Source of the DNA: Fibrobacterota bacterium
Lineage (GTDB): Bacteria > Fibrobacterota > Chitinivibrionia > Chitinivibrionales > FEN-1185
Direction: 5' to 3'
DNA length: 64,000 nucleotides
Assembly: GCA_003165595.1 (NCBI GenBank)
Contig: PLWQ01000012.1
Location: 543,392-607,391 of the forward strand
Every line of letters begins with the position of its first letter. Position 1 is the first letter of the stretch. A program made the translations under genes and the position numbers. Shown here one piece after another: positions 1 through 64,000 of the stretch. Under the pieces are notes generated by a model, which was not told the DNA's origin, made no database searches, and saw only the letters and a list, made by a program, of their open reading frames with translations.

Positions 1-371
1 ATCATGCCCTGGTCGCCCGCGCCCTGTTCCTTGTGAAGGCCCTTTCCCGCGGTCACGCCCTGTGATATGTCGGGCGACTGCTTGTCGAGGGTCACCATGA
101 TGCCGCAGCTTTTCGCTTCAAACCCGAGGTCCGGATCGTTGTACCCTATTTCCGCGATCGTCTTGCGGACAACACCGGGAATATCCACAATCGCCTTGCT
201 CGTGATTTCTCCGGCAACCACGACCAGGCCGGTGGTTACCAGGGTCTCGCAGGCGACGCGGGAATAGGAGTCCTGCGAAAGCATCGCATCGAGGATCGCG
301 TCGGAGATCTGATCGGCCACTTTGTCCGGATGACCCTGCGAAACGCTTTCGGAGGTAAACAGGTACTTCAT
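1..371 (-). CDS. metK: S-adenosylmethionine synthetase, N-terminal part (cut by window edge)
   Basis: MetK condenses methionine and ATP to S-adenosylmethionine in the cytoplasm. The first 123 residues are visible. They begin [20 protein letters not shown], the family's N-terminal motif carrying the ATP-phosphate-contacting histidine, and continue with the conserved ISDAILDA and [17 protein letters not shown] stretches. The ATG at 371 is set by an AAGGTGG ribosome site a few bases upstream. The C-terminal two thirds lie beyond base 1. The product would serve the radical SAM enzymes and methyltransferases encoded further along, but that link is only metabolic. A possible -10 (TAGTAT) lies near 450 on the minus strand; I saw no recognisable SAM riboswitch in the leader. 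Confidence 0.97.
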
Positions 372-615
372 CGATTCCACCTTTCGGAAAATTGATTTAT
401 GGTAACAGAAAAAAAATGCCTGAGTATCGCTTTGGCGGACTGGGTAAAATACTATATCTCTGGGGCCACAAACAAGGATATTGGCCTCACCGCCGACGAA
501 GGGCCCCGACGATGCCGCCGGTGAAATTATTTGTCAAGCCGGTCGCCGTGGAGCTATCGCGATACAAACGATTTTCCCTCTACCTGGTGCGGCAGCGTGT
601 TTCGGCGAAGACTCT

Positions 616-644
616 GAAGGGGATGCGGCCGGATCATCCCCTTC
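616..644 (-). terminator. Hairpin downstream of the FMN reductase gene
   Basis: A perfect 10-bp inverted repeat (GAAGGGGATG / CATCCCCTTC) with a 9-nt loop lies 25 bases past the reductase stop codon. No U-tract follows on the minus strand, so it may be a processing or attenuating hairpin rather than a strong intrinsic terminator. The remaining metK leader (372-615) contains a possible promoter and nothing else I recognise. Confidence 0.5.
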
Positions 645-668
645 CTGTTTGCGAACAAGAAGGCGGCG

Positions 669-1229
669 CTATTTTTTGCGCACCGTTTTCAGCGCCGTTC
701 CCCATGCGATAACCTGGTCCAGCATCACGGTTACGGCTGCCTCATGGTGCGGCGCAGGCTTGAAAACTCTGTAGTTTTCAAAGTCGCTGTGAAGCGAGAG
801 CATCACCTGGGCGCGGACGTCGGCAATTTGCAGCTCCGCCATGACTCCTCGTAGATGCTCAACCGCCCGCGCACCGCCGGCGCTGCCGTAGCTCACAAAC
901 CCGGCAGCCTTGTTGTTCCATTCCCGGTAGACGAAGTCCAGTGCGTTCTTGAGGGCGCCCGGCACCGTGTGGTTGTACTCGCCGGTCACAAATACGAACG
1001 CGTCGAACGATTCGATTTTCGCGGACCATGCCTTTGTGTGATCGTTGGAATATTTGCCCATTGACGGTGGTATCGGCTCATCGAGCAGAGGCAGGTTGAA
1101 ACTCTTGACATCCACAAGCTCGAATTCGGCGTCCGTGCGCTTCTTTGCAATGCCGTATACCCAGTTTGCAACGCCTTCGCCGAGCCGGCCGGGCCGTGTG
1201 CTTCCGAGAATAATTGCGACTTTGAGCAT
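669..1229 (-). CDS. NAD(P)H-dependent FMN reductase-family flavoprotein
   Basis: A 186-residue flavodoxin-like protein beginning MLKVAIILGSTRPGRLGEGV. The GSTRPGR loop is the FMN-phosphate-binding signature of the NADPH-dependent FMN reductase/azoreductase family, and FVFVTGEYNHTVPGALKNAL is the second conserved flavin-contact segment, followed by the expected FVSYGSAGG. The start is fixed by an AAAGGAGG site eight bases before the ATG; a longer open frame upstream lacks such a site. Predicted cytosolic, reducing flavin, quinone or similar acceptors with NAD(P)H; the true substrate cannot be read from sequence. It is transcribed towards metK but probably separately, given the 297-base gap. 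Confidence 0.9.
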   Translation of the reverse strand: MLKVAIILGSTRPGRLGEGVANWVYGIAKKRTDAEFELVDVKSFNLPLLDEPIPPSMGKYSNDHTKAWSAKIESFDAFVFVTGEYNHTVPGALKNALDFVYREWNNKAAGFVSYGSAGGARAVEHLRGVMAELQIADVRAQVMLSLHSDFENYRVFKPAPHHEAAVTVMLDQVIAWGTALKTVRKK

Positions 1230-1337
1230 GAGCAAACCTCCTTTGTGAAAGTTTAGCGATCGGTGCTTCTCACTCGCCAAATGCCCGTCGATGTGAGCGC
1301 CGAAAACGATTTTGATTCTGCGGAAACCCTGGTGTCG

Positions 1338-2489
1338 CTACCGGGCGTAGTACTCTTCCAGAAGCTCAATTACAGGCACCCCGGTCTTCTCGCTTATCCT
1401 GGCCAGCGCCTCGTATTCCGGTTTTGTAAACGAATGGCCCTTGTAGGAACAGATCTTCTCCTCCACCGGCTCCCCGCGAATCGTCGCGGTCGAGGCGCTT
1501 CTCTGTGCGACGATCCGGTCTTCCAGCCGCAAGCGCACGCCGAGTGTGCGGGTATGGAGCATGACAAGGTCGGCAAGGGCAGCCCGCCTGTCCGGCGCGC
1601 AGAGGACGGTAAGGCGGTAGCCGGGCCGGCCCTTCTTCATGAACACGGGGAGCCACGACACGTCGAGCGCGCCTTCACGCATGAGCCGGGTCGCCACATC
1701 GCCCATGATCTCGCCTGAGATGTGGTCCATGTCCGATTCCATAACACAGACGCGGGCCCCCGCAGTCGGCGCGTCACGGTCAACAAGAAATACGCGCAGA
1801 ACGTTTGGCATCCGCTCGAACGACTTGTCGCCGCACCCATAGCCGCTTGCCAGCACAGTGCCGGACACGCCGGATGTTTCCTGTGTGCCGAGCGCCGTAA
1901 GCACGGCGCACCCGGTCGGCGTGAGCAACTCTCCCTCGACGTCGAGAATGCGGATGGCGAAGCCCACGGCCATTTCGACCACAGCCGGCACGGGCACGGG
2001 AAGAATGCCGTGCTGCGTGGAGACTGTGCCGCGTCCGTCGGCGAGGGTCGAGAAGAAAAAAGTGTCGATGCCCAGGTAGTCCAGGGCAAGGCTTATGCCG
2101 GCCACGTCGACGATGGTGTCGACCGCACCCACTTCGTGAAAATGCACTTTGTCAACTGAAATGCCGTGCACCTTTGCCTCGGCTTTCCCGAGCCTCGCCA
2201 GCACCGATTCGCATCTGGTAAACACCGGATTCTTGTAGCCGGCGGCCCGTATCATGCCGAGGATCTGGTGGATGTGGCGGTACTCGCGAGGCGTGTCCCA
2301 CGCCATCACCAGATGCGACGCGGCAATGGCGCTGCGTTGCGCCTTCTCCACGTTAAACGTGAAGCCTGGAATTCCGAGTTTCCCGAGCTCGACGCGCAGG
2401 TACTCGACGGGAACTCCTAAGTCCACGAGCGAGGACAGAATCATGTCGCCGCTTGCGCCCGATACGAGGTCAAAGTAGAGAGCCTTCAT
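1338..2489 (-). CDS. larC: Nickel-pincer cofactor biosynthesis protein LarC
   Basis: 383 residues. LarC inserts nickel into pyridinium-3,5-bisthiocarboxylic acid mononucleotide to finish the nickel-pincer cofactor of lactate racemase and related LarA enzymes. The N-terminus MKALYFDLVSGASGDMILSS is the family hallmark, followed by the VHFHEVGAVDTIVDVAG and LLTPTGCAVLTAL blocks. The C-terminal metal-insertion part (ESDMDHISGEIMGDV) is in the same frame, so this is a single uninterrupted chain, unlike the frameshifted LarC1/LarC2 of Lactobacillus plantarum. The ATG at 2489 follows an AAAGGA site; a start 24 bases earlier lacks one. No larA, larB or larE is present in the window. Confidence 0.92.
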   Translation of the reverse strand: MKALYFDLVSGASGDMILSSLVDLGVPVEYLRVELGKLGIPGFTFNVEKAQRSAIAASHLVMAWDTPREYRHIHQILGMIRAAGYKNPVFTRCESVLARLGKAEAKVHGISVDKVHFHEVGAVDTIVDVAGISLALDYLGIDTFFFSTLADGRGTVSTQHGILPVPVPAVVEMAVGFAIRILDVEGELLTPTGCAVLTALGTQETSGVSGTVLASGYGCGDKSFERMPNVLRVFLVDRDAPTAGARVCVMESDMDHISGEIMGDVATRLMREGALDVSWLPVFMKKGRPGYRLTVLCAPDRRAALADLVMLHTRTLGVRLRLEDRIVAQRSASTATIRGEPVEEKICSYKGHSFTKPEYEALARISEKTGVPVIELLEEYYAR

Positions 2490-2532
2490 CGAAAATCCTT
2501 TGTGGTTGCTCACCGGAAGAGTGTTTGAAAAA

Positions 2533-3339
2533 TCAGATCTCCTTGCGCTGGAACGCGAACGCCAGGCCCGCAGCGGCCAGGCAAACGTAGCCCGCCATTA
2601 CGAGTACCGGGTGCACGGAGCCCAAGGGCCTGAAGACGTCACCCTTGATAAGCGAGACCGCGCAGTACTGCATTGAGCACACCTTGGGCCACACCATTTC
2701 CCATCCCGGAATGCCGGCAGGATGATTCGCGAGCAGCGCCTGACCGAGCCTGCTTTGCGCCGCATGGAAGAGGGAATCGGCGACAAAACTTACGGCGACC
2801 ACGCCGATGCCGACCATGGCTGCCGCGAAGTCGGGCATAAAGAGTGACATCGTGCACACAAGCAACACCATAAAGAGGACATTGACTGAGCACAAGCACG
2901 ACGCGGCGAGATAGCCGGGCATGGCGCCGCCCGCGCTGATGAGCGTGATGACGAAAATGGTGAGGTGAAGTACGAACATGAACGCAAAAGAGACCAGCCA
3001 GATGCCGACGGCGCGGCCCGCCACGTAGGTGATTCGGGCAAGCGGCTTGGACAGCATGTACTGCACGGTGCCGTCGTCCCTGTCACGGCTCAGCAGGTTC
3101 ATGGAAAGAATCGCCGCGATGAGCAACACGCCCCCGGCCACAATGTGAAAGGCGATGATGGAGGCATGCCACGCAACGGTGACGGAGTCGAGCGATTTGC
3201 CGTTTACCACGTAATTTCCCGAATAGCAACCTCTCAGGAGCAGCAGGAATCCGATACTCACGGCCAGAAGCACGAAGAAACTCTTCTGGTTGATGATGTC
3301 GACAACGGTGTACTTGACGATGTAGAGAAAATTACGCAT
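2533..3339 (-). CDS. ABC-2 type transporter permease
   Basis: A 268-residue membrane protein with about six hydrophobic segments. It starts MRNFLYIVKYTVVDIINQK, a cytoplasmic amphipathic lead-in typical of ABC-2 permeases, then FFVLLAVSIGFLLLL. The loop LLSRDRDDGTVQYMLSKPLAR is the characteristic ABC-2 coupling region (RE/DxGT...LxxPxxR). The ATG overlaps the end of the upstream ATPase gene by 8 bases, so the two are translationally coupled and form one exporter. Substrate unknown. A longer frame upstream would be antisense-free but lies inside the ATPase gene and is not needed. Confidence 0.88.
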   Translation of the reverse strand: MRNFLYIVKYTVVDIINQKSFFVLLAVSIGFLLLLRGCYSGNYVVNGKSLDSVTVAWHASIIAFHIVAGGVLLIAAILSMNLLSRDRDDGTVQYMLSKPLARITYVAGRAVGIWLVSFAFMFVLHLTIFVITLISAGGAMPGYLAASCLCSVNVLFMVLLVCTMSLFMPDFAAAMVGIGVVAVSFVADSLFHAAQSRLGQALLANHPAGIPGWEMVWPKVCSMQYCAVSLIKGDVFRPLGSVHPVLVMAGYVCLAAAGLAFAFQRKEI

Positions 3340-4051
3340 GCGGCCCTTCGATGGCGCGGACAAAGACGTCTTCGAGCGATTCGCCTTCGCGCACAATTGA
3401 GGCAATGGCGTCCTTGAGGACAATTTTCCCTTTGTTAATTATGGCGGCCGTATCACAGGTCTTTTCCACCTCCGACAGCATATGCGAATTGAGAATGATG
3501 GTCACGCCCTTCTGCTTGAGCCCATCCATGATGCGTCGAACGTCTCGAATGCCAAGCGGATCAAGGCCGCTGGCAGGCTCGTCGAGGACCAGCAGGCTTG
3601 TGCCCGGTATCATGGCTGCGGCAAGGCATATTCGTTGCAACATGCCCTTCGAGTACGTTTTCATCCTCGACTTTTCCTTGCCCGCCATGCCCACGGTTTC
3701 CAGGACTTCGGAGATTTTCTCGCCTGCCCGGGCGCCGCTCATGCCGCACAACTCCGCCTGGCGCGAGAGATAGCCGCGCCCCGACAGATGCAGGGGTACC
3801 CGCGCGTTCTCGGCAAGATATCCCACGCCCCGCCGCGCAAGCGGGTTGGTACTTGCCATGCCGTTGATGGCTGCGGTCCCCGCGGTAGGCCTTACAAAAT
3901 CAAGCAGCATTTTGACAAGCGTGGTTTTTCCGGCGCCGTTGGGACCCAGCAGGGCGAAAAATTCGCCCTCGGCCACGGAAAAGGAGATATTGTCAACCGC
4001 GGGGCCAGTCCCGGATTGGTAGCGTTTGCTGATGGAGGAGAATGTTACCAT
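3332..4051 (-). CDS. ABC transporter ATP-binding protein
   Basis: 239 residues, complete nucleotide-binding domain: Walker A LLGPNGAGKTTLVKMLL near residue 40, signature YSKGMLQRICLAAAM near 140 (the SKGM form common in ABC-2 exporters), Walker B LLVLDEPASGLDP and switch histidine in ILNSHMLSEVE. It energises the permease encoded next to it. I place the start at MVTFSSISKRYQSG because the ABC domain begins there; there is no clear ribosome site and the gene begins 22 bases after the HAD phosphatase stop, so it may be translated by reinitiation. In-frame starts further upstream would add a non-conserved extension. Confidence 0.9.
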   Translation of the reverse strand: MVTFSSISKRYQSGTGPAVDNISFSVAEGEFFALLGPNGAGKTTLVKMLLDFVRPTAGTAAINGMASTNPLARRGVGYLAENARVPLHLSGRGYLSRQAELCGMSGARAGEKISEVLETVGMAGKEKSRMKTYSKGMLQRICLAAAMIPGTSLLVLDEPASGLDPLGIRDVRRIMDGLKQKGVTIILNSHMLSEVEKTCDTAAIINKGKIVLKDAIASIVREGESLEDVFVRAIEGPHA

Positions 4052-4073
4052 GGCGAGGTATAAATATACAATG

Positions 4074-4724
4074 TTAACCCATATCCGGGCACAACTGCCG
4101 AAGATCGTCGAGAACATAGGTGGGCCTGGTTGCAATCGCCAGATGATCGTTGTGGCTTCTGTTGACAAAAGCAGTATCCACGCCTGCGCGAAATCCGCAT
4201 TCGATGTCGAAGCCGGAATCGCCCACCATGAGGGCTAAGGACTTATCCGCTACTTTGAGCGCCAATAGCGCGGCAAGCACAGGCTCCGGGTCCGGTTTGT
4301 GACTCGCGGTATCTTCCGGCGTGATGAGTGCGTCGAAAAAATCGAATATACCGGTTTCCTTGAGATACAAATCCAGGGTCTGGCGCCTGCGCGAGGTTAC
4401 TACGGCGCATCGCTTCCCCCGATTGCGCAGCAGAGACAGGGTCTCCGCGACACCCGGAAAAAGCCGCAGGTAGTCCGCGTAGATTGAAAGCTGGTACTTC
4501 ATGTGGGCGCCGCCGATTGTCGCAAACCGGTCGTCGGTGAGGGGGCCAAGGTACAATTCCAGCTGGCGCCGTAGCGTGAGGCCAATGCCCCTCGCCACAC
4601 GGTCCCTGGAAATTTCCATGTGGCCGTACTTCCTGCATGTGAACAAAAAGCATTGGTAAATCAACTCGGTAGTGTCGAAAAGGGTCCCGTCGGCGTCGAA
4701 AAGGTAGCAGGAATAGTCTTTCAT
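4074..4724 (-). CDS. HAD-superfamily phosphatase, phosphoglycolate phosphatase-like
   Basis: 216 residues. Motif I is FDADGTLFDTTE (nucleophile and acid/base aspartates), motif II is AVVTSRRRQ, the motif III lysine is in ASHKPDPEPVLAALLAL, and motif IV is MVGDSGFDIECG. The order and the helical cap between motifs I and II match the Gph/PGMB-type subfamily. Likely a cytosolic small phosphomonoesterase; the substrate cannot be assigned. It is the first gene of a probable three-gene unit with the ABC exporter. No good ribosome site is visible before the ATG at 4724. Confidence 0.87.
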   Translation of the reverse strand: MKDYSCYLFDADGTLFDTTELIYQCFLFTCRKYGHMEISRDRVARGIGLTLRRQLELYLGPLTDDRFATIGGAHMKYQLSIYADYLRLFPGVAETLSLLRNRGKRCAVVTSRRRQTLDLYLKETGIFDFFDALITPEDTASHKPDPEPVLAALLALKVADKSLALMVGDSGFDIECGFRAGVDTAFVNRSHNDHLAIATRPTYVLDDLRQLCPDMG

Positions 4725-4874
4725 GAATTACAAATTATTTTCTTGAGCGCCGCGAGCGTGAGGAAAAAGAGGAGATTGTTTCGCAATCGAACGGTTGTGT
4801 CCGCCGCACTGTTCCATTATCAAACGCCCCTTTCGAATATCCCGCTAATTCCATCGAATTTCAGCGTTTTTCCG

Positions 4875-4890
4875 TTGGCACAGACCTTGC
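4875..4890 (+). promoter_or_regulatory. Sigma-54 (-24/-12) promoter
   Basis: TTGGCACAGACCTTGC matches the RpoN consensus TGGCAC-N5-TTGC exactly, with GG and GC ten bases apart. It lies 51 bases before the ATG of the 61-residue protein that precedes hsp20. A near-identical copy lies at 13550. The 4725-4874 stretch upstream would hold any activator sites; I could not identify one. Confidence 0.85.
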
Positions 4891-4940
4891 GTTCTTAGGA
4901 CAACGACAAAGGAAATGAAGAAACACGATCGGAGGCATGT

Positions 4941-5126
4941 ATGGAGAACAGGAATGTAGTTGACAAGAGGGCTGTGAGGCTTGAAGAGGTGATGAAGCCC
5001 GATTACATACCTTTTCTGGGCGGACGGCCAAAACGGCAAACCGTCATCGGCAAGGAAGACATAATGAATCTTGAAATCGCGCTCTACACCAGCGCAAGCG
5101 TCCAGGAGTTTCTCGAAAAAGTGTAA
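4941..5126 (+). CDS. Small protein of unknown function upstream of hsp20
   Basis: 61 residues, starting MENRNVVDKRAVRLEEVMKP, charged and without a signal peptide or membrane segment. A strong GGAGG site sits five bases before the ATG, and the gene lies between a consensus sigma-54 promoter and hsp20, 44 bases from the latter's start, so the two are probably co-transcribed. I do not recognise a family. Its position suggests a stress-related or chaperone-accessory role, but this is inference from context only. Confidence 0.75.
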   Translation: MENRNVVDKRAVRLEEVMKPDYIPFLGGRPKRQTVIGKEDIMNLEIALYTSASVQEFLEKV

Positions 5127-5170
5127 CTCATCAACACCCATATCCCATAACCTCAACAAAGGAGTCACGT

Positions 5171-5611
5171 ATGTCCGCACTCATCAGGTACGAAACACCA
5201 TCAACATCGCTCACAAACCTCATAGACGATTTTCTGGGAACCGGCGTCTTTGACTCGTGGGACCGAAACATCTCGCTCGCCACGTATCCTCAGGTAGACA
5301 TCGTAGAAGATAAGGACGTCTACAGGATATCGGCCGACATGCCGGGCCTTGACAAGAATGATATTTCCGTCGAGGTAAAGAACGGTGTGCTTTCGATAAG
5401 CGGTGAGAAGAAAGAGGAAAAGACCGAACGGGACAAGAACCATTACTATCACTTCGAGAGGAAGTTCGGTTCATTCCGCAGGGAATTCGCGCTGCCCGAT
5501 CATGTCGATGCCGAGCACGTTGACGCTCGATACGCAAACGGCGTTCTCCAGCTCGTACTCAAGAAAACCGAGGCTGCAAAGCCGAAGGCGATCGACGTAA
5601 AGGTAGAATAA
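5171..5611 (+). CDS. Hsp20/alpha-crystallin small heat-shock protein
   Basis: 146 residues. An ATP-independent holdase that binds unfolding proteins. The alpha-crystallin domain spans about residues 38-140: PQVDIVEDKDVYRISADMPG, DISVEVKNGVLSISGEK, FGSFRREFALPDHVD, and the ANGVLQLVLKK motif (the conserved A-x-x-NGVL signature). The N-terminal arm and short C-terminal tail are of usual length. AAAGGAG precedes the ATG. It is expressed from the sigma-54 promoter at 4875 together with the preceding small gene and is closed by the terminator at 5631. Sigma-54 control of an Hsp20 is less usual than sigma-32 or HrcA control. Confidence 0.95.
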   Translation: MSALIRYETPSTSLTNLIDDFLGTGVFDSWDRNISLATYPQVDIVEDKDVYRISADMPGLDKNDISVEVKNGVLSISGEKKEEKTERDKNHYYHFERKFGSFRREFALPDHVDAEHVDARYANGVLQLVLKKTEAAKPKAIDVKVE

Positions 5612-5630
5612 GACAACAGGTGAACGCTTG

Positions 5631-5657
5631 AAAGGCCGCAGAGCATCGCGGCCTTTT
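5631..5657 (+). terminator. Intrinsic terminator of the hsp20 unit
   Basis: A 9-bp perfect stem AAAGGCCGC / GCGGCCTTT with an 8-nt loop, ending in a short T run, 20 bases after the hsp20 stop codon. Confidence 0.8.
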
Positions 5658-5835
5658 CCGTTGTTTGGCCGCTCCCGGTGCAAAATCACCATCCGCCCCA
5701 AAGTAACAAACCGCATCACAGCGCCGATGTTTCCATGCGGCAAGACATTCCAGCAGCGAGCAAAATATTCCCTCTTATTAATCGCTTCACTTAACGTCAG
5801 TTGTTTTAATATCAACATATTACAGATAGGTTAAA

Positions 5836-5851
5836 TTGGCACCCAATTTGA
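5836..5851 (+). promoter_or_regulatory. Possible sigma-54-like site (imperfect)
   Basis: TTGGCACCCAATTTGA has the -24 element TTGGCAC and correct spacing, but the -12 element reads GA instead of GC. It lies 34 bases before the start of a small gene. The mismatch falls at a normally invariant base, so this is a weak candidate compared with the sites at 4875 and 13550. Confidence 0.3.
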
Positions 5852-5884
5852 CTGTTTGTATGTTGGGAAGCCAGGAGGTGACGA

Positions 5885-6070
5885 TTGAATAAGACAAAGC
5901 TAGAACTGATCAGAGAAGCCAGGAAGACGTACAAGCAGATCTACCCCTGCGGCGCAAGGTCCAGCCTTGCCGAATGCTTCACTGCCGCGGACAACGGCAG
6001 GAAAGTGGTGTTCTGGTTCAATACCAGTGACAACAATACCCATGTTCTTATTGGTGAAATCAATTCGTGA
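5885..6070 (+). CDS. Small conserved-looking protein of unknown function (TTG start)
   Basis: 61 residues, beginning (M)NKTKLELIREARKTYKQI and ending with a beta-rich segment containing KVVFWFNTSDNNTHVLIGE. The start is TTG, supported by a very strong AGGAGGTG site five bases upstream and the absence of an in-frame ATG. Two cysteines (PCGARSS and ECF) could form a metal site or disulfide. No signal peptide or membrane helix. I do not recognise a family; the balanced composition and strong ribosome site argue it is real. The gap 6071-6312 after it holds a 9-bp GC-rich hairpin (6146-6167) and no gene. Confidence 0.7.
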   Translation: MNKTKLELIREARKTYKQIYPCGARSSLAECFTAADNGRKVVFWFNTSDNNTHVLIGEINS

Positions 6071-6145
6071 ATATCCATATCGTATTTCAATTTTCTTTAG
6101 TGAAAGCCAAACTATCTCTCATTGAAACATGAGAAATCTTGGCGC

Positions 6146-6167
6146 CCCGCCGCTTCGCAGCGGCGGG
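6146..6167 (+). terminator. GC-rich hairpin between small gene and glgP
   Basis: CCCGCCGCT-TCGC-AGCGGCGGG, a 9-bp perfect stem with a stable tetraloop, 76 bases after the small gene's stop. No T run follows, so termination would be weak or Rho-assisted. Confidence 0.45.
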
Positions 6168-6312
6168 CCTCCAGTCTTCTGTCAATTTTCAAGACAATAC
6201 GCCGACCATCATCCACAGCCATTACTTTCCCCAAACAGCTTCCCTTTTCAAGTATTTTATTGTATCCTAGTACCGGATCAAGCCGCCTTTCACAATCCCC
6301 CAAAGGAACAGT

Positions 6313-8832
6313 ATGCGCAAATCCGACGCCGAACCAATGACCCAAATGGTCGACAAAGACAACAAGAACTGGTCCGTGCATTTTAAGGGAATGGAGCGGG
6401 ACAACGTCCGGCTCGGGTTTCTCAATAACCTCGAATACAATCTCGCAAAAGATAAGTACTCACTCACGCCGTATGCGCAGTTCCTGAGCCTGGCATACAC
6501 CGTGCGCGACCGGCTCATAGAGCGCTGGATCATTTCCAAGCAGCAGTATCACCAACAGAACGTGAAGCGCGTGTATTACATGTCAATGGAATTCCTGATG
6601 GGACGGCTCCTGTCGAACAACATCATGAACCTCGAGATGTTCGAGAGCTGCAAGAATTCCATGAAAGACCTTGGGCTGGATGTTGAGGACATTCTCGACC
6701 AGGAGGTGGACGCCGGGCTGGGAAACGGCGGCCTGGGCAGGCTTGCGGCCTGTTTCCTCGATTCCATGGCCACGCTGGAGCTGCCGGCCGTGGGCTACGG
6801 AATCCTGTACGAATTCGGGATATTCAACCAGCGGATCATCAACGGCCACCAGGTTGAATTCCCGGAACAGTGGCTGCAGCAGGTGAATCCGTGGGTGATG
6901 GAACGCGCCGAATACAAAGCCCGCATCAAGTACTACGGGAAAACGCTGTACCACACAGATGCGCTGGGCAAGCAGCAGGTGTCGTGGGTGGACACCGACG
7001 AAGTGATTGCGCTGCCCTTCGATGTGCCCGTTCCAGGCTACGGCAACAACACGGTGAACACCCTACGGCTGTGGAGCGCACGCGCGGCCCACGAGTTCAA
7101 TTTCGAATACTTCAACAGCGGCGACTATATCGGCGCGTGCCAGGATAAATTAACAAGCGAGAACATTTCCAAAGTTCTCTATCCCAACGACAACAACCAT
7201 TCCGGCAAGGAGCTGCGCCTCAAGCAGCAGCACTTTTTCACCTCGGCGTCGCTGCAGGACATCATCCGGCGGTATCTCTCGAACAACCCCGATTTCAAGA
7301 GTTTCCCCGACAAGGTGGCCATCCAGCTCAACGATACGCATCCCGCAATCGCCATCGTGGAGCTCATACGCCTCCTGGTGGACGAACACGGGCTTGTGTG
7401 GGACGACGCGTGGGACATTGTGGAGCACACATTCGCGTACACCAACCACACCCTTATGCCCGAGGCGCTCGAACGCTGGCCCGTGAGCCTGATGAAGACG
7501 CTGCTGCCGCGCCACATGGAGATCATTTACGAAATCAACAGCAAGTTCCTGCGCCAGGTGTCGTACAAATACCCCGGCCAGGTCGACAAGCTGCGCGACA
7601 TGTCGCTCATCGAGGAAGGGCCCGACCCAAAGGTGCGCATGGCCTATCTCGCCATCGTCGGATCGCATTCTGTAAACGGTGTTTCCGAATTGCACACCAA
7701 GCTCCTTACCACCGGGCTCGTGAGAAATTTCTTCGACATGTGGCCGGAGAAATTCAACAACAAGACAAACGGCATCACACAGCGGCGCTGGCTCCACGCC
7801 TCGAACCAGTCGCTGTCGTCGCTGATTACGGGCAGAATCGGCGACGGGTGGATAAAAAACCTTTCCGAGCTCAAGAAGATTGCTCCCCTTGCCGGCGACC
7901 CTGAGTTCAGGAAACAGTGGCGCGAGGTCAAGCTGCACAACAAAAACCGGCTCGCGAAGATTCTCAAGAAATGGGAGAACATCCGGATCAACCCGGAGCT
8001 TATGTTCGACGCGCAGGTAAAGCGTATCCACGAATACAAGAGGCAGACACTTAACATTCTCCACTGCATCGCGCTGTACAACGAGATAAAGGCCGGCAGG
8101 AAAAAGGGAATTGCGCCGCGCACCGTGCTCTTTGCCGGCAAGGCGGCGCCCGGCTACTACATGGCCAAACTCCTCATCAAGTTCATCAACAACGTCGCCG
8201 GCGTCATCAACGGCGACCCTGACACTCGCGGCCTCCTCGAAGTGCATTTTCTCCCCAACTACCGCGTGTCGCTCGCCGAGTACATCATGCCCGCCTCCGA
8301 CGTTTCGGAGCAGATATCCACCGCCGGGACCGAAGCGTCGGGAACCGGCAACATGAAATTCGGGCTCAACGGCGCGATCACCATCGGCACCATGGACGGC
8401 GCCAACATCGAAATGTGGGAAGAGGTGGGCGACGAAAACATCTTTATCTTCGGGCTGCGTGCGCCCGAAGTCGACGAGCTGCGTGCAAAGGGATACAATC
8501 CGTGGGACTATTACCACAAGAACGAGAAGCTCAGGAAGGTGATGGACCTGATCTCCCTCGGGTTCTTTAGCCCGGAGGAGCCCCAGCTCTTTCGCCCCAT
8601 TTTCGATTCGCTGCTCAACGGCGGCGACCGGTATATGGTGATGGCCGATTTCGACTCCTATGTCCAGTGCCAGAACACCATTGCCGAAGCGTACCAGGAC
8701 ACCGAGCGGTGGACCAAAATGTCCATCCTCAACGTGGCCAGCATGGGCCGGTTCTCATCGGATCGCACCATCCGGCAATACGCAGAAGAAATCTGGAGCG
8801 TAAAGCCGACGCCCATAAGGCTTGACAGTTAA
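6313..8832 (+). CDS. glgP: Glycogen/starch alpha-glucan phosphorylase
   Basis: 839 residues, full length for the family. It releases glucose-1-phosphate from the non-reducing ends of alpha-1,4-glucans using pyridoxal phosphate. Visible hallmarks: RVYYMSMEFLMGRLL near the start, GNGGLGRLAACFLDSMATL (glycine-rich active-site loop), NDTHPAIAIVELIR, NGITQRRWL, FAGKAAPGYYMAK, and the PLP-lysine motif EASGTGNMKFGLNGA with the following TMDGANIEM. An AAAGGA site precedes the ATG at 6313. No other glycogen gene is adjacent, so it appears to be monocistronic. The 190-base gap after it contains only short GC-rich dyads. Confidence 0.97.
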   Translation: MRKSDAEPMTQMVDKDNKNWSVHFKGMERDNVRLGFLNNLEYNLAKDKYSLTPYAQFLSLAYTVRDRLIERWIISKQQYHQQNVKRVYYMSMEFLMGRLLSNNIMNLEMFESCKNSMKDLGLDVEDILDQEVDAGLGNGGLGRLAACFLDSMATLELPAVGYGILYEFGIFNQRIINGHQVEFPEQWLQQVNPWVMERAEYKARIKYYGKTLYHTDALGKQQVSWVDTDEVIALPFDVPVPGYGNNTVNTLRLWSARAAHEFNFEYFNSGDYIGACQDKLTSENISKVLYPNDNNHSGKELRLKQQHFFTSASLQDIIRRYLSNNPDFKSFPDKVAIQLNDTHPAIAIVELIRLLVDEHGLVWDDAWDIVEHTFAYTNHTLMPEALERWPVSLMKTLLPRHMEIIYEINSKFLRQVSYKYPGQVDKLRDMSLIEEGPDPKVRMAYLAIVGSHSVNGVSELHTKLLTTGLVRNFFDMWPEKFNNKTNGITQRRWLHASNQSLSSLITGRIGDGWIKNLSELKKIAPLAGDPEFRKQWREVKLHNKNRLAKILKKWENIRINPELMFDAQVKRIHEYKRQTLNILHCIALYNEIKAGRKKGIAPRTVLFAGKAAPGYYMAKLLIKFINNVAGVINGDPDTRGLLEVHFLPNYRVSLAEYIMPASDVSEQISTAGTEASGTGNMKFGLNGAITIGTMDGANIEMWEEVGDENIFIFGLRAPEVDELRAKGYNPWDYYHKNEKLRKVMDLISLGFFSPEEPQLFRPIFDSLLNGGDRYMVMADFDSYVQCQNTIAEAYQDTERWTKMSILNVASMGRFSSDRTIRQYAEEIWSVKPTPIRLDS

Positions 8833-9022
8833 TACCTGCGGCGCGGAAGCGCCGAGCCGCGCGTTGCCCGCGCCGAGCTTGTGCCCTGGAAGAGGGCGGG
8901 CAGGACGGGTGAGCTCAAGAAGAAATTCCTGACCGTTACAGGCTCGCGCGTAGCGCGCTCGCCCGGTAGGGCGAATCCTTTTCTTTCTATCGCGGGCATC
9001 GTGAAATATTTTAGAACTGCAT

Positions 9023-10813
9023 ATGCCCGACCCCACCACACTTCCCATTGCCCAGCCCCAGGAAGAGGCCATCAACATCGACGACCTGGCAGCGAGGTCG
9101 CTCTCACTGTTCGACGGACTGGGCGAGCCGTATGCGCCGCTACGCCGGCAGGTTGAAGATGTAAAGCAGCGGCTTTTCTACGGCGAGATACGGCTGGCCG
9201 TGATGGGCCAGTTCAAACGCGGGAAAAGCACGTTTATCAACCGACTCGTGGGGCTCAACGTCCTGCCGGCTTCGGTAGTACCCGTGACCTCGATTCCCAC
9301 GTTTTTGCGATGGGGACCCGAAACGCGCTGCGCCATCCGGTTCTTCGACGGCAAACACGATGTGGTGGTCCAACGGTCCGTACCCGAAATGTCGGCCACG
9401 CTTACCGCCTATGTCACCGAGGAGAAAAACCCCAAGAACCGGTATTGCGTGAGCGAAGCGGTTGTCGAATGCGACAACGCCGTTCTCAAGAACGGCACCG
9501 TCCTCATCGATACGCCCGGGTTCGGCTCAACCTATGTCCACAACACCAAGACTACCGTTGATCTCATCAAAGGGTGCGATGCCGTGCTGTTCCTCCTGAG
9601 CGCGGACCCGCCGTTTACGCAATCGGAAGTTGAATTTCTCAAGGAGGTAAAGCGGTACGTTCCGAGAATCTTCTTTATCATCAACAAAATCGACCAGCTC
9701 ACGGCCGAGGAACTGACCACGCTCGATTCCTTTGTGAAAACCGTCCTGGCGTCCGACCTTTCCTTTGCCACCGACACCCCTCTTTTTCACGTGTCGGCGC
9801 GCAACGCTCCTGTTCCGGGCGCCGACCAGTCCGGCCGGCCCGACGCCAGCGGAATGGATGTTGTCAAGACCGAGATCATCGATTTCATGGTGCGCGAAAA
9901 GTATTTCACCCTGTCACAGGCGGTAACCGGGAAACTCAAGACCGCCCTTGAGGCCGCTGCGCAAAAAATCGCGGAGGACTGCCGCGATATTGAGGAACCC
10001 ATGGCCGCCGCGCGCCGCCGGGGGGAAACGCTCAAGCAGCAGTGCGAGCAGGTGCGAAGGAAAGCCGACAAGGAGCTTTCGCTCATCGACGCCGAGATAA
10101 AGGCGCTCAACGACTATGTTGACAAAACGCTTTATTCAAAGAAGGAAGCACTCCGCGCGAACACCGTAGCCGCAATTGCACGCCTTGTTGACGCCGCGCT
10201 TGCTAACCGCGCCAATCCGGCTTCAACGGTGCGCAGCGCGTTTGGCCCCCTTTTCGACGAAATGTTCGGCCACGTGTTTCTCCAGGTAATCACCGCGCTC
10301 GCGCGGCCGCTTCGGAAAGCCGTGGACCTGCCCTATGCCGAATTTGCAAAGACCGCCGAGGAAGCCCGCCGCGCTTTTGGGACAGAGGTAATCCCTCACG
10401 ACGAGCCGGACCGGACCGCCATGGGCACCGAAATTCCGAACTTTACCTCTGCGAGACCGGAATACACCGTCTCGGCGTTTGACACCATGAGGCAGCCCTC
10501 AGTACCGCTTTTCTGCGGCAAGGAGACGAAGCGCGGGAAGTACTCGGAGGCCCTGCTGCCGGTGGCAGGCGGCATTATCGACGAACGGTTCGAGCAGCTT
10601 TCCCTCCACATCAAAAATTCCATCCGGAAGATCTGTGAGGCCTGCAGGAAAGATCTGCTTGAACGCTATGGTTCCCTTCATGACGAGATGAAGGCGGGTT
10701 TGGAAGAAACCGAAAGGCCGGAAGCCGCAATGAATGAGCACGCAAGGGAAAAACTCAAGACGCTTCTGGAGAAGCGACAGGCGTTGGAGGAACTTGCGAA
10801 GCTGTTGATCTAG
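9023..10813 (+). CDS. Bacterial dynamin-like GTPase
   Basis: 596 residues. GTPase domain in the first 270 residues: G1 GQFKRGKSTFINRL, switch threonine in VPVTSIPTFLRWG, G3 LIDTPGFGS, G4 FIINKIDQL. The remainder is long amphipathic helices (for example the 300-420 region rich in E, K, R and A), as expected for the neck/trunk of dynamin-family proteins that bind membranes or act in chromosome/cell-surface homeostasis. No membrane span is obvious. Bacterial relatives are often paired; here only one copy is present. The start at 9023 lacks a good ribosome site; no better in-frame start is evident. Confidence 0.88.
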   Translation: MPDPTTLPIAQPQEEAINIDDLAARSLSLFDGLGEPYAPLRRQVEDVKQRLFYGEIRLAVMGQFKRGKSTFINRLVGLNVLPASVVPVTSIPTFLRWGPETRCAIRFFDGKHDVVVQRSVPEMSATLTAYVTEEKNPKNRYCVSEAVVECDNAVLKNGTVLIDTPGFGSTYVHNTKTTVDLIKGCDAVLFLLSADPPFTQSEVEFLKEVKRYVPRIFFIINKIDQLTAEELTTLDSFVKTVLASDLSFATDTPLFHVSARNAPVPGADQSGRPDASGMDVVKTEIIDFMVREKYFTLSQAVTGKLKTALEAAAQKIAEDCRDIEEPMAAARRRGETLKQQCEQVRRKADKELSLIDAEIKALNDYVDKTLYSKKEALRANTVAAIARLVDAALANRANPASTVRSAFGPLFDEMFGHVFLQVITALARPLRKAVDLPYAEFAKTAEEARRAFGTEVIPHDEPDRTAMGTEIPNFTSARPEYTVSAFDTMRQPSVPLFCGKETKRGKYSEALLPVAGGIIDERFEQLSLHIKNSIRKICEACRKDLLERYGSLHDEMKAGLEETERPEAAMNEHAREKLKTLLEKRQALEELAKLLI

Positions 10814-10856
10814 GCCCGAGTGGAGCGGGCGGCCGGACCTCACCTGCAGTCCGGCC
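10814..10856 (+). terminator. Tandem hairpins after the dynamin-like gene
   Basis: Two adjacent inverted repeats: GCCCG/CGGGC (10814-10830) and GGCCGGAC/GTCCGGCC (10831-10856, 10-nt loop). No T run. The following 10857-11029 has no gene I can support. Confidence 0.5.
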
Positions 10857-11029
10857 CGGACAACATGCCAGACCGGCTATATCTTCCCGTCAAAACGATT
10901 CCCGCCCTCACGTCCCGCCGCACGCCCATAATGGGCATGTGTTTTCTGGCAGAAAACACTTTATAGTCCTGGCCCTGCAAGCCTGTTATCCTTGAGTTAT
11001 TTTCATCGATGAGAAAAGGAGGTGCCGCC

Positions 11030-12013
11030 ATGATCCATCGAATCGTTCTTCAGATCGTCCTGGCAGCGGCGCTTTTCATGGCGTCGAACGCTGCATACGT
11101 CCACCCGTTTACGGACACTACGGCGGGGAATGTGTGGGAATACCGGTACGGTTCGGGAACGACTTTGTTAAACTCAATGGGGGTCATGGGAACAAATACC
11201 ACGAGGGATAGCGGCATTATCAGAATAAAAATCCTTCCGTCAAGGGAAATAACAGTAGTCAAAAAGGGCATGCATTATGTTTCTTCCTATTCGTTCACGA
11301 CAATAACCGGAACAAGCGATTCTTCATCCATCAACGATTCCTCGACTGTTCCTTCTTGGGGCGGCATCGATCAGAATTCAATCGGAATCACTACGAATCC
11401 GTTCGTGATTGACTCCCTGTTCCCTGGAGTTCCATGGGGAATGACCTTCACCAGGGCAACTGTTCAAGAAGATACGCTTTACAAAGAAAGCATCACCTAT
11501 TCTCTTTCCTCCGACCCCGATGGAGATTACTCTTCTTCAATATCAACGACTTATCTGCAAGAATACGGGCTGGCGGGATTCGCATCGTACAGTGGAGGAA
11601 ACGGCAACAGCAGGACTTCCTCCCTTACCCTTTCCACCTTCAATGGCAAATCAATAAACCTTTCCCAATGTACCGTCATTGACACCATTTCCATTTCCGA
11701 CATGGAAAAACTGTACCCCGCCTATGCCCCTCATCAAAACAGTGCCATTGGCGGTTCAAAACATCCTCAATCACCATCAGCGCCTCACTTCGCCCTGCAC
11801 ACAGTCCCGGGAGGCATTGTAGTCTCACTTTCAACAACTTCTGCCTATACGCTGAAATTGACGAGCATTTCCGGCAGAGAATTCCGCGTGTTCCGCGGCA
11901 ATCCTGGCTATCAGCAGGTGCTGTTGCAAAAGGCAGATTTTCCGGCAGGGATGTATGTTCTAAGCCTAACCTCGGGGCGGCTGTCCCGGTGCATAACGCT
12001 TCGTATCTGGTAA
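11030..12013 (+). CDS. Secreted protein of unknown function with C-terminal sorting-like module
   Basis: 327 residues. The N-terminus MIHRIVLQIVLAAALFMASNA is a signal peptide; the start is set by AAAGGAGG six bases before the ATG (an upstream in-frame ATG lies before that site). The body is rich in Ser/Thr and predicted beta strand, with no catalytic motif I recognise. The last 75 residues (SLSTTSAYTLKLTSISGREF ... FPAGMYVLSLTSG) have the pattern of a type IX secretion-type C-terminal sorting domain: hydrophobic strand, turn with G-R-x, then PAGxYxLxL. Similar tails occur on several enzymes in this window, suggesting the same export or surface anchoring route. Confidence 0.75.
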   Translation: MIHRIVLQIVLAAALFMASNAAYVHPFTDTTAGNVWEYRYGSGTTLLNSMGVMGTNTTRDSGIIRIKILPSREITVVKKGMHYVSSYSFTTITGTSDSSSINDSSTVPSWGGIDQNSIGITTNPFVIDSLFPGVPWGMTFTRATVQEDTLYKESITYSLSSDPDGDYSSSISTTYLQEYGLAGFASYSGGNGNSRTSSLTLSTFNGKSINLSQCTVIDTISISDMEKLYPAYAPHQNSAIGGSKHPQSPSAPHFALHTVPGGIVVSLSTTSAYTLKLTSISGREFRVFRGNPGYQQVLLQKADFPAGMYVLSLTSGRLSRCITLRIW

Positions 12014-12086
12014 GGCTTTTCCACTCACGTTCCGGCGGCCTATTCGTGACCCGGACCCGCCAAGCAGTGTCGGCCCGAACGCTTTA

Positions 12087-13283
12087 TCATTTCGGTTGGC
12101 CAGCTTCATCCGGAGTCAATGATATCCGGACAGTGACCTCGCCCTCATCTTCGATGACCGGTACCGGAATCTGAGTAAATCGCGCGACCTTCTTGACAAG
12201 GTCCCGCATTGAATACGACGCATTGCCGATTTTTCCGCCGGGGCAGCTCTCCAGGCACACAATGCACCCGGTACGCATCTTGGGAATGAATTTCTTGTTG
12301 CCGGAAAAGTGGAATGAGAACGGCCTGCCGTTCTCATCTTGCAAGAACTCTGACGGTTGGTACGATTTGCCGCCGTACACTATCTCAACGACAACAGGCG
12401 TTCCTTTTGCAATCCTGTCGGGGCCCAGGTTGCCCGGATTGGATATCTCGGACCACGGATAGAATGTCAGGTTGTTTCCGGAGACCGCGCCAATCGACAT
12501 AAGGGCGTTGCATACGGCACTGTCTGGCGAGTACGCGGTAAACAGAGCGTTGGGCGCGGCAAGGCCGCCTTCCCAGGTAACGAAGCTGTGATCGTGCTGG
12601 CCGCTGCCTGTATTGAAATGGGAAGGATGGTATATGCCGGCAAAATCGATCCTTCTTTTGCTCTTGTCAACGAGAAGGGTGTCTCTCGTCAAGGAAACCG
12701 CAGCGAAACTCGTGAGAACGAACGGGGACAAATACGTATCGATTTCGACGGATCCGAAGGAACATCCTGTAACCGGCGCGCTAACCTTGAGAGAATCGTT
12801 AAGACCGGCTGTCACGATCATGTCCGATACCGAAAGTGACAGCGCCATCTCGCCGGCAAGAGGATCGAGCGTTCTGCTTACGAATCCCAGCGTCGCGTCC
12901 ACATAATCAAATGTCGGGGCGAGCCGCTTGAGGGAAAGCCCTTTGTCCGAAACTTCGGCGAAGCATCTGCCGGCACAGAGCTTGAGCGCGCAGGAACAGT
13001 CTTCGGCCCCCGGCTCCATGGGTGTTCGCGCCTTCACGTGCTCGGGCGGCAAAAAGCCGAGCCTTACGCTGCCGTTTTTTACCTGCGCGCGAGCGGGCAA
13101 AGGTATGATTATTCGTGAATCGGCATTTACCTTTATGCCCGAAGGGTCTTTTTCCCAGGATCCCGCAATTGTCTTGACCGGAATGATTTGCTGGTCGAAA
13201 TCGATAGACAACAGCGTTTGTTGGGCGGCGTGGCATGTGAAAAACGCAAGGGTAACCGACATTGCAGCTTTCATAAACGACAT
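12087..13283 (-). CDS. Secreted protein with YdjY-like C-terminal region
   Basis: 398 residues with a signal peptide (MSFMKAAMSVTLAFFTCHAA). The first half looks like a beta-sandwich beginning TLLSIDFDQQIIPVKTIAGS. From about residue 210 the pattern SKRRIDFAGIYHPSHFNTG, HSFVTWEGGLAAPNALFTAY, AVCNALMSIGA and PVVVEIVYGGK resembles the YdjY domain, which is found in periplasmic proteins of unknown role. The C-terminal third has a CIVCLESCPGG motif that could be a disulfide pair or metal site. The start at 13283 has a GAGG site seven bases upstream. Function unknown; the YdjY link is by eye and moderate at best. Confidence 0.65.
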   Translation of the reverse strand: MSFMKAAMSVTLAFFTCHAAQQTLLSIDFDQQIIPVKTIAGSWEKDPSGIKVNADSRIIIPLPARAQVKNGSVRLGFLPPEHVKARTPMEPGAEDCSCALKLCAGRCFAEVSDKGLSLKRLAPTFDYVDATLGFVSRTLDPLAGEMALSLSVSDMIVTAGLNDSLKVSAPVTGCSFGSVEIDTYLSPFVLTSFAAVSLTRDTLLVDKSKRRIDFAGIYHPSHFNTGSGQHDHSFVTWEGGLAAPNALFTAYSPDSAVCNALMSIGAVSGNNLTFYPWSEISNPGNLGPDRIAKGTPVVVEIVYGGKSYQPSEFLQDENGRPFSFHFSGNKKFIPKMRTGCIVCLESCPGGKIGNASYSMRDLVKKVARFTQIPVPVIEDEGEVTVRISLTPDEAGQPK

Positions 13284-13645
13284 TATTAATCCTCACCGCA
13301 GGGGAACCGGGACCATTGCCGAGATGCCGGTTTGAACGTTTCGTTACCTACCCTTCGTTTATAATGCGCAAACCCCGTACCGCTCACCAAACTTCAACTC
13401 AAGCCTTTTGACGTCTATATCATTTGTCTATAACAGACCCAATTCCTATTTCTGAGAAATAAATTCCCGATTCTGCAAACCTTGAGAGGAAGACCAACGA
13501 GCGAATCCAACAGCAAAATTCCAACTCGAAACGCCGAACCTGTTGAAAATGGCACAGTACTTGCGTTTTTGAAGGGTATATTAGTTGAATGTTGTTGTGA
13601 ATACCTTTCTTCATTTTTTCCACAACTTCTTCCGATAGAAACGAT
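13284..13645. other. Divergent intergenic region
   Basis: 362 bases between a leftward and a rightward gene. It contains the sigma-54 promoter at 13550 for the rightward radical SAM gene. I see no open frame worth calling and no clear sigma-70 promoter for the leftward gene. Confidence 0.6.
13550..13564 (+). promoter_or_regulatory. Sigma-54 (-24/-12) promoter
   Basis: TGGCACAGTACTTGC is a full RpoN consensus match with correct GG-N10-GC spacing, followed by GTTTTT. It differs from the site at 4875 only in the spacer (TA for AC). It lies 81 bases before the ATG of the radical SAM gene at 13646. Confidence 0.85.
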
Positions 13646-14971
13646 ATGGCCCGGGTCGCTTTGGTATATCCCTATTTTCGCACCCATTCCGCAACGGAAC
13701 TCCTGTTCCCCCCGCTCGGAGTCGCGGCGCTTGCCGGCCGGCTTCACACAAGGGGAATAGACGCCCGGGTGTTCGATTGCACGTTCTCTTCCCTTGATGA
13801 AATCGGCGATTCGCTGACCTCGTATAGTCCGGATATTGTCGGGATCTATTGTATGGTCACCATGAGTCGGGCCGCATTTCGTATTGCCGAATTGGCGCGG
13901 GCGCGATACAAAGGATGCCTGATTGTTGCCGGAGGGCCATTGCCAACGTTATACCCTGAAAATTTCATGGGGCGCTTCGACGCCGTGTTTCGCGGCGAAG
14001 CCGATACGGCCTTCCCTGATTTTTGCCATGATCTCTTCACCCTCTGCGCTTCCCCGCAGGATTTTTTACGGTTGCCGCTAGCCCTGTACGACGGACTGTA
14101 CGTGCGGCGCTACAATAGAGAAATCAGCAACCCTCCCACGCACCATACGGAAAAAGAAATCCAGTCGTTTCCGCAGCCCTGCAGAACCGATTTCGACCAT
14201 AATGCATATCAGCGCATCTGGATGGATATCGAGGGTTCAAAAACGACTTCCCTTATAACGACGCTCGGGTGCCCCTTCGGGTGCGATTTTTGTTCAAAGC
14301 CCGTGTTTGGAAACGTATTCCGTAAAAGAAACCTTGATGCGGTATTCGAAGAAATCGAAGAAATCCGTTTCCTCGGTTACAATAGCCTCTGGATTGCCGA
14401 CGACAATTTCACGCTGGACCTATCGTTTCTCAAGGAATTTTGCAACCGTATGGCGGGCCGCCAAATTTCGTGGAGTTGCCTCTCGCGCGTTACGGGGATC
14501 GACGGCAATACGGCGCGAATGATGAAGGAAGCGGGCTGCTCGCGGGTGTACCTGGGTCTCGAAACCGGCAGCGATGTGGTGCTGCGGCTGATGAAAAAAC
14601 AGGCAACGCTCCAGGATGGGGCGGACGCCGCCCACTTGTTTCACAACGCGGGCATATCCGTGGCCGCGTTCTTTATCGTGGGATATCCCGGCGAAAACGT
14701 CGAAACGATCGAACGGACGTTTCACTACGCGCTCGACCTGCCGCTCGACATCGCGTCCTTCAACGTGCCGCTGCCGCTGCCGGGGTCGGGGCTGTTCGAC
14801 CGCGTAAGTGGCCTTGACAAGAACAAAGACTGGACCACAGAGAACGAAGTCACGTTTGTTTACAATTCAGAATTCGATCCCGTTTGGCTGCAACGCCGGA
14901 TTTCGCAGACAATGCAGGCCGTGGCAAAACGAAAGAAACAGGCCATTGTTCTTGAATTGCAGCCCGCGTGA
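13646..14971 (+). CDS. Cobalamin-binding-type radical SAM protein
   Basis: 441 residues. Residues 1-125 form a B12-binding-like Rossmann domain (ARVALVYPYF, FPPLGVAALAGRLHTRG, VGIYCMVTM, VAGGPLPT); no DxHxxG motif is seen, as in many enzymes of this class. The radical SAM core follows, with the 4Fe-4S cysteines C209, C213 and C216 in LGCPFGCDFC, the SAM-binding WIADDNFTLD, and GCSRVYLGLETGSD. Such enzymes methylate, cyclise or rearrange unactivated carbons in lipids, cofactors and natural products. It sits behind a sigma-54 promoter and faces a paralogue (14998-16368) tail to tail, 26 bases apart. Substrate unknown. Confidence 0.9.
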   Translation: MARVALVYPYFRTHSATELLFPPLGVAALAGRLHTRGIDARVFDCTFSSLDEIGDSLTSYSPDIVGIYCMVTMSRAAFRIAELARARYKGCLIVAGGPLPTLYPENFMGRFDAVFRGEADTAFPDFCHDLFTLCASPQDFLRLPLALYDGLYVRRYNREISNPPTHHTEKEIQSFPQPCRTDFDHNAYQRIWMDIEGSKTTSLITTLGCPFGCDFCSKPVFGNVFRKRNLDAVFEEIEEIRFLGYNSLWIADDNFTLDLSFLKEFCNRMAGRQISWSCLSRVTGIDGNTARMMKEAGCSRVYLGLETGSDVVLRLMKKQATLQDGADAAHLFHNAGISVAAFFIVGYPGENVETIERTFHYALDLPLDIASFNVPLPLPGSGLFDRVSGLDKNKDWTTENEVTFVYNSEFDPVWLQRRISQTMQAVAKRKKQAIVLELQPA

Positions 14972-14997
14972 TGGTCATGGGCTTTTGGCCCTCAAGG

Positions 14998-16368
14998 TCA
15001 TCGAAACAACCGCAAAAGGCCGTCGGTTGATGTTTCGAACAGCCGGACCAGGATGGGAGCACGCCTCCCCAGTCTTTTCCGCAGTTCAAACTGGAACCTT
15101 CCTTTAAGGATTCCAAACATCATCTTGATTTTAGAAAAATCCCCCTTGAACACGAACGTGTGGCCAGCAAACACGCTTTCGTCCTGCCGCCAGTCGCGGT
15201 TAATCCGGGTTTTGATCCGCTTGTGCAGGGCGGTGCCGGGCAATGGATACGGCACGGTGAGCCCGAGGTAATCGAGCGGCAGCGACGTGGCGAACCGGAG
15301 CGTTTCGATAACGGTGTCGTTGGTATCTCCGGGGTAAAAAAGAATGAAGAAAGCTCCCACCTGCAACCCGGCTTCATGTGCCGCTTCCACTGCCCGCCCG
15401 GCCTGCACCGCGGTGATGTTCTTGTTCATGAGATACAATATCCTGTCGCTGCCCGATTCGATCCCGAAATAGATCCTCGTGCATCCGGCCTTTTTCATCG
15501 CATGTGCGGTATCGAAGTCCATTGTATCAACGCGCCCCAGGCACTCCCATCCGAACACGAGTCCCCGCCGGCGTATTTCCTCGCACACGCGCAGTACCCT
15601 GTCCCGTTTCATGGTAAACACATCGTCGGCAAATGAGATTCGGCTGTAGCCCATGTCAAGCGCCGACTCGATTTCGTCCACGACGTTTTCGGGCGAGCGC
15701 TCGCGATACGACCCGCCGAACACGACATTGCTGCAGAATTCGCATTTGTAAGGACAGCCACGGGTGCTCATCACGGTAGTCACCGGAGCACCGTGCTTCT
15801 TCTTACCGTGCCGGATATACTCGTTGTTGGGAAACATGTCGCGGGCGGGAAAAGGAAGGCGATCCAGGTCCGTCGCGAAAGGCCGCGGCCTGGTGATGTG
15901 CACGATCCTGCGTTCACCGCCCGGTGGCCCCTCTGTTCTGAATGCAATACCGGCGACGCGATCCATAGAGGCCCCGGTGTCAACGGCGTGCAGAAGTTCA
16001 ACCACGGTCCGTTCCCCTTCCCCGCAAACGACTACGTCGAAATGGTGCAGAAAAGGCGCGGGATCGCAGGTAGGAAGCGGCCCTCCCGCAATGAGGAGTT
16101 TGCAATGCGGACGCAATTCACGCGCAAACCGTATGCAGTCTTCACGCATGGTAACCATGCAATAGATGCCCACGGCATCGGCTTTTGCCGTCAAAGCCTG
16201 CGCGAGCGCATTTTCGCGTGTCAAGAACGTACAGTCGAGCACTCGCACGTTACGGCCGTCCTGTCTGAGCGCGGACGCGATATAGCCGATCCCCAGCGGA
16301 GGGAACCGGAAGACCGACCGGTCGCGCCGGGGGAGAAAATATGGATAGATGAGCAGAACTGAGGTCAC
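14998..16368 (-). CDS. Cobalamin-binding-type radical SAM protein (paralogue)
   Basis: 456 residues from a GTG start that overlaps the TGA of the preceding gene (ATGTGACC) and has GAGGG just upstream; a longer frame with other starts is rejected because it would run into the neighbour. N-terminal B12-type domain (VLLIYPYF, FPPLGIGYIASALRQDG, VGIYCMVTM, IAGGPLPT), then radical SAM cysteines C205, C209 and C212 in RGCPYKCEFC, and GCTRIYFGIESGSD. Its blocks match the 13646 protein almost one to one, so the two are paralogues that may act on related substrates. It is the last gene of an operon with a glycosyltransferase and an unknown protein. Confidence 0.9.
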   Translation of the reverse strand: MTSVLLIYPYFLPRRDRSVFRFPPLGIGYIASALRQDGRNVRVLDCTFLTRENALAQALTAKADAVGIYCMVTMREDCIRFARELRPHCKLLIAGGPLPTCDPAPFLHHFDVVVCGEGERTVVELLHAVDTGASMDRVAGIAFRTEGPPGGERRIVHITRPRPFATDLDRLPFPARDMFPNNEYIRHGKKKHGAPVTTVMSTRGCPYKCEFCSNVVFGGSYRERSPENVVDEIESALDMGYSRISFADDVFTMKRDRVLRVCEEIRRRGLVFGWECLGRVDTMDFDTAHAMKKAGCTRIYFGIESGSDRILYLMNKNITAVQAGRAVEAAHEAGLQVGAFFILFYPGDTNDTVIETLRFATSLPLDYLGLTVPYPLPGTALHKRIKTRINRDWRQDESVFAGHTFVFKGDFSKIKMMFGILKGRFQFELRKRLGRRAPILVRLFETSTDGLLRLFR

Positions 16369-17201
16369 ATGTCCCTCGTAATACGCAGCGTGTAACGGAC
16401 CGTTTGCCCCAGGGAAGGAAAGGAATAGCCGAAACCGCTCCAGGCGAGCCTGGACCCCACGAGCTCCCGCCCGCGGAACAACCGGCCTCCCTGGGCTTTT
16501 TCGGCGGTAAAGCTGGCGTGCGTGACCGATCCGCCAAACGAAGCTTCGCCGGCCTCTACTTCGTCCCAGCACCCTATTTTCTTACCGCCAAGCGATAACC
16601 CGGACGAATCGATGTAGCGCTGGAAAAAATGTGCACCCTGTTCGTTCATCAGGACAAATTCGGAAACGCCGCGCCCGGTGATACCGGACGTGTCGGCCTC
16701 AACCAAAAGCGTTCCGGCTTCTGCGTCCACCGTATACATTATCGCGACATTGTCGCTTTTCTCGGCGCACTCGTAAACGGTTTGCAGTCCGAATACCAGC
16801 CGGACCGCGCTTGATGCAGCAGTAAGAGCCGCGCGCGACAAGGGTATTGTACGGATGGCCGCTGCCAGCGAGTTTTTTATCCCGTAAACAAACCCGTTTC
16901 CGACGATACCTCTTCCCGGCCGGCAAATTTTCTCCTCCAGATTGAGCGTAAACCTTGCGGCGACCCTCCACACACTCTTGTCCCGCGTAAGCGACATCTC
17001 AACCGCGCCGGGAAACAACGCACGGATCCCCCGCTTGACAACCGGAACGCCGAACCCAACCGCCTCCTCTGCCAGACAGCGTCCGTTGTCACAAAGGAGC
17101 CATCCCTTTTGCAGGGCCGAGGTTGCGTACCCGTTGCCGGTGGCGCGACCGTCGTTCATGGAAAGGCTCAAGCCCCGTTGCAGGGGAATGGTGATGTTCA
17201 T
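16365..17201 (-). CDS. Protein of unknown function in the radical SAM/glycosyltransferase operon
   Basis: 278 residues, no signal peptide and no membrane helix, predicted mostly beta strand. It starts MNITIPLQRGLSLSMNDGRA and ends TLRITRDM, with the TGA overlapping the GTG of the radical SAM gene. The upstream glycosyltransferase gene ends 22 bases before its start, so the three are co-transcribed. Segments such as NEQGAHFFQRYIDSSGLSLG and GYSFPSLGQTVRYTLRI look like a carbohydrate-binding or sugar-mutarotase-like fold, but I recognise no family motif. Function unknown; context points to a glycan or glycolipid intermediate. Confidence 0.7.
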   Translation of the reverse strand: MNITIPLQRGLSLSMNDGRATGNGYATSALQKGWLLCDNGRCLAEEAVGFGVPVVKRGIRALFPGAVEMSLTRDKSVWRVAARFTLNLEEKICRPGRGIVGNGFVYGIKNSLAAAIRTIPLSRAALTAASSAVRLVFGLQTVYECAEKSDNVAIMYTVDAEAGTLLVEADTSGITGRGVSEFVLMNEQGAHFFQRYIDSSGLSLGGKKIGCWDEVEAGEASFGGSVTHASFTAEKAQGGRLFRGRELVGSRLAWSGFGYSFPSLGQTVRYTLRITRDM

Positions 17202-17223
17202 AGGGGTTTTCCCATCCGCGTTT

Positions 17224-18525
17224 TCATCGTTGCGCAGCCATGGCGGAAAGGGGCCCCTTTTTCATACAGGCCGCCACGATGGCCCATCCGGCAATAAACC
17301 ATGCCGTCACGACGGCCGACCGCGCGATCAGCCTTTCCATGCGACAATCCCCCGCAATCCTGAGCAGTTGTTCCATGATGTGCGGCATGCCGGGGAAAAA
17401 CACTAATGCCACGGAGGCATTGAAAATACTGAACGCAAGAGTCAAGACCCACACGGCATGCAAAAGCGGTCTCGGAAGGCCGCCCCCTGACACGGCAATA
17501 ACCAGGAAGGGGATCAGCACAACGATGTTCGGCTCGGACAGCCAGGAGCGCGTAAGAAAAAACACAAGGAGCAGCGCGGCGGATTTCTTAAGGAGGTCAT
17601 CGAGCCCTCCAATGCCCCCGCGCAAGAAGAATATCGCGAGGCAAAGCGCCGGGACCCACAAAAACCCCGCAAGCTGCCACTGGCCGTTAAGTCGAGACGC
17701 ATTCGGAATAAATTCCAGAAACGCAAGGAACGACATTCCCCCACCCGCAATAAAATGCACGTTCCAGTTCCTTACAATAACAGCCGGGTCCCATCCAAAT
17801 ACGATAAACGGTCCGGCACATGAAAATAAAACAACCATGGAAAAGACAAATCCAAACCACGCGGCCTGCCGCCAGGACCGCGATAACAGGTACATAACGG
17901 CTACGGGGACAAGGGGAAGTGCTATCGGTTTAAAGGCGATTGCCAAGCCAAGAAGAAAAGCCGACCGTCCGTACTTCCCCGAATCAAGAAGAATGAGCGC
18001 CGCAAGCGACAGTGCGGCTACAATGGAATCGATTTGGCCCCACGCCGCCGTAGCATACAGGATAAACGGATTGAAGAGCATGAAAATCCATGCGCTCCGC
18101 GTAGCCCGGGCCGAAACGCCCAATTTCCCAAGGACCTCCTTTACGAGGAATGCGAGCCATATGTTGGCCGCGATGATGGGAAGCTTGATCGCCAGATTGT
18201 ATGCAAGCAGGCCGGGGGCGGCGGCATATACGCATTTATAGATTAATGCGAGCAGCAGCGGCCAGGGCGGCGGATACCCGATCGTGGTGAATTCCTTGAA
18301 CAGCCAGCTGTGGAAGACCGCACTCAGGTCATGCGCTAAATAGGGATTTTGGCCTGCCGCCGTCAGAAAACCCGCCGCCATGTTGACGCGCATGTCAATG
18401 AGGTGTCCGAAGAACAGCGCGAGCGTAAGCTGCACGCTAACGCTCAATGCCAAAGGCCACAGCTCCCGGGGCCACAACCGGTCGAGGCACGTACCCAGCG
18501 GCTTGTTGAATGGGAAAAGGGGCAT
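17224..18525 (-). CDS. Polytopic membrane glycosyltransferase (GT87/DUF2029-like)
   Basis: 433 residues with about ten hydrophobic segments. The pattern is that of polyprenol-phosphate-sugar-dependent GT-C enzymes: an early acidic periplasmic loop (HLIDMRVNMAAGFL), AGQNPYLAHD, GYPPPWPLLLALIY, then FNPFILYATAAWGQIDSIVAAL (the WGQxD motif) and GLAIAFKPIALPL. Such enzymes transfer mannose or another sugar from a lipid carrier to lipids or polymers on the outer face of the inner membrane. It is the first gene of a three-gene operon ending in a B12-type radical SAM enzyme. Donor and acceptor are unknown. Confidence 0.8.
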   Translation of the reverse strand: MPLFPFNKPLGTCLDRLWPRELWPLALSVSVQLTLALFFGHLIDMRVNMAAGFLTAAGQNPYLAHDLSAVFHSWLFKEFTTIGYPPPWPLLLALIYKCVYAAAPGLLAYNLAIKLPIIAANIWLAFLVKEVLGKLGVSARATRSAWIFMLFNPFILYATAAWGQIDSIVAALSLAALILLDSGKYGRSAFLLGLAIAFKPIALPLVPVAVMYLLSRSWRQAAWFGFVFSMVVLFSCAGPFIVFGWDPAVIVRNWNVHFIAGGGMSFLAFLEFIPNASRLNGQWQLAGFLWVPALCLAIFFLRGGIGGLDDLLKKSAALLLVFFLTRSWLSEPNIVVLIPFLVIAVSGGGLPRPLLHAVWVLTLAFSIFNASVALVFFPGMPHIMEQLLRIAGDCRMERLIARSAVVTAWFIAGWAIVAACMKKGPLSAMAAQR

Positions 18526-18628
18526 GGCAAAAGGCCCTCATAAACCCGCAATTGATTTAACGAAACGATAACGCAACATTGATGTCACGGCCTTAAAGTT
18601 TGGCTGCACACAAAGCGCGACGAAGCAG

Positions 18629-19600
18629 CTAGCGCAACAGCCAGCTCCGCAAGGCCGTCAGCGACGCGCTGTCGACCTCAAACCTGAAATCTGGCTCGCC
18701 ATTTTTGCACATGTCGAACCAAAGCATCGCCTCAATACAGGGATTACAGTCCATGAACGATAATACCTGGCCCAGCCACTCCGGCTTTCGTTCATCGGCG
18801 GCGCAGCCGATTTCGGTGATCCATACCGGCTTTCCCAGGCTCCGTGCAGCAACAAGTGATTGGCCGAAAATATCCCAAAACGATTGCCATTCATGGCCTG
18901 CCGCGGCATCGTCACCGAAATTGTATCCGTCAAGGCCGACGATGTCCACCACGGAATCGCCAGGATAATACGCCATGATACCGTCCTGCGCCCTCATGGT
19001 GCCCCACAGCACGCCGGGCGCAAACACCCACTCCACATTGTCCGCCTTTTCCTGCGTAAAGACTCCGTGCGCGTGGCGCCATGCGGACAAGAATTCCGCG
19101 GGCTTTTCGCCCCATGGAAACCAATACCCGTTCATTTCATACCCGAAACGCAAGTACACGGGAACTGCGGCCAGTTTTGCCTGCCTGGCAAAAACCGCGA
19201 GCGTGCTGTCCCATGCTCCCTGCGCTATCTCTCTCAGCAAGGTATCATTCCTGAGGGAATCACACCGGAGCGACATGAGATTCAGGCTTATGACGGTGCC
19301 TATGGCGCGGCCGGCATTGGAGGAAACAACGGTCAAGGGAAAAGGATCGTCGATCTGCTGGAACCAAAGGATGTACGCCGGTTTGGTGCCGAACAGTGAG
19401 GTAAAGGTATCCAGGGTCGAGGAATAATCAGAATAGAGCTTGTCGGAAAAGAACCCGAACCGCTGGCTATTGGAACGGATAGTGACAGAAGCGCCTTCGC
19501 AGATAACACGTGGCTCAGGAGGCGGTGTTGGTTGAGTACCACAGAGGCACAGAGCCACCAGGGAGCACGCAGCCATCCGCAGGCATAAGACGCTGTGCAT
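18629..19600 (-). CDS. Secreted GH26-like glycoside hydrolase
   Basis: 323 residues with an N-terminal hydrophobic export signal (CSLVALCLCGT). The catalytic (beta/alpha)8 pattern of family 26 is visible: acid/base E155 in YLRFGYEMNGYWFPWG, the conserved tryptophan/histidine-bearing AWRHAHGVFTQEKADNVEWVFAPG, and nucleophile E263 in PVWITEIGCAADE. Family members cut beta-mannan, mixed-link glucan or xylan; specificity cannot be read here. Oddly, the signal-peptide region reads through a dispersed repeat (19538-19554, minus strand) also found at 53622, so the N-terminus may be recent. The gene follows a TIM-barrel hydrolase gene at 24 bases. Confidence 0.8.
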   Translation of the reverse strand: MHSVLCLRMAACSLVALCLCGTQPTPPPEPRVICEGASVTIRSNSQRFGFFSDKLYSDYSSTLDTFTSLFGTKPAYILWFQQIDDPFPLTVVSSNAGRAIGTVISLNLMSLRCDSLRNDTLLREIAQGAWDSTLAVFARQAKLAAVPVYLRFGYEMNGYWFPWGEKPAEFLSAWRHAHGVFTQEKADNVEWVFAPGVLWGTMRAQDGIMAYYPGDSVVDIVGLDGYNFGDDAAAGHEWQSFWDIFGQSLVAARSLGKPVWITEIGCAADERKPEWLGQVLSFMDCNPCIEAMLWFDMCKNGEPDFRFEVDSASLTALRSWLLR

Positions 19601-19624
19601 TCCCTTGAAAATGACGGACTCCCT

Positions 19625-21100
19625 TTACCGTTGCAAAAGCACCGGTACCACGAACGCGCCGGCGGAGCCCGAGACCGCGGCGTAATACACGCCCGCTCCG
19701 AGCTTTGTTCCTTTGGAATCTGCGCAGTCCCAGACCGCAGCTCCGGTGTTTACGGCTATTGTGCGAAGTAGGACGCCGGAGCAGGAATAAATTTTGATTT
19801 CCCGCGAAAACCCCAGAGGCAGGAAAAAATTGACAGCAGGGCCATGACCCGCATATTTCACCCGCGAAGAAGGGGACACATCACCGGCTGTTTTGTCAAA
19901 GCCCACGGCCAGTCCTGGATTCATAATATAGACGTGCGCGGGATCGGTTTTTACGAACTTGTCGGAGAACGACGAGCCCGCCGGCGTAATTGTCCTGTTC
20001 TCGTCGAACACCGTGACGGTCCCCTGCAATCCGGGCACGGTGATTGTGGCCTGCTGGGTGTCGAGAGCCCCCGCAAGGTTGATGATGCTGGCCGCGATTA
20101 CATACAGTTTACCGTCGGATTCCTTTGCGCAGAACTCAATCTTTCCCTTTGTGTCGCTTCCCTGCACCGTTACGGCGATCTTGGAATCGGGCGAGCACAG
20201 CGGCCCGGTAAGCGCCGTAATGCGGCCATTCACCTGTTTGAGCATCGCAATTTGCGAGTCGGAAATGCAGCACTGGGAATAGCCCGGGCATTTCCACGAA
20301 TGCGTGAAATAGCCGATGGCGTTGGCTCCATTGATAATAGCGAGCCAGACCTCGTCGGTGATTTCGCAGGGGTACGGCCCGTCGTCGGCGCCGCGCGACG
20401 GTATCGAACACCACTGGCCCGAGGTATTGACGCACTCGATCCACTGAAAGGTGGATTTCCGGTTACTTGTGTATTTTGTCACAAGCTCATTCTGGCTGTC
20501 TCCCACCTTGTACACCCAATCGGGCCTGCACCAGCCGTATACGGGATAATAGTCGAACCCGATGAGGTCGGTGTATTTTGGATAGGAATAGTACATTGAG
20601 TCACTGCCGTTCATCCAGGCCGGCAGCCCGTCTCCGCTGTAGAAACCGGTGGTTATAGTGAGAAAGGCCGGGTGCGCCTGGTCGACCACCTTGATGCTGT
20701 CGTATTCGAGGCGGATCGCCGATGGGGTCACCTTGTTGGAGCTGAGGTCCGGCTCGTCGCCGAAGACCCACCCGAGCATGGCCGGGTGGCTTTTGACAGA
20801 CGCAACTTCCCCCGCGTTCCACGACGGCACGGCATAGACACCCTGCGCCTGGGCGGCATTGCAGTAGTCCAGCGACGTCGAGTTGTCTCCCTGCCCGACA
20901 AACGTGTTGATCCCATAGCCTTTCTCGATTGCGATGCGCGAGGCGTTTTGCAGCCAGGTCATGATGGGAAAGAACTGTTTGCCATCGACAAGAACTTCAT
21001 TGTTGGGGCCGAAGGTGACGCTGGCGCAGAAAACGGCGACCGGCACAATGAGCAACAAACCCGACAAGAGCAGGAGGGAATGTCTGAACCCGAAACGCAT
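19625..21100 (-). CDS. Secreted TIM-barrel glycoside hydrolase-like protein with sorting-like tail
   Basis: 491 residues. Signal peptide at the N-terminus (SLLLLSGLLLIVPVAVFCAS); the ATG is set by a GAGGAGG site. Residues 30-310 look like a beta/alpha barrel: FFPIMTWLQNASRIAIEKGY, GVYAVPSWNAGEV, HPAMLGWVFGDEPDLSS (a likely acid/base glutamate), DLIGFDYYPVYGW, EITDEVWLAIINGANAIGYF. This resembles GH2/GH42-type barrels but I cannot fix the family. A beta-sandwich follows, and the last 75 residues (FSREIKIYSCSGVLLRTIAV ... LGAGVYYAAVSG) match the type IX-like sorting module. Probably an outer-surface glycanase, co-transcribed with the GH26-like gene. Confidence 0.78.
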   Translation of the reverse strand: MRFGFRHSLLLLSGLLLIVPVAVFCASVTFGPNNEVLVDGKQFFPIMTWLQNASRIAIEKGYGINTFVGQGDNSTSLDYCNAAQAQGVYAVPSWNAGEVASVKSHPAMLGWVFGDEPDLSSNKVTPSAIRLEYDSIKVVDQAHPAFLTITTGFYSGDGLPAWMNGSDSMYYSYPKYTDLIGFDYYPVYGWCRPDWVYKVGDSQNELVTKYTSNRKSTFQWIECVNTSGQWCSIPSRGADDGPYPCEITDEVWLAIINGANAIGYFTHSWKCPGYSQCCISDSQIAMLKQVNGRITALTGPLCSPDSKIAVTVQGSDTKGKIEFCAKESDGKLYVIAASIINLAGALDTQQATITVPGLQGTVTVFDENRTITPAGSSFSDKFVKTDPAHVYIMNPGLAVGFDKTAGDVSPSSRVKYAGHGPAVNFFLPLGFSREIKIYSCSGVLLRTIAVNTGAAVWDCADSKGTKLGAGVYYAAVSGSAGAFVVPVLLQR

Positions 21101-21416
21101 GACCGCCTCCTCGGAAAAAATATACCTTTACGCACCTTCTATACTTTGGCGGGGCGAGAGCAGGGTCGGTGGTAATCCATTCCTTGTGTATCCATCCAAC
21201 TTTGTTTATACGTGCAGCGGCGACCGGTATTTAAGGCTTTTTTCTGAACGGGAAAGAATTCGGGAACAAGGATCCGGCGATTCGTTGATGCACAGGCGGT
21301 TGGGTGCCCCGCGTACCTAAATGACGAATCGCCGCCCGGCATCGGGACAGCTGAACGGGCGAACCCCTGCTGCAAGCCTCGCGATCTGCCAGGCGCTTGG
21401 CGCCCGGTGTCTTTGC
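21101..21416. other. Intergenic region with a long inverted repeat
   Basis: 316 bases before the TIM-barrel hydrolase gene (minus strand). It holds a perfect 10-bp inverted repeat, GGCGATTCGT at 21276-21285 and ACGAATCGCC at 21324-21333, separated by 38 bases. I see no gene and no confident promoter. Confidence 0.5.
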
Positions 21417-22229
21417 TTATTTCGCTCCCGTCAACGTAATCTCCGCCTTCTCGTGCCACACCACACTCACGTCCCCCACCATGGCCAGAGGCGCAGTGAA
21501 GTTCATTTCGGCATTAAGGATGCAGCCCGCGCGCACGTCGATCACCGCGGTGCCGTTGCCTTGGCCGAACACGGGGATGTCGGTGAGAGCCGAGCTGTCC
21601 GGTTTGCCGCTTCCGGCATAACGGAATTTCCAGCTTATCAAGGCCGAGTCGCCTGTGAGCACGTTGAGGGTGTAGTTGCGATAGACTTCGCAGGTGACCT
21701 TGCCACGCGCCGTTTGCATGGGGACCAGGTCGGTGCGTTCCCAGGTGAAGCCCTGCTTCACCGGCTTTGCCGGAAGCGCAGGCAGGAGCTTGGCAAGCTG
21801 CCGGTACAGATCCCATTCAAGGTAATTGCTCGCCGGCATTTCCACGGAGGTATCTATGGTCGGGAATCCGTTTGCCAGCGAGAGCGAGTAATCGGCCTTG
21901 ATCAGCTTGTCGCGGATTTCCTTCTGCAGGTCTTCCTTGTACACGTCCGATTTGACCGCTACGCTGTCGACCTTGATCCCGAGCTTGGCGGCGCCCTTTT
22001 TCGTGGCGGTGAAAGAACACCGGATCTCCGTTGACTTTGCTGTGTTCGAGGATTTCTGGCGAAAATTTCCCTGGGAGGTGTAGGTCGCTGCATAATTCCA
22101 CTGTTTTTTGGCGCTGTAATCGGCTTTCAGCACCACGCCGTCGGCGGCGGGTTTGTCCTTGGCAAAACCCGAGAGGGCCGCTGCGCCAACGACGCACGCG
22201 GCGACAATTGCATTGCATTGTCTGTTCAT
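21417..22229 (-). CDS. Secreted protein of unknown function
   Basis: 270 residues starting MNRQCNAIVAACVVGAAALS, a signal peptide ending near GFAK. The open frame extends another 130 codons upstream but that part has no coding character and precedes the signal, so I start at 22229; a GGAAAG lies ten bases upstream. The mature part is beta-rich, with YAATYTSQGNF, SCFTATKKGA-type and ISWKFRYAGSGKPDSS segments and a terminal VVWHEKAEITLTGAK. It resembles periplasmic proteins of the DUF6263 sort, but this is not certain. No catalytic motif. Function unknown. Confidence 0.72.
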   Translation of the reverse strand: MNRQCNAIVAACVVGAAALSGFAKDKPAADGVVLKADYSAKKQWNYAATYTSQGNFRQKSSNTAKSTEIRCSFTATKKGAAKLGIKVDSVAVKSDVYKEDLQKEIRDKLIKADYSLSLANGFPTIDTSVEMPASNYLEWDLYRQLAKLLPALPAKPVKQGFTWERTDLVPMQTARGKVTCEVYRNYTLNVLTGDSALISWKFRYAGSGKPDSSALTDIPVFGQGNGTAVIDVRAGCILNAEMNFTAPLAMVGDVSVVWHEKAEITLTGAK

Positions 22230-22373
22230 AAGAGCTCGCTTTCCTGAAGGTTGTGGACGGGGCGCCAACGCGGCGGCGTCCCGGATTAAAAATGGATTGC
22301 GGAACGCCGGCGCGACAGTAATATTTTGATGCTGGACTTGTGAGAAGATGGTTCCTCGTCGAAAGGAAGATAC

Positions 22374-23138
22374 ATGGCCCTTGTCCTTACACCCGTTGAA
22401 GTCCGCGTGCTCGGCTCGCTTGTCGAAAAGGAACTCACCACGCCCGAATACTACCCGCTTACCCTCAACTCGCTCGTGGCCGCATGCAACCAGAAATCCA
22501 ACCGCGATCCGGCAATGACGTTGTCCGACGACGACGTCGCCATGGCCCTCGAATCTTTGCGCGGTAAGAACCTGGCATGGCAGCTCTCCACCGCCGGGGG
22601 AAGGGTGCCCAAATTCGAGCACAATCTTCCTGCGCGGCTTTCAATTGCGGCGCAGGACAAGGCCGATGCCGCCTTGGCCGACGGAAACGATCCGTCCCCG
22701 GACGGCAGCACCGCAGGCAGCCGGTCGGTTGCCTCGAACCTCATGCGCAAAGAACTGTCGGTGCTCACCTCGCTCATGCTGCGCGGACCGCTTACGGCCG
22801 GCGAGCTTCGCGGCGTTACCGCGCGGATGTTCCCGTTTTCGAGCATTGACGAAGTGGAAGAATGCATGGCGAGGTTGGGGAGCCCGCGGTTCGGGCAGCT
22901 CGTTGTGAAGCTGCCCCGTCAGCCGGGCATGAAAGAACAGCGGTTTATGCACTGCTTCTTTGACGACGCGCCGGCGCAGGCGATCCCGTCTCCGGCCGCA
23001 AGCATCGCCGCGCCGGTGACGGTCGCCGGCTCGGTAAACGAGCGGTTCGCCATGCTGGAGCAAAAGGTGAATATGCTGGCCGACGAAATTGTGGCGATCA
23101 AGCAGGCGTTTGGAGAATTCAGGAAGCTCGTGGAATAG
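22374..23138 (+). CDS. YceH/DUF480 family protein
   Basis: 254 residues. The N-terminus ALVLTPVEVRVLGSLVEKEL followed by TTPEYYPLTLNSLVAACNQKSNR is the signature of the YceH (DUF480) family, two tandem winged-helix domains (about 1-85 and 110-190). The second repeat reads LTSLMLRGPLTAGELRGV. A C-terminal coiled coil (NERFAMLEQKVNMLADEI) is lineage-variable. Cytosolic; role not established, possibly nucleic-acid or protein binding. AAAGGAAG precedes the ATG. Monocistronic. Confidence 0.93.
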   Translation: MALVLTPVEVRVLGSLVEKELTTPEYYPLTLNSLVAACNQKSNRDPAMTLSDDDVAMALESLRGKNLAWQLSTAGGRVPKFEHNLPARLSIAAQDKADAALADGNDPSPDGSTAGSRSVASNLMRKELSVLTSLMLRGPLTAGELRGVTARMFPFSSIDEVEECMARLGSPRFGQLVVKLPRQPGMKEQRFMHCFFDDAPAQAIPSPAASIAAPVTVAGSVNERFAMLEQKVNMLADEIVAIKQAFGEFRKLVE

Positions 23139-23147
23139 CAAAGCCCG

Positions 23148-23333
23148 CTAACCCCCGCGACTTGCGTTAGGGTTCTTCAATGGGCGCATCGCCGCCCGCC
23201 CGTGGCGTTCGCAATTGCGCCAGAAATGCCGCCACCCCGGTGTCCCCCTCCGCCGGCGACCACGTCGCCTGCGCGGGGAAGCGGCCGCCCGGACGGAAAG
23301 ATCGCGAAACACCTCTGTGCCGAATACCTTCAT
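23148..23333 (-). pseudogene. Possible small gene with a frameshift, overlapping the GIY-YIG stop
   Basis: An ATG at 23333 overlaps the TGA of the GIY-YIG gene (ATGA) and has AAAGGAG upstream. The frame begins MKVFGTEVFRDLSVR and then becomes implausibly arginine-rich. In another frame the same DNA encodes RFPAQATWSPAEGDTGVAAF and ends IEEP, which looks much more like protein. A one-base indel near 23280 (in a GC run) would join them into a protein of about 55 residues. It could be a real frameshift, a sequencing error, or chance. No family recognised. Confidence 0.3.
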
Positions 23334-23671
23334 ACCCCTCGCTCCTTTTGCACTGTAGCTCCGCGCACGAGTATCATTTTCTTTTCTCTCCCGAGTTTCT
23401 TGACCGCATGCTCGCGCCTGAGAGCGTGGCTCCTGGATCGGCACGGTTCGCAGTACACGAGCGAAAGCGGGCCGCGGCCACGGGTGTATCGCGCTCCCCT
23501 GCCTGCGCGGTGGCGGGCCAGTCGGGCCGCAACATCGGGAGTGGCGCCGGTGTAGAGAGTCCGGTCGCCGCATTCCAGGATGTAAACAAACCATCTGGCA
23601 TGACGCTTGCAGGGCTTCTTTGTATGACTCTCGGCGGCAGATTTCGAACGTCGCGATGGTTTTTGGGGCAT
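23330..23671 (-). CDS. GIY-YIG domain endonuclease-like protein
   Basis: 113 residues from the ATG at 23671 (an in-frame GTG at 23728 would add 19 residues; neither has a strong ribosome site). The domain is of the small UvrC/YhbQ type: WFVYILECGDRTLYTGATPD contains the GIY-YIG-equivalent VYI...LYTG, followed by the conserved arginine in HRAGRGARYTRGRGPLSLVY and the glutamate in ALRREHAVKKL. These stand-alone proteins are structure-specific nucleases or DNA-binding proteins of unclear role. The N-terminal 25 residues are basic. Confidence 0.82.
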   Translation of the reverse strand: MPQKPSRRSKSAAESHTKKPCKRHARWFVYILECGDRTLYTGATPDVAARLARHRAGRGARYTRGRGPLSLVYCEPCRSRSHALRREHAVKKLGREKKMILVRGATVQKERGV

Positions 23672-23799
23672 AGTCGCAAAATAACTTTCCGCAGCCACAC
23701 GTTTGTGGCGCTGAACCAGGAACTTCACTTGGGCCGCCGTCGCTCATCGGCGGGGCGCCTGAAATCACCTACAGTATTTGCAAGCATGAGTAACAAATT

Positions 23800-23829
23800 T
23801 TGGCAATTTCCCAAATCGCGTGCTATACT
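23800..23829 (+). promoter_or_regulatory. Sigma-70 promoter for the subtilase gene
   Basis: TTGGCA (23800-23805) and TATACT (23824-23829) are 18 bases apart, with a TG-type extension (TGC) before the -10. Transcription would start about 25 bases before the ATG at 23861. Confidence 0.6.
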
Positions 23830-23860
23830 ATGTTCAGGGACTGCGGTGAGGAGTATGCGC

Positions 23861-26125
23861 ATGAAGTTCTGTTTCCGCAGCACAATCATTTTGCTGCTTG
23901 CAGGTAGTTTCTCGATAAGCCCTTTGAATGCCCGGGAATTGGGCCGCTGCCTCGGGACATTCGAAATAGGAAAGAATCCCCTGCTGCCCACCCCGGAAAA
24001 TCTCCGGCAGGCCTCGGCGGACATTCAGGAATCCGGCTGCAAAAAGACCATCCGGGTTCTCGCCCTTGTCGATCCTGCGTTCTCGCCCTCGGCGCTCGCC
24101 CCGGCCGGCTGGCGGCTTGTCGCGCAAGTCAACGATGTCGTGTCCCTCGAAGGATGCGAGCATACCGCGCCCTATCTTACCGCGATTCCCGGGATTCTTT
24201 CGGTTGAACACAGGACGCACCTGTTTCCGAGCCTGGATTCGGCGCGCAAGTTTACGCATATCAACGAAGTGCAGGGCTATGCGCCGAGCGGTCTTTCCAA
24301 GCATTTTACGGGCAAGCGCGTGCTGTTCGGCATCCTGGACACGGAGTTCGACACGCATCACCCGGCCTTTCTGGATTCGCTGGGCCACACGCGGTTTGTG
24401 GGCCTCTGGGACCAGACCGACACGTCGAATATCCGCAGGAACCGGTTCGGGTACGGGCTGATCCGCATGCAGCAGGAGATTGACAAAGACACGGTCTTCG
24501 GCCTCGGCGACTATTCGCATGGGACAATGATGGCGGGCATGGCCGTGGGATCGGACAAGAAATACGGGTATTGGGGCGCAGCTCCCGAGGCGACGGTGAT
24601 CGGCGTAAAATACGGCAGCGCCAGCGGCACCACCGCAGACATCGTAAACGGGCTCACCTGGATTTTCTCCATCGCCGATTCACTCAAGATGCCCTGCGTG
24701 GTGAACATGAGCATCGGCTTGCAGGAAGGTCCCCATGACGGCACATCGCTGGTGGACCGCGCAATCGATTCGCTTTCCGGACTCAGCCCTAAGACGGGCC
24801 TCAGCCGCATTGTGGTTGGTGCAGCGGGTAACGACGGCGCAACAAGAGTGCATATCGCCTTCAAGCTTGCGGCAGGGGAGACAAAGGGAACCTTGGTGTG
24901 GTCGGAGGATGAATGGGACGCCGCAGCCCCCAACGGCGGCAAGTGGCTCGCCTATTCGCTTGTTGACATATGGGGACAGCCCAATGTTCCTTTTTCCGAC
25001 ACGCTGTACATTCTGGCGGACAGCTTCAACACATTCAAGAAAGCCCTTACGCCGCTTACCACGAACATAAAGACCGCTACGAGTCAATCGCAGAACGAAC
25101 TGCTCTGGCCCGATGCGGTAAAGGGGCCCGATACGCTCATCATACAGACGTTTGTCGAGCGGGCCAATGCGACAAACCAGAAGCCGCATATGGAAATCTA
25201 CATGTTTTCCAGTAATTGGTCCCTTATCCTGGGCGTGCGGGTCACGGCGAGCGCCGCGTGCACCATACATGCGTGGAATGCCTACAAACGCGACATGAAC
25301 GGCGACGGCGCTACCTCAGGCTTCTCTCCCGGCGATACAACAATGACGATCAATGAAGTAGGCGGTACCGCCCACCGGATCATCACTGTGGGAAGTTACA
25401 GCACTAAGTCGTACCTCACGCTGTACGACGGCTCTCCATTCGGGCAGCCGGATTCTTCGTTGTACCAGTGGGCCTCGTGGTCGAGCATCGGGCCGACGGT
25501 TGACGGAAGAATAAAGCCCGACATATGCGCGCCGGGACAAGTGGTGGTGGGCGCCATGGCAAGGAACGTCACCGACACTACACACCTCGTGGTGTGGCCC
25601 AACAAGGCGAGCACGGAGGGACGGTATGAGTGGCGCAACGGCACGTCGATTTCCGCGCCCATCGTTGCCGGCATCGTGGCGCTCATGCTCCAGGTCGACT
25701 CAACCTTGACGCCCGAGACCGTCGTGTCGACCCTGCAGAAGAATGCCATAAACGACGCGTTTACCGGAAAGATTTCCTCACCCTACGACGTTCGTTGGGG
25801 TGCGGGCAAAGTGGACGCGCTTGCGGCAATCGAGGCCCTTGGCGTACCCGTGTCGACAACCCGGGCGAGGAACCAGTGGTCGGTCGTCGCGGGCGCAGTG
25901 CATGCGGCGATCCGAGGCCAAAACGAGCTGGAAGTGTGCGGTGTCGGCGCGAGCGAACAGACTGTTGTGGAGATTTTCGACACCCGCGGGTGCATGCTTG
26001 CAAAAATTCCCGCCGCAGGCAACCGGCCCGTTGCCATCCCCGGCTCGATTGCAAAGGGCTGTCTTGTCCTGCGGGTGAGGTACAAGGGCGGTGTGAGCGC
26101 AGCGCAGACTTTTCCCCGCCTGTAG
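23861..26125 (+). CDS. Secreted subtilisin-like serine protease (S8) with sorting-like tail
   Basis: 754 residues. Signal peptide MKFCFRSTIILLLAGSFSIS; the start is set by GAGGAG seven bases upstream (an ATG six bases earlier is too close to it, and the frame further upstream overlaps a gene on the other strand). Catalytic triad: D160 in FGILDTEFDTHHPAF, H220 in DYSHGTMMAG, S596 in NGTSISAPIVAGI. A long insert (about 330-500) between H and S blocks is as in S8A Kp43/Bacteroidetes-type subtilases with a beta-sandwich. The C-terminal 75 residues (ASEQTVVEIFDTRGCMLAKI ...) resemble a type IX sorting tail. Probably an extracellular or surface protease. Confidence 0.9.
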   Translation: MKFCFRSTIILLLAGSFSISPLNARELGRCLGTFEIGKNPLLPTPENLRQASADIQESGCKKTIRVLALVDPAFSPSALAPAGWRLVAQVNDVVSLEGCEHTAPYLTAIPGILSVEHRTHLFPSLDSARKFTHINEVQGYAPSGLSKHFTGKRVLFGILDTEFDTHHPAFLDSLGHTRFVGLWDQTDTSNIRRNRFGYGLIRMQQEIDKDTVFGLGDYSHGTMMAGMAVGSDKKYGYWGAAPEATVIGVKYGSASGTTADIVNGLTWIFSIADSLKMPCVVNMSIGLQEGPHDGTSLVDRAIDSLSGLSPKTGLSRIVVGAAGNDGATRVHIAFKLAAGETKGTLVWSEDEWDAAAPNGGKWLAYSLVDIWGQPNVPFSDTLYILADSFNTFKKALTPLTTNIKTATSQSQNELLWPDAVKGPDTLIIQTFVERANATNQKPHMEIYMFSSNWSLILGVRVTASAACTIHAWNAYKRDMNGDGATSGFSPGDTTMTINEVGGTAHRIITVGSYSTKSYLTLYDGSPFGQPDSSLYQWASWSSIGPTVDGRIKPDICAPGQVVVGAMARNVTDTTHLVVWPNKASTEGRYEWRNGTSISAPIVAGIVALMLQVDSTLTPETVVSTLQKNAINDAFTGKISSPYDVRWGAGKVDALAAIEALGVPVSTTRARNQWSVVAGAVHAAIRGQNELEVCGVGASEQTVVEIFDTRGCMLAKIPAAGNRPVAIPGSIAKGCLVLRVRYKGGVSAAQTFPRL

Positions 26126-26131
26126 GCGGTT
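26116..26131 (+). terminator. Hairpin overlapping the subtilase stop codon
   Basis: CCGCC-TGTA-GGCGG followed by TTT. The TAG stop (26123-26125) lies in the loop and 3' arm, so termination would occur right at the end of the reading frame. Confidence 0.5.
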
Positions 26132-26197
26132 TCACGAGTCTACCAAAGTTGACTTGCGCGAACCTCGGAAGCGTGCAGACGTTTCACGGCCGCGCGC

Positions 26198-27085
26198 TCA
26201 CCGCACCGGCTTTACCACCATGATGGCCGCTGCCCCTGGGGCCGGGGCCGGACCGGAGCCGTCGAACCGGCCACAGTACCTTCCGTCAATCGTATAGGTC
26301 TCGACAGCTCCCGACTCCAAGAGCGTGCGCATAGCTCGTGGGGCGAGGTTTGTTCGCAGCTCCGGCCGCAGGCGTGCGCCGACAGCCGCACGCGCCATGG
26401 GGCCGTTTGTGACCCCGGCCCCATGGCTCGAAAAATTCGCCTGCCCCGGCGTCACCGAATCCGGCGAGAGCGGGATATTTGCATCGGTCAACTGTTGGCC
26501 GTACAAATCGGTCACGCGGAAGGTAAACGGACCCGCTCCCAGCCCCGAGGCGTCCACAAAATAGTTGTAGCCGAGCCGCGGCACCGCCACCCACACCCCG
26601 CCTTGCAGCGCGTCGAGCCTGACAACAGGGTTCCTGTGGTTGAGCACCTGGATGCCGATCCACCACGGATTGCTCCCTGTTTTTATGCGGTACGCGATGG
26701 GTCCCGAAACGCTGGTTTCCACGTACCGCCAGGTGATGGCCACGCGGCCCTGAATGGTATCGGCGATCTTTGCAAATGCCTGTTTGCTCAGGTCAACGTT
26801 GCCGCGGGGACATTCCGGGCACAGGTCAACGATGCGCACCGTCACTTCGCCAACGGGGCCCGTAATGTGGATCGAGGCGCCGCACACGCTTCCGGTGTCG
26901 TACTCGGCGCTGTTCATTGCGCAGACCATGAGGTCGCCCGGCGACGGGCCGAACATGCAACTGCCGTCGCCGGTGGCATTGTAGTAGGTGGCCTGACCGG
27001 TGTGAACGACGGTTCCGGTGTCAGGCTGGGCAAGCGCGACCGTGAATGCCGAAGCAAGCAACGCGGACATGAGCGGTACTTTCAT
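26198..27085 (-). CDS. Secreted expansin-like protein
   Basis: 295 residues. Signal peptide MKVPLMSALLASAFTVALA; the ATG at 27085 follows a GGGGGG-type site, and the upstream open frame is rejected. Residues 25-120 form the double-psi barrel of expansins: GQATYYNATGDGSCMFGP, CAMNSAEYDTGSVCGASIHI, VTVRIVDLCPECPRGNVDLS (the HFD-equivalent ends in DLS). The second domain (AYRIKTGSNPWWIGIQVLNH) is CBM63-like with a surface tryptophan pair. Expansins loosen cellulose networks without hydrolysis. A degenerate sorting-like tail (VETYTIDGRYCGRF) follows. It is 16 bases after a lipoprotein gene, so they form an operon. Confidence 0.85.
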   Translation of the reverse strand: MKVPLMSALLASAFTVALAQPDTGTVVHTGQATYYNATGDGSCMFGPSPGDLMVCAMNSAEYDTGSVCGASIHITGPVGEVTVRIVDLCPECPRGNVDLSKQAFAKIADTIQGRVAITWRYVETSVSGPIAYRIKTGSNPWWIGIQVLNHRNPVVRLDALQGGVWVAVPRLGYNYFVDASGLGAGPFTFRVTDLYGQQLTDANIPLSPDSVTPGQANFSSHGAGVTNGPMARAAVGARLRPELRTNLAPRAMRTLLESGAVETYTIDGRYCGRFDGSGPAPAPGAAAIMVVKPVR

Positions 27086-27101
27086 GCACCCCCCCCTGCG
27101 A

Positions 27102-28049
27102 TTAACGATCCAGGTTGAGCGCGACGGTGGATCCGATCCTTGCCAGATATTCACCCGTGGCAACGGGAATCTTTGCCGTGCCGCTGCAGGGCACGTCAAA
27201 CGTGAGAACAACAGTTCCAAGATCGACATTCGAATTGTTGTTTGACCCCTGAATCCTTATGTCGCGGACCATGGCGTAGCCTGCGCCAGGGTTCCTTCGG
27301 CACGTGTACGGCGTTATGACCACGGCGACCATGACGGCCTGGATTACCTCCACCGTGGACGACGCAACACCAAGGTACTGGCTGGCGCCGTACAACGTGT
27401 AGGTTTCGTTCCCGACCGGCGCTCCCCTGGGCCGGTTCACAAGCGTGATCCAGGCTTTCTGATTCACGGCAACCGAACTATCGGTGGGAAGAGTAAGGGG
27501 AATGCCGGACAACTTGACAGACACGATCGAGTCGGTAATTTTGGTGTTGACCACGAGGCTCGAATCGGCGTTCACGTCTTCGCTGGCAAACACCACCATG
27601 GTGCCGGAGGTATCCCGGGTTATGGGAACAAAGGCGATATTCCGGAGCGTAAACGAGCTGTCCTTAATAGTGGTCTGGGTAAAGAATACGGAGGCAATCG
27701 CCGTGTTTGAGTCGCTCCAGAGTCCAACCACCGTCATGGAGCCGACAACGGTGTCGCTGCCCACGGGAAGCGGATGGGTGCGGTTGACGGGAATCGTGAC
27801 AATCGCATTACAGGGAAACGAATCTGATGTCCGCGACACCGTGACTCCCGTGACGGTTGCCTTGTTCATCACGTCCATGGCGATCGTCGCGGCATAGCCT
27901 AAGGGAAGGTTTGCCTTGACCGCCCTGGTAAAGGCGTCGATCTGCGGGGCCTTGTTGAACTGCTGGACCACATTGTTGATCTGGTTCACGCAGGCGCAAG
28001 ACAACAGCGCAGCGCTTGCAAGGACGGAGAGCGGCAGAGTGAATCTCAT
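27102..28049 (-). CDS. Lipoprotein of unknown function
   Basis: 315 residues. Type II signal peptide with lipobox ALLSC (cysteine near residue 18). The mature protein is beta-rich with many TVVG/VSVKLSG strands and resembles a periplasmic or surface adhesion-type sandwich; no enzymatic motif. AAGGAG lies five bases before the ATG. It is followed at 16 bases by the expansin-like gene, suggesting the two act together at the cell surface or on plant-type polymers. Family not recognised. Confidence 0.75.
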   Translation of the reverse strand: MRFTLPLSVLASAALLSCACVNQINNVVQQFNKAPQIDAFTRAVKANLPLGYAATIAMDVMNKATVTGVTVSRTSDSFPCNAIVTIPVNRTHPLPVGSDTVVGSMTVVGLWSDSNTAIASVFFTQTTIKDSSFTLRNIAFVPITRDTSGTMVVFASEDVNADSSLVVNTKITDSIVSVKLSGIPLTLPTDSSVAVNQKAWITLVNRPRGAPVGNETYTLYGASQYLGVASSTVEVIQAVMVAVVITPYTCRRNPGAGYAMVRDIRIQGSNNNSNVDLGTVVLTFDVPCSGTAKIPVATGEYLARIGSTVALNLDR

Positions 28050-28115
28050 GATACTCCTTACGCGTGACAGACGTGTGCCGACCGGGGCGGTGGTGAAACA
28101 CAGACCCGTTCCGAG

Positions 28116-28754
28116 TCACCATTTTGACAAAAGCTTCACGCCCTTCCACAGCAATAGCAGTGCGAGCACAAAAAGAACCGCGCCGAGAACCCGCATGATC
28201 AGCGCGTATGCCCGGTCGTTGAGCAGTTTCCTGGACCGCCCGACCCCGATCGCGACTGCTACCTTGGCCGCAGCAAGGCTCGACAGGAAACAGACCGGAA
28301 AAAGCGCACCGGCGGCATGCGAAAGGGGCCAGGTCCGAAGCACCAGCGGAACGCCCACCGATATCCAGAAAATATAAGGATGGGGGCTCAGAAAGTTGAG
28401 AACAATTCCTTCGCGCAGCGATCCTGCGGCCTTGGACAGGCCGTCGCGCCGGAGTGTTGAAGTACGCACGCTCTGGACTCCCAGCCAGGAAACGAACAGC
28501 GCGCCCCCCACGGTAATGATGCCGAGGAATGACCCGAACCGCGCGATCCGGGACAGAGCAAACAGTGTCGCGGCAATGATCGGCACGTCCGTGAAGAACG
28601 GCGCAAAAGCAACCTTGATTCCTTCACGGGCGCCGTGCCCAAGCGATTGCGAAATCGTAAGCGCGAGAAGCGGGCCGGGCGACAGCCCCGCAGACATGCC
28701 GAACACGATTGCGGCACCAATGGTCTCGACGACAAGGTGCAAGTGAACATGCAT
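28116..28754 (-). CDS. LysE/RhtB family amino-acid exporter
   Basis: 212 residues with six hydrophobic segments. The first loop GMSAGLSPGPLLALTISQSL is the family signature (xSPGPxxxxxxxxxxxxG), followed by FAPFFTDVPIIAATLFAL and the conserved NFLSPHPYIFWISVGVP before helix 4. Exports amino acids or related small molecules by proton exchange; the specific substrate is unknown. It starts 15 bases after the stop of the methyltransferase gene, so the pair may be co-transcribed despite the hairpin between them. No strong ribosome site. Confidence 0.88.
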   Translation of the reverse strand: MHVHLHLVVETIGAAIVFGMSAGLSPGPLLALTISQSLGHGAREGIKVAFAPFFTDVPIIAATLFALSRIARFGSFLGIITVGGALFVSWLGVQSVRTSTLRRDGLSKAAGSLREGIVLNFLSPHPYIFWISVGVPLVLRTWPLSHAAGALFPVCFLSSLAAAKVAVAIGVGRSRKLLNDRAYALIMRVLGAVLFVLALLLLWKGVKLLSKW

Positions 28755-28763
28755 CGTGAGAGT

Positions 28764-28778
28764 CCCGCCTCAGGCGGG
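28764..28778 (-). terminator. Hairpin containing the methyltransferase stop codon
   Basis: CCCGCC-TGA-GGCGGG on the minus strand: the TGA stop of the methyltransferase is the whole loop. No T run follows. Compare 26116. Confidence 0.4.
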
Positions 28779-29939
28779 CTTTACCCCGTGGAGAAACGTC
28801 CCGCAGGCAAGGCTGTACCGCGTGTACCGTTCCAATTGCGCGGCAACCGGATGTTCCCTGGACTTGAAATCGGAGAAATTGACAAGCACGTCCCGTACGG
28901 TCATAGACAGAAATTGCTGCTGCACGTTTTCGGGCAGCCCCTGCGTATACATATTGAGAATCCAGGTGAGGGCGGTCAGGGGATCAAGATAATAGGGGAC
29001 GTCCAGTTTCCGGACAGTGAAGCCCGGGAACAGGTTTACAAGCCCTTCGCAGGTCATGTTGTAGTAGTGGTGCGGAAACCCGTGCATCGGCTGGAGAAGC
29101 GGCGCGCTGCAGAAGATGTCGCCGCCGGGCTTCAGGATGCGCGCCATTTCCTGCGCGCAACGGAATGGGTCCTTTACATGCTCCAATACCACGGAACTGA
29201 TGACCCCGTCAAATGAATTGTCGAGGAACGGCAGTCGCTCGCCCACGCCGAGTACGTCGGTTGAGGGGTAGTCAACGATTTCGAGATTCACCACGTTTTC
29301 GTAGCACTTGTATTTGAATCCCGCCCCCACGTCTATGTAAAGCTTGCCGGGATTCAATTCGACCGCCTCGATGACCGGAGGCTCCAGACCGTGATCCGAC
29401 ACATTGTCGGTATCCACAATCGCGAATTCCGCCCGGAGCTCGGTCGGAAGGAAGTCGACGGCAGTGCCGGTGCGGCCGTAGACTTTGCCGCAGGAGCCGC
29501 ACGCAAAACCCGCTTCGCGGGACGTGACCGCGCCGTGGCAATACGGACAGGCAAGCAGAGAGACGTATTTCGCGAATTTCTTCTCCTTGGATTCCCGGTA
29601 CGAATATTTTCGCAATGGGATCTTGATGAGATCGTAGGCCTGGTTTGCATGGAAGAGCTGGGCGATAACCTCGATGCTTTCCTTTCCGCCCAGAAGGTCC
29701 TTTGCACTCTTGCCGGATTCAAAGGATATGTGATGCTTGTACCGAAGTTGTTTTTGTTTTTCCGCAATATCGGGCCGGAGGACAAAAGCCGCATTGTCCT
29801 CAATTGTGCTGCCGGTGAGAATCCGTACCCGAACCACGGGTTCCATGGACGCAAAGCAAATGGACACCGGACGATGTTCCGACTCATTGTCCACGCTGCC
29901 GAATCTCGGGGTTTCGATGAAGTAGTGAAACGTCTCCAT
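28770..29939 (-). CDS. SAM-dependent methyltransferase with Trm112-like zinc ribbon
   Basis: 389 residues. The start at 29939 (METFHYFIETPRFGSVDN) has AAGGAG eight bases upstream; the long frame before it is not coding. Residues 1-130 are a beta domain of unknown type. A zinc ribbon follows at about 131-155 (LACPYCHGAVTSREAG, CGSCGKVYG), like the Trm112/MerR-type module often fused to methyltransferases. The class I Rossmann domain has motif I LYIDVGAGFKYKCY, acidic loop and post-motif LERLPFLDNSFDGVISSVVL, and ARILKPGGDIFCSAP. Such fusions usually modify glycan or lipid intermediates; the substrate here is unknown. Confidence 0.85.
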   Translation of the reverse strand: METFHYFIETPRFGSVDNESEHRPVSICFASMEPVVRVRILTGSTIEDNAAFVLRPDIAEKQKQLRYKHHISFESGKSAKDLLGGKESIEVIAQLFHANQAYDLIKIPLRKYSYRESKEKKFAKYVSLLACPYCHGAVTSREAGFACGSCGKVYGRTGTAVDFLPTELRAEFAIVDTDNVSDHGLEPPVIEAVELNPGKLYIDVGAGFKYKCYENVVNLEIVDYPSTDVLGVGERLPFLDNSFDGVISSVVLEHVKDPFRCAQEMARILKPGGDIFCSAPLLQPMHGFPHHYYNMTCEGLVNLFPGFTVRKLDVPYYLDPLTALTWILNMYTQGLPENVQQQFLSMTVRDVLVNFSDFKSREHPVAAQLERYTRYSLACGTFLHGVKPA

Positions 29940-30405
29940 GAAGGGCTCCTTATCGAATGCGTTCGACAAAACGTATAAGGTGGAAATATACGTTCCGTGG
30001 CACGCCCGCACGGTAAAGCGCCACGGATTCCGGCTGAGCGCCGCGCCTCCGGCGTCATGGTGCAGGCGGTGACCGGAAGCACAGTCCCGGCCTCTCGTGC
30101 TGGTGCCTTGGCCTTCCCTGCTCCACAAATGAGACGGCCGTGATGGCCGTCGCTATTCCCATTTCTGCAAATCATTTTCTCGAAATTGACATTTCAAAAA
30201 GGCTCACGGCTGTTTCTTCTTGCGTTTCGGTGGGACACATGCGAGACTTCTCCCGGATAAAATCGGAAAAAAACAAAAACAGTAACAATTTTCGCGTTTG
30301 GTAGTCTAATTGCTATAAGAAACAGGAAGGCCTCCGCTTGCTACGAATGCGAACAAACGGATCGGGCTTCAGTCAATTACACCTACTATCAACAAAGGAG
30401 CAGTT
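29940..30405. other. Divergent intergenic region (466 bases)
   Basis: Lies between the leftward methyltransferase gene and the rightward double-HTH gene. It contains a 7-bp hairpin GACGGCC-GTGAT-GGCCGTC (30133-30151), an AT-rich stretch, and a possible -10 (TATAAG near 30314) before the HTH gene. No gene seen. Confidence 0.55.
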
Positions 30406-30675
30406 ATGGCTCTTGCAAGCAAAAGCGAACTTGTCCGGTTGCAGAACACCCTCAAGACCGACGAGGCAATCGCAAAGAAGTTCCGCGTCACCAGGCAGGC
30501 GATCCACCAGCTGCGCGCCAAGTATGGCATCGCCTCGCGAAGGGCGCTCAATCCTGCGCGCGACAAGAAAGTGGCGGCCATGTACAAAAGCGGAAAAACC
30601 GGAATAGAGATTGCCAAGAAATTCGGGCTGTCGGTTTCGCAGACATACCGGATTTTGTCAACAAAGAAGAAGTAA
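30406..30675 (+). CDS. Small double helix-turn-helix protein (paralogue of 51559)
   Basis: 89 residues, very basic. Two HTH motifs are visible: residues 18-42 (TDEAIAKKFRVTRQAIHQLR) and residues 62-85 (TGIEIAKKFGLSVSQTYRIL), the latter like the resolvase HTH. AAAGGAG precedes the ATG. About two thirds of residues are identical to the 92-residue protein at 51559, with both HTHs almost unchanged and the linker divergent. Probably a cytosolic DNA-binding protein, regulator or nucleoid-associated. I do not recognise a named family. Confidence 0.82.
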   Translation: MALASKSELVRLQNTLKTDEAIAKKFRVTRQAIHQLRAKYGIASRRALNPARDKKVAAMYKSGKTGIEIAKKFGLSVSQTYRILSTKKK

Positions 30676-30744
30676 GGATTCTAGCGCGGATCCAAGGCCC
30701 GTGGAGTTAATGATGCCTTCAACCGGAAACCAAAGGAGGAATCG

Positions 30745-31026
30745 ATGAGAAAAGCGGTTGCGTTCATGATGTGTGCGGCGTTTGTCCTTTTCCCATGTTC
30801 ACAAATACAGGCCCAGCCGCCATCACGGGGCGGGGTTGCGGAAGAAATGAGTGAACATCCCCGGATCGAAACTGCAATACGGGATCTCAAAGACGCCATC
30901 GCATACATGGAAGCCGCTCCTCACAACTTTGGTGGCCACAAAGCCGCGGCCATTGCGGCATCCCGCAAGGCAATCATGCAGCTCGAAAAGGCCGTTGCCT
31001 ATCGCGCGAGAAGGGAAGGCAAATAA
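30745..31026 (+). CDS. Small secreted helical protein
   Basis: 93 residues. Signal peptide MRKAVAFMMCAAFVLFP ending near IQAQ. The mature part is two amphipathic helices around the motif HPRIETAIRDLKDAIAYMEA-APHNFGGHKAAAIAASRKAI; the FGGHK core with flanking helices recurs in small periplasmic proteins of several phyla. AAAGGAGG precedes the ATG. Function unknown. It lies 69 bases after the double-HTH gene and may share its transcript, ending at the terminator at 31065. Confidence 0.78.
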   Translation: MRKAVAFMMCAAFVLFPCSQIQAQPPSRGGVAEEMSEHPRIETAIRDLKDAIAYMEAAPHNFGGHKAAAIAASRKAIMQLEKAVAYRARREGK

Positions 31027-31064
31027 GTCTTAAGGATCGATTAAGAACCTGATGTCAAAGAAAT

Positions 31065-31099
31065 AGCGCTGATCTCCCACGCAGGGAATCGGCGCTTTT
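31065..31099 (+). terminator. Intrinsic terminator
   Basis: AGCGCTGAT pairs with ATCGGCGCT (one G-U), with an inner TCCC/GGGA stem, then TTTT; it lies 38 bases after the small secreted gene. The remaining 31100-31431 has no gene; GC-rich sequence at 31155-31195 includes a poor sigma-54-like match that I do not call. Confidence 0.75.
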
Positions 31100-31431
31100 G
31101 TATTGTGCTTCCGCACATCGCCAAGATTGTTTCAAAAGTTGACAACAGGTTTGGGCGTCGCTTACGCGCCCTTCCTGTTGGGCAGGCGCATTGCTTCGCT
31201 CCTGTCTAACGTATGCGTGCGAGCGATCGGTTCTAAGTCGGTCCACGCGGCACCCGCCCAGCAATCCAAGATTGCGTTTGCCTTACCAACAGATATAAGA
31301 CAACGTCGGCCTCCCGCAATTCTTGAGTCCCCGCAGATAGTTAGCGCAAAATTCCCTCATTAACGCTATTTTTACGGCATACTTGTTTCTCGAAACAGTG
31401 CTTTGCGGGGGGGACAGAAAAGGCGGAATGA

Positions 31432-32472
31432 ATGACGGGATTGCATGCTGTGAGAATTGAGGCACTGAGGAACGTAGCGCTCGTGGTGGCGTTCTTGTTG
31501 ACAAACGCAATGGCCGGCGGTTGGAAGCTGCTCTGGTCCGACGAGTTCGATTCCACGGCGCTCAACGACGGGTACTGGGCTGCCAAGGCCTATCCTGCGG
31601 GCGCGTTCAATAACGAAGAGGAGCGGTACGTTGCCGGTCACGACCAGAGCACCTCAAACGTCTTTGTAAAGAATGGAAATCTTATAATCGTTGCCAAGAA
31701 TGCAGGCGGCATCACGTCGGGCCGCATCGAGGGCGGCGGGCTCAAAAGCTTTACCTATGGCAGAATGGAGGCCCGCATGCGGCTGCCGGTAACCGACGGC
31801 ATGTGGCCCGCGTTCTGGATGCTCGGCGTAGGCGGCTCCTGGCCCGCGTGCGGCGAGCTCGACATCATGGAGGGAAAGGGCAGGTTTCCAAACTGGACAT
31901 CCGGATCGTTCCACTTCACCAATTTCGACAGAACAAACCAGTACGTGCTGCCGAAGGGCAATGTTCACGACGACTTCCACATCTATGCCGCCGAAATGAC
32001 CGCCGATTCGGTCCGGTGGTACTTTGACACCGTGAATTTCGCCACCATCACCAAGAACGACGACGCAGATTTACCCTTTGACAAGCCATATTACTTCATT
32101 CTTAACCTTGCCGTGGGCGGCAATTTCGACGTCGCCAGCGACAACACCACCGATTTCCCGGAAAGCCTGATCGTGGACTACGTCCGTGTTTTCAATTGGG
32201 ATCCGACGCTCGATGCGCATATTCCGGCCGCAGCCGCACGCGCACCCGTGACCTCGATCACGGTCGTTGCCCGCAGGCTCCTGGTGGAGCTTCCCTCATG
32301 CCAGGCCTATGCAGCCGAACTTGTTTCTCCCGATGGCCGGAGAATGGTTGCCACGAGCGGGAATGCAAAGTCCCTGAGCCTTCCCTTGCGCGGGCTCGCC
32401 TCCGGCCTCTACTTCGCCACGGTCCGGGGCGAGTTCGGCACGCTTTCCAAAAGAGTGGCGGTGCGGCAGTAA
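31432..32472 (+). CDS. Secreted GH16 beta-glucanase with sorting-like tail
   Basis: 346 residues. Signal peptide region NVALVVAFLLTNAMAG. The family 16 jelly-roll is complete: WKLLWSDEFDS, GRMEARMRLPVTDGMWPAFW, and the catalytic motif GELDIMEGKG (nucleophile E142, D144, acid/base E147). The motif with the extra methionine (ELDIME) is that of laminarinase-type beta-1,3-glucanases rather than lichenases. C-terminal residues 270-346 (YAAELVSPDGRRMVATSG ... LASGLYFATVRGEFG) match the sorting-like module. It probably degrades beta-1,3-glucan outside the cell. The GH30 gene follows, 110 bases on. Confidence 0.92.
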   Translation: MTGLHAVRIEALRNVALVVAFLLTNAMAGGWKLLWSDEFDSTALNDGYWAAKAYPAGAFNNEEERYVAGHDQSTSNVFVKNGNLIIVAKNAGGITSGRIEGGGLKSFTYGRMEARMRLPVTDGMWPAFWMLGVGGSWPACGELDIMEGKGRFPNWTSGSFHFTNFDRTNQYVLPKGNVHDDFHIYAAEMTADSVRWYFDTVNFATITKNDDADLPFDKPYYFILNLAVGGNFDVASDNTTDFPESLIVDYVRVFNWDPTLDAHIPAAAARAPVTSITVVARRLLVELPSCQAYAAELVSPDGRRMVATSGNAKSLSLPLRGLASGLYFATVRGEFGTLSKRVAVRQ

Positions 32473-32582
32473 TCATCGGAGCCGGCTGCCCGCGCCTCCC
32501 TACTGGCCTCCGGCGCACGGCACACACTATTTTCGATGGGTTCCGAACTGTTCCCGTTCACATGCAGGAGTATTCCGCAGCC

Positions 32583-34280
32583 ATGCATATTCGGTACTTG
32601 TTCCCCACAGTCATTCTGTTGTTCTCCATGTTCGCACCTGTCAATTCGGCAACCGAAACCGTTCGGGCATGGATCACCACCACCACCGACACCTGGGTCG
32701 CCCGCGGCCTCGAACCCATCGACTCGGCCGTGTTCTCTGCGGACACCTCGGCGCCGCTGATGCCCATAGTGGTGAACGACAAGATCCGCTACCAGAAATG
32801 GGAAGGCGCGGGCGCCTCGTTTACCGATGCCGCGGCCTGGCTCATCGACAGCGTTGTCAAACCGGAATTGCGCGACAGCGTGATGACCTCGCTGTTCGAT
32901 CCCGCCAAGGGGATCGGCGTAAGCTACCTGCGCAATCCCATGGGATCGTCTGACCTCACCGTGTCGCGCTACACGTACGACGATAATCCCGCCGACCAGG
33001 CCGATTCCACGCTGCCCCATTTCAGCATCGACCACGACCGGGCCGACGTTCTGCCGCTCACGAAAAAGGCGCGTGAACTCAACCCGGCCCTCACGCTGCA
33101 GATGAACGCCTGGAGCCCGCCGGCATGGATGAAATCGACCAACAGTCTTGTTGCCGGGTCGATTTTGCCACAGTACTACGGCTATCACGCAAATTACTAT
33201 GTCAAGACCATTCAGGCGTATGAGGCCGAGGGCGTGCACATCAATTACGTGACGCTCAACAACGAACCGTCGTGCTGCGACAGCATCGACTATCCGTCGG
33301 TGTCGGTGATGGGCGCGGACGTCATGCGCACCATGCTCAAGAGCTACTGGCTGCCCGCGTTCGCGGCGAACAAGCTCACCACCAAGATTCTCCTGCTGGA
33401 TTTCAACCCGGACCACGTGAGCCTGGTGACGCCGTTTCTTGCCGACGCACAGATTCAGAACAGTCCGTACATAGGCGGCGTTGCCTTTCACGGGTACGGC
33501 GGCGACCCGTCGATACAGACCACGGTGTACGACACCTATGGCTACAACGTCTACCTGACGGAATGGTCCGGATTCACCGACGGGAGGCAGCAGCAGGAAG
33601 CCGACATGCGCAAGATCGTTTCGGTGACCCGCAATTACGCGCAGTCTTTTGTCAAGTGGCCCGTGGCCACCGACGAGGAGTTCGGCCCGCATGTGGGCGG
33701 GTGCGACGGCTGCCGCGGGCTCATGCGCGTCTGGCGATACGACCCGCAGAAGCGCGGCACCGTGGACTTCCGCATCGACTACTACGACGTGGGCCACATC
33801 ACCAAGTTCGTAACAAACGGCGCCTACCGGATATTCTCCACCTACTACAGTCAAATCCTCAATGTCGCTTTTGTTAATCCAGACAAGTCGGTCGCGCTGC
33901 TCGTATTCAACGACACGCTGGCCGACCGCCAGATAAAGGTGGTGTGGGCGGGCCAGTCGTTTTCCTACACCGTTCCGTCCAAGGCAAGCATCACGTTCTG
34001 TTGGTCGCCAACGGTAGGATTAGCGCAACGGTTCATTTCTTCCCGCGATCTCGACGGCCAAATACGCATCAGTCGCACAAGGGGCGGTTTCGGAATCGCG
34101 CTTCCGCCCGACAGGACTTTTTCGCTCGGCCTTCTTGACACAAAGGGCCGCGCGCTTGTACAACGGACGGTGCAGGGGAAAGAGGCATTTCTCGACACGC
34201 GGAAATTCTCTCCCGGCATTTACGTGGTGAGCCTGGTATGCGGGGAAGCAAGATGGGAAAGAAGAGTGGTTGTTGAATAG
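32583..34280 (+). CDS. Secreted GH30 glycosidase with sorting-like tail
   Basis: 565 residues. Start at the ATG before MHIRYLFPTVILLFSMFAPV, a signal peptide; an ATG 21 bases earlier is possible, and frame further upstream overlaps the GH16 gene. Family 30 features: QKWEGAGASFTDAAAWLI, SYLRNPMGSSDLT, LQMNAWSPPAWMKSTN, acid/base E228 in LNNEPSCCD, nucleophile E327 in VYLTEWSGF. This is the glucosylceramidase/beta-1,6-glucanase branch (GH30_1-3). The beta domain and a sorting-like tail (FSLGLLDTKGRALVQRTV ... FSPGIYVVSLVCG) follow. With GH16 next door, attack on beta-1,3/1,6-glucan is likely. Confidence 0.9.
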   Translation: MHIRYLFPTVILLFSMFAPVNSATETVRAWITTTTDTWVARGLEPIDSAVFSADTSAPLMPIVVNDKIRYQKWEGAGASFTDAAAWLIDSVVKPELRDSVMTSLFDPAKGIGVSYLRNPMGSSDLTVSRYTYDDNPADQADSTLPHFSIDHDRADVLPLTKKARELNPALTLQMNAWSPPAWMKSTNSLVAGSILPQYYGYHANYYVKTIQAYEAEGVHINYVTLNNEPSCCDSIDYPSVSVMGADVMRTMLKSYWLPAFAANKLTTKILLLDFNPDHVSLVTPFLADAQIQNSPYIGGVAFHGYGGDPSIQTTVYDTYGYNVYLTEWSGFTDGRQQQEADMRKIVSVTRNYAQSFVKWPVATDEEFGPHVGGCDGCRGLMRVWRYDPQKRGTVDFRIDYYDVGHITKFVTNGAYRIFSTYYSQILNVAFVNPDKSVALLVFNDTLADRQIKVVWAGQSFSYTVPSKASITFCWSPTVGLAQRFISSRDLDGQIRISRTRGGFGIALPPDRTFSLGLLDTKGRALVQRTVQGKEAFLDTRKFSPGIYVVSLVCGEARWERRVVVE

Positions 34281-34666
34281 ATGAAGAGTTGAGAAGTTCA
34301 AAAAATACGGAACAAATGCAAATTTAGGCTATCCCGCAAGGAAAATGCCAATTGCAGATCACCCCACCACGCCTGCCCTCGCCGGGACGGCTTCCTCCCG
34401 ATGAATGTCCAATACCAAGATTTTGCGTTTTTGCAGCCGGGTGTCTCCATGATGCGCGCAGCAGAAGATTCGGGCTTGCAACGGGACCTTCCACGCAGCA
34501 CCAGCTCAGCAAACCAGAATCGCACTTGTTTTTCGCCTCACCCGTATAGCGCTAATTCCGATTTCCCAATTGCGCTTGCTTTGCATGATGGCGGGATTTG
34601 ATTTATGGATAGTTGGACAGTTCATGCTACGCCCTAAACCTGGCACCAAACATCGGGGAGGATCAT
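34281..34666. other. Intergenic region (386 bases)
   Basis: Begins with a short dispersed repeat (TGAAGAGTTGAGAAGTT, 34282-34298) that recurs inverted at 54162. The rest has no gene or clear promoter I can support. Confidence 0.5.
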
Positions 34667-35491
34667 GTGAAGAAATTAATTTTCCAAGGACAGCCAACGT
34701 ACGACGGCGCGGGCGTCAAGTTGAAGCGTATCTTCGCGAATAACGACACGGAATTTACCGATCCGTTCCTGCTCCTGGACCATTTCGGTTCGGACAACCC
34801 CGACGATTATATAAAAGGCTTTCCCTGGCACCCTCATCGCGGGATTGAAACCGTGACGTATATGCTCGACGGAACGGTTGAGCACGGCGACAGTATCGGC
34901 AACTCGGGTACCATCGGGCGGGGAGACATTCAATGGATGACCGCGGGCGGCGGCGTGATACACCAGGAGATGCCGAAGCCTTCAAAAGGAATGATGCACG
35001 GGCTGCAGTTATGGGTTAATCTGCCCGCAAAGAGCAAGATGATGGAGCCGCGCTACAGGGGCATAGTGGAAGGCGAAGTGCCGGTTGTCAAGATTCCTGG
35101 CGGAGAAGTGCGGATCATCGCCGGCGCTTTTGAAAATGTCAAGGGCCCCGTACGGGAACTGGTGATGGATGTCGAATATCTCGATATCCGCCTCAAGAAG
35201 GGATCCGCTCTGTCTCGCCAGAGCAAGAAAGGGTACACCAGTTTTTGCTATCCTATTAAGGGAACAGGCGAGTTTGATGACACGAAACTCGAAGAAGGCA
35301 ACCTGATTCTCTTCACGGAGCCCGGCAGTATTTCCATAAAAGCTACGAGCGATATCCATTACATATTTGCTACAGGCAAGCAGCTCAATGAACCTGTTGC
35401 CTGGGGCGGCCCGATCGTCATGAATACGGAAGAAGAGCTTGAACTCGCTTTCAGAGAGCTTGACGAAGGCACGTTTATTAAGAAGAAATAA
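34667..35491 (+). CDS. Pirin-family cupin protein
   Basis: 274 residues from a GTG start with GGAGG five bases upstream; an ATG 54 bases earlier in frame has no ribosome site. The bicupin metal site is intact: HPHRGIETVTYMLDGTVEHGDS (two histidines), IQWMTAGGGVIHQEMP (His and Glu), and the pirin block GLQLWVNLPAKSKMMEPRY. Bacterial pirins include quercetin 2,3-dioxygenases and redox-responsive regulators; the activity here is not predictable. Cytosolic. Monocistronic. Confidence 0.93.
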   Translation: MKKLIFQGQPTYDGAGVKLKRIFANNDTEFTDPFLLLDHFGSDNPDDYIKGFPWHPHRGIETVTYMLDGTVEHGDSIGNSGTIGRGDIQWMTAGGGVIHQEMPKPSKGMMHGLQLWVNLPAKSKMMEPRYRGIVEGEVPVVKIPGGEVRIIAGAFENVKGPVRELVMDVEYLDIRLKKGSALSRQSKKGYTSFCYPIKGTGEFDDTKLEEGNLILFTEPGSISIKATSDIHYIFATGKQLNEPVAWGGPIVMNTEEELELAFRELDEGTFIKKK

Positions 35492-35838
35492 TTTGACCTT
35501 CAACGGGTCCATGGGCCGAGAAGAGTACGCCACGGAGTGCAGGCATACGTCGGTCGGCGGGGGTAAGGAAATACACCGAAAGAACACACGGACTGACAAA
35601 AGCCGTATTCGCCCTGTGCCAGCATTGCCCCATTCCTGCCATCAACACCTTGGTATCGATTTCCTCGTTCGCGCAATTCGTCAATCACGGCATGGAGGCA
35701 GGCGATTTGCTTTTGACGCCAGGGAATATCTAGTTTTGGGAGGGTGCGTGAAGACTCGTGCCACAAGGAAACAAATATTCCACTCAGGACGCAAGTCCAA
35801 CGAAGTCAATTGGCCGTTCCCCTGGCGGTGTGAACGCT
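35492..35838. other. Intergenic region (347 bases) with ambiguous coding character
   Basis: On the minus strand a stretch reads LPKLDIPWRQKQIACLHAVI and on the plus strand another reads AINTLVSISSFAQFVNHGM; both look protein-like but neither has a proper start or length. It may hold a degraded gene. I cannot assign it. Confidence 0.35.
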
Positions 35839-36414
35839 ATGATCGGCTTGAAGAGCGCAATTGCGTTTCTGCTGCTGCTCTCGATAGATGCGGCTTCGCA
35901 GGACCATATTGATTTGCTCACCTGTGGAGTGACAAAGTGGAACGAATGGAGAAAACAGCATGGGAATCTTCATCTAGACTTTAAAGGAGCCGTCCTTCAG
36001 GGAGCCCTCCTTCCAGGAGCTAACCTTTCGGGAGCCGATCTTCAGGGCGCCGACCTCGGAAACGCCCTGCTTGACGATGCCGACCTTCAGGGATCTCACC
36101 TTCGGGGCGCCAACCTTGATTGCGCCAACCTTCAAGGCGCCCACCTGGAAGGCGCTCATCTGCAGGGAGCCAACCTTCGGGGAACCAACTTTGGGGAGGC
36201 AGACCTTCGGAAAGCCATCCTCTGGGGAACGGACCTCCAGTTTGTTGCATCATTCTACCGGGCGAAGCTCGACACGGAAGTTCTGTACCAAGTAAAGCTA
36301 CAATGGCCTGAGAAACTCGCAACAGTGTGGGATCAGTCAAAGAAGGGCTGGATTGTCGATAAGGCCCTTCTTGAACAGATCAAGAAACCCGAATGGCGCG
36401 GATGGCCGGAGTAA
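35839..36414 (+). CDS. Exported pentapeptide-repeat protein
   Basis: 191 residues. Signal peptide MIGLKSAIAFLLLLSIDAAS sets the start (the longer upstream frame precedes it). Residues 55-135 form about 15 pentapeptide repeats of the A(D/N)LxG type (GANLSGADLQGADLGNAL...), which fold as a right-handed quadrilateral beta helix. A short C-terminal region (YQVKLQWPEKLATVWDQSKK) caps it. Pentapeptide proteins with an export signal are of unknown function. No strong ribosome site is visible. Confidence 0.85.
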   Translation: MIGLKSAIAFLLLLSIDAASQDHIDLLTCGVTKWNEWRKQHGNLHLDFKGAVLQGALLPGANLSGADLQGADLGNALLDDADLQGSHLRGANLDCANLQGAHLEGAHLQGANLRGTNFGEADLRKAILWGTDLQFVASFYRAKLDTEVLYQVKLQWPEKLATVWDQSKKGWIVDKALLEQIKKPEWRGWPE

Positions 36415-36612
36415 AAAAATCAGGGCGGAAGCTGTTTTGAGCGCCTGCGGATTACCATGCCTCCGGCGATATGACAGAGAATCCCCAGTCGGCCTCGCGC
36501 TCCGGACCGTTTTGCCGAACTCCGCAACCGGAAACTTAACTCCTGTCCATCCCCAAGTCTTATTTTTACCCAATCCCGCAAGCGCCAAACCATTTTCCCG
36601 GACCAAAATACC

Positions 36613-39555
36613 ATGCCCCGACTGTTCGACCTGCTTTCCGACAACACCAGCGACAAGACCATTTCCTCGCTTCGGAAGATTGCCGGAAAGGAAGATCCAA
36701 AGCGGGAACCCGGGAAGCGGCCTTCCGCAGGCGGTGACACGCGGGCCCAGGGCAAACCCTTTCGACATCACGATCTGTACGACAGGCTGGACTTTGTCGC
36801 ACTCGATCTGGAAACCACCGGCCTGGATTTCAAAACCGACCGCGTGATTGAAATAGGCGCGGTGAAGTTTGCAAACGGTGTTCCCGGCGAGGAGTACAGC
36901 ACCTTTGTCAATCCAGGCATGCCCATACCCGAGCACATCACGCGCCTCACTGGCATTACCGGCGAGCACGTGGCTTCGGCGCCTGTGTTTCGCGACGTTG
37001 CCGCCAAGCTGAGCGAGTTCATCGCCGACATGCCGATATGCGGCCACCAGATCGATTTCGACATAAACTTCCTTAATGAGGAGTTCAGGCGGATCGCCCT
37101 GCCCAAGGTCTTTGTGCAGCAGATAGACACCGCGCTCATTTCCCGGATTGTAAATTTGGCCGTTACGAGGTATACGCTCGGGTCCGTGGCGCGGTCGCTG
37201 GGCGTACCGCTCGAAAACGCGCACCGCGCGCTCGACGACGCGCGCGCCTCGGGCAACGTCGCGCTGGCGCTGCTGCCCAAACTCGCGCAGATACCCGTTG
37301 CGGTGCGGGCCGTGATGGCGCACGCCGCGCCGCCCTCGGTTGTCAAGCACTACCTTGTCAAGTCCCTGGAAAAGGAATCATATTCGCTCGACCTGTCGCC
37401 GCCCGTGCTGCCCAAGGCGCCCAAAAGGCTGTCGCCCCAGGATCCTCCGGTTCCCATAGATGAATCGGCTGTGACCGGAGTATTTGCGCCCGGCGGCGCC
37501 CTGTCGCAGGCGATGAAAGGGTTTGCCCAACGCCAGTCGCAGACAAAGATGGCTGGTGCGGTGGCCGGGGCGTTCAACGGAAAAACCTGCCTGGTTGCCG
37601 AGGCCGGCACCGGCACCGGCAAGTCGCTGGCATACCTCGTTCCCGCAGCGCTCTATGCGCTCAGGAACAATTGCCGCGTTCTGGTGTCGACCCACACACG
37701 CAACCTCCAGGACCAGCTCGTGTCCAAAGATTTACCTGTTGTAAAGAAGATCGCCGGAGAGGACCTGCGGTTTTCGGTGCTCAAGGGCAGGGCGAATTAT
37801 CTGTGCCAGAATCGGTTCCGGCGCCTGCTTTCCGGCGAGCTGGGCGATTTTTCGTACCGGGAGCGCATGGGAATGCTGCCGCTTATCCGGTGGGCGCAGG
37901 AGACTGAGAGCGGTGACATAGAGGAACAGAATGAGTTCAATATCAGGTGGTTTTCGCGCGTGTGGCATTCGATATCGGCCGAGGCGCATTTCTGCGAGGG
38001 ACGGCGATGCGGGGAATACAACTGTTGCTTTTTGCAACAGGCCCGCCAGCGTGCGCTCGGTTCCCACGTGGTGGTGATCAATCATGCCCTTTTCTTCTCG
38101 GAGATTTGCGCGGAGTCGTCGTTTCTCGGAAAAATCGGCCCCATTATTTTCGACGAGGCGCACCATATTGAGTCGTGCGGCCACCGGCACCTGCGGACGG
38201 AAGTGGACAGCAACCGGTTCTCGGCGTTCCTCGATACCGTGACGAATCTCGAAAAGGAAGTGAAGAAATTCGGAGACCGGGAAAACCCGCCGTTTACCGA
38301 CAAGGAACTCAAGCCCCTTGTAAAGCAGCTTCGCTCGGAAGTAAAAACCTTTCTCGATGGCGGCCTTGCCTGGGCGCGGTCGAAGACCCCGCCAACACCG
38401 GAATTTCAGCTCGACGTGGGAGTGGAAACGTTTTCCCAATCCGGGGCTGCGCTGTCGCTCGTGAGTGCACTTTCCGACCTCCAGGACTGCTTGCGCCGGT
38501 ATTCGCAGCTGTGCGAAGCCGAGGGCGACACCCCTGCCGGCAAGACCCTGCTGGGCGAGATGCTCTCCTGCGGCGACGCGGCCTCGCAGCTCAAGGCCGA
38601 TCTTTCGTACGTGACTGATGCCTCGACGGAGGATCACGTGTTCTGGGCCGAGGGAAACCTCACCAAGGGCTGGATCAAGCTCCTCGGCGTGCCGCTGGAC
38701 ATCGGCGCGATCCTCGCGTCGATCTGGGAAAAAAACGACTGCGGCATGATATTTACTTCCGCGACGCTTTCGGTGTGCGGCTCCATGGAATACTTTGAGC
38801 GCAAGGCAGGGCTGTTGGGAAACGCGGCAGTGACGACCGCAAGCGAGGTGTTCGAAAGCCCGTTTTCTCCGTCGCAGGCGATCCGGTGCGGCGTGCGCAC
38901 GGCGCCCGAGGTCGAATCGCCGCAGTATCCATCGCACGTGGCCGACGCGATACTGGGCCTACTTGCCGCGTTCGACAAGAACATCCTGACCCTGTTCACG
39001 TCCAATGCCATGCTTGCTGCGGTGTTCCAGCGCCTCAAGTCGCAGGTGTCAAAAGCCGACTGCACCATTCTCGCTCAGGGGTTCTCGGGCAACCGTCAGG
39101 CGATCCTCGACGAGTTCCGTCACACGCGTCGCGCCGTGCTCCTTGGCGCAGACAGCTTCTGGGAAGGCATCGACGTACCGGGCAAAGCGTGCGAAATCGT
39201 GATTATCTCGCGGCTGCCCTTTCCCGTGCCCACGCATCCGCTTACCAGGGCGCTGTGCCGCAAGGTGGAAGAAGAAAAGGGCGAATCGTTCATGTCGTTT
39301 TCGGTGCCCGAGGCGGTCATCAAATTCCGTCAGGGAACGGGCAGGCTCATACGGACCACGGAGGACCGCGGCGCGCTCATCGTTCTTGACAACAGGATAT
39401 TCACCAAGGGGTACGGCAGGCAGTTCACGTCCAGCCTCGACGGCCCGTTCGTGCAGAGCGCCACGATTGCCGACATGGTGCGCGAGGTGGCCGCCTTCTT
39501 CAACAATGAGGCGCCGGCCTCGACAATAACCTACGTCCCTCTCGAGGAAGTATGA
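36613..39555 (+). CDS. DinG/XPD-type helicase fused to a DEDDh exonuclease domain
   Basis: 980 residues. The N-terminal exonuclease domain (about 58-225) has DLETTGLDFKTDRVIEIGAV, GHQIDFDINFLNEEF and HRALDDARASGN, the three Exo motifs of the DnaQ/epsilon class. The helicase part has Walker A AEAGTGTGKSLAYLVPAALY (near 335), DEAH box IIFDEAHHIES, motif III FTSATLSVCGSM and motif VI FRQGTGRLIRT. Cysteines in RANYLCQNR and HFCEGRRCGEYNC are placed for a 4Fe-4S cluster. This matches the DinG family of Firmicutes-type architecture (exonuclease plus helicase). Role: DNA/RNA-DNA hybrid unwinding in repair. Its TGA overlaps the ATG of lptE. Confidence 0.93.
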   Translation: MPRLFDLLSDNTSDKTISSLRKIAGKEDPKREPGKRPSAGGDTRAQGKPFRHHDLYDRLDFVALDLETTGLDFKTDRVIEIGAVKFANGVPGEEYSTFVNPGMPIPEHITRLTGITGEHVASAPVFRDVAAKLSEFIADMPICGHQIDFDINFLNEEFRRIALPKVFVQQIDTALISRIVNLAVTRYTLGSVARSLGVPLENAHRALDDARASGNVALALLPKLAQIPVAVRAVMAHAAPPSVVKHYLVKSLEKESYSLDLSPPVLPKAPKRLSPQDPPVPIDESAVTGVFAPGGALSQAMKGFAQRQSQTKMAGAVAGAFNGKTCLVAEAGTGTGKSLAYLVPAALYALRNNCRVLVSTHTRNLQDQLVSKDLPVVKKIAGEDLRFSVLKGRANYLCQNRFRRLLSGELGDFSYRERMGMLPLIRWAQETESGDIEEQNEFNIRWFSRVWHSISAEAHFCEGRRCGEYNCCFLQQARQRALGSHVVVINHALFFSEICAESSFLGKIGPIIFDEAHHIESCGHRHLRTEVDSNRFSAFLDTVTNLEKEVKKFGDRENPPFTDKELKPLVKQLRSEVKTFLDGGLAWARSKTPPTPEFQLDVGVETFSQSGAALSLVSALSDLQDCLRRYSQLCEAEGDTPAGKTLLGEMLSCGDAASQLKADLSYVTDASTEDHVFWAEGNLTKGWIKLLGVPLDIGAILASIWEKNDCGMIFTSATLSVCGSMEYFERKAGLLGNAAVTTASEVFESPFSPSQAIRCGVRTAPEVESPQYPSHVADAILGLLAAFDKNILTLFTSNAMLAAVFQRLKSQVSKADCTILAQGFSGNRQAILDEFRHTRRAVLLGADSFWEGIDVPGKACEIVIISRLPFPVPTHPLTRALCRKVEEEKGESFMSFSVPEAVIKFRQGTGRLIRTTEDRGALIVLDNRIFTKGYGRQFTSSLDGPFVQSATIADMVREVAAFFNNEAPASTITYVPLEEV

Positions 39556-40046
39556 AGAGGTTCCGTGTGCCGGCGATCCTTGTCGCCTTTCTCTGCGGAT
39601 GCGGCGTCTACACCTTTAACGGCTCCACGCTGCCCGCCCACCTGAAGACGGTCGACATTCCCCTCTTCGCCAACCAGTCGCTCATGCCCGGCGTGGCCGA
39701 CGATATCACGTCGATGCTGTCCACCAAAATCGTTTCGATGAACCTTCTTCGCATTGCGTCAAGCGGCGGCGATGCAACAATCCGGGGCAAGGTAACGGAC
39801 TACAGCAACACGCCGCGCACCTACGGCACGACCGGCGCGCGGCAGGTGACGATAGCCGAGTATGTGGTGACGATACGGGTGGATGTGGAATTTGTGGACA
39901 ACAAGGCGAATTCGCCTCTTTACAAAGGGACCGTGACCGGGCTGGGCGTGTATAATTTCCAGACCCAGACCGAAACGGACGGCCGGAAAACCGCCGAAAC
40001 CGACGTCGTGGACCAGATCCTGCAAAAATCGGTTCAGAGCTGGTAG
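39552..40046 (+). CDS. lptE: LptE-like LPS-assembly lipoprotein
   Basis: 164 residues. Short type II signal peptide with lipobox FLCGC (cysteine near residue 17), then YTFNGSTLPAHLKTVDIPLF, NQSLMPGVADDITSMLSTKI and RGKVTDYSNTPRTYG, the pattern of LptE/RlpB: it plugs the LptD barrel and helps insert lipopolysaccharide in the outer leaflet. Length is usual. ATGA overlap with the helicase gene means coupled translation, although the functions are unrelated. Its presence supports a diderm, LPS-type envelope. Confidence 0.85.
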   Translation: MKRFRVPAILVAFLCGCGVYTFNGSTLPAHLKTVDIPLFANQSLMPGVADDITSMLSTKIVSMNLLRIASSGGDATIRGKVTDYSNTPRTYGTTGARQVTIAEYVVTIRVDVEFVDNKANSPLYKGTVTGLGVYNFQTQTETDGRKTAETDVVDQILQKSVQSW

Positions 40047-40073
40047 GCCCGGCCCTGAACCGGGGACCAGCCC

Positions 40074-40379
40074 TTAGTACCGCCGCTCTCGTCTGCCGCC
40101 GCCTCTGCCTTCCCGGTGGGGCCTCTGGTGCGGAAGGAACTCGCGGTCCCAGGCCTTGTTTACACGCAGCGGTCTGCCGCCCAGTTCCTTGCCGTTGAGC
40201 TCGGCGATCGCGTTTTCCGCATTTTCCATTTCGACGAAACCGAAACAGCGGGAGCGGTGCCGCTTGCCATGGGTGACGATCTTTGCAGACCGCACAGCGC
40301 CAAGCTGCTGAAAATGTTCCTTGATCTGTTCTTCGGTGGCATCGTGCGGGAGATTGCTCACAAAAATTTTTTCTACCAA
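40074..40379 (-). CDS. RNA-recognition-motif (RRM) RNA-binding protein
   Basis: 101 residues from a TTG start with AGGAGG five bases upstream, giving (M)VEKIFVSNLPHDATEEQI; an in-frame ATG 69 bases earlier has no ribosome site. RNP2 is IFVSNL, RNP1 is RCFGFVEM; the C-terminus is Arg/Gly-rich (REGRGGGRRERRY), as in cyanobacterial and bacterial cold-induced Rbp proteins. Binds single-stranded RNA, probably in cold or stress adaptation. A second RRM gene lies 133 bases upstream in the same direction. Confidence 0.9.
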   Translation of the reverse strand: MVEKIFVSNLPHDATEEQIKEHFQQLGAVRSAKIVTHGKRHRSRCFGFVEMENAENAIAELNGKELGGRPLRVNKAWDREFLPHQRPHREGRGGGRRERRY

Positions 40380-40512
40380 AAGATCCTCCTGATGGTGGTT
40401 GACAAGTGACCGCTGGTGTAGGCGGCCGGTATGCGTTGCGTTAATCAACAGTAAACACTAAGAGCCTGCTCACAAACCGTGGGCAGGCATGATAGGCGCC
40501 AGCCTCGCCCGG

Positions 40513-40806
40513 CTACCAGGAACGCTTTTGTTCCCCGAATCCGCCTCTATCGCCGCCGCCGCGAGCTTCGCGCTCCCGCGCCTCGTTGACGGTGAGCGTG
40601 CGGCCGCCGAAATCTTTTCCATTGGTGCCTGCCACCGCTGCTTCCGGGTTCTCCATTTCCACAAAGCCGAACCCGCGCGACCTGCCGGTGTCGCGGTCTT
40701 TGATGACGGCCACGGACTTCACTTCTCCGAATTGCGCGAACAGGGTCTTGAGTTCTTCTTCCGTGGTTGTGAAACTCAGGTTTCCCACATAGAGCTTCTT
40801 GGACAC
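40513..40806 (-). CDS. RNA-recognition-motif (RRM) RNA-binding protein
   Basis: 97 residues from a GTG start with GGGAGG five bases upstream, giving (M)SKKLYVGNLSFTTTEEEL. RNP2 LYVGNL and RNP1 RGFGFVEM are canonical; the tail is Gly/Arg-rich (REARGGGDRGGFGEQKRSW). A typical bacterial Rbp paralogue of the 40074 gene, with clearer consensus. Non-ATG starts in both genes may limit expression. Cytosolic, RNA chaperone-like role inferred. Confidence 0.92.
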   Translation of the reverse strand: MSKKLYVGNLSFTTTEEELKTLFAQFGEVKSVAVIKDRDTGRSRGFGFVEMENPEAAVAGTNGKDFGGRTLTVNEAREREARGGGDRGGFGEQKRSW

Positions 40807-40901
40807 GACATCCTCCCGTGACGAAAAGTGAACGATAGAACGACATCCTCCGGAGCGAGGTGCACAACCAGGAACTCGGAAGGAAGCTTGTTGCCGTGCG
40901 G

Positions 40902-41222
40902 CTAGGCGCCTTCTTCGGCAGGGACAGGTTCCGACTGGACTTGACTGATCCACTGCTGCAGGGTGCCTATGATTTTTTTCGCCTGATCAACGCTGGAGAT
41001 GTTGAACTTGGACTGCTGGCGGTAGTCGTCGTTGCGTTTGCGGTATCTGCGGATGGTGAAGAGGACAGGGCCATACCGTTGGTTTGCGGCTTCCCACTGC
41101 TGATACTTGAACATGATGGTCGCCCACGACCCCTTGGAAAGGATAACCTTGTCGATTTCCTTAACCAAAAGGACGCCGTTTTCCTCGTAATTGATGGTGA
41201 TTTCGTTTACATCAGACGGCAT
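40902..41222 (-). CDS. Small protein of unknown function
   Basis: 106 residues starting MPSDVNEITINYEENGVLLV, with GAGGGAA nine bases before the ATG; upstream frame rejected. Predicted alpha/beta with KGSWATIMFKYQQWEAANQR, PVLFTIRRYRKRNDDYRQQS and a C-terminal helix around the segment SSVDQAKKIIGTLQQWISQV. The strand-rich KYQxW...IRRYxK layout is reminiscent of PC4/YdbC-like single-stranded nucleic-acid binders, which would fit its place next to two RRM genes, but I cannot confirm this. No signal peptide. Confidence 0.72.
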   Translation of the reverse strand: MPSDVNEITINYEENGVLLVKEIDKVILSKGSWATIMFKYQQWEAANQRYGPVLFTIRRYRKRNDDYRQQSKFNISSVDQAKKIIGTLQQWISQVQSEPVPAEEGA

Positions 41223-41464
41223 GCTGCGGTTCCCTCGCCCGCGGGGCTTGTTCTTGTTTGTCAAACTCCGACTTCGCTGCGCCGCTTCCTCCGCACGTGC
41301 GCGGAAGCTCGTGTACAAAGATACAACGGAGTATATCTCAAAGCAAGATTTTCCTTAAAAGAGTTGGCGCCAGTTGCCCGGCGGCAGGCCAAAAACGTAG
41401 TTTACAGTACCCGACAATAACAAATACGGAGAATCGCATTCTCAAAGATTGGCCGGAGGAACCC

Positions 41465-42295
41465 ATGAAATTCGCAAAGATGGAAGGTTTGGCGAACGAT
41501 TTCATCGTCACCAGCGATACGATGACCGACGCCGGCCTTCTTGGCACCCTGCGGGAACGCGCGGTCTCATTGTGCGACCGGCGGCGAGGCATCGGCGGCG
41601 ACGGCGTGCTGTGCGTCCTTACGTCTTCCTCAGCGGACTTCGGCATGCGAATATATAATGCCGATGGCAGCGAAGCCGAGATGTGCGGCAATGGCATCCG
41701 GTGTTTTGCGGTATACCTTCGGGAAACCGGGCTTTGGAACATGCCAGGACTTGCGGTTGAGACCGCCGCCGGCATCATCCGGACCTCGTTTGAAGGCGAC
41801 CGGATCCGCGTCGACATGGGTGCGCCCATCCTGGACGCCAAAAAAATACCTGTTGCCAAAGAATCGGGCGAAGCCGTGCGCGAGAAGATTCTTGTTGACA
41901 ATAAAGAATTCGTCGTTACGGCGGTATCCATGGGAAATCCTCATGCCGTTGTCTACGCCGATGAGCTCACCGATGAACTGGTGTTGGGATATGGAAAGAA
42001 GCTCGAATCACACCCCTATTTTCCGAAAAAAGCGAACATCGAGTTTGTTAAGGTGCTATCGGATAGCGAGATCCGGATGCGGGTGTACGAGCGGGGGTGC
42101 GGCGAAACCATGGCCTGCGGCACGGGCGCTTGCGCGAGCGTGGTATCGGGGGTTGTTTCCGGCCTTCACGGTACCAGCGTTACGGTGCACCTCCGGGGCG
42201 GCGACCTGCTGGTCGAATGGAGCGGCGACCGGAAGAGCCCGGTGTACATGACCGGCCCGGCAACGTGGGTATACAGCGGCGAGGTCAGGCTATGA
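41465..42295 (+). CDS. dapF: Diaminopimelate epimerase
   Basis: 276 residues. Interconverts LL- and meso-diaminopimelate for lysine and peptidoglycan. Both catalytic cysteines are present: SEAEMCGNGIRCFAVYL and GCGETMACGTGACASV; substrate-binding VSMGNPHAVVY and N-terminal KMEGLANDFIV are typical. The ATG at 41465 has GGAGGAA upstream; an in-frame start 69 codons earlier would be unlike any homologue. Its TGA overlaps the ATG of the following small membrane gene. Confidence 0.96.
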   Translation: MKFAKMEGLANDFIVTSDTMTDAGLLGTLRERAVSLCDRRRGIGGDGVLCVLTSSSADFGMRIYNADGSEAEMCGNGIRCFAVYLRETGLWNMPGLAVETAAGIIRTSFEGDRIRVDMGAPILDAKKIPVAKESGEAVREKILVDNKEFVVTAVSMGNPHAVVYADELTDELVLGYGKKLESHPYFPKKANIEFVKVLSDSEIRMRVYERGCGETMACGTGACASVVSGVVSGLHGTSVTVHLRGGDLLVEWSGDRKSPVYMTGPATWVYSGEVRL

Positions 42296-42555
42296 GCGTC
42301 TTCGAGATCCTCATGCTCGTGTGTTTCGGGGCAAGCTGGCCCGTGAGCATTGAGAAAACCCTGCGGACCAGGCGCGTTGACGGGAAAAGTCCCGTCTTTC
42401 TGGGCATCGTGTGCCTGGGATACGTGAGCGGAATCCTGCACAAGTTTTTTTTCTCGCCTGACTGGGTGATCGTTTTGTATATTGTAAATCTTGTTTTGGT
42501 CGCGGCCGATTTCGTCCTGTATTTCCGGTACAGGACAGCGTCCCTCGCCCGTTAG
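42292..42555 (+). CDS. Small PQ-loop/SemiSWEET-like membrane protein
   Basis: 87 residues with three hydrophobic segments. The start overlaps dapF (CTATGAG). The loop SWPVSIEKTLRTRRVDGKSPVF followed by GIVCLGYVSGILHKFF resembles the three-helix PQ-loop unit in which the proline-containing loop follows helix 1 (P-V-S in place of P-Q). SemiSWEETs carry sugars as dimers, but many PQ-loop proteins have other roles. Translational coupling to dapF is suggestive, not proof, of a shared function. Confidence 0.75.
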   Translation: MSVFEILMLVCFGASWPVSIEKTLRTRRVDGKSPVFLGIVCLGYVSGILHKFFFSPDWVIVLYIVNLVLVAADFVLYFRYRTASLAR

Positions 42556-42789
42556 ACGGCTTTGTGAACCGGCTTTTCCGTGTCCGCAGGAACCGGGAAA
42601 GAACCGGGCGGACCCGATGTGTTATTTCGACAATAAAACGCGATACCGATGCGTAGTAGCGGTGAAAGAAAAGATTTGGAATCTTTCGGTATTTATGGTA
42701 AAATCGAAAGGTTATTCTTAGTCCAATAAGAGCTTTGGCGCAGAAATGGTCCGCAAGGTCCGGCACACTCGATCGAAAGTTGGGGAAAA

Positions 42790-43635
42790 ATGAGAACCGC
42801 AACGTTACTTTCTGAAAAAGATTCTCTCGATCTTTATCTCGAGGAAATAAAGAACAACCGGACGCTTACGGCGCCGGAAGAGGCCGAGATGGCCGTCCGC
42901 ATCCGTAAGGGTGACAAAAAGGCGCTCGAAAGGCTGGTAAAAGCAAACCTGAGGTTCGTGGTGAGCGTGGCGCGCAACTACCAGAATCAGGGGCTGCCAC
43001 TCAACGATCTTATCAACGAGGGGAATCTCGGCCTTATCAAGGCTGCGCGTAAGTTCGATGAGAAGAAGAATTTTAAATTCATCTCCTATGCCGTGTGGTG
43101 GATCAGGCAGGCAATTCTCAAATCGCTTGCCGAACAGTCACGAATCATCAATGTACCGCTGCACAGGGTTGGAACTATTTCGGACATCGGCAAGGCCCAG
43201 AACAAGCTCGAACAGGAATTGGAGCGCGTGCCTACCGCCGAGGAGATCGCGAGAGAGATGGGCGTTGAGGAACGTGAGGTAAACGACATCCTGCGCATCG
43301 GCAACAGGCATGTTTCTCTGGACAAGCCGTTGCAGAACGACGAGGATTTCCGGCTTATCGACTCACTCCACAACCACGACCAGGAGCTTCCGGACTCGGG
43401 CGCAATAAAGGTCTCTCTGTCCGGCGAGATCGAGAAACTGCTTGATACGTTGTCGTCTGCCGAAAAAGAAGTGATCAAACTGTACTTCGGCATCGGCCAG
43501 GACACGGCGCATACGCTCGAAGAGATCGGCAAGCGCGTGCATCTGACAAGGGAGCGGGTACGGCAGATCAAGCAGAAAGGCCTCAGGCGGCTGCGCAACT
43601 CCTACAGGAGCAAGAAGCTTCGGAGCTTTATGTAA
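42790..43635 (+). CDS. Sigma-70 family RNA polymerase sigma factor
   Basis: 281 residues. Region 1.2 (DLYLEEIKNNRTLTAPEEAE), region 2 (LPLNDLINEGNLGLIKAARK, FKFISYAVWWIRQAIL), region 3 (RVGTISDIGKAQNKLEQELE) and region 4 (TLEEIGKRVHLTRERVRQIK) are all present; region 1.1 and the non-conserved insert of primary factors are absent. This is the short RpoD-like form (group 1 or 2), as in several phyla that carry such a factor as the housekeeping one. A GGGGAA site precedes the ATG. It ends in the bidirectional terminator at 43663. Confidence 0.95.
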   Translation: MRTATLLSEKDSLDLYLEEIKNNRTLTAPEEAEMAVRIRKGDKKALERLVKANLRFVVSVARNYQNQGLPLNDLINEGNLGLIKAARKFDEKKNFKFISYAVWWIRQAILKSLAEQSRIINVPLHRVGTISDIGKAQNKLEQELERVPTAEEIAREMGVEEREVNDILRIGNRHVSLDKPLQNDEDFRLIDSLHNHDQELPDSGAIKVSLSGEIEKLLDTLSSAEKEVIKLYFGIGQDTAHTLEEIGKRVHLTRERVRQIKQKGLRRLRNSYRSKKLRSFM

Positions 43636-43662
43636 GCCTTGGCCGCACTAGCCTGAAAAATC

Positions 43663-43690
43663 AAGGGGCGTTCAAGTGAACGCCCCTTTT
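43663..43690. terminator. Bidirectional intrinsic terminator
   Basis: AAGGGGCGTTCA / TGAACGCCCCTT, an 11-12-bp perfect stem, followed by TTTT on the plus strand and by a T-rich stretch (GATTTTTC) on the minus strand. It separates the convergent sigma-factor and TPR-SLH genes. Confidence 0.9.
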
Positions 43691-43718
43691 CGTTTCCTCC
43701 AGGTTCGCCGGGGCCGGG

Positions 43719-44885
43719 TTACTTCGCCAGCTCCTTGATTTTGCGGATAACCAGCAGCGCCTCCGGCCCGCTCACGCTCTTGTCGAGCCCGAACTCGCCG
43801 TTGAGATCCGCGGTCATTACGCCTTTATCAACCGCATTGCAAATGGCGTTGTATGCCGGATGCGACGGATTGACATCGGGGAACCTGCTCTCCGAACCGA
43901 TGTGCTTGGTGGCGAGCGACGGGTCGTGAAGGACCGCGATGATCGCCTCTTCCACAACCATGGCATACTCGCCGCGATTCACCAGCTGGTCGGGATGAAA
44001 GGTGTGGTCGGGATAGGGTTCCAGTCCGCGAATCTTGAGATCCACGATATCGGAAATGAAGTTCTTTGCCCAGTGGTTTCCGATGTCGGTGACCGCCGCC
44101 ATCGATACCGCGCTGTCGACTTTCATTTCGCGGTTGTCGGTGGGCGCCTTGTAGGAATTGTCGTAATTCTTGGGCCGCTTCTTCTCAACAAGCTTGTCTA
44201 TCTGGAGTTCGGAAACAAAGAGCGCGGCGATGTCGGCGCGGGAAATCTTTTCCACGAGCGCTATTCGCTTGCCCACGTCGGTGCCGGGCGCCGCGCGCTC
44301 GATCATCTGCACGAGCTGCCACTGGTCGTCCGCCTCCTTGGTCCAGTCTTTCTTGAGTTCGAGCACCTTCTTGAAATCGTCGGCGGCTTTGCCGAATTCG
44401 TAGGCCTTCTTGTAGCACACGCCGCGGCGATAATAAACTTCGGAGTTCTGCGGATCGACCTTGAGCGCCTTCTCGTATTCGTTCTCCACGTCCTTGAGCC
44501 ATTCCTTGGCCGGTTTACCCTCGTTCTGTTTGGTTATCACAATGGCCTTGGCGACGAACCCGTCCGGGATCTTGTTGTCGAGCGATTGACATTTTTCGGC
44601 AAGTTTGATCGCTTCCTTGAAATCGCCTTTGTTCGCGGTGACCAGCGCCAACCCGGCATAGGCTGGCGCGAACTTCGCATCCAGCGACGTTGCGAGATTG
44701 AACTCTTCCGCGGCCTTGTCGAACTTGCCGTCGTTGTAGTACTTCATTCCCTCTTTGCAATGTGACTGAGGAGTGTCCATGTAACCGCCGGCCTTGCGCG
44801 CCTTGGGAGCGCACCCGGCGGCAAGCATGAGCGCAATGCTCAGTGCGAAGGTTGCAAAGGTCTTGACCGAAAGTTTCTTTTGCAT
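43719..44885 (-). CDS. Lipoprotein with TPR repeats and an SLH-like domain
   Basis: 388 residues. Lipobox MLAAGC (cysteine near 25). Residues 40-210 are about four TPR units (KEGMKYYNDGKFDKAAEEFN, APAYAGLALVTANKGDFKEA, YYRRGVCYKKAYEFGKAADD). Residues 290-350 have an S-layer-homology pattern (IGNHWAKNFISDIVDLKIRG, NRGEYAMVVEEAI). The SLH domain suggests attachment to peptidoglycan or a secondary polymer; the TPRs a scaffold. AAGGAG lies nine bases before the ATG. It follows the LPP20-like gene by 72 bases, across a hairpin (44917-44933). Confidence 0.85.
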   Translation of the reverse strand: MQKKLSVKTFATFALSIALMLAAGCAPKARKAGGYMDTPQSHCKEGMKYYNDGKFDKAAEEFNLATSLDAKFAPAYAGLALVTANKGDFKEAIKLAEKCQSLDNKIPDGFVAKAIVITKQNEGKPAKEWLKDVENEYEKALKVDPQNSEVYYRRGVCYKKAYEFGKAADDFKKVLELKKDWTKEADDQWQLVQMIERAAPGTDVGKRIALVEKISRADIAALFVSELQIDKLVEKKRPKNYDNSYKAPTDNREMKVDSAVSMAAVTDIGNHWAKNFISDIVDLKIRGLEPYPDHTFHPDQLVNRGEYAMVVEEAIIAVLHDPSLATKHIGSESRFPDVNPSHPAYNAICNAVDKGVMTADLNGEFGLDKSVSGPEALLVIRKIKELAK

Positions 44886-44916
44886 GATCGAATTCTCCTT
44901 GCGTTAAGTTTCTCTC

Positions 44917-44933
44917 GGCTCCGCCATGGAGCC
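44917..44933 (-). terminator. Hairpin between the LPP20-like and TPR-SLH genes
   Basis: GGCTCC-ATGGC-GGAGCC, with flanking CTC/GAG pairs, no strong T run. It may attenuate read-through from the LPP20-like gene. Confidence 0.4.
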
Positions 44934-44957
44934 CCGAGGTTCCACCGGGTGTTTTGA

Positions 44958-45806
44958 TCAGTCAACCACCAAAATCACCCGGCACTCGGACAGGAACTTG
45001 AGGTTCTGCGCCGCACTCCGCACATCGGCTGCGTCGGCGTCGGAAATAACCACGTCGGTAGCGTTGTCGCCCTGTGCCTTGAGCCCCTTGATCTGTCCGG
45101 GCGTCTTCCCGACCCGGTCGAGCTTGGCCGCCGCCTTTACCTCTTTTGCATAGCCCACGATTCCGTACTTGATGGCCCATTCACGCGACACGTACGCGCT
45201 GCCGTACACTTCTTTTCCCGATTCGTCAAGTATTTTCGGGGCAAGGGCCGGCTTCACGCTGAGGCCGTGGCAGTCGATGATGAGCCCGGTAAACACCATG
45301 GCCTTCTTTGCCTTTGTGCCCTCAAACGCGGCTATGGACGGCTTCTCGCCGATGGTATTTCCCCAGAGCACGTCGTCGATGCCGCCCACACCGTCAAGAG
45401 GAATGGCCATCACGAGTTCGACCGATCCGTCGCTCATGTACTTTTCCTTACCTTTTTGTTCGAAGCCGCGCACAAATCCGCTCACCCTGCTGGTGATGAC
45501 GTCACTCTTCACCATGAAGTTTTCCACGGTCGTGCTCGAATTGAGGAAGATCCCTTTGAGTGTCTCCAGGGCGTTGCGGAGAGCAATCTGTTGCGCAGCG
45601 CGAATCGCGCCGGCACGCTGGGCGGCTTCCGGATGGTCCGGGTTCGGCGCTCCGATGCCCTTGGCATAGATGATGCGGTTTGTCCAGTCGATTGCGCCGT
45701 CGCCCTGCTTGTCGGTGACCACGGTGTCCAGAACGGGTTGCATCTGGGCCATGGCCATAGTCGCAGAAAACAGGCCTGCGATCGCTGCGGTTAGGACTCT
45801 CTTCAT
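44958..45806 (-). CDS. LPP20-family exported protein
   Basis: 282 residues. Signal peptide MKRVLTAAIAGLFSATMAMA. The motif DWTNRIIYAKGIGAPNPDHP, then AQRAGAIRAAQQIALRNALE and NSSTTVENFMVKSD, is the LPP20 fold: an N-terminal strand with 'xGxG' turn and a long helix. Members are periplasmic or surface proteins in many diderms, some linked to flagella or to adhesins. It is not a lipoprotein here. AAGGAGG is six bases before the ATG. A CRP-like class II site precedes it (45915-45957), so it may be regulated by a CRP/FNR-type factor. Confidence 0.85.
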   Translation of the reverse strand: MKRVLTAAIAGLFSATMAMAQMQPVLDTVVTDKQGDGAIDWTNRIIYAKGIGAPNPDHPEAAQRAGAIRAAQQIALRNALETLKGIFLNSSTTVENFMVKSDVITSRVSGFVRGFEQKGKEKYMSDGSVELVMAIPLDGVGGIDDVLWGNTIGEKPSIAAFEGTKAKKAMVFTGLIIDCHGLSVKPALAPKILDESGKEVYGSAYVSREWAIKYGIVGYAKEVKAAAKLDRVGKTPGQIKGLKAQGDNATDVVISDADAADVRSAAQNLKFLSECRVILVVD

Positions 45807-45914
45807 ACATCCTCCTTATGGGTGATTATTGGTGACCAGTCTCATTTTGTTGTCTGTGCCGCGCCGCCGTGCCCAGCCCCTGTCATTGGCAAAGGGGCTC
45901 TCCCGTCTGCATCA

Positions 45915-45957
45915 AATATACAGTTCCGGCACGTACCGGTCTGTGACTTGCGTCACA
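45915..45957 (-). promoter_or_regulatory. CRP-type site over a promoter lacking a -35, before the LPP20-like gene
   Basis: TGTGACTTGCGTCACA (45942-45957) is a perfect dyad matching TGTGA-N6-TCACA. A -10-like TATATT lies at 45915-45920 on the minus strand, 21 bases away, which centres the dyad at about -41.5, as in class II CRP promoters. The spacer holds a second near-palindrome CCGGCACGTACCGG (45927-45940). The regulator is not in the window. Confidence 0.6.
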
Positions 45958-45965
45958 CGATGGCA

Positions 45966-45994
45966 AATGCCCCGGCCGGCCCCCGAGGGGCATT
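45966..45994 (-). terminator. Hairpin after the methyltransferase gene
   Basis: AATGCCCC / GGGGCATT with a GC-rich loop; the stem begins inside the methyltransferase stop codon. No T run. Confidence 0.4.
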
Positions 45995-46712
45995 ACCGGA
46001 CCTTTCGCGCAATGCAAAAGAGGTATCCAACATACCTGAAGCCTTCTAGCCTGTAAAAAACATCAATTTCCTTGTGAAAGGCAAGCTTGATCCGCTTGTC
46101 GGCGAAAAATCCCTTTTCGTCTTCGAGCCTGCGCGCCATATGGGCGTAATAGTTGTCCCATCCGCTCTGCGGCACGAGGCACAGGAACTGGATGTCGAAT
46201 CCGGCCGCGGCCAGCATGGTGCGGTAGGAGGCTTCAGTCTCGTAGTGGTACTTTTCGTCTTCGAAGATCCGCTTCACTTCGTCGGGCACTTTTTCGGTGA
46301 GCAGGACAAGATCCGAAAACGCAAACCACCCGCGCGGGGCGGTCCACTGGTTTGCAAGCGAAAGCCCCTTTTCCCGCGTCATGAAGGACAGCACGCCTCC
46401 CTCCGCAAGAACAAGGTCGAACGGTTCCTTGGAAAAATCCGCGTTGAGCAGGTTGCTTGCTGCAAACGTAATGAGATGGCTCACCGACCTTTCGACCGCA
46501 AGCGACCTCGCGAATTCGATGTTCTCCTCGCTGATGTCGACCGCGGTCACCTTGCAGCGAAATTCGCGCGCCAGGTTGCTCGCGCCGTCGCCATAGCCGC
46601 ACCCCATATCCAGAACCCGGCTTGCCGGCGTGAGCAGCGCGAAGCGCGCCGCAGCAAGAGAGCATTCGCGCCCCGCGGGAGAAGAGTAGTTGGAATGAAG
46701 GTCTGTTACCAT
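45993..46712 (-). CDS. Class I SAM-dependent methyltransferase
   Basis: 239 residues. Motif I VLDMGCGYGDGASNLAREF, acidic residue in VTAVDISEENIEFARSLA, motif IV-like FDLVLAEGGVLSF and post-region ANQWTAPRGWFAFSDLVLL. This is the UbiE/Coq5-like small-molecule type; substrate unknown. The C-terminal YRLEGFRYVGYLFCIARK is a common closing strand pair. It follows an MraY-like gene by 34 bases and is probably co-transcribed. No good ribosome site before the ATG at 46712. Confidence 0.85.
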   Translation of the reverse strand: MVTDLHSNYSSPAGRECSLAAARFALLTPASRVLDMGCGYGDGASNLAREFRCKVTAVDISEENIEFARSLAVERSVSHLITFAASNLLNADFSKEPFDLVLAEGGVLSFMTREKGLSLANQWTAPRGWFAFSDLVLLTEKVPDEVKRIFEDEKYHYETEASYRTMLAAAGFDIQFLCLVPQSGWDNYYAHMARRLEDEKGFFADKRIKLAFHKEIDVFYRLEGFRYVGYLFCIARKVR

Positions 46713-46746
46713 AAGAGGCCGGCGTTCTACGGAGCACGGTTTTAGG

Positions 46747-47883
46747 CTATCGCACCTTGAGAAAGACGATAAGACTGACTACCAGGAGTATCACGGAAAT
46801 GATATGGAACCGCCATGTGATTTTCGAACGGATGTAGAACTCCTGAGCGTAGAACGGGTTCTTGCGCATCAGGAATTGAAAATGATGATGAATTGGCGCG
46901 CGCAGGAAAATCCGCTTGCCTGTTGAACGGAACGAAACGATTTGGAGCACAACCGAAAGAAATTCAAGCAAAAAGATAAACCCGACAAGGGGAAGAAAAA
47001 ACGCGGCCTTGATAAAGATGAACATGATTCCGATGGTGCCGCCCAGGCCCACGGCGCCCGAATCGCCCATTATAATGGATGACGGCGGCGAGTTGAACCA
47101 CAAAAACGCCAGCAGTGTGCCCACCATGCCGCCGATGAGCGGAAGGATTTCGTCCACACCGCTGATATACGGGATGAGCAGGTATTTGCTCCACACGGCA
47201 TGGCTTGACACATAAGCAATGACGCCCACAAAAAGAAAACAGGTGATGAGCGGTACGGCCGCGAGGGTGTCGAAACCGTCGGTAAAGTTAACGCCGTTGG
47301 CCATCACCGCGATAACGAGCGTCATAAAGGGGATAAAGAGCCAAAACGGCATATAGGGAAAATCGCGAGAAATGCTCAGGAACGGGATATTGATGTAGCC
47401 GTTGATGTTCGGGATGTACTTGTAGGCGACAATGGCCACAACGCAGGATATGAGGATGTACAAAGACAGTCGGACGTTGGCCGAAATCCCGTCGGCCTTG
47501 TACTGGTAGTCCTGTTTCGTGATTTTTCCTCTCGAAACACGTGCCTTGTTCACCACTTTCGCAATGTCGTCCACGGCACCGATAACGCTGAAAAAAACGT
47601 AAATCGCCAGCGCGGAAATGACGTACGAATTGAAGCGGGCCGAGATAAGGCTCGTTGCGAGGATGATAACCAGGAACAGGATTCCGGCTGGCATCACCGG
47701 GTCGGTCTTGCCCTTTACGGAGTCGAATTCGGTGTTGACATTGAGCTTTTTAAGAAATGAAATGTACGGCGGGAACAGGACCATGGCGCAAACGAACGAA
47801 AAAACGGTCGCAACACTTGTACTGAAAAGCCTGCTGTTAAGGAGATAAAGGTGGGTTTTTTGATAAATGAGTTCGATGAGCAT
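46747..47883 (-). CDS. MraY-like phospho-N-acetylmuramoyl-pentapeptide transferase, divergent
   Basis: 378 residues with about ten membrane segments. The start at MLIELIYQKTHLYLLNSRLF matches the E. coli MraY N-terminus; an in-frame TTG 30 bases upstream is less likely. Hallmarks of the GT4/MraY fold are present: the DDIAKV and NGVNFTDGFDTLAA aspartates, and FLRAPIHHHFQF. But other blocks differ from canonical MraY: MGDSGAVGLGG instead of MGDTGSLALGG, and EFDSVKGKTDPVMPAGILFL in place of the HxxKxGTPTMGG loop. It is outside any mur/fts cluster. It could be the real MraY of a divergent lineage or a related enzyme with another acceptor. Confidence 0.82.
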   Translation of the reverse strand: MLIELIYQKTHLYLLNSRLFSTSVATVFSFVCAMVLFPPYISFLKKLNVNTEFDSVKGKTDPVMPAGILFLVIILATSLISARFNSYVISALAIYVFFSVIGAVDDIAKVVNKARVSRGKITKQDYQYKADGISANVRLSLYILISCVVAIVAYKYIPNINGYINIPFLSISRDFPYMPFWLFIPFMTLVIAVMANGVNFTDGFDTLAAVPLITCFLFVGVIAYVSSHAVWSKYLLIPYISGVDEILPLIGGMVGTLLAFLWFNSPPSSIIMGDSGAVGLGGTIGIMFIFIKAAFFLPLVGFIFLLEFLSVVLQIVSFRSTGKRIFLRAPIHHHFQFLMRKNPFYAQEFYIRSKITWRFHIISVILLVVSLIVFLKVR

Positions 47884-48165
47884 GCTTGATCCGGTTGATG
47901 TCTCTTGCCGCAACTATCCAAAATAACAATGAATAAAATATATTATATATGATGAAATGACTTGGCAAAAAAGATGCAAAGGACTGTCCGTAAGCCCTCG
48001 CGGAGGGGCTAAAATCAAAAGACAAATTTCCGGCCTGCGCGCTCTTTCCATCTCCACGGCGGAAAAGAGTAATTCGGAAAGGCGTTCCCGACCTATCTTT
48101 TCCTGAGAGTTTAAAGAACCACGGCCATAGACACGACTGCAAATGCTCATTCAAGGTAGCAAGCG
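47884..48165. other. Divergent intergenic region
   Basis: 282 bases between the MraY-like and esterase genes. AT-rich TATATTATATA near 47939 could hold -10 elements for both directions; a CCCTC/GAGGG hairpin lies near 47996. Nothing else seen. Confidence 0.5.
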
Positions 48166-49203
48166 ATGGAAAAGGTTTTAGGCTTTCTGTTCCTCCTTTG
48201 CTCCGCGCTTGCCGCGCCGGCCCAGGTAACTCTGCCCACCGGTCGCATCGTTCCCAAAGACAGCTTTATCGTATTCCTGTTTGTCGGTCATTCCAATATG
48301 ACGGGAAGAGACAGGGTTGCGCCGGATACTGCCGAGAGTCCCTTTCTGTGGAATTGCCTGCTTAACAGGCCTCCCCAACTCGCGTGGATTCCGGCGCGTG
48401 AACCTCTTCATATTGAAAATCCGCCGGACCAGGAGTTCGGATGCGGGCCCGGAATGCCTTTTTTGAAAGCCTTGAGTAGCGCCTGCCCCGGATATTATTT
48501 CGGCATCATTCAAAATTCCAATTCGGGGTACTGTGTTCAAGGAAATTTTCGTCGAGGAAAAGACGCCTACGACGAAGAAATCGGGGCGGCTTCACTTTTT
48601 GCCGGTACGGTAACACTGGGTGGAATAGTGGCCATGATTGGCTGGGTTGAGGCGGAAGATGGCAGTGTGGAGGCAAATCCTTTCCAGTTTGCCTTGCAGG
48701 AAAGCTGCATGGTGGCGGAAATGCGCAGTGATCTTCAAAAAACCGATTTGCCCTTTGTGATTGGTGAATTCGAGAATGGCGCGTCATCGCCGCTTGCAGT
48801 TGACAGGGACACGGTTGCCGCACAGATCTTTGCCACGCCCGCGCGGATAACGAATTCCGCGATCGTTTCTTCTGAGGGAATGACCTACACCGACGATCAC
48901 CATTACGATTGCTCTTCTCAAAAAGTCTGGGGCGAGCGGGCGGCACGAGTTTTGGTCGATCACGGGTGGGGGCCGGGCCGGACTTCCACGGCCGAACCCT
49001 TGGCGTGGTGCGCCCCGAGCGGCACTATTTTGCCGCACCGGGGCGATGAAATCCGATTCTTTGACCTGCGGGGCCGCCTGGTTGCGTCGATTCCCGTGGC
49101 ATCGGACGGAATCATTCCGCGCAGCGAGCTGCGCGGAATGTACATTGTAAAGCATGTGCGCGGACCGACCGCCCTTGCCACCACGCTCCGTTTCCTTTTC
49201 TAG
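48166..49203 (+). CDS. Secreted SGNH-type carbohydrate acetylesterase (CE6/SASA-like)
   Basis: 345 residues. Signal peptide MEKVLGFLFLLCSALAAPAQ. Block I FLFVGHSNMTGRD carries the nucleophile serine (GxSNM, as in CE6/sialate-acetylesterase domains); the ASLFAGTVTLGGIVAMIGWV segment has the SASA pattern of VEAEDG; the Asp-His pair is in DDHHYDCSSQKVWG. Such enzymes remove O-acetyl groups from xylan or sialic acid. Residues 275-345 (EIRFFDLRGRLVASIPVA ... LRGMYIVKHVRG) match the sorting-like tail, so surface location is likely. AAGGTAG lies before the ATG. An outer-membrane protein gene follows at 10 bases. Confidence 0.8.
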   Translation: MEKVLGFLFLLCSALAAPAQVTLPTGRIVPKDSFIVFLFVGHSNMTGRDRVAPDTAESPFLWNCLLNRPPQLAWIPAREPLHIENPPDQEFGCGPGMPFLKALSSACPGYYFGIIQNSNSGYCVQGNFRRGKDAYDEEIGAASLFAGTVTLGGIVAMIGWVEAEDGSVEANPFQFALQESCMVAEMRSDLQKTDLPFVIGEFENGASSPLAVDRDTVAAQIFATPARITNSAIVSSEGMTYTDDHHYDCSSQKVWGERAARVLVDHGWGPGRTSTAEPLAWCAPSGTILPHRGDEIRFFDLRGRLVASIPVASDGIIPRSELRGMYIVKHVRGPTALATTLRFLF

Positions 49204-49213
49204 CCACTCTCCC

Positions 49214-50491
49214 ATGCGCAATAGACTTACCTTGCTATTTCTTTGTATCGATGGCCTCGGGGCGGTTCTCGCGTTTACGCCGCGAAGTCACGGTGCGCTT
49301 TTCCCCGCAGCCGGCGCACCCGCCAAAAGGCGCCTCACTCCCTGGCAGTGCGTTGGCGGATGCGGCACAAGCACGGGCGGCGCAGGCACGAGCGGCGCCA
49401 CGCTCCGATGGATCGGCCAGGGCGTGCCGGGGTCGCTGCTGTGCGTCGAAGCCCAGGGATCGGAAGCCTATATAAGCAACAGCCGCGACTCGGTAAGAGC
49501 CGTTATGTCCCTGTCGCCATCATTGTACCTGCATTTGCGCCGGTCCGAGATGCAGCTCTGCCTGCCCCTGCAATACCGGTACGCTCCGATGGAAAACGGC
49601 ATGAACCGGACCGGGGTGTCGGTACAGGGCATGGGCGACCTTACGGTTGACGCATCCGTGAAGCTTGGCACACGGGGGCAGATTGTGCCGCACTTGGGAC
49701 TCAGCTTTCCAACAGGTAATTTTGACGCCTGCAACCGGTTCCAGGTCCTGCCGCCCGACATGCAGCTCGGAAGCGGCCTGTTCGGCGGCCGGGTGTCGCT
49801 CGATTACACCATAGACCGCGATTGGGGCTCCGTCTGCATCTCTCCGAGCTACACGGGCGGCCTTTTTTACATGCAAACCACCGACTGGCGTTTCGACAGG
49901 AATCTTTACAGGGGAATACCGGTTCGCCAAACGTTTGCCTGGGCCCGCGTGTCGGGCGCAACTGGCGGCAGTTCCTTCTGTGGCGCGCGCAATGACATGG
50001 GCGTTGTGACGGCGGACAGGGTCACGCTTGCGGTATACGCATCAGTCAAGCACGGTTGGGCAACGCACGGCTTCGGCGTGAGCCTGGAGATTTCCACCGG
50101 CGACGACGCGTACGAGAATTTCTCATACCAGGACTGGCTCAAGAGTTCGGACGGGCAATTCGTTGACACCAACGCTTGCAAAGACAGGGCCGCGGCGCAG
50201 ACGATCGCGAACCAATCGACGACGCAGGGTGTCGACTCGGCGGGGGTGACGACCCCGAGATATTCAAATCCCACGGTTGTAGGGCGCGACAGCATTTACT
50301 GGAAGGTGCGGCAAAGCACCCGGACCGCGGTACAGAACTATCCCCTTCTCAGCTTTCAGTACAGTGAGGAAATCGCATTATTCCGCATGCCCCTGTTCTG
50401 GGGAGTGGTGCTGCCGCTCACGCTCGGCGATGGACGCAACATGTTTACCGGACTCTCCGCAACCGTGGGAACAAGGTTCGGGGTCTTCTAG
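49214..50491 (+). CDS. Predicted outer-membrane beta-barrel protein
   Basis: 425 residues. Signal peptide MRNRLTLLFLCIDGLGAVLA; the start at 49214 is the one that begins it. The mature protein has alternating polar/hydrophobic strands throughout (MQLCLPLQYRYAPM, GQIVPHLGLSFPTGNFDACN, VSLDYTIDRDWGSVCISPSY, KHGWATHGFGVSLEISTG) and ends in an aromatic-terminated strand TVGTRFGVF, the classic BAM-recognised C-terminus with final phenylalanine. A Gly/Thr-rich stretch (VGGCGTSTGGAGTSGATLRW) is near the N-terminus. Probably a porin or adhesin-type barrel; family not recognised. It follows the esterase gene by 10 bases, so they are co-transcribed. Confidence 0.75.
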   Translation: MRNRLTLLFLCIDGLGAVLAFTPRSHGALFPAAGAPAKRRLTPWQCVGGCGTSTGGAGTSGATLRWIGQGVPGSLLCVEAQGSEAYISNSRDSVRAVMSLSPSLYLHLRRSEMQLCLPLQYRYAPMENGMNRTGVSVQGMGDLTVDASVKLGTRGQIVPHLGLSFPTGNFDACNRFQVLPPDMQLGSGLFGGRVSLDYTIDRDWGSVCISPSYTGGLFYMQTTDWRFDRNLYRGIPVRQTFAWARVSGATGGSSFCGARNDMGVVTADRVTLAVYASVKHGWATHGFGVSLEISTGDDAYENFSYQDWLKSSDGQFVDTNACKDRAAAQTIANQSTTQGVDSAGVTTPRYSNPTVVGRDSIYWKVRQSTRTAVQNYPLLSFQYSEEIALFRMPLFWGVVLPLTLGDGRNMFTGLSATVGTRFGVF

Positions 50492-50533
50492 GAGGACTCC
50501 GGAGAAATTGTGTCGCTTGAGCAATGCAAAACA

Positions 50534-50575
50534 TTCACCGCAAAGAACGCAAAGAAACAGAGGACACAGAGAAGA
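50534..50575. repeat. Dispersed short repeat
   Basis: TTCACCGCAAAGAACGCAAA followed by GAAACAGAGGACACAGAGAAG. It is a degenerate member of the CACCACGGAGGCACAGAGAA family also seen at 53622 and 19538. Confidence 0.5.
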
Positions 50576-50625
50576 GAATAGCGACGAGTTACCGTTCGTA
50601 AATATGTTTTGAGAGGAGAAACTGC

Positions 50626-51369
50626 ATGGCAACCGAAAAGCATCCGCATTCCGAAACCGCCGGCGACGGCGAACTCACGCCGGCAAAGCTAAACGTCGCG
50701 AACGGCGCGCTGTACGCCGATGGGACGGCCGTGGGCATCGGCACCACAACCCCGAAATCGGCGCTCGACGTGCGAACGTCTCTCGGCAGCACCGACCCCG
50801 TAGCCAGCGTGACCTACGCGGGCAGGGACGCCGTTGACAAGATCGCACTGCAGGCGGTGTCGATCCCTTGCCCGGACTACGGGACCGGCGGGTCGTTTCT
50901 GGGCGGAACCATCGGCATCATCGCGCGCGCCGAGTCGAGAGGCGGCACAGGCGAGCGGGTGGGCGGCGAGTTCTGGGCGCAGCAGGGCAGGGCAACCTAT
51001 GGGATCAAGGCGACCACATTCGGTTCGACAGATCCCGAGTCGGGCGTGCACATTGCCGGGTATTTCCACGCGGATCACGAGCAGAACCATGGTGAATTCT
51101 GGGCCGGGTATTTCCTGGGCCGGGTTCACATAAGCGAAAATGTGGGCATCGGTACCATGGCTCCCCGTGCAAAGCTTGACGTGGCCGGGAACGTGAGAAT
51201 CGGCGGGGACAACAATTCGCTGGCGATCGAGCATCCCCAAGCGCCGAGGAGTTCGGATGACTCCATGGGTGAAAAGGGCCAGATCGCGTGGGATAACGAA
51301 TTCCTTTATGTGAAAACCCAAGCCGGCGACAGGCATGTGTGGAAGAGGGCAAAACTGGAGGAGTGGTGA
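50626..51369 (+). CDS. Tail-fibre-like beta-structured protein
   Basis: 247 residues, no signal peptide. It has two copies of a motif found in phage tail fibres and tail spikes: VGIGTTTPKSALDVRTSLG near residue 35 and VGIGTMAPRAKLDVAGNVRI near 180, flanking a region rich in GTGGSFLGGTIGIIARAESR-type strands. The C-terminus GQIAWDNEFLYVKTQAGDRH resembles tail-fibre end domains. There is no S74 chaperone domain and no phage gene nearby. GAGGAG precedes the ATG. It may be an externally displayed or tail-like receptor-binding protein, possibly domesticated. Location is unclear without a signal. Confidence 0.72.
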   Translation: MATEKHPHSETAGDGELTPAKLNVANGALYADGTAVGIGTTTPKSALDVRTSLGSTDPVASVTYAGRDAVDKIALQAVSIPCPDYGTGGSFLGGTIGIIARAESRGGTGERVGGEFWAQQGRATYGIKATTFGSTDPESGVHIAGYFHADHEQNHGEFWAGYFLGRVHISENVGIGTMAPRAKLDVAGNVRIGGDNNSLAIEHPQAPRSSDDSMGEKGQIAWDNEFLYVKTQAGDRHVWKRAKLEEW

Positions 51370-51558
51370 GGAGGAGGTTTTGCCGGGGACAAGAAGGATT
51401 CGGAGCCTCACGTGAAAAGACACTGGGAGTTGGGCGCAAAGCATGGCAATGGACTTTTGCGTTGACTTCTTGCACCCGCCGGTTGGACAATGTATTTTCT
51501 TACATGATATTACATTTCTCTACCATCCACCTTTTTTTCGCTGTTGCGGAGGGATCTC

Positions 51559-51837
51559 ATGGCCTTGACTAGCAAGACGGAACTGATCAAGTTGCAGAAG
51601 TCTTTGGGAACGGATGAAGCAATTGCCAAGAAGTTCAAAGTGACGAGGCAGGCTATCCACCAGCTTCGCCAGAAGTATGGCATCGAGTCGAGATATTCGG
51701 AAAACCCGAAGCGGAACAAAGAAATGATGTCGCTTTACAAAGCGGGAAAAACGGGAGCCGAGATAGCCAAGAAGTTCGGGCTGTCGGTTTCCCAGACGTA
51801 CCGGTTGATCGGCGATGTAAAACGGAAGAAGAAGTGA
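51559..51837 (+). CDS. Small double helix-turn-helix protein (paralogue of 30406)
   Basis: 92 residues, basic. HTH1 is DEAIAKKFKVTRQAIHQLRQ and HTH2 is GAEIAKKFGLSVSQTYRLIG, with a variable linker (SRYSENPKRNKEMMSLYKAG). GGAGGG lies six bases before the ATG at 51559; an earlier in-frame ATG lies upstream of that site. The two HTHs are nearly identical to those of the 30406 protein, about two thirds identity overall. It is followed by a good terminator. Likely a sequence-specific DNA-binding protein; target unknown. Confidence 0.83.
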   Translation: MALTSKTELIKLQKSLGTDEAIAKKFKVTRQAIHQLRQKYGIESRYSENPKRNKEMMSLYKAGKTGAEIAKKFGLSVSQTYRLIGDVKRKKK

Positions 51838-51857
51838 TCGTCCTCTAGTGAATTGTG

Positions 51858-51896
51858 AAAAGCACTCGTCTGCTTTCGGCAGGCCGGTGCTTTTTT
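51858..51896 (+). terminator. Intrinsic terminator of the double-HTH gene
   Basis: AAAGCAC ... GTGCTTTT with an inner CTGC/GCAG stem, then TTTTTT. 20 bases after the stop codon. Confidence 0.85.
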
Positions 51897-51977
51897 ATTG
51901 CACGTCCTTCTGGGCGGCGCCCGAGCAACTCGCTCGCGTGAGCAGCACGGTGCTTCCTGCAACGGGGGCTCCCTAAT

Positions 51978-52121
51978 CTAACTCGCAAGGTCCAGTTTAT
52001 GCTCGCGCACCAACCGCACGAAGGGAACAAAATCGCTGTTCGTGCGCCTGATTGCGGTGTTCGAATCCCTTGCATCCTCCAAACAGCAATGTCGGCAGTC
52101 AATGAGACATCTGCCGGTCAT
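51978..52121 (-). CDS. Possible small protein of 47 residues
   Basis: An ATG-initiated frame on the minus strand: it has four cysteines near the start (CLIDCRHCC) and ends DFVPFVRLVREHKLDLAS, which looks like genuine protein. No good ribosome site and no terminator, and it may be the 3' remnant of a longer gene. Listed with low confidence. The rest of 51897-52153 has no gene I can support. Confidence 0.3.
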   Translation of the reverse strand: MTGRCLIDCRHCCLEDARDSNTAIRRTNSDFVPFVRLVREHKLDLAS

Positions 52122-52153
52122 GTGATCCCCGGAGTGTTCAAGGGAGATCCAGC

Positions 52154-52372
52154 GTGAACTACGCCCGGAAGATGTGGAAATCCCATTGCCCTGTCTGCAA
52201 TACCAGCAGTAACGTTTATGTTTATGACACCGGCTTTAAATTCTGGCGTCGATTTATTGTCGGGAACAACCGTTTTGCGTGCGGGAAATGCAAGGTCACC
52301 TGGCGGCGCAGGAACCCGCATTTCCATTTGTTGCTTCCTATAGACTCGCAAAGGAAAGACGGTACTCGGTGA
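52154..52372 (+). CDS. Small zinc-ribbon protein
   Basis: 72 residues from a GTG start with AGGGAG upstream. Two CxxC pairs (CPVCNTSS and CGKCKVTW) 28 residues apart form a zinc ribbon; the intervening segment FKFWRRFIVGNNRF is aromatic and basic. Its TGA overlaps the GTG of the next gene, which encodes a stand-alone sigma region 4. The pair recalls ECF sigma/zinc-binding anti-sigma modules, although this zinc ribbon is not the ZAS HxxxCxxC type. Role unknown. Confidence 0.72.
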   Translation: MNYARKMWKSHCPVCNTSSNVYVYDTGFKFWRRFIVGNNRFACGKCKVTWRRRNPHFHLLLPIDSQRKDGTR

Positions 52373-52602
52373 CGAATCTTAAAGACGGCATCATCGGCAG
52401 TGAAAAAAGGCAGTTGGGAAACAGGCGCCTGATCGGGACAATGCTGTCGAAGCTCTCTCCCGGGGACCGTTTCATTCTCCTCAGCAGAGAGATTGAAGGA
52501 CTCTCGTTCAAGGAGATTGCGCTGATTACCGGCGGGAAATCAGATGAAATCGGCAAACGTTGTCAGCGGATCAAGGATGAACTGCGCAAGTATTTGGATT
52601 GA
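52369..52602 (+). CDS. Sigma-70 region 4-like HTH protein
   Basis: 77 residues. The start is a GTG overlapping the zinc-ribbon TGA (CGGTGACG). The helix-turn-helix [20 protein letters not shown] and [20 protein letters not shown], ending in [10 protein letters not shown], is the region 4 pattern (LSxxxRxxxxL...GxSxxEIA...). Region 2 is absent, so it cannot be a complete sigma factor by itself; it may be an anti-sigma partner, a transcription regulator, or a remnant. Overlap with the zinc-ribbon gene implies joint expression. Confidence 0.75.
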
Positions 52603-52762
52603 CTCTGCGCAATCGTTGGGCATGCAAATCGATCAATTAGTTTCCGCATCTCCGTCTCCAGAATACACTCCGGACACAAATGCGGCCCGACATCGCGGAT
52701 CTCCGTCATTTATTTTTATGATAACCCGGTTTCCAACCAATCCTCATCACCCTGGAGCCGAA

Positions 52763-53662
52763 ATGCCCCCACTCATTCTCGACGGAACCTCGCTGGCAAA
52801 ATCGATCGAAGGGTCTCTCAAACTCCGCGTTGAAGCAATTGCAAAAAGATCCGGCGCGCTGCCCATTCTTGCCACCATTCTCGTAGGCGGCGACCCGGCC
52901 AGCGCTACGTACGTGAAGATGAAGGGCAATGCCTGCGCCCGCGTCGGCATGGCGTCGAAAAAGGTTGAGCTTCCCGATTCGACAACCACGGCGGAGTTGC
53001 TTGCGGCGATCGACAGGCTCAACGCGGACCCCAACGTCCACGGCATACTGTTGCAGCATCCGGTGCCGAAGCATATCGACGAGCGCCAGTGCTTCGACAG
53101 AATCGCGCTTGCCAAGGACGTTGACGGCGTCACCTGCCTGGGGTTTGGCCGCATGGCAATGGGCGAGGCCGCGTACGGCAGCGCCACGCCCGCGGGCATC
53201 ATGACCATTCTCGACCACTACAAAATTTCCCTGGCAGGGGCGCATGCCGTGGTAGTAGGCCGAAGCCCGATTCTGGGCAAGCCCATGGCCATGATGCTTC
53301 TTAACAAACACGCAACGGTTACTATTTGTCATTCAAGGACAAAAGACCTTGCCGACATCGTTCGCACCGCCGATGTCGTGGTAGGCGCGGTGGGAAAACC
53401 GAAATTCATCCGGGCCGACTGGATCAAGCCGGGCGCCGTGATCGTTGACGCCGGGTATCATCCCGGCAAGATGGGCGATGTCGATCTCGAAGCCGCCGCC
53501 CCGACGTCGTGCGCCTATACGCCCGTTCCGGGTGGCGTGGGACCAATGACGATAGTGACGCTCATGCGGCAGACGGTTGAGGCGGCCGAGGCGGCGTGCG
53601 GGATACAAAAGGAAAAGACTCACCACGGAGGCACAGAGAAGAAGTTGAAAGTTCAAAGTTGA
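52763..53662 (+). CDS. folD: Bifunctional methylenetetrahydrofolate dehydrogenase/cyclohydrolase
   Basis: 299 residues. Converts 5,10-methylene-THF to 10-formyl-THF. Conserved blocks: [16 protein letters not shown] (the YxxxK catalytic pair), [60 protein letters not shown] and [15 protein letters not shown]. The ATG at 52763 follows CTGGAG; the long upstream frame covers another gene. The natural end is near AACGIQ; the last 13 residues ([14 protein letters not shown]) are encoded by a dispersed repeat, so the stop has moved downstream. Confidence 0.95.
53622..53659 (+). repeat. Dispersed repeat extending the folD reading frame
   Basis: ACCACGGAGGCACAGAG (53622-53638) is one base different from 19538-19554 (opposite orientation), and is followed by AAGTTGAAAGTTCAAAG-type sequence. 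The folD stop codon lies just past this tract. Confidence 0.6.
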
Positions 53663-53834
53663 AAGTTGACAGCAGGGAGGCTATTCATGACGCGCCGAGT
53701 TTGCCCTAAATCTGTCGGCGGGAGCCATAGGCAAGCACAAGGGTATTTGGCGCGTCCTGCAAAAGGCCGAAGGAATGTATGCAATCCGCCCTCTGCACGC
53801 CTTGACTTTGTCACTTAGTTACTCTGCTACTTTG

Positions 53835-54062
53835 TTACTTCTTCTGCTTGACAACAAGCACTGCGGCCGCGGCAAGCGCGATGAGGACAACCACGGGAAG
53901 CCTGCGCTGAATGTGCGACGGAATGTCGTGCCATGGAATATGCCTTGCCCCGAGGTTAAGCGGCAGCACTTCGATCACGAAGAACATCAGCATCACGAGA
54001 CAGAACAGGAGCAGGAACTGAGCGGGTTTCCGGTTCTTCCAGGACTTGGGTTCGCCGGGCAT
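53835..54062 (-). CDS. Small two-helix membrane protein
   Basis: 75 residues starting MPGEPKSWKNRKPAQFLLLF, with two hydrophobic segments (FLLLFCLVMLMFFVIEVL; RLPVVVLIALAAAAVLVV) separated by LNLGARHIPWHDIPSHIQR. AAAGGTG lies ten bases before the ATG; a longer frame upstream is rejected. No family recognised. It is transcribed leftwards behind the lipoprotein gene at 54192. The gap 53663-53834 reads partly like degraded coding sequence (see findings). Confidence 0.65.
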   Translation of the reverse strand: MPGEPKSWKNRKPAQFLLLFCLVMLMFFVIEVLPLNLGARHIPWHDIPSHIQRRLPVVVLIALAAAAVLVVKQKK

Positions 54063-54191
54063 GGAGTCTTTCACCTTTCCTTGACGAGCGACAACAACAC
54101 GTCGCCCGCACAAATCCGCTCTTTGACTTTTCTACGACTCCCCGACCCAACTCTTCTTTTCAACTTCTCAACTCTTCAACTTTCTTCTCTG

Positions 54192-54923
54192 CTATATCCT
54201 CACCATCAGCGCAAGCTTGATTGCGTTGTACAGCGACTTGACAAGCGGTGGAGCGTAGATGCGGCGCGCATACTTCACGATGTCTTTGTCGGGTTTCTTT
54301 TCCCTCTTGAGCATGGAATACAGGATGGGTCGTCCGGTGTCGCTTTTCCCGACGCGTTCGTACACGAGCCGGCCGTTCTTGTCCCATATCTGCACGTGAA
54401 AACTCGTCTTTGCGGTGAATGATGTCGGCCGCTCGTAGGCGGGTCCGAACCTGTCGCCCCGCCAGCCCCGGGGCCTGATTGCCACATGCCTTATTTCGAG
54501 GGCATACGGCACAATCACAAGGTCGGCGTTGTACTTTGCCGCGAGCCGCCGCACCTGCATGGAAATAAGCTGCACGTAGGTGGTGTCGTTGTCGAGCATG
54601 GAATAGCCGCTTCGCCTGAATACCGCCAACGAATCTGATCCGTCGTGCCCCCAACGGCACATCTTGAAATTCCGCGAAACCTCGTACCCGAGAAGTCCGT
54701 TGGCAGCCTCGATGAAAAACGAATCGTTGAACAAGGTGTCGGGTGCGGAGGCTGTATTATCCACGTAGGCGACGTGCAGACTGTCCAGGGGAATGCACAA
54801 AGCAGTCTTGCCCTGGTCAAGCAGGATGTTCGACGGATCGTTGGAGTAGCCGGCCATTCTTCCCGCACAGCTGCAGAGGATGAGACAGGCACCAAGGACG
54901 GTTGGGAGTTGCATTGGCTTCAT
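54192..54923 (-). CDS. Lipoprotein of unknown function
   Basis: 243 residues. Lipobox ILCSC (cysteine near residue 19). The mature part has NILLDQGKTALCIPLDSLHV, AAKYNADLVIVPYALEIRHV and KTSFHVQIWDKNGRLVYERV; this alternation of strands and the 'KNGRLVYER' turn resembles the beta-sandwich of CsgG/LptE-neighbour lipoproteins, but I cannot name a family. Ends with a basic helix. No strong ribosome site. Probably outer-membrane anchored. Confidence 0.72.
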   Translation of the reverse strand: MKPMQLPTVLGACLILCSCAGRMAGYSNDPSNILLDQGKTALCIPLDSLHVAYVDNTASAPDTLFNDSFFIEAANGLLGYEVSRNFKMCRWGHDGSDSLAVFRRSGYSMLDNDTTYVQLISMQVRRLAAKYNADLVIVPYALEIRHVAIRPRGWRGDRFGPAYERPTSFTAKTSFHVQIWDKNGRLVYERVGKSDTGRPILYSMLKREKKPDKDIVKYARRIYAPPLVKSLYNAIKLALMVRI

Positions 54924-55144
54924 GGTTGTTTCGTTCGGTTTGCAAGAGATGTGGGTCGCAAATGTATTTTCCTGTTAACGCTTCCCCGTAAAAGATAGAT
55001 CATCGGAGGGCCTGGCCGGTAACCGGGATTTCACGGAGGAAGATCCTCGGGTTTTCCATGCGGCTGCGCCCGCGGTCGATCTCTGTTTTCCCGTGCGCCC
55101 ATCAAAAAAACATATCTTCGACATTCCCCGGAAAGGAGTGGCAG

Positions 55145-55918
55145 ATGAACAAACAACTGTTAACGCTTCTTTCGATTGTGTGCGTCGTCGTGATTATCGG
55201 CGTGATCGCATTTGTCGTTGCGCCCAAGAAGGCCGCCTCCAAGGAGGTGAAGGCTGCGCAGACGCAGGAGCAGTCTGGACAATTCGAAGCGGCGATGTCG
55301 TCGTATTCCGCGGCGCTTCTGAATCTCTCGGATGGACGAAGGTTCCCCGGCATTCCCGACAAGACCACTGCCGCAAACCTCAATCCAAAAACATGGGAGA
55401 CCCCAATTGCCGAATTCGTGGACTGGCTGAATGTGGACAAGAAGATCTCGGCCGATGCTTCGGTTCTTGTTGACGGCCTCACCCGTTGCATGCCCCAGGT
55501 GAAATACGAAAACTTCGTGTTTGACTTCAAGATGAAAAAAGCGTCCATGGCCGATTACAAGGCGCTCTGGCAGCAAGTATTCTGCCCCGAACCGGATTGT
55601 CCGGCAGGGACCATCGAAAAAGCGTTTACGCAGGGGGACGTCATAGCCACCCTGAGAGGAAATTCCATCTATTCGTACAGCCTAAGCTTTGTAAACGTTG
55701 AATCCGGAAAGCGGACCGATGTTCCCGTTGAACAGGACATGAATCCGTCTTTTCTCCTGAAACCGGGGAAATACTGCGTTATTGTCAAGAGCACCACCAT
55801 GTTCCAGGATAAACGCGAATGGATCTCGGGCCAGGAAGCGGTGCCGTTTGCAGTGCCCGATTCGGTGACCGTGATGTCGGCGCTCTTGAGGACCGAGGTG
55901 GGAAGAGCCAGGAAATAG
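55145..55918 (+). CDS. Membrane-anchored protein of unknown function
   Basis: 257 residues. A single N-terminal membrane helix (LTLLSIVCVVVIIGVIAFVV) follows MNKQL, then a periplasmic domain with helices (KEVKAAQTQEQSGQFEAAMS resembles a TPR-like start), SADASVLVDGLTRCMPQVKY, and a beta sandwich toward the end (IYSYSLSFVNVESGKRTDVP, SFLLKPGKYCVIVKSTTMF). AAAGGAG lies seven bases before the ATG. No recognised family. Confidence 0.75.
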   Translation: MNKQLLTLLSIVCVVVIIGVIAFVVAPKKAASKEVKAAQTQEQSGQFEAAMSSYSAALLNLSDGRRFPGIPDKTTAANLNPKTWETPIAEFVDWLNVDKKISADASVLVDGLTRCMPQVKYENFVFDFKMKKASMADYKALWQQVFCPEPDCPAGTIEKAFTQGDVIATLRGNSIYSYSLSFVNVESGKRTDVPVEQDMNPSFLLKPGKYCVIVKSTTMFQDKREWISGQEAVPFAVPDSVTVMSALLRTEVGRARK

Positions 55919-56374
55919 GGTAAAGAAATTGTTGAGGGGGTGCGAATCAACAATTGGTGGCCTCAGAATTTGGCGTACGTGTCCCGGACATTCTCAGCGG
56001 GAGCGTCCTAGAGCGGCAGGGTTGCTGCGGGGGGCCGGCATCTCCAAGTGAGATAGGGGAACACCGGCCGTCCCAACCGGCTTTGCGCCCCAAATCACCC
56101 TAACCATCTCGTAACCACACATATCTTTCTCCCACGCCTACCGGAATTTATTTTGTAATACCGTCGGACCTTATTCTTTTTCTGCCCCGCGAACAAACGC
56201 TATGATTTCAACACGGTTATTTCCTGAAACAGTCATTACGCCCATTTCTCATCAATACAACTATGTACCATTATTTCACAAAATAATGAGGAGGTGACTG
56301 GACCGCAGTAGGCTCACGTTTTTTATCATGCAATAGGACGATTTCCGACAACACTCAACTGAGGAGAAGCACGA
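55919..56374. other. Long hppA leader region
   Basis: 456 bases before hppA. Contains the nested stem-loop at 56020-56078, then an AT-rich stretch with an ATTATTT/AAATAAT hairpin (56270-56287), GAGGAGGTGA and a T6 run (56321-56326). No open frame of note. This may be a regulated leader transcript or contain the promoter late in the region. Confidence 0.5.
56020..56078 (+). ncRNA. Candidate structured RNA element in the hppA leader
   Basis: Three nested stems: GGTTG/CAACC (56020-56024 with 56074-56078), GGCCGG/CCGGCC (56033-56038 with 56064-56069), and ATCTC/GAGAT (56040-56044 with 56050-56054) capped by CAAGT. A 9-base asymmetric bulge AGGGGAACA (56055-56063) sits between the inner stems. 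The first stem is joined to the second across an unpaired CTGC. It resembles no riboswitch class I know, but a fixed bulge inside a stable stem is typical of a ligand or protein site. Confidence 0.4.
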
Positions 56375-58447
56375 ATGAATTACATCACCTGGTTTGCTCT
56401 CGGAGCTGGCGCTCTGGGAGTTTTGTATGCTCTCTTTACCGCCGGATGGATCATGAAACAGCCCAGCGGCTCCGACCGAATGAAGGAGATTTCCGCCGCT
56501 GTTCGCGAGGGAGCCTCCGCGTTTCTCAGCCGTGAATACCGCACCGTTGCCATGGTCGCGGTGGTCATGGTGGTACTTCTATATTTTCTCGGATTGTGGA
56601 CGGCTGTTGGTTTCATCATCGGCACGGTTGGATCGGCTGTTGCAGGGTATATCGGCATGATGGTATCGGTCCGCTCAAACGTGAGGACCGCCGAAGCGGC
56701 AAAAGGCGGACTTCAGAAGGCGCTGACTCTTGCATTCAAGGGCGGATCGGTGACCGGACTCATGGTTGTCGGCCTCGGCCTGCTCGGCGTTACCGGATAC
56801 TATCTCCTTATGAAGCACATTCCGGGCGTAACCGTGGACGACAGGTTCCACGCGCTTGTAGGGCTCGGATTCGGCTGCTCACTCATGAGTGTGTTTGCCC
56901 GTATCGCCGGCGGCATCTACACCAAGGCTGCGGATGTCGGCGCAGACCTTGTTGGTAAAGTTGAGGCTGGAATTCCCGAAGATGATCCGCGCAATCCCGC
57001 CGTTATCGCAGACAACGTAGGCGACAATGTTGGCGACTGCGCCGGCATGGCCGCAGATCTTTACGAAACGTACACGGTAACCATTGTTGCGGCGATCCTT
57101 CTTGCAAAGACCGTGTTCGGCGCGGAAAGCAAGTGGGTGGAATTTCCGCTGCTTATCGGCGGCATTTCCATTATCGCTTCGATCATCGGAACATACTTTG
57201 TAAAGATGGGAAAGAAGCAGTACATCATGGGAGCGCTGTACAAGGGGCTGGCGGTTTCCGGCGGACTTGCCGCAATCGCGTTCTACTTTGTCTCCGATCT
57301 CTTTCTCAAGCGCCTGCCCGTAGACCAGCAAGCGTTCTCGGCAATGAGCGTTTTCTCCATGGCGGTGATCGGCCTTGTACTTACCGGCCTCATCGTGATG
57401 ATCACCGAGTACTTCACCTCCACGAGTTTCAATCCTGTCAAGCACATCGCAAGTGCGAGCCAGACCGGACACGCGACGAACATCATCGCCGGACTTGCCG
57501 TATCGATGAAATCGACCGCGCTTCCGGCCCTTGTGATCTGTGGGGCAATCGGCGGCGCTTACCTTATTGGAACCCACAGCGCCATTGCACATAATTTTCC
57601 CAATCCTGTTGTCGCCGGCCTGTTCGCAATTGCGCTTTCCGCAGTCGCAATGTTATCCATGACCGGCATCATCGTGTCCATCGACTCCTACGGTCCGATC
57701 ACCGACAACGCCGGCGGCATCGCCGAAATGGCAGAGCTGCCCGAGGCGGTCCGGAACATCACCGACCCGCTCGACGCGGTCGGAAACACAACCAAGGCGG
57801 TGACAAAAGGGTATGCCATCGGTTCGGCGGCCCTTGCCGCTCTCGTGCTGTTTGCCGAATACTCACGTTCCTTTCCAGGAGTCGTAAGCTTTGACCTTTC
57901 GAACCCGAAAGTCCTCATCGGGCTTTTCATCGGCGGCCTTCTGCCCTTCTATTTCGGCTCGCTTCTGATGGAAGCGGTGGGCACGGCAGCCGGTGGGGTT
58001 GTTGAAGAAGTACGGCGCCAGTTCAAGGCGTTCCCCGGCATCATGGCAGGTACGCAAAAGCCCCAGTATGGCACCTGTGTTGACATTGTGACGAAAGGTG
58101 CGATCAAGCAGATGATGCTTCCTGCACTCCTTCCCGTTGCAGTGCCCATCGTTGTCGGGCTCGTTCCGGGCCTGGGCAAAGAAGCGCTCGGCGGCGTGCT
58201 TATCGGCGCGATCATCACGGGGCTGTTCCAGGCCATTGCCATGACGTCGGGCGGCGGCGCATGGGACAATGCCAAGAAGTACATCGAGAACGGCGCATTC
58301 GGCGGCAAAGGCTCCGACGCGCATAAAGCGGCCGTTACCGGAGACACCGTAGGCGATCCCTACAAAGACACGGCCGGACCGGCCATCAACCCGATGATCA
58401 AGGTTGTCAATATCGTCGCTCTCTTGATTGTTCCGCTTATCAAGTAG
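56375..58447 (+). CDS. hppA: Membrane-bound proton-translocating pyrophosphatase, K+-independent type
   Basis: 690 residues with about 16 membrane segments. Uses pyrophosphate hydrolysis to pump ions across the inner membrane. Signature aspartates: [20 protein letters not shown] (substrate motif), [39 protein letters not shown] and [20 protein letters not shown]. The sequence [18 protein letters not shown] carries lysine where K+-dependent enzymes have alanine, which by established family rules indicates a K+-independent, proton-pumping enzyme. GAGGAGAAG precedes the ATG. It has a long leader and ends in a strong terminator. Confidence 0.97.
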
Positions 58448-58473
58448 GCCCTTTTGGTACGAATGTGCGGAGG

Positions 58474-58505
58474 AACGGCAGGGGCGCAGGCTCCTGCCGT
58501 TTTTG
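58474..58505 (+). terminator. Intrinsic terminator of hppA
   Basis: AACGGCAGG / CCTGCCGTT stem with inner GC/GC pairs, followed by TTTTT; 26 bases after the stop codon. Confidence 0.9.
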
Positions 58506-58550
58506 GTTCCTGGATCTTGACAACCGCAAAACCCGGCGGAGAAGGTTTGC

Positions 58551-59033
58551 ATGCGACTCGAAACCCGGACAGTGTCGATCTCCAAACGAGATTTCTTCTG
58601 GATACTTATGCGAAGGACCTACTCCGGCAGATGGTCGCTGTGGATCGTGCTGTCGCTGCTGTCGTGTGTGGGGATTTTTAACGCGGTGTCAAAAGGGGAT
58701 TTCATGATCCTCTGGCTGGCACTCGGACTCGTCGCGGTCCTTGCGGGCTACAGCCCGATATCCATCGCCCGGTATGTAACCTCCGACGACACCGCGAATT
58801 TCTACGCACGACGAAAGTACGTGATAACCGACGACGCGCTCACGGTTGAGCTCGAGAGCGGCACGGTGAGCCAGTTTCCGCTTTCGCGCATCACAAAGGC
58901 CGTGCGGTACGGCAACTACTATCTTCTGTTTCTATCGGCTCAGCAATACTTCTATGTTCCTGCGGATTGCTTCGCCGGCGCCAAAGACGCGGAGCTGTTT
59001 AGCGAACTCCTGATTCAGAAGTCCCTTTTATAA
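58551..59033 (+). CDS. YcxB-like membrane protein
   Basis: 160 residues. Two hydrophobic segments (GRWSLWIVLSLLSCVGIFNA and MILWLALGLVAVLAGYSPIS) are followed by a soluble C-terminal domain YVITDDALTVELESGTVSQF, SRITKAVRYGNYYLLFLSAQ, QYFYVPADCFA: the YcxB-like C-terminal pattern (a PH-like strand set). GGAGAAGG is seven bases before the ATG. Function of the family unknown. Confidence 0.82.
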   Translation: MRLETRTVSISKRDFFWILMRRTYSGRWSLWIVLSLLSCVGIFNAVSKGDFMILWLALGLVAVLAGYSPISIARYVTSDDTANFYARRKYVITDDALTVELESGTVSQFPLSRITKAVRYGNYYLLFLSAQQYFYVPADCFAGAKDAELFSELLIQKSLL

Positions 59034-59053
59034 CCCGTGCTAGAAAACCTCAA

Positions 59054-59215
59054 ATGTCACGAAAAACGGTCGTCATGATCGCAATGGTGATCGGCTCCTG
59101 CCTCGCCGGCTACCTCGTCTCTTTGTTCGGATTCGGCGTGTTCTCTTTCACATCGCTTATCGCAAGTGCGATCGGCGGAAGTCTCGGCATTTATGTTGCC
59201 TTTAAACTGACGTGA
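59054..59215 (+). CDS. Very small two-helix membrane protein
   Basis: 53 residues: MSRKTVVMIAMVIGSCLAGY, then LVSLFGFGVFSFTSLIASAI, then GGSLGIYVAFKLT. Two transmembrane helices with the GxxLG-type glycine pattern seen in small GlsB/YeaQ-like proteins. It begins 20 bases after the YcxB-like gene and is probably co-transcribed. No clear ribosome site. Function unknown. The following 59216-59499 has no gene I can support. Confidence 0.6.
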   Translation: MSRKTVVMIAMVIGSCLAGYLVSLFGFGVFSFTSLIASAIGGSLGIYVAFKLT

Positions 59216-59499
59216 ACACGATCGTGACGGACACGAAGTCTTTTCAGCTATGGGACACCTCCATAAATTCAGTTATCGCTGCTTTGCGTGTCATTCCCAC
59301 TGCATTTATTGCTGATGGAGCAGTTGCTCCTGCCAATCCATTTTCTCTATGAAGAACAAATGGATCCCCGAATCAGGTTGGGAATGACGAAACTCTCTAC
59401 CGAATAAAGGTGCCCTATAGTCCTTGATTCCGGATTGCTGAGCGGGTGCGGCGTGGGAAAAGGAGCGAGAATAAATCAACACGCTTATTTGTCTTTCGC

Positions 59500-59853
59500 C
59501 TACCTCGGCCTCTTCGCCAGGAACTTGAACGTGTCCCTGAGCACGGCCATTATCTTGCCTGCACCGGTCACATCCTGGTCGGTGCCGCGTTCGATGGCAA
59601 CGTAGCAGTAATCGTAGAGGAGAAACAGGCCTTCGGAGACCGAGTCGTTTACCCGGAGAGACATCTGGAGCTGTGAGAGAATGTTCTGCGCCTTGGCGAG
59701 CAGGGTCTGGCGTTCCGCGGGCCTGTTCAATGCCAAAGAAACAAATTGCACGCATTTCTCGTGCAGCATGCACACAGCCCTGCGCGTGGTGGCGGTTTCG
59801 ATCTGCACCTTTGCGTAGGAACCGGCTGCGATGGTGCTCGGCATGGACGGCAT
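59500..59853 (-). CDS. fliS: Flagellar export chaperone FliS
   Basis: 117 residues. Four-helix bundle that binds the C-terminus of flagellin before export. Features: SYAKVQIETATTRRAVCMLH, NRPAERQTLLAKAQNILSQL (in place of the usual I-x-K-A), LQMSLRVNDSVSEGLFLLYDYC (equivalent to the conserved LxxLYxY helix). Starts near AAGG before ATG at 59853; a second in-frame ATG lies nine bases later. Its gene follows flagellin in the same direction, so the two are coexpressed as in most bacteria. Confidence 0.88.
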   Translation of the reverse strand: MPSMPSTIAAGSYAKVQIETATTRRAVCMLHEKCVQFVSLALNRPAERQTLLAKAQNILSQLQMSLRVNDSVSEGLFLLYDYCYVAIERGTDQDVTGAGKIMAVLRDTFKFLAKRPR

Positions 59854-59983
59854 GGCGGCCTTCGCTCTGCAAATAGTTGACAAACACTTCAATCGTCCTT
59901 GACCGCGCCTTTGGGCCTCCCTACCCTTTGTAACAATGCCGGGTAAGAGCCTGCGGCGCTCTCCCCGGAAAAAATATCGGACG

Positions 59984-60826
59984 CTACTGCTGGAGCAGCC
60001 CGAACAAATGATTCGCGCTGATCTCCTTGAACTTGCTGAACGCAGCGATGCTACCCTGCTGCAGAAGCTCGGCAGTGGTGAGCTGCGCAAGTCCCTGCGC
60101 CATGTCTTCATCGCTCACCACCGACTGCGCCGCCTCGGTATTTATGTCGGCGACCGCAAGATTGTTGAGAGTGGAGTTGAACTGGTTGGAAGTGGCGCCC
60201 ACCGTACTCATCTGCGAATTGAGCGTGTCCATAGCGGTGTCGAGGGTGCCGATCGCCGCTTGCGCGTTGGCTGCCGTATCAATCGACGAACCCGTAATGT
60301 TGAGCGCGTTTGCGGTCATGTTTACCGTGGGCATGGTCACTGCGTCGCCTGCATTGGCGCCGGCCTGAACCTGGGCCGTTCCCGAGGCAAGGCCCGTGCC
60401 GTTGGCCACGTTCTGCGTATTATACTGCGAGGCGTCTGTTATCCTGGTGATTTCCTGGGTCAGCGACTGGTATTGTGTGTTGAGGTCCTGACGCTCCGAA
60501 TCGTTGAGCGTGCCGCTGGAAGCCTGGACGGCCAGGTCGCGCTGCTGCTGAATCATGTCCGACACCTGGGACCCGGTGCTGTCGGCGATGTTGAGCGCGC
60601 TCATGGCCTCATCCACGTTCTGCGATGCGACCTTGAACCCTCGTGCCTGGGTGTCGAGCTGCTCCGCAACACCAAGCCCGGCAGCATCATCGCTGGCACT
60701 GTTGATCCTTAGCGCGGTGGAAAGGCGTTCAAGGATTTTGTTGAGGTCTTTGTTGGTTTTCTGGATGCTCTTGGCCGCGGTGTCCAGTGGCTGGACGAGC
60801 CCGAAACTTCCCGTGTCGATTCTCAT
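59984..60826 (-). CDS. Flagellin, short and atypical
   Basis: 280 residues, close to the minimal flagellin (D0/D1 only, no hypervariable domain). The N-terminal block TNKDLNKILERLSTALRINS and ASDDAAGLGVAEQLDTQARG matches the conserved L-S-S-G-L-R-I-N-S-A-x-D-D-A-A-G motif with T-A replacing S-G. The C-terminal block AVADINTEAAQSVVSDEDMA is divergent, ending LFGLLQQ. GGGAGGTGGGGT precedes the ATG at 60826. It is driven by the sigma-28 promoter at 60880 and is followed by fliS. Confidence 0.88.
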   Translation of the reverse strand: MRIDTGSFGLVQPLDTAAKSIQKTNKDLNKILERLSTALRINSASDDAAGLGVAEQLDTQARGFKVASQNVDEAMSALNIADSTGSQVSDMIQQQRDLAVQASSGTLNDSERQDLNTQYQSLTQEITRITDASQYNTQNVANGTGLASGTAQVQAGANAGDAVTMPTVNMTANALNITGSSIDTAANAQAAIGTLDTAMDTLNSQMSTVGATSNQFNSTLNNLAVADINTEAAQSVVSDEDMAQGLAQLTTAELLQQGSIAAFSKFKEISANHLFGLLQQ

Positions 60827-60879
60827 ACCCCACCTCCCTGTTTGTGTGCGTACTGCCGTTCATAACTTCCCCTATTATT

Positions 60880-60906
60880 GTATCGGTAGAAAACCGAAAA
60901 ACTTTA
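60880..60906 (-). promoter_or_regulatory. Sigma-28 (FliA) promoter of the flagellin gene
   Basis: On the minus strand TAAAGTTT (60906-60899), 11-base spacer, ACCGATAC (60887-60880), against consensus TAAAGTTT-N11-GCCGATAA. Two -10 bases differ; the -35 is perfect. A sigma-70-like TATAAT lies further upstream (about 60937). Confidence 0.8.
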
Positions 60907-61091
60907 GCGGAATTTCCGGTTCTTCAATTATACCACATTTCGCTTCCTAATAATACGGAAATCGTCGGCCGGAATGTCACGTAAAACGGCTCTCTGCGGG
61001 GTAATTCTGCGCTGTGGAACCGCCGGTAATAATAAGGTGACCGGGCAGGAAAAGCAGCATGGAACCTGAAAGAAACGCCGGGTAGCCGACC

Positions 61092-62900
<1,809 letters not shown>

Positions 62901-62907
62901 GTTCCTC

Positions 62908-64000
62908 TCAGTTCCGCTGCGCCGCCGCGACCGAAACGATCTTGGTCTCAAAAGGCAGCATTTGGATTTTCTCCCGCCATTGCATGCGCCCGTTCTCGTC
63001 GAGCCAGGCCAGCGAGTGCGGGCCGGGCGCCAGCGAAATGCCCGATTGATACTCGGTAACGCGTTCCATGGCGACGCCGTTGATCAGCAGCTTGCCGTGC
63101 GGCGACCCGCCGGCCACCAGCAGCGTTCCGCACAGGCGGCCGCAGCCGGATGAATCGCAGCGAAGCGGCACTCTTCCGGTAACGACGCTCCTTGCCCGGA
63201 GCGCGCCGGCCAGCATAGCGGTCCCATCCTTGTGCATGGGCATACCCGCCAAGCCGGGGCCGCCGCCCATGCTCCAGTCACGGCTGTGGCGCCCCACCAC
63301 AAACGCAAAGAGCAGCAGGCACGCGCAGATCGCAACCACAGAGCCGTACCAGATGCGCCGCTGGACGCGTTTGCGCTGCACGTATTTGGGAAACGAGTTC
63401 ATGAGGCTTACGGCCTCCACGTTCTTCGGATTTTCCTCGATGCTTTCCACCAGCAGCCAGTAGGCTTCGTCCTCGCGGCCGTCGTGGAGAAGGAGCCTGG
63501 CAGCGCTGGCGAGCTTTACCGCGAGCTGCTCCGACGAAAGCGCCTGCGCCAGACGCCGCCAGTCGGGCTGGCCGATATGCGGCGCGGCGCATTGCCACAA
63601 GGCAAGCATCTCCGCACCCGACGCGGGCCGCTTTGCGGGATCGTCGCTGGTGCATTGCGCCGTGAACTCCGCGTAGGTGTCGCGCGGCAGGATATCGTGC
63701 ACGATCCTGCCCGCGGCAAACACGTCGCAGCGCATGGTGTCAATGCCCCGGCCGCCGCTCCATAGCTCGGGCGCCATGTAAGCCGGCGTTCCCTTTACCA
63801 CGCCGGAGACCGATTGCTGTCCGTCAATGACGTTCTTCGTGAAGCCGAAATCGACCAGCATGATGCCCTTGTCGGGCGACACAAGAATGTTCTCCGGCTT
63901 CAGGTCGCGGTGCGCGAAACCGAGCGTGTGCAGCGCGGCAAGCGAGCGGATCACGTGATCGGCCAGCCACAGCCGCTCCTCGGCGGACGGAAAGTGCGCC
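62908..64000 (-). CDS. Serine/threonine protein kinase (N-terminus cut by the window edge)
   Basis: The visible C-terminal 363 residues include the catalytic loop [17 protein letters not shown] motif [14 protein letters not shown], activation segment and APE motif [14 protein letters not shown], then a helical region, a membrane helix ([18 protein letters not shown]) and a periplasmic domain with a PEGA-like strand set ([20 protein letters not shown]) before the end. Pkn-type kinase with a transmembrane segment: a sensor or docking domain is outside and the kinase inside. Its stop is 7 bases before the FHA activator. The N-lobe lies beyond base 64000. Confidence 0.92.

Follow-up and report, generated by a model that had tools for sequence, protein, structure and literature searches.

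A four-gene locus in a Chitinivibrionales-type Fibrobacterota genome encodes two B12-type radical SAM enzymes (rSAM-A and rSAM-B), a probable GT-C glycosyltransferase (P0004) and the protein P0003, which is best described on the available evidence as an unnamed protein family at the centre of a probable glycosyltransferase and B12 radical SAM system for a membrane-linked sugar. That the locus is a real functional unit is strongly supported, and its linkage goes beyond chance because the same genes recur in the same order in another phylum. The four genes probably make up a conserved module, spread by horizontal transfer, for the synthesis and remodelling of a glycan or glycolipid linked to the membrane; the presumed substrate is a sugar-lipid.

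Organization of the locus

The window analyzed here, a stretch of 64,000 nucleotides, is part of a 673-kb contig in a 5.39-Mb genome. Inspection of the sequence and its open reading frames places the four genes where the initial annotation had put them (Table 1), and the tight operon of GT-C, P0003 and rSAM-B described there, converging on rSAM-A, is evident from the 22-nt spacing between GT-C and P0003, the 4-nt overlap at the following junction, and the 26 nt between the facing stop codons.

Table 1. Coordinates of the features of the four-gene locus within the window.
Feature	Coordinates	Strand	Description
rSAM-A	13646..14971	+	441-aa radical SAM enzyme with B12-binding domain, paralogous to rSAM-B
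Convergent gap between stop codons of rSAM-A and rSAM-B	14972..14997	.	26 nt of sequence
rSAM-B	14998..16368	-	456-aa radical SAM enzyme with B12-binding domain; starts with GTG; final gene of operon
GTGA overlap, P0003 stop and rSAM-B start	16365..16368	-	4 nt, translational coupling
P0003	16365..17201	-	Unnamed protein family, 278 aa, predicted mutarotase-like beta-supersandwich
P0004 (GT-C)	17224..18525	-	Probable GT-C glycosyltransferase of PimE/PIG-M-like type, multi-membrane, 433 aa; opens the operon

Divergent from rSAM-A lies a gene (12087-13283, minus strand) for a YdjY-domain protein (NCBIfam NF040466) with a MRTGCIVCLESCPGGK motif. It was considered as a fifth member of the cassette and rejected, being present in six Fibrobacterota genomes that lack the cassette and absent from the Chloroflexota loci. 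A gene for a GH26-like glycoside hydrolase (18629-19600, minus strand) is located 103 nt upstream of the GT-C gene in the same direction; it adjoins the cassette in no other carrier and was likewise rejected as a member. Elsewhere in the window, a Dynamin-family GTPase (9023-10813, plus strand; Pfam Dynamin_N) is encoded that is missing from the syntenic region of the same-genus genome G001, and a GIY-YIG-nuclease-like ORF (23330-23728, minus strand) overlaps the 5' part of a subtilase-like ORF on the opposite strand (23180-26125), the true start of which is probably further downstream.

The two B12 radical SAM enzymes

Both radical SAM proteins exceed the Pfam cut-offs for B12-binding (PF02310, 32.1 bits) and Radical_SAM (29.5 bits), with scores of 58.8 and 88 bits for rSAM-A and 63.3 and 96.6 bits for rSAM-B, and both contain the CxxxCxxC motif, in the forms GCPFGCDFCS and GCPYKCEFCS. 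An N-terminal cobalamin-binding domain is predicted in each, and with it the binding of cobalamin. The block-for-block match between the two proteins reported in the initial annotation extends across both domains at 37% identity over 419 aligned residues (E 4e-85), and among the proteins of the host genome, which encodes ∼30 with a B12-binding domain, the two are each other's closest relatives. Orthologues of rSAM-A have 58-65% identity in Anaerolineales (65% and 58%) and 59% in G002, a genome of the same family as that of the window, and rSAM-B is 62-66% identical to the radical SAM enzymes adjacent to P0003 in four other genomes.

In a maximum-likelihood tree from a rapid search that used a limited set of references, rSAM-A, rSAM-B, and the enzymes of the type-2 and type-3 loci described below each form a clade (SH-aLRT 100). 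All radical SAM enzymes linked to P0003 group in a single clade (SH-aLRT 98), to the exclusion of 25 further B12 radical SAM enzymes from these genomes. Each type forms its own clade, and therefore the split between rSAM-A and rSAM-B predates the spread of the cassette between phyla. The Fibrobacterota copies of rSAM-A do not form a clade of their own inside the rSAM-A tree.

None of these enzymes reaches an equivalog cut-off of the NCBIfam models for HpnJ, BchE, PhpK, AprD4, ApyD, or MJ_0865. The nearest named models, all far under cut-off, are HpnJ, BchE, PhpK, ApyD, and MJ_0865, a set that mixes methylases and RiPP enzymes with HpnJ and BchE, and the sub-threshold matches of the pair also include AprD4 and, in addition to ApyD, the RiPP model rSAM_ocin_1. 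Against the HpnJ model (TIGR03471, cut-off 577.6 bits) rSAM-B scores 139.6 bits, the other enzyme of the pair 104 bits, and one fusion-type radical SAM enzyme 146 bits, and the HpnR cut-off of 650 bits is likewise missed by far. Few B12 radical SAM enzymes with reactions other than methylation have been characterized, and every one of them creates or rearranges a ring or a bond (PMC13142503).

The P0003 family

P0003 matches no Pfam or NCBIfam family over cut-off. Structure prediction, which had been proposed for this 278-residue protein, yields an AlphaFold2 model with pLDDT 79 and pTM 0.81, for which the best Foldseek matches, weak and of mutarotase type, are to the folds of rhamnogalacturonan lyase and galactose-mutarotase-like supersandwiches (E 3e-4 to 1e-3, TM only ∼0.45). 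The likeness is one of fold: identity to these proteins is ∼10% or less, the conserved residues differ, and a PDB profile search gives nothing usable for P0003 and detects no sequence relation to either group. P0003 carries the motifs LQKG, EE..GFG.P, and MNEQGA, and residues L30, Q31, G33, E45, E46, GFG 49-51, P53, D170, MNEQGA 185-190, W212, E246, and W254 are invariant across types 1 and 2. Type-1 P0003 carries a two-helix insert (residues 103-137) and has neither signal peptide nor membrane helix, whereas the type-2 form lacks the insert and has an N-terminal membrane helix. A radical SAM enzyme of the same kind is adjacent to P0003 relatives in every locus where the contig permitted the check. 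No relative is present in the plasmid and viral collections searched, so that there is no sign of plasmid or phage carriage in them.

The glycosyltransferases

The label "GT87-like" given to P0004 in the initial annotation is only partly borne out. The Pfam scores are sub-threshold for GT87 (19.1 bits, cut-off 25), PIG-M (19.3 bits, cut-off 23.4), and Alg6_Alg8 (21.8 bits, cut-off 25), with the orthologue in L007 just reaching the last of these (25.1 bits), and a PDB profile search gives nothing usable for the GT-C protein; fold comparison, however, independently ranks enzymes of the PimE/PIG-M type first. The top two Foldseek matches in the PDB are PimE and GPI mannosyltransferase I, users of polyprenyl- or dolichyl-phosphate-mannose, with a probability of 1.0 for a model of pLDDT only 65. 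PimE takes a polyprenyl-phosphate mannose donor; its catalytic Asp is located in a juxtamembrane helix on the outer side, and a Lys and a Gln are needed (PMC12041525). P0004 and its four orthologues keep D44, WGQxD 162-166, and KP 199-200, and by analogy these may correspond to the PimE residues: the WGQxD...KP motifs, and the conserved Asp in the loop that follows membrane helix 1, look similar in the two. The differences are nevertheless considerable, with 16-18% identity, TM 0.44-0.59, a weak model, and missed Pfam cut-offs for GT87 and PIG-M.

In Chloroflexota the cassette is headed by a QxxRW GT2, whereas no GT2 is adjacent to it in Fibrobacterota; a GT2 that is 46% identical is encoded alone in the window's genome, ∼54 kb away. 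The Chloroflexota GT2 resembles BcsA, its nearest solved structure, and other QxxRW enzymes in its FDADF, EDLD, and QQGRW motifs, its transmembrane helices, and significant overall similarity. It differs from BcsA in scoring 111.7 bits against the CelA cut-off of 699, in lacking a BcsB, and in being fused to membrane and P0003 domains in other genomes.

Distribution in Fibrobacterota

P0003, GT-C, and rSAM-A are each present in the same two of 168 Fibrobacterota genomes, those of the window and G002 (79% complete). A third P0003 match (L003 in G083) is antisense to a glycoside-hydrolase-like ORF and hence spurious. In G002 the order GT-C, P0003, rSAM-B is kept together with the 4-nt overlap. 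The rSAM-A gene of G002 is on another contig, where, as in the window, it adjoins the YdjY-domain gene, but its 3' side faces another gene, so that the tail-to-tail order is not evident there.

In G001 the genes flanking the locus on both sides are syntenic, and at the syntenic site rSAM-A, rSAM-B, P0003, GT-C, and the GH26-like gene are all missing, with the YdjY gene present as a C-terminal remnant of 132 codons. The simplest reading of this absence is a block deletion cutting into YdjY. Because the flanks are syntenic in a genome of the same genus, a binning artefact is unlikely for the cassette block. In the corresponding G001 region (L097, G001:C61:20000-39900), an outer-membrane-like ORF of 247 aa and the truncated YdjY gene occupy the place of the cassette at ∼8100-9700.

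Three architectures in Chloroflexota

A scan of 84,980 genomes with the two-sequence P0003 alignment identified P0003 in three Anaerolineales (Chloroflexota) besides G002, and the closest cassette-bearing relative of the host in that scan is a Chitinivibrionales MAG (Fibrobacterota). In all three Anaerolineales the genes for GT2, GT-C, and P0003 are consecutive (type 1). In L008, P0003 is followed by rSAM-B and then by rSAM-A tail to tail, which is the arrangement in the window, and the tail-to-tail pair also occurs in L052. The contig of L007 stops inside rSAM-B. In G170 the tail-to-tail pair is on a second contig that ends just past the rSAM-B start, and we infer that it is linked to P0003. 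The 4-nt overlap of P0003 with rSAM-B recurs in L006, L007, and L008, and an equivalent overlap at the P0003/radical SAM junction is found in the fusion loci L118-L121.

When 396 genomes of Anaerolineae, the class to which G169 belongs, were searched with a profile, distant P0003 relatives were found in eight other genomes (type 2). The type-2 run begins with an unknown gene, a B12 radical SAM enzyme, an FG-GAP protein, and a membrane-anchored P0003 relative, and continues with a PMT-type GT-C, a Polysacc_synt flippase, a Wzy_C O-antigen-ligase-like protein, and a methyltransferase. The radical SAM gene is present in seven of the eight loci, the eighth contig ending before it. The conserved eight-gene cluster is seen at L046 486-10642 and in L044, L045, L050, and L051, and its first gene (L051 4880-5833, plus strand) encodes a protein of ∼317 aa without a Pfam or NCBIfam match.

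In a search of 400 Chloroflexota genomes the P0003 domain was found in ∼20 more genomes (type 3), where, in each of the seven loci that were read completely, it forms the C-terminus of a ∼1200-residue fusion of GT2, multi-membrane, and P0003 parts. The N-terminus is of the same GT2 family as that of the cassette (profile E about 1e-91 to 1e-99). A radical SAM gene of the same kind is next in 19 of 19 loci, the one in L124 having been read directly, and it overlaps the fusion gene by 4 nt in four of the first five. The middle part was considered as a cassette-type GT-C and rejected, since the GT-C profile gives no match there; it is a putative different or very diverged transferase. The fusion in one protein argues strongly for a substrate common to GT2 and P0003. 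The concern raised in the initial annotation, that homologues of these genes might never be neighbours elsewhere, is thus answered by a set that is kept together in Fibrobacterota and Chloroflexota, with a P0003 relative fused to a GT2 in other genomes.

Proposed function and alternatives

The reading as a glycan module is supported by the conserved gene order, the GT2-P0003 fusion, the single clade of linked radical SAM enzymes, the lack of the whole block in G001, and the predicted folds, PimE/PIG-M-like for the GT-C and sugar-enzyme-like for P0003. A lipid-linked glycan is proposed as fitting both these fold matches and the presence of GT2, GT-C, flippase, and ligase-like partners. Two enzymes would assemble a chain of sugars on a carrier lipid: the GT2, which is cassette-encoded in Chloroflexota and in the window's genome may come from another part of the chromosome, and the PimE/PIG-M-like GT-C, using a polyprenyl-phosphate sugar donor. 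The cytoplasmic rSAM-B and rSAM-A would then alter this lipid-linked sugar, or the lipid itself, at the inner face of the membrane, either by rearranging a ring or C-C bonds or removing oxygen in the manner of HpnJ or calditol synthase, or by C-methylation; reactions of these kinds are more likely than modification of nucleic acid or peptide. P0003 would be a carbohydrate-binding or carbohydrate-acting protein on the same substrate, and may act on either side of the membrane, given that the type-1 form has no signal peptide or membrane helix and the type-2 form has a membrane helix. The sidedness of the module and the order of its steps are given here as we infer them.

Two known systems are comparable. 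In the HpnI-HpnK-HpnJ pathway to bacteriohopanetetrol cyclitol ether, a membrane lipid receives a sugar from a GT2, and this sugar is then converted into the cyclitol ether by a radical SAM enzyme (PMC12583986), so that a glycosyltransferase and then a radical SAM enzyme act on a lipid-linked sugar. However, most of the cassette carriers tested lack hopanoid synthesis, no deacetylase is seen, GT-C and P0003 have no counterpart in that pathway, and the HpnJ score of rSAM-B is far from the cut-off. Calditol synthase (Cds) of Sulfolobales is a radical SAM enzyme that contracts a lipid-linked glucose, proposedly between two glycosyltransferase steps (PMC9385802). The cassette would resemble it in logic, a radical SAM enzyme on a lipid-linked sugar; the substrate of Cds is an archaeal tetraether, and no P0003-like partner has been described for it. 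The initial annotation knew of no named pathway for this set, and none of the papers searched here describes it.

The most serious alternative, which we regard as possible but doubtful, is surface polysaccharide assembly, in which the GT2 would be a processive polymerase, the GT-C would add side sugars, P0003 would bind the polymer, and the radical SAM enzymes would modify the polymer or its nucleotide-sugar precursors, with no membrane lipid as end product. The proximity of the GT2 to bacterial cellulose synthase among solved structures, its FDADF and QQxRW motifs, and the flippase and Wzy_C ligase-like protein of the type-2 clusters are in its favour, but no BcsB-like or secretion partner is seen, the Fibrobacterota type-1 set has no flippase or polymerase, and the predicted fold of the GT-C is like those of PimE and PIG-M, which act on glycolipids. 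Modification of a terpenoid or hopanoid lipid, of the methyl-hopanoid or BHT cyclitol ether type, is very improbable. Of the named models, HpnJ gives one of the highest scores with rSAM-B and with the fusion-type enzyme, and the window's genome has one squalene-hopene cyclase, yet the HpnJ and HpnR cut-offs are missed by far and this is the only one of ten genomes tested to have the cyclase. None is found in G002 (where, at 79% completeness, absence is weak evidence), G168, G169, G170, or four type-2 genomes. Hopanoid is thus not the general substrate, and a hopanoid link as a general rule was rejected. The cyclase gene of the window's genome lies at G000:C6:4629-5501, and the same-genus G001 does not have one.

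A sugar-modifying or protein-glycosylation system in which the glycosyltransferases attach a peptide or cofactor product of the radical SAM pair is improbable; the sub-threshold matches to ApyD, rSAM_ocin_1, and AprD4 are compatible with it, but the short gaps of the cassette contain no visible precursor-peptide gene, and P0003, a conserved globular domain that is also fused to GT2, is not a precursor peptide. That the genes are accidental neighbours travelling on a transferred island without shared function might be suggested by the patchy distribution and by the Fibrobacterota copies forming no clade in the rSAM-A tree, but with order, orientation, and the 4-nt overlap kept across phyla, the GT2-P0003 fusion, and radical SAM linkage in every informative locus, it is extremely improbable. 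The lipid or glycan modification role put forward in the initial annotation is, in its general form, the best available reading, fitting the glycosyltransferase, flippase, and ligase-like partners, while its hopanoid version is unsupported by the other carriers tested.

Significance

Within the preferred reading of a module for a membrane-linked glycan or glycolipid, a more speculative proposal, less likely to be correct than the general one, is that the cassette makes a new class of bacterial membrane glycolipid. Its sugar head group, for example a carbocyclic or C-C-linked one, would be rebuilt in two consecutive steps by the B12 radical SAM enzymes, and P0003 would be the founding member of a new family of proteins that handle glycans and are fused to glycosyltransferases in other Chloroflexota. 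Across Chloroflexota and Fibrobacterota, two phyla in which envelope chemistry is poorly known, three architectures link glycosyltransferases to the P0003 family and to its associated B12 radical SAM clade. The four-gene cassette and its fused relative provide a compact, expressible target for new radical chemistry on lipids or sugars, and the product of the cassette is a possible lipid biomarker.
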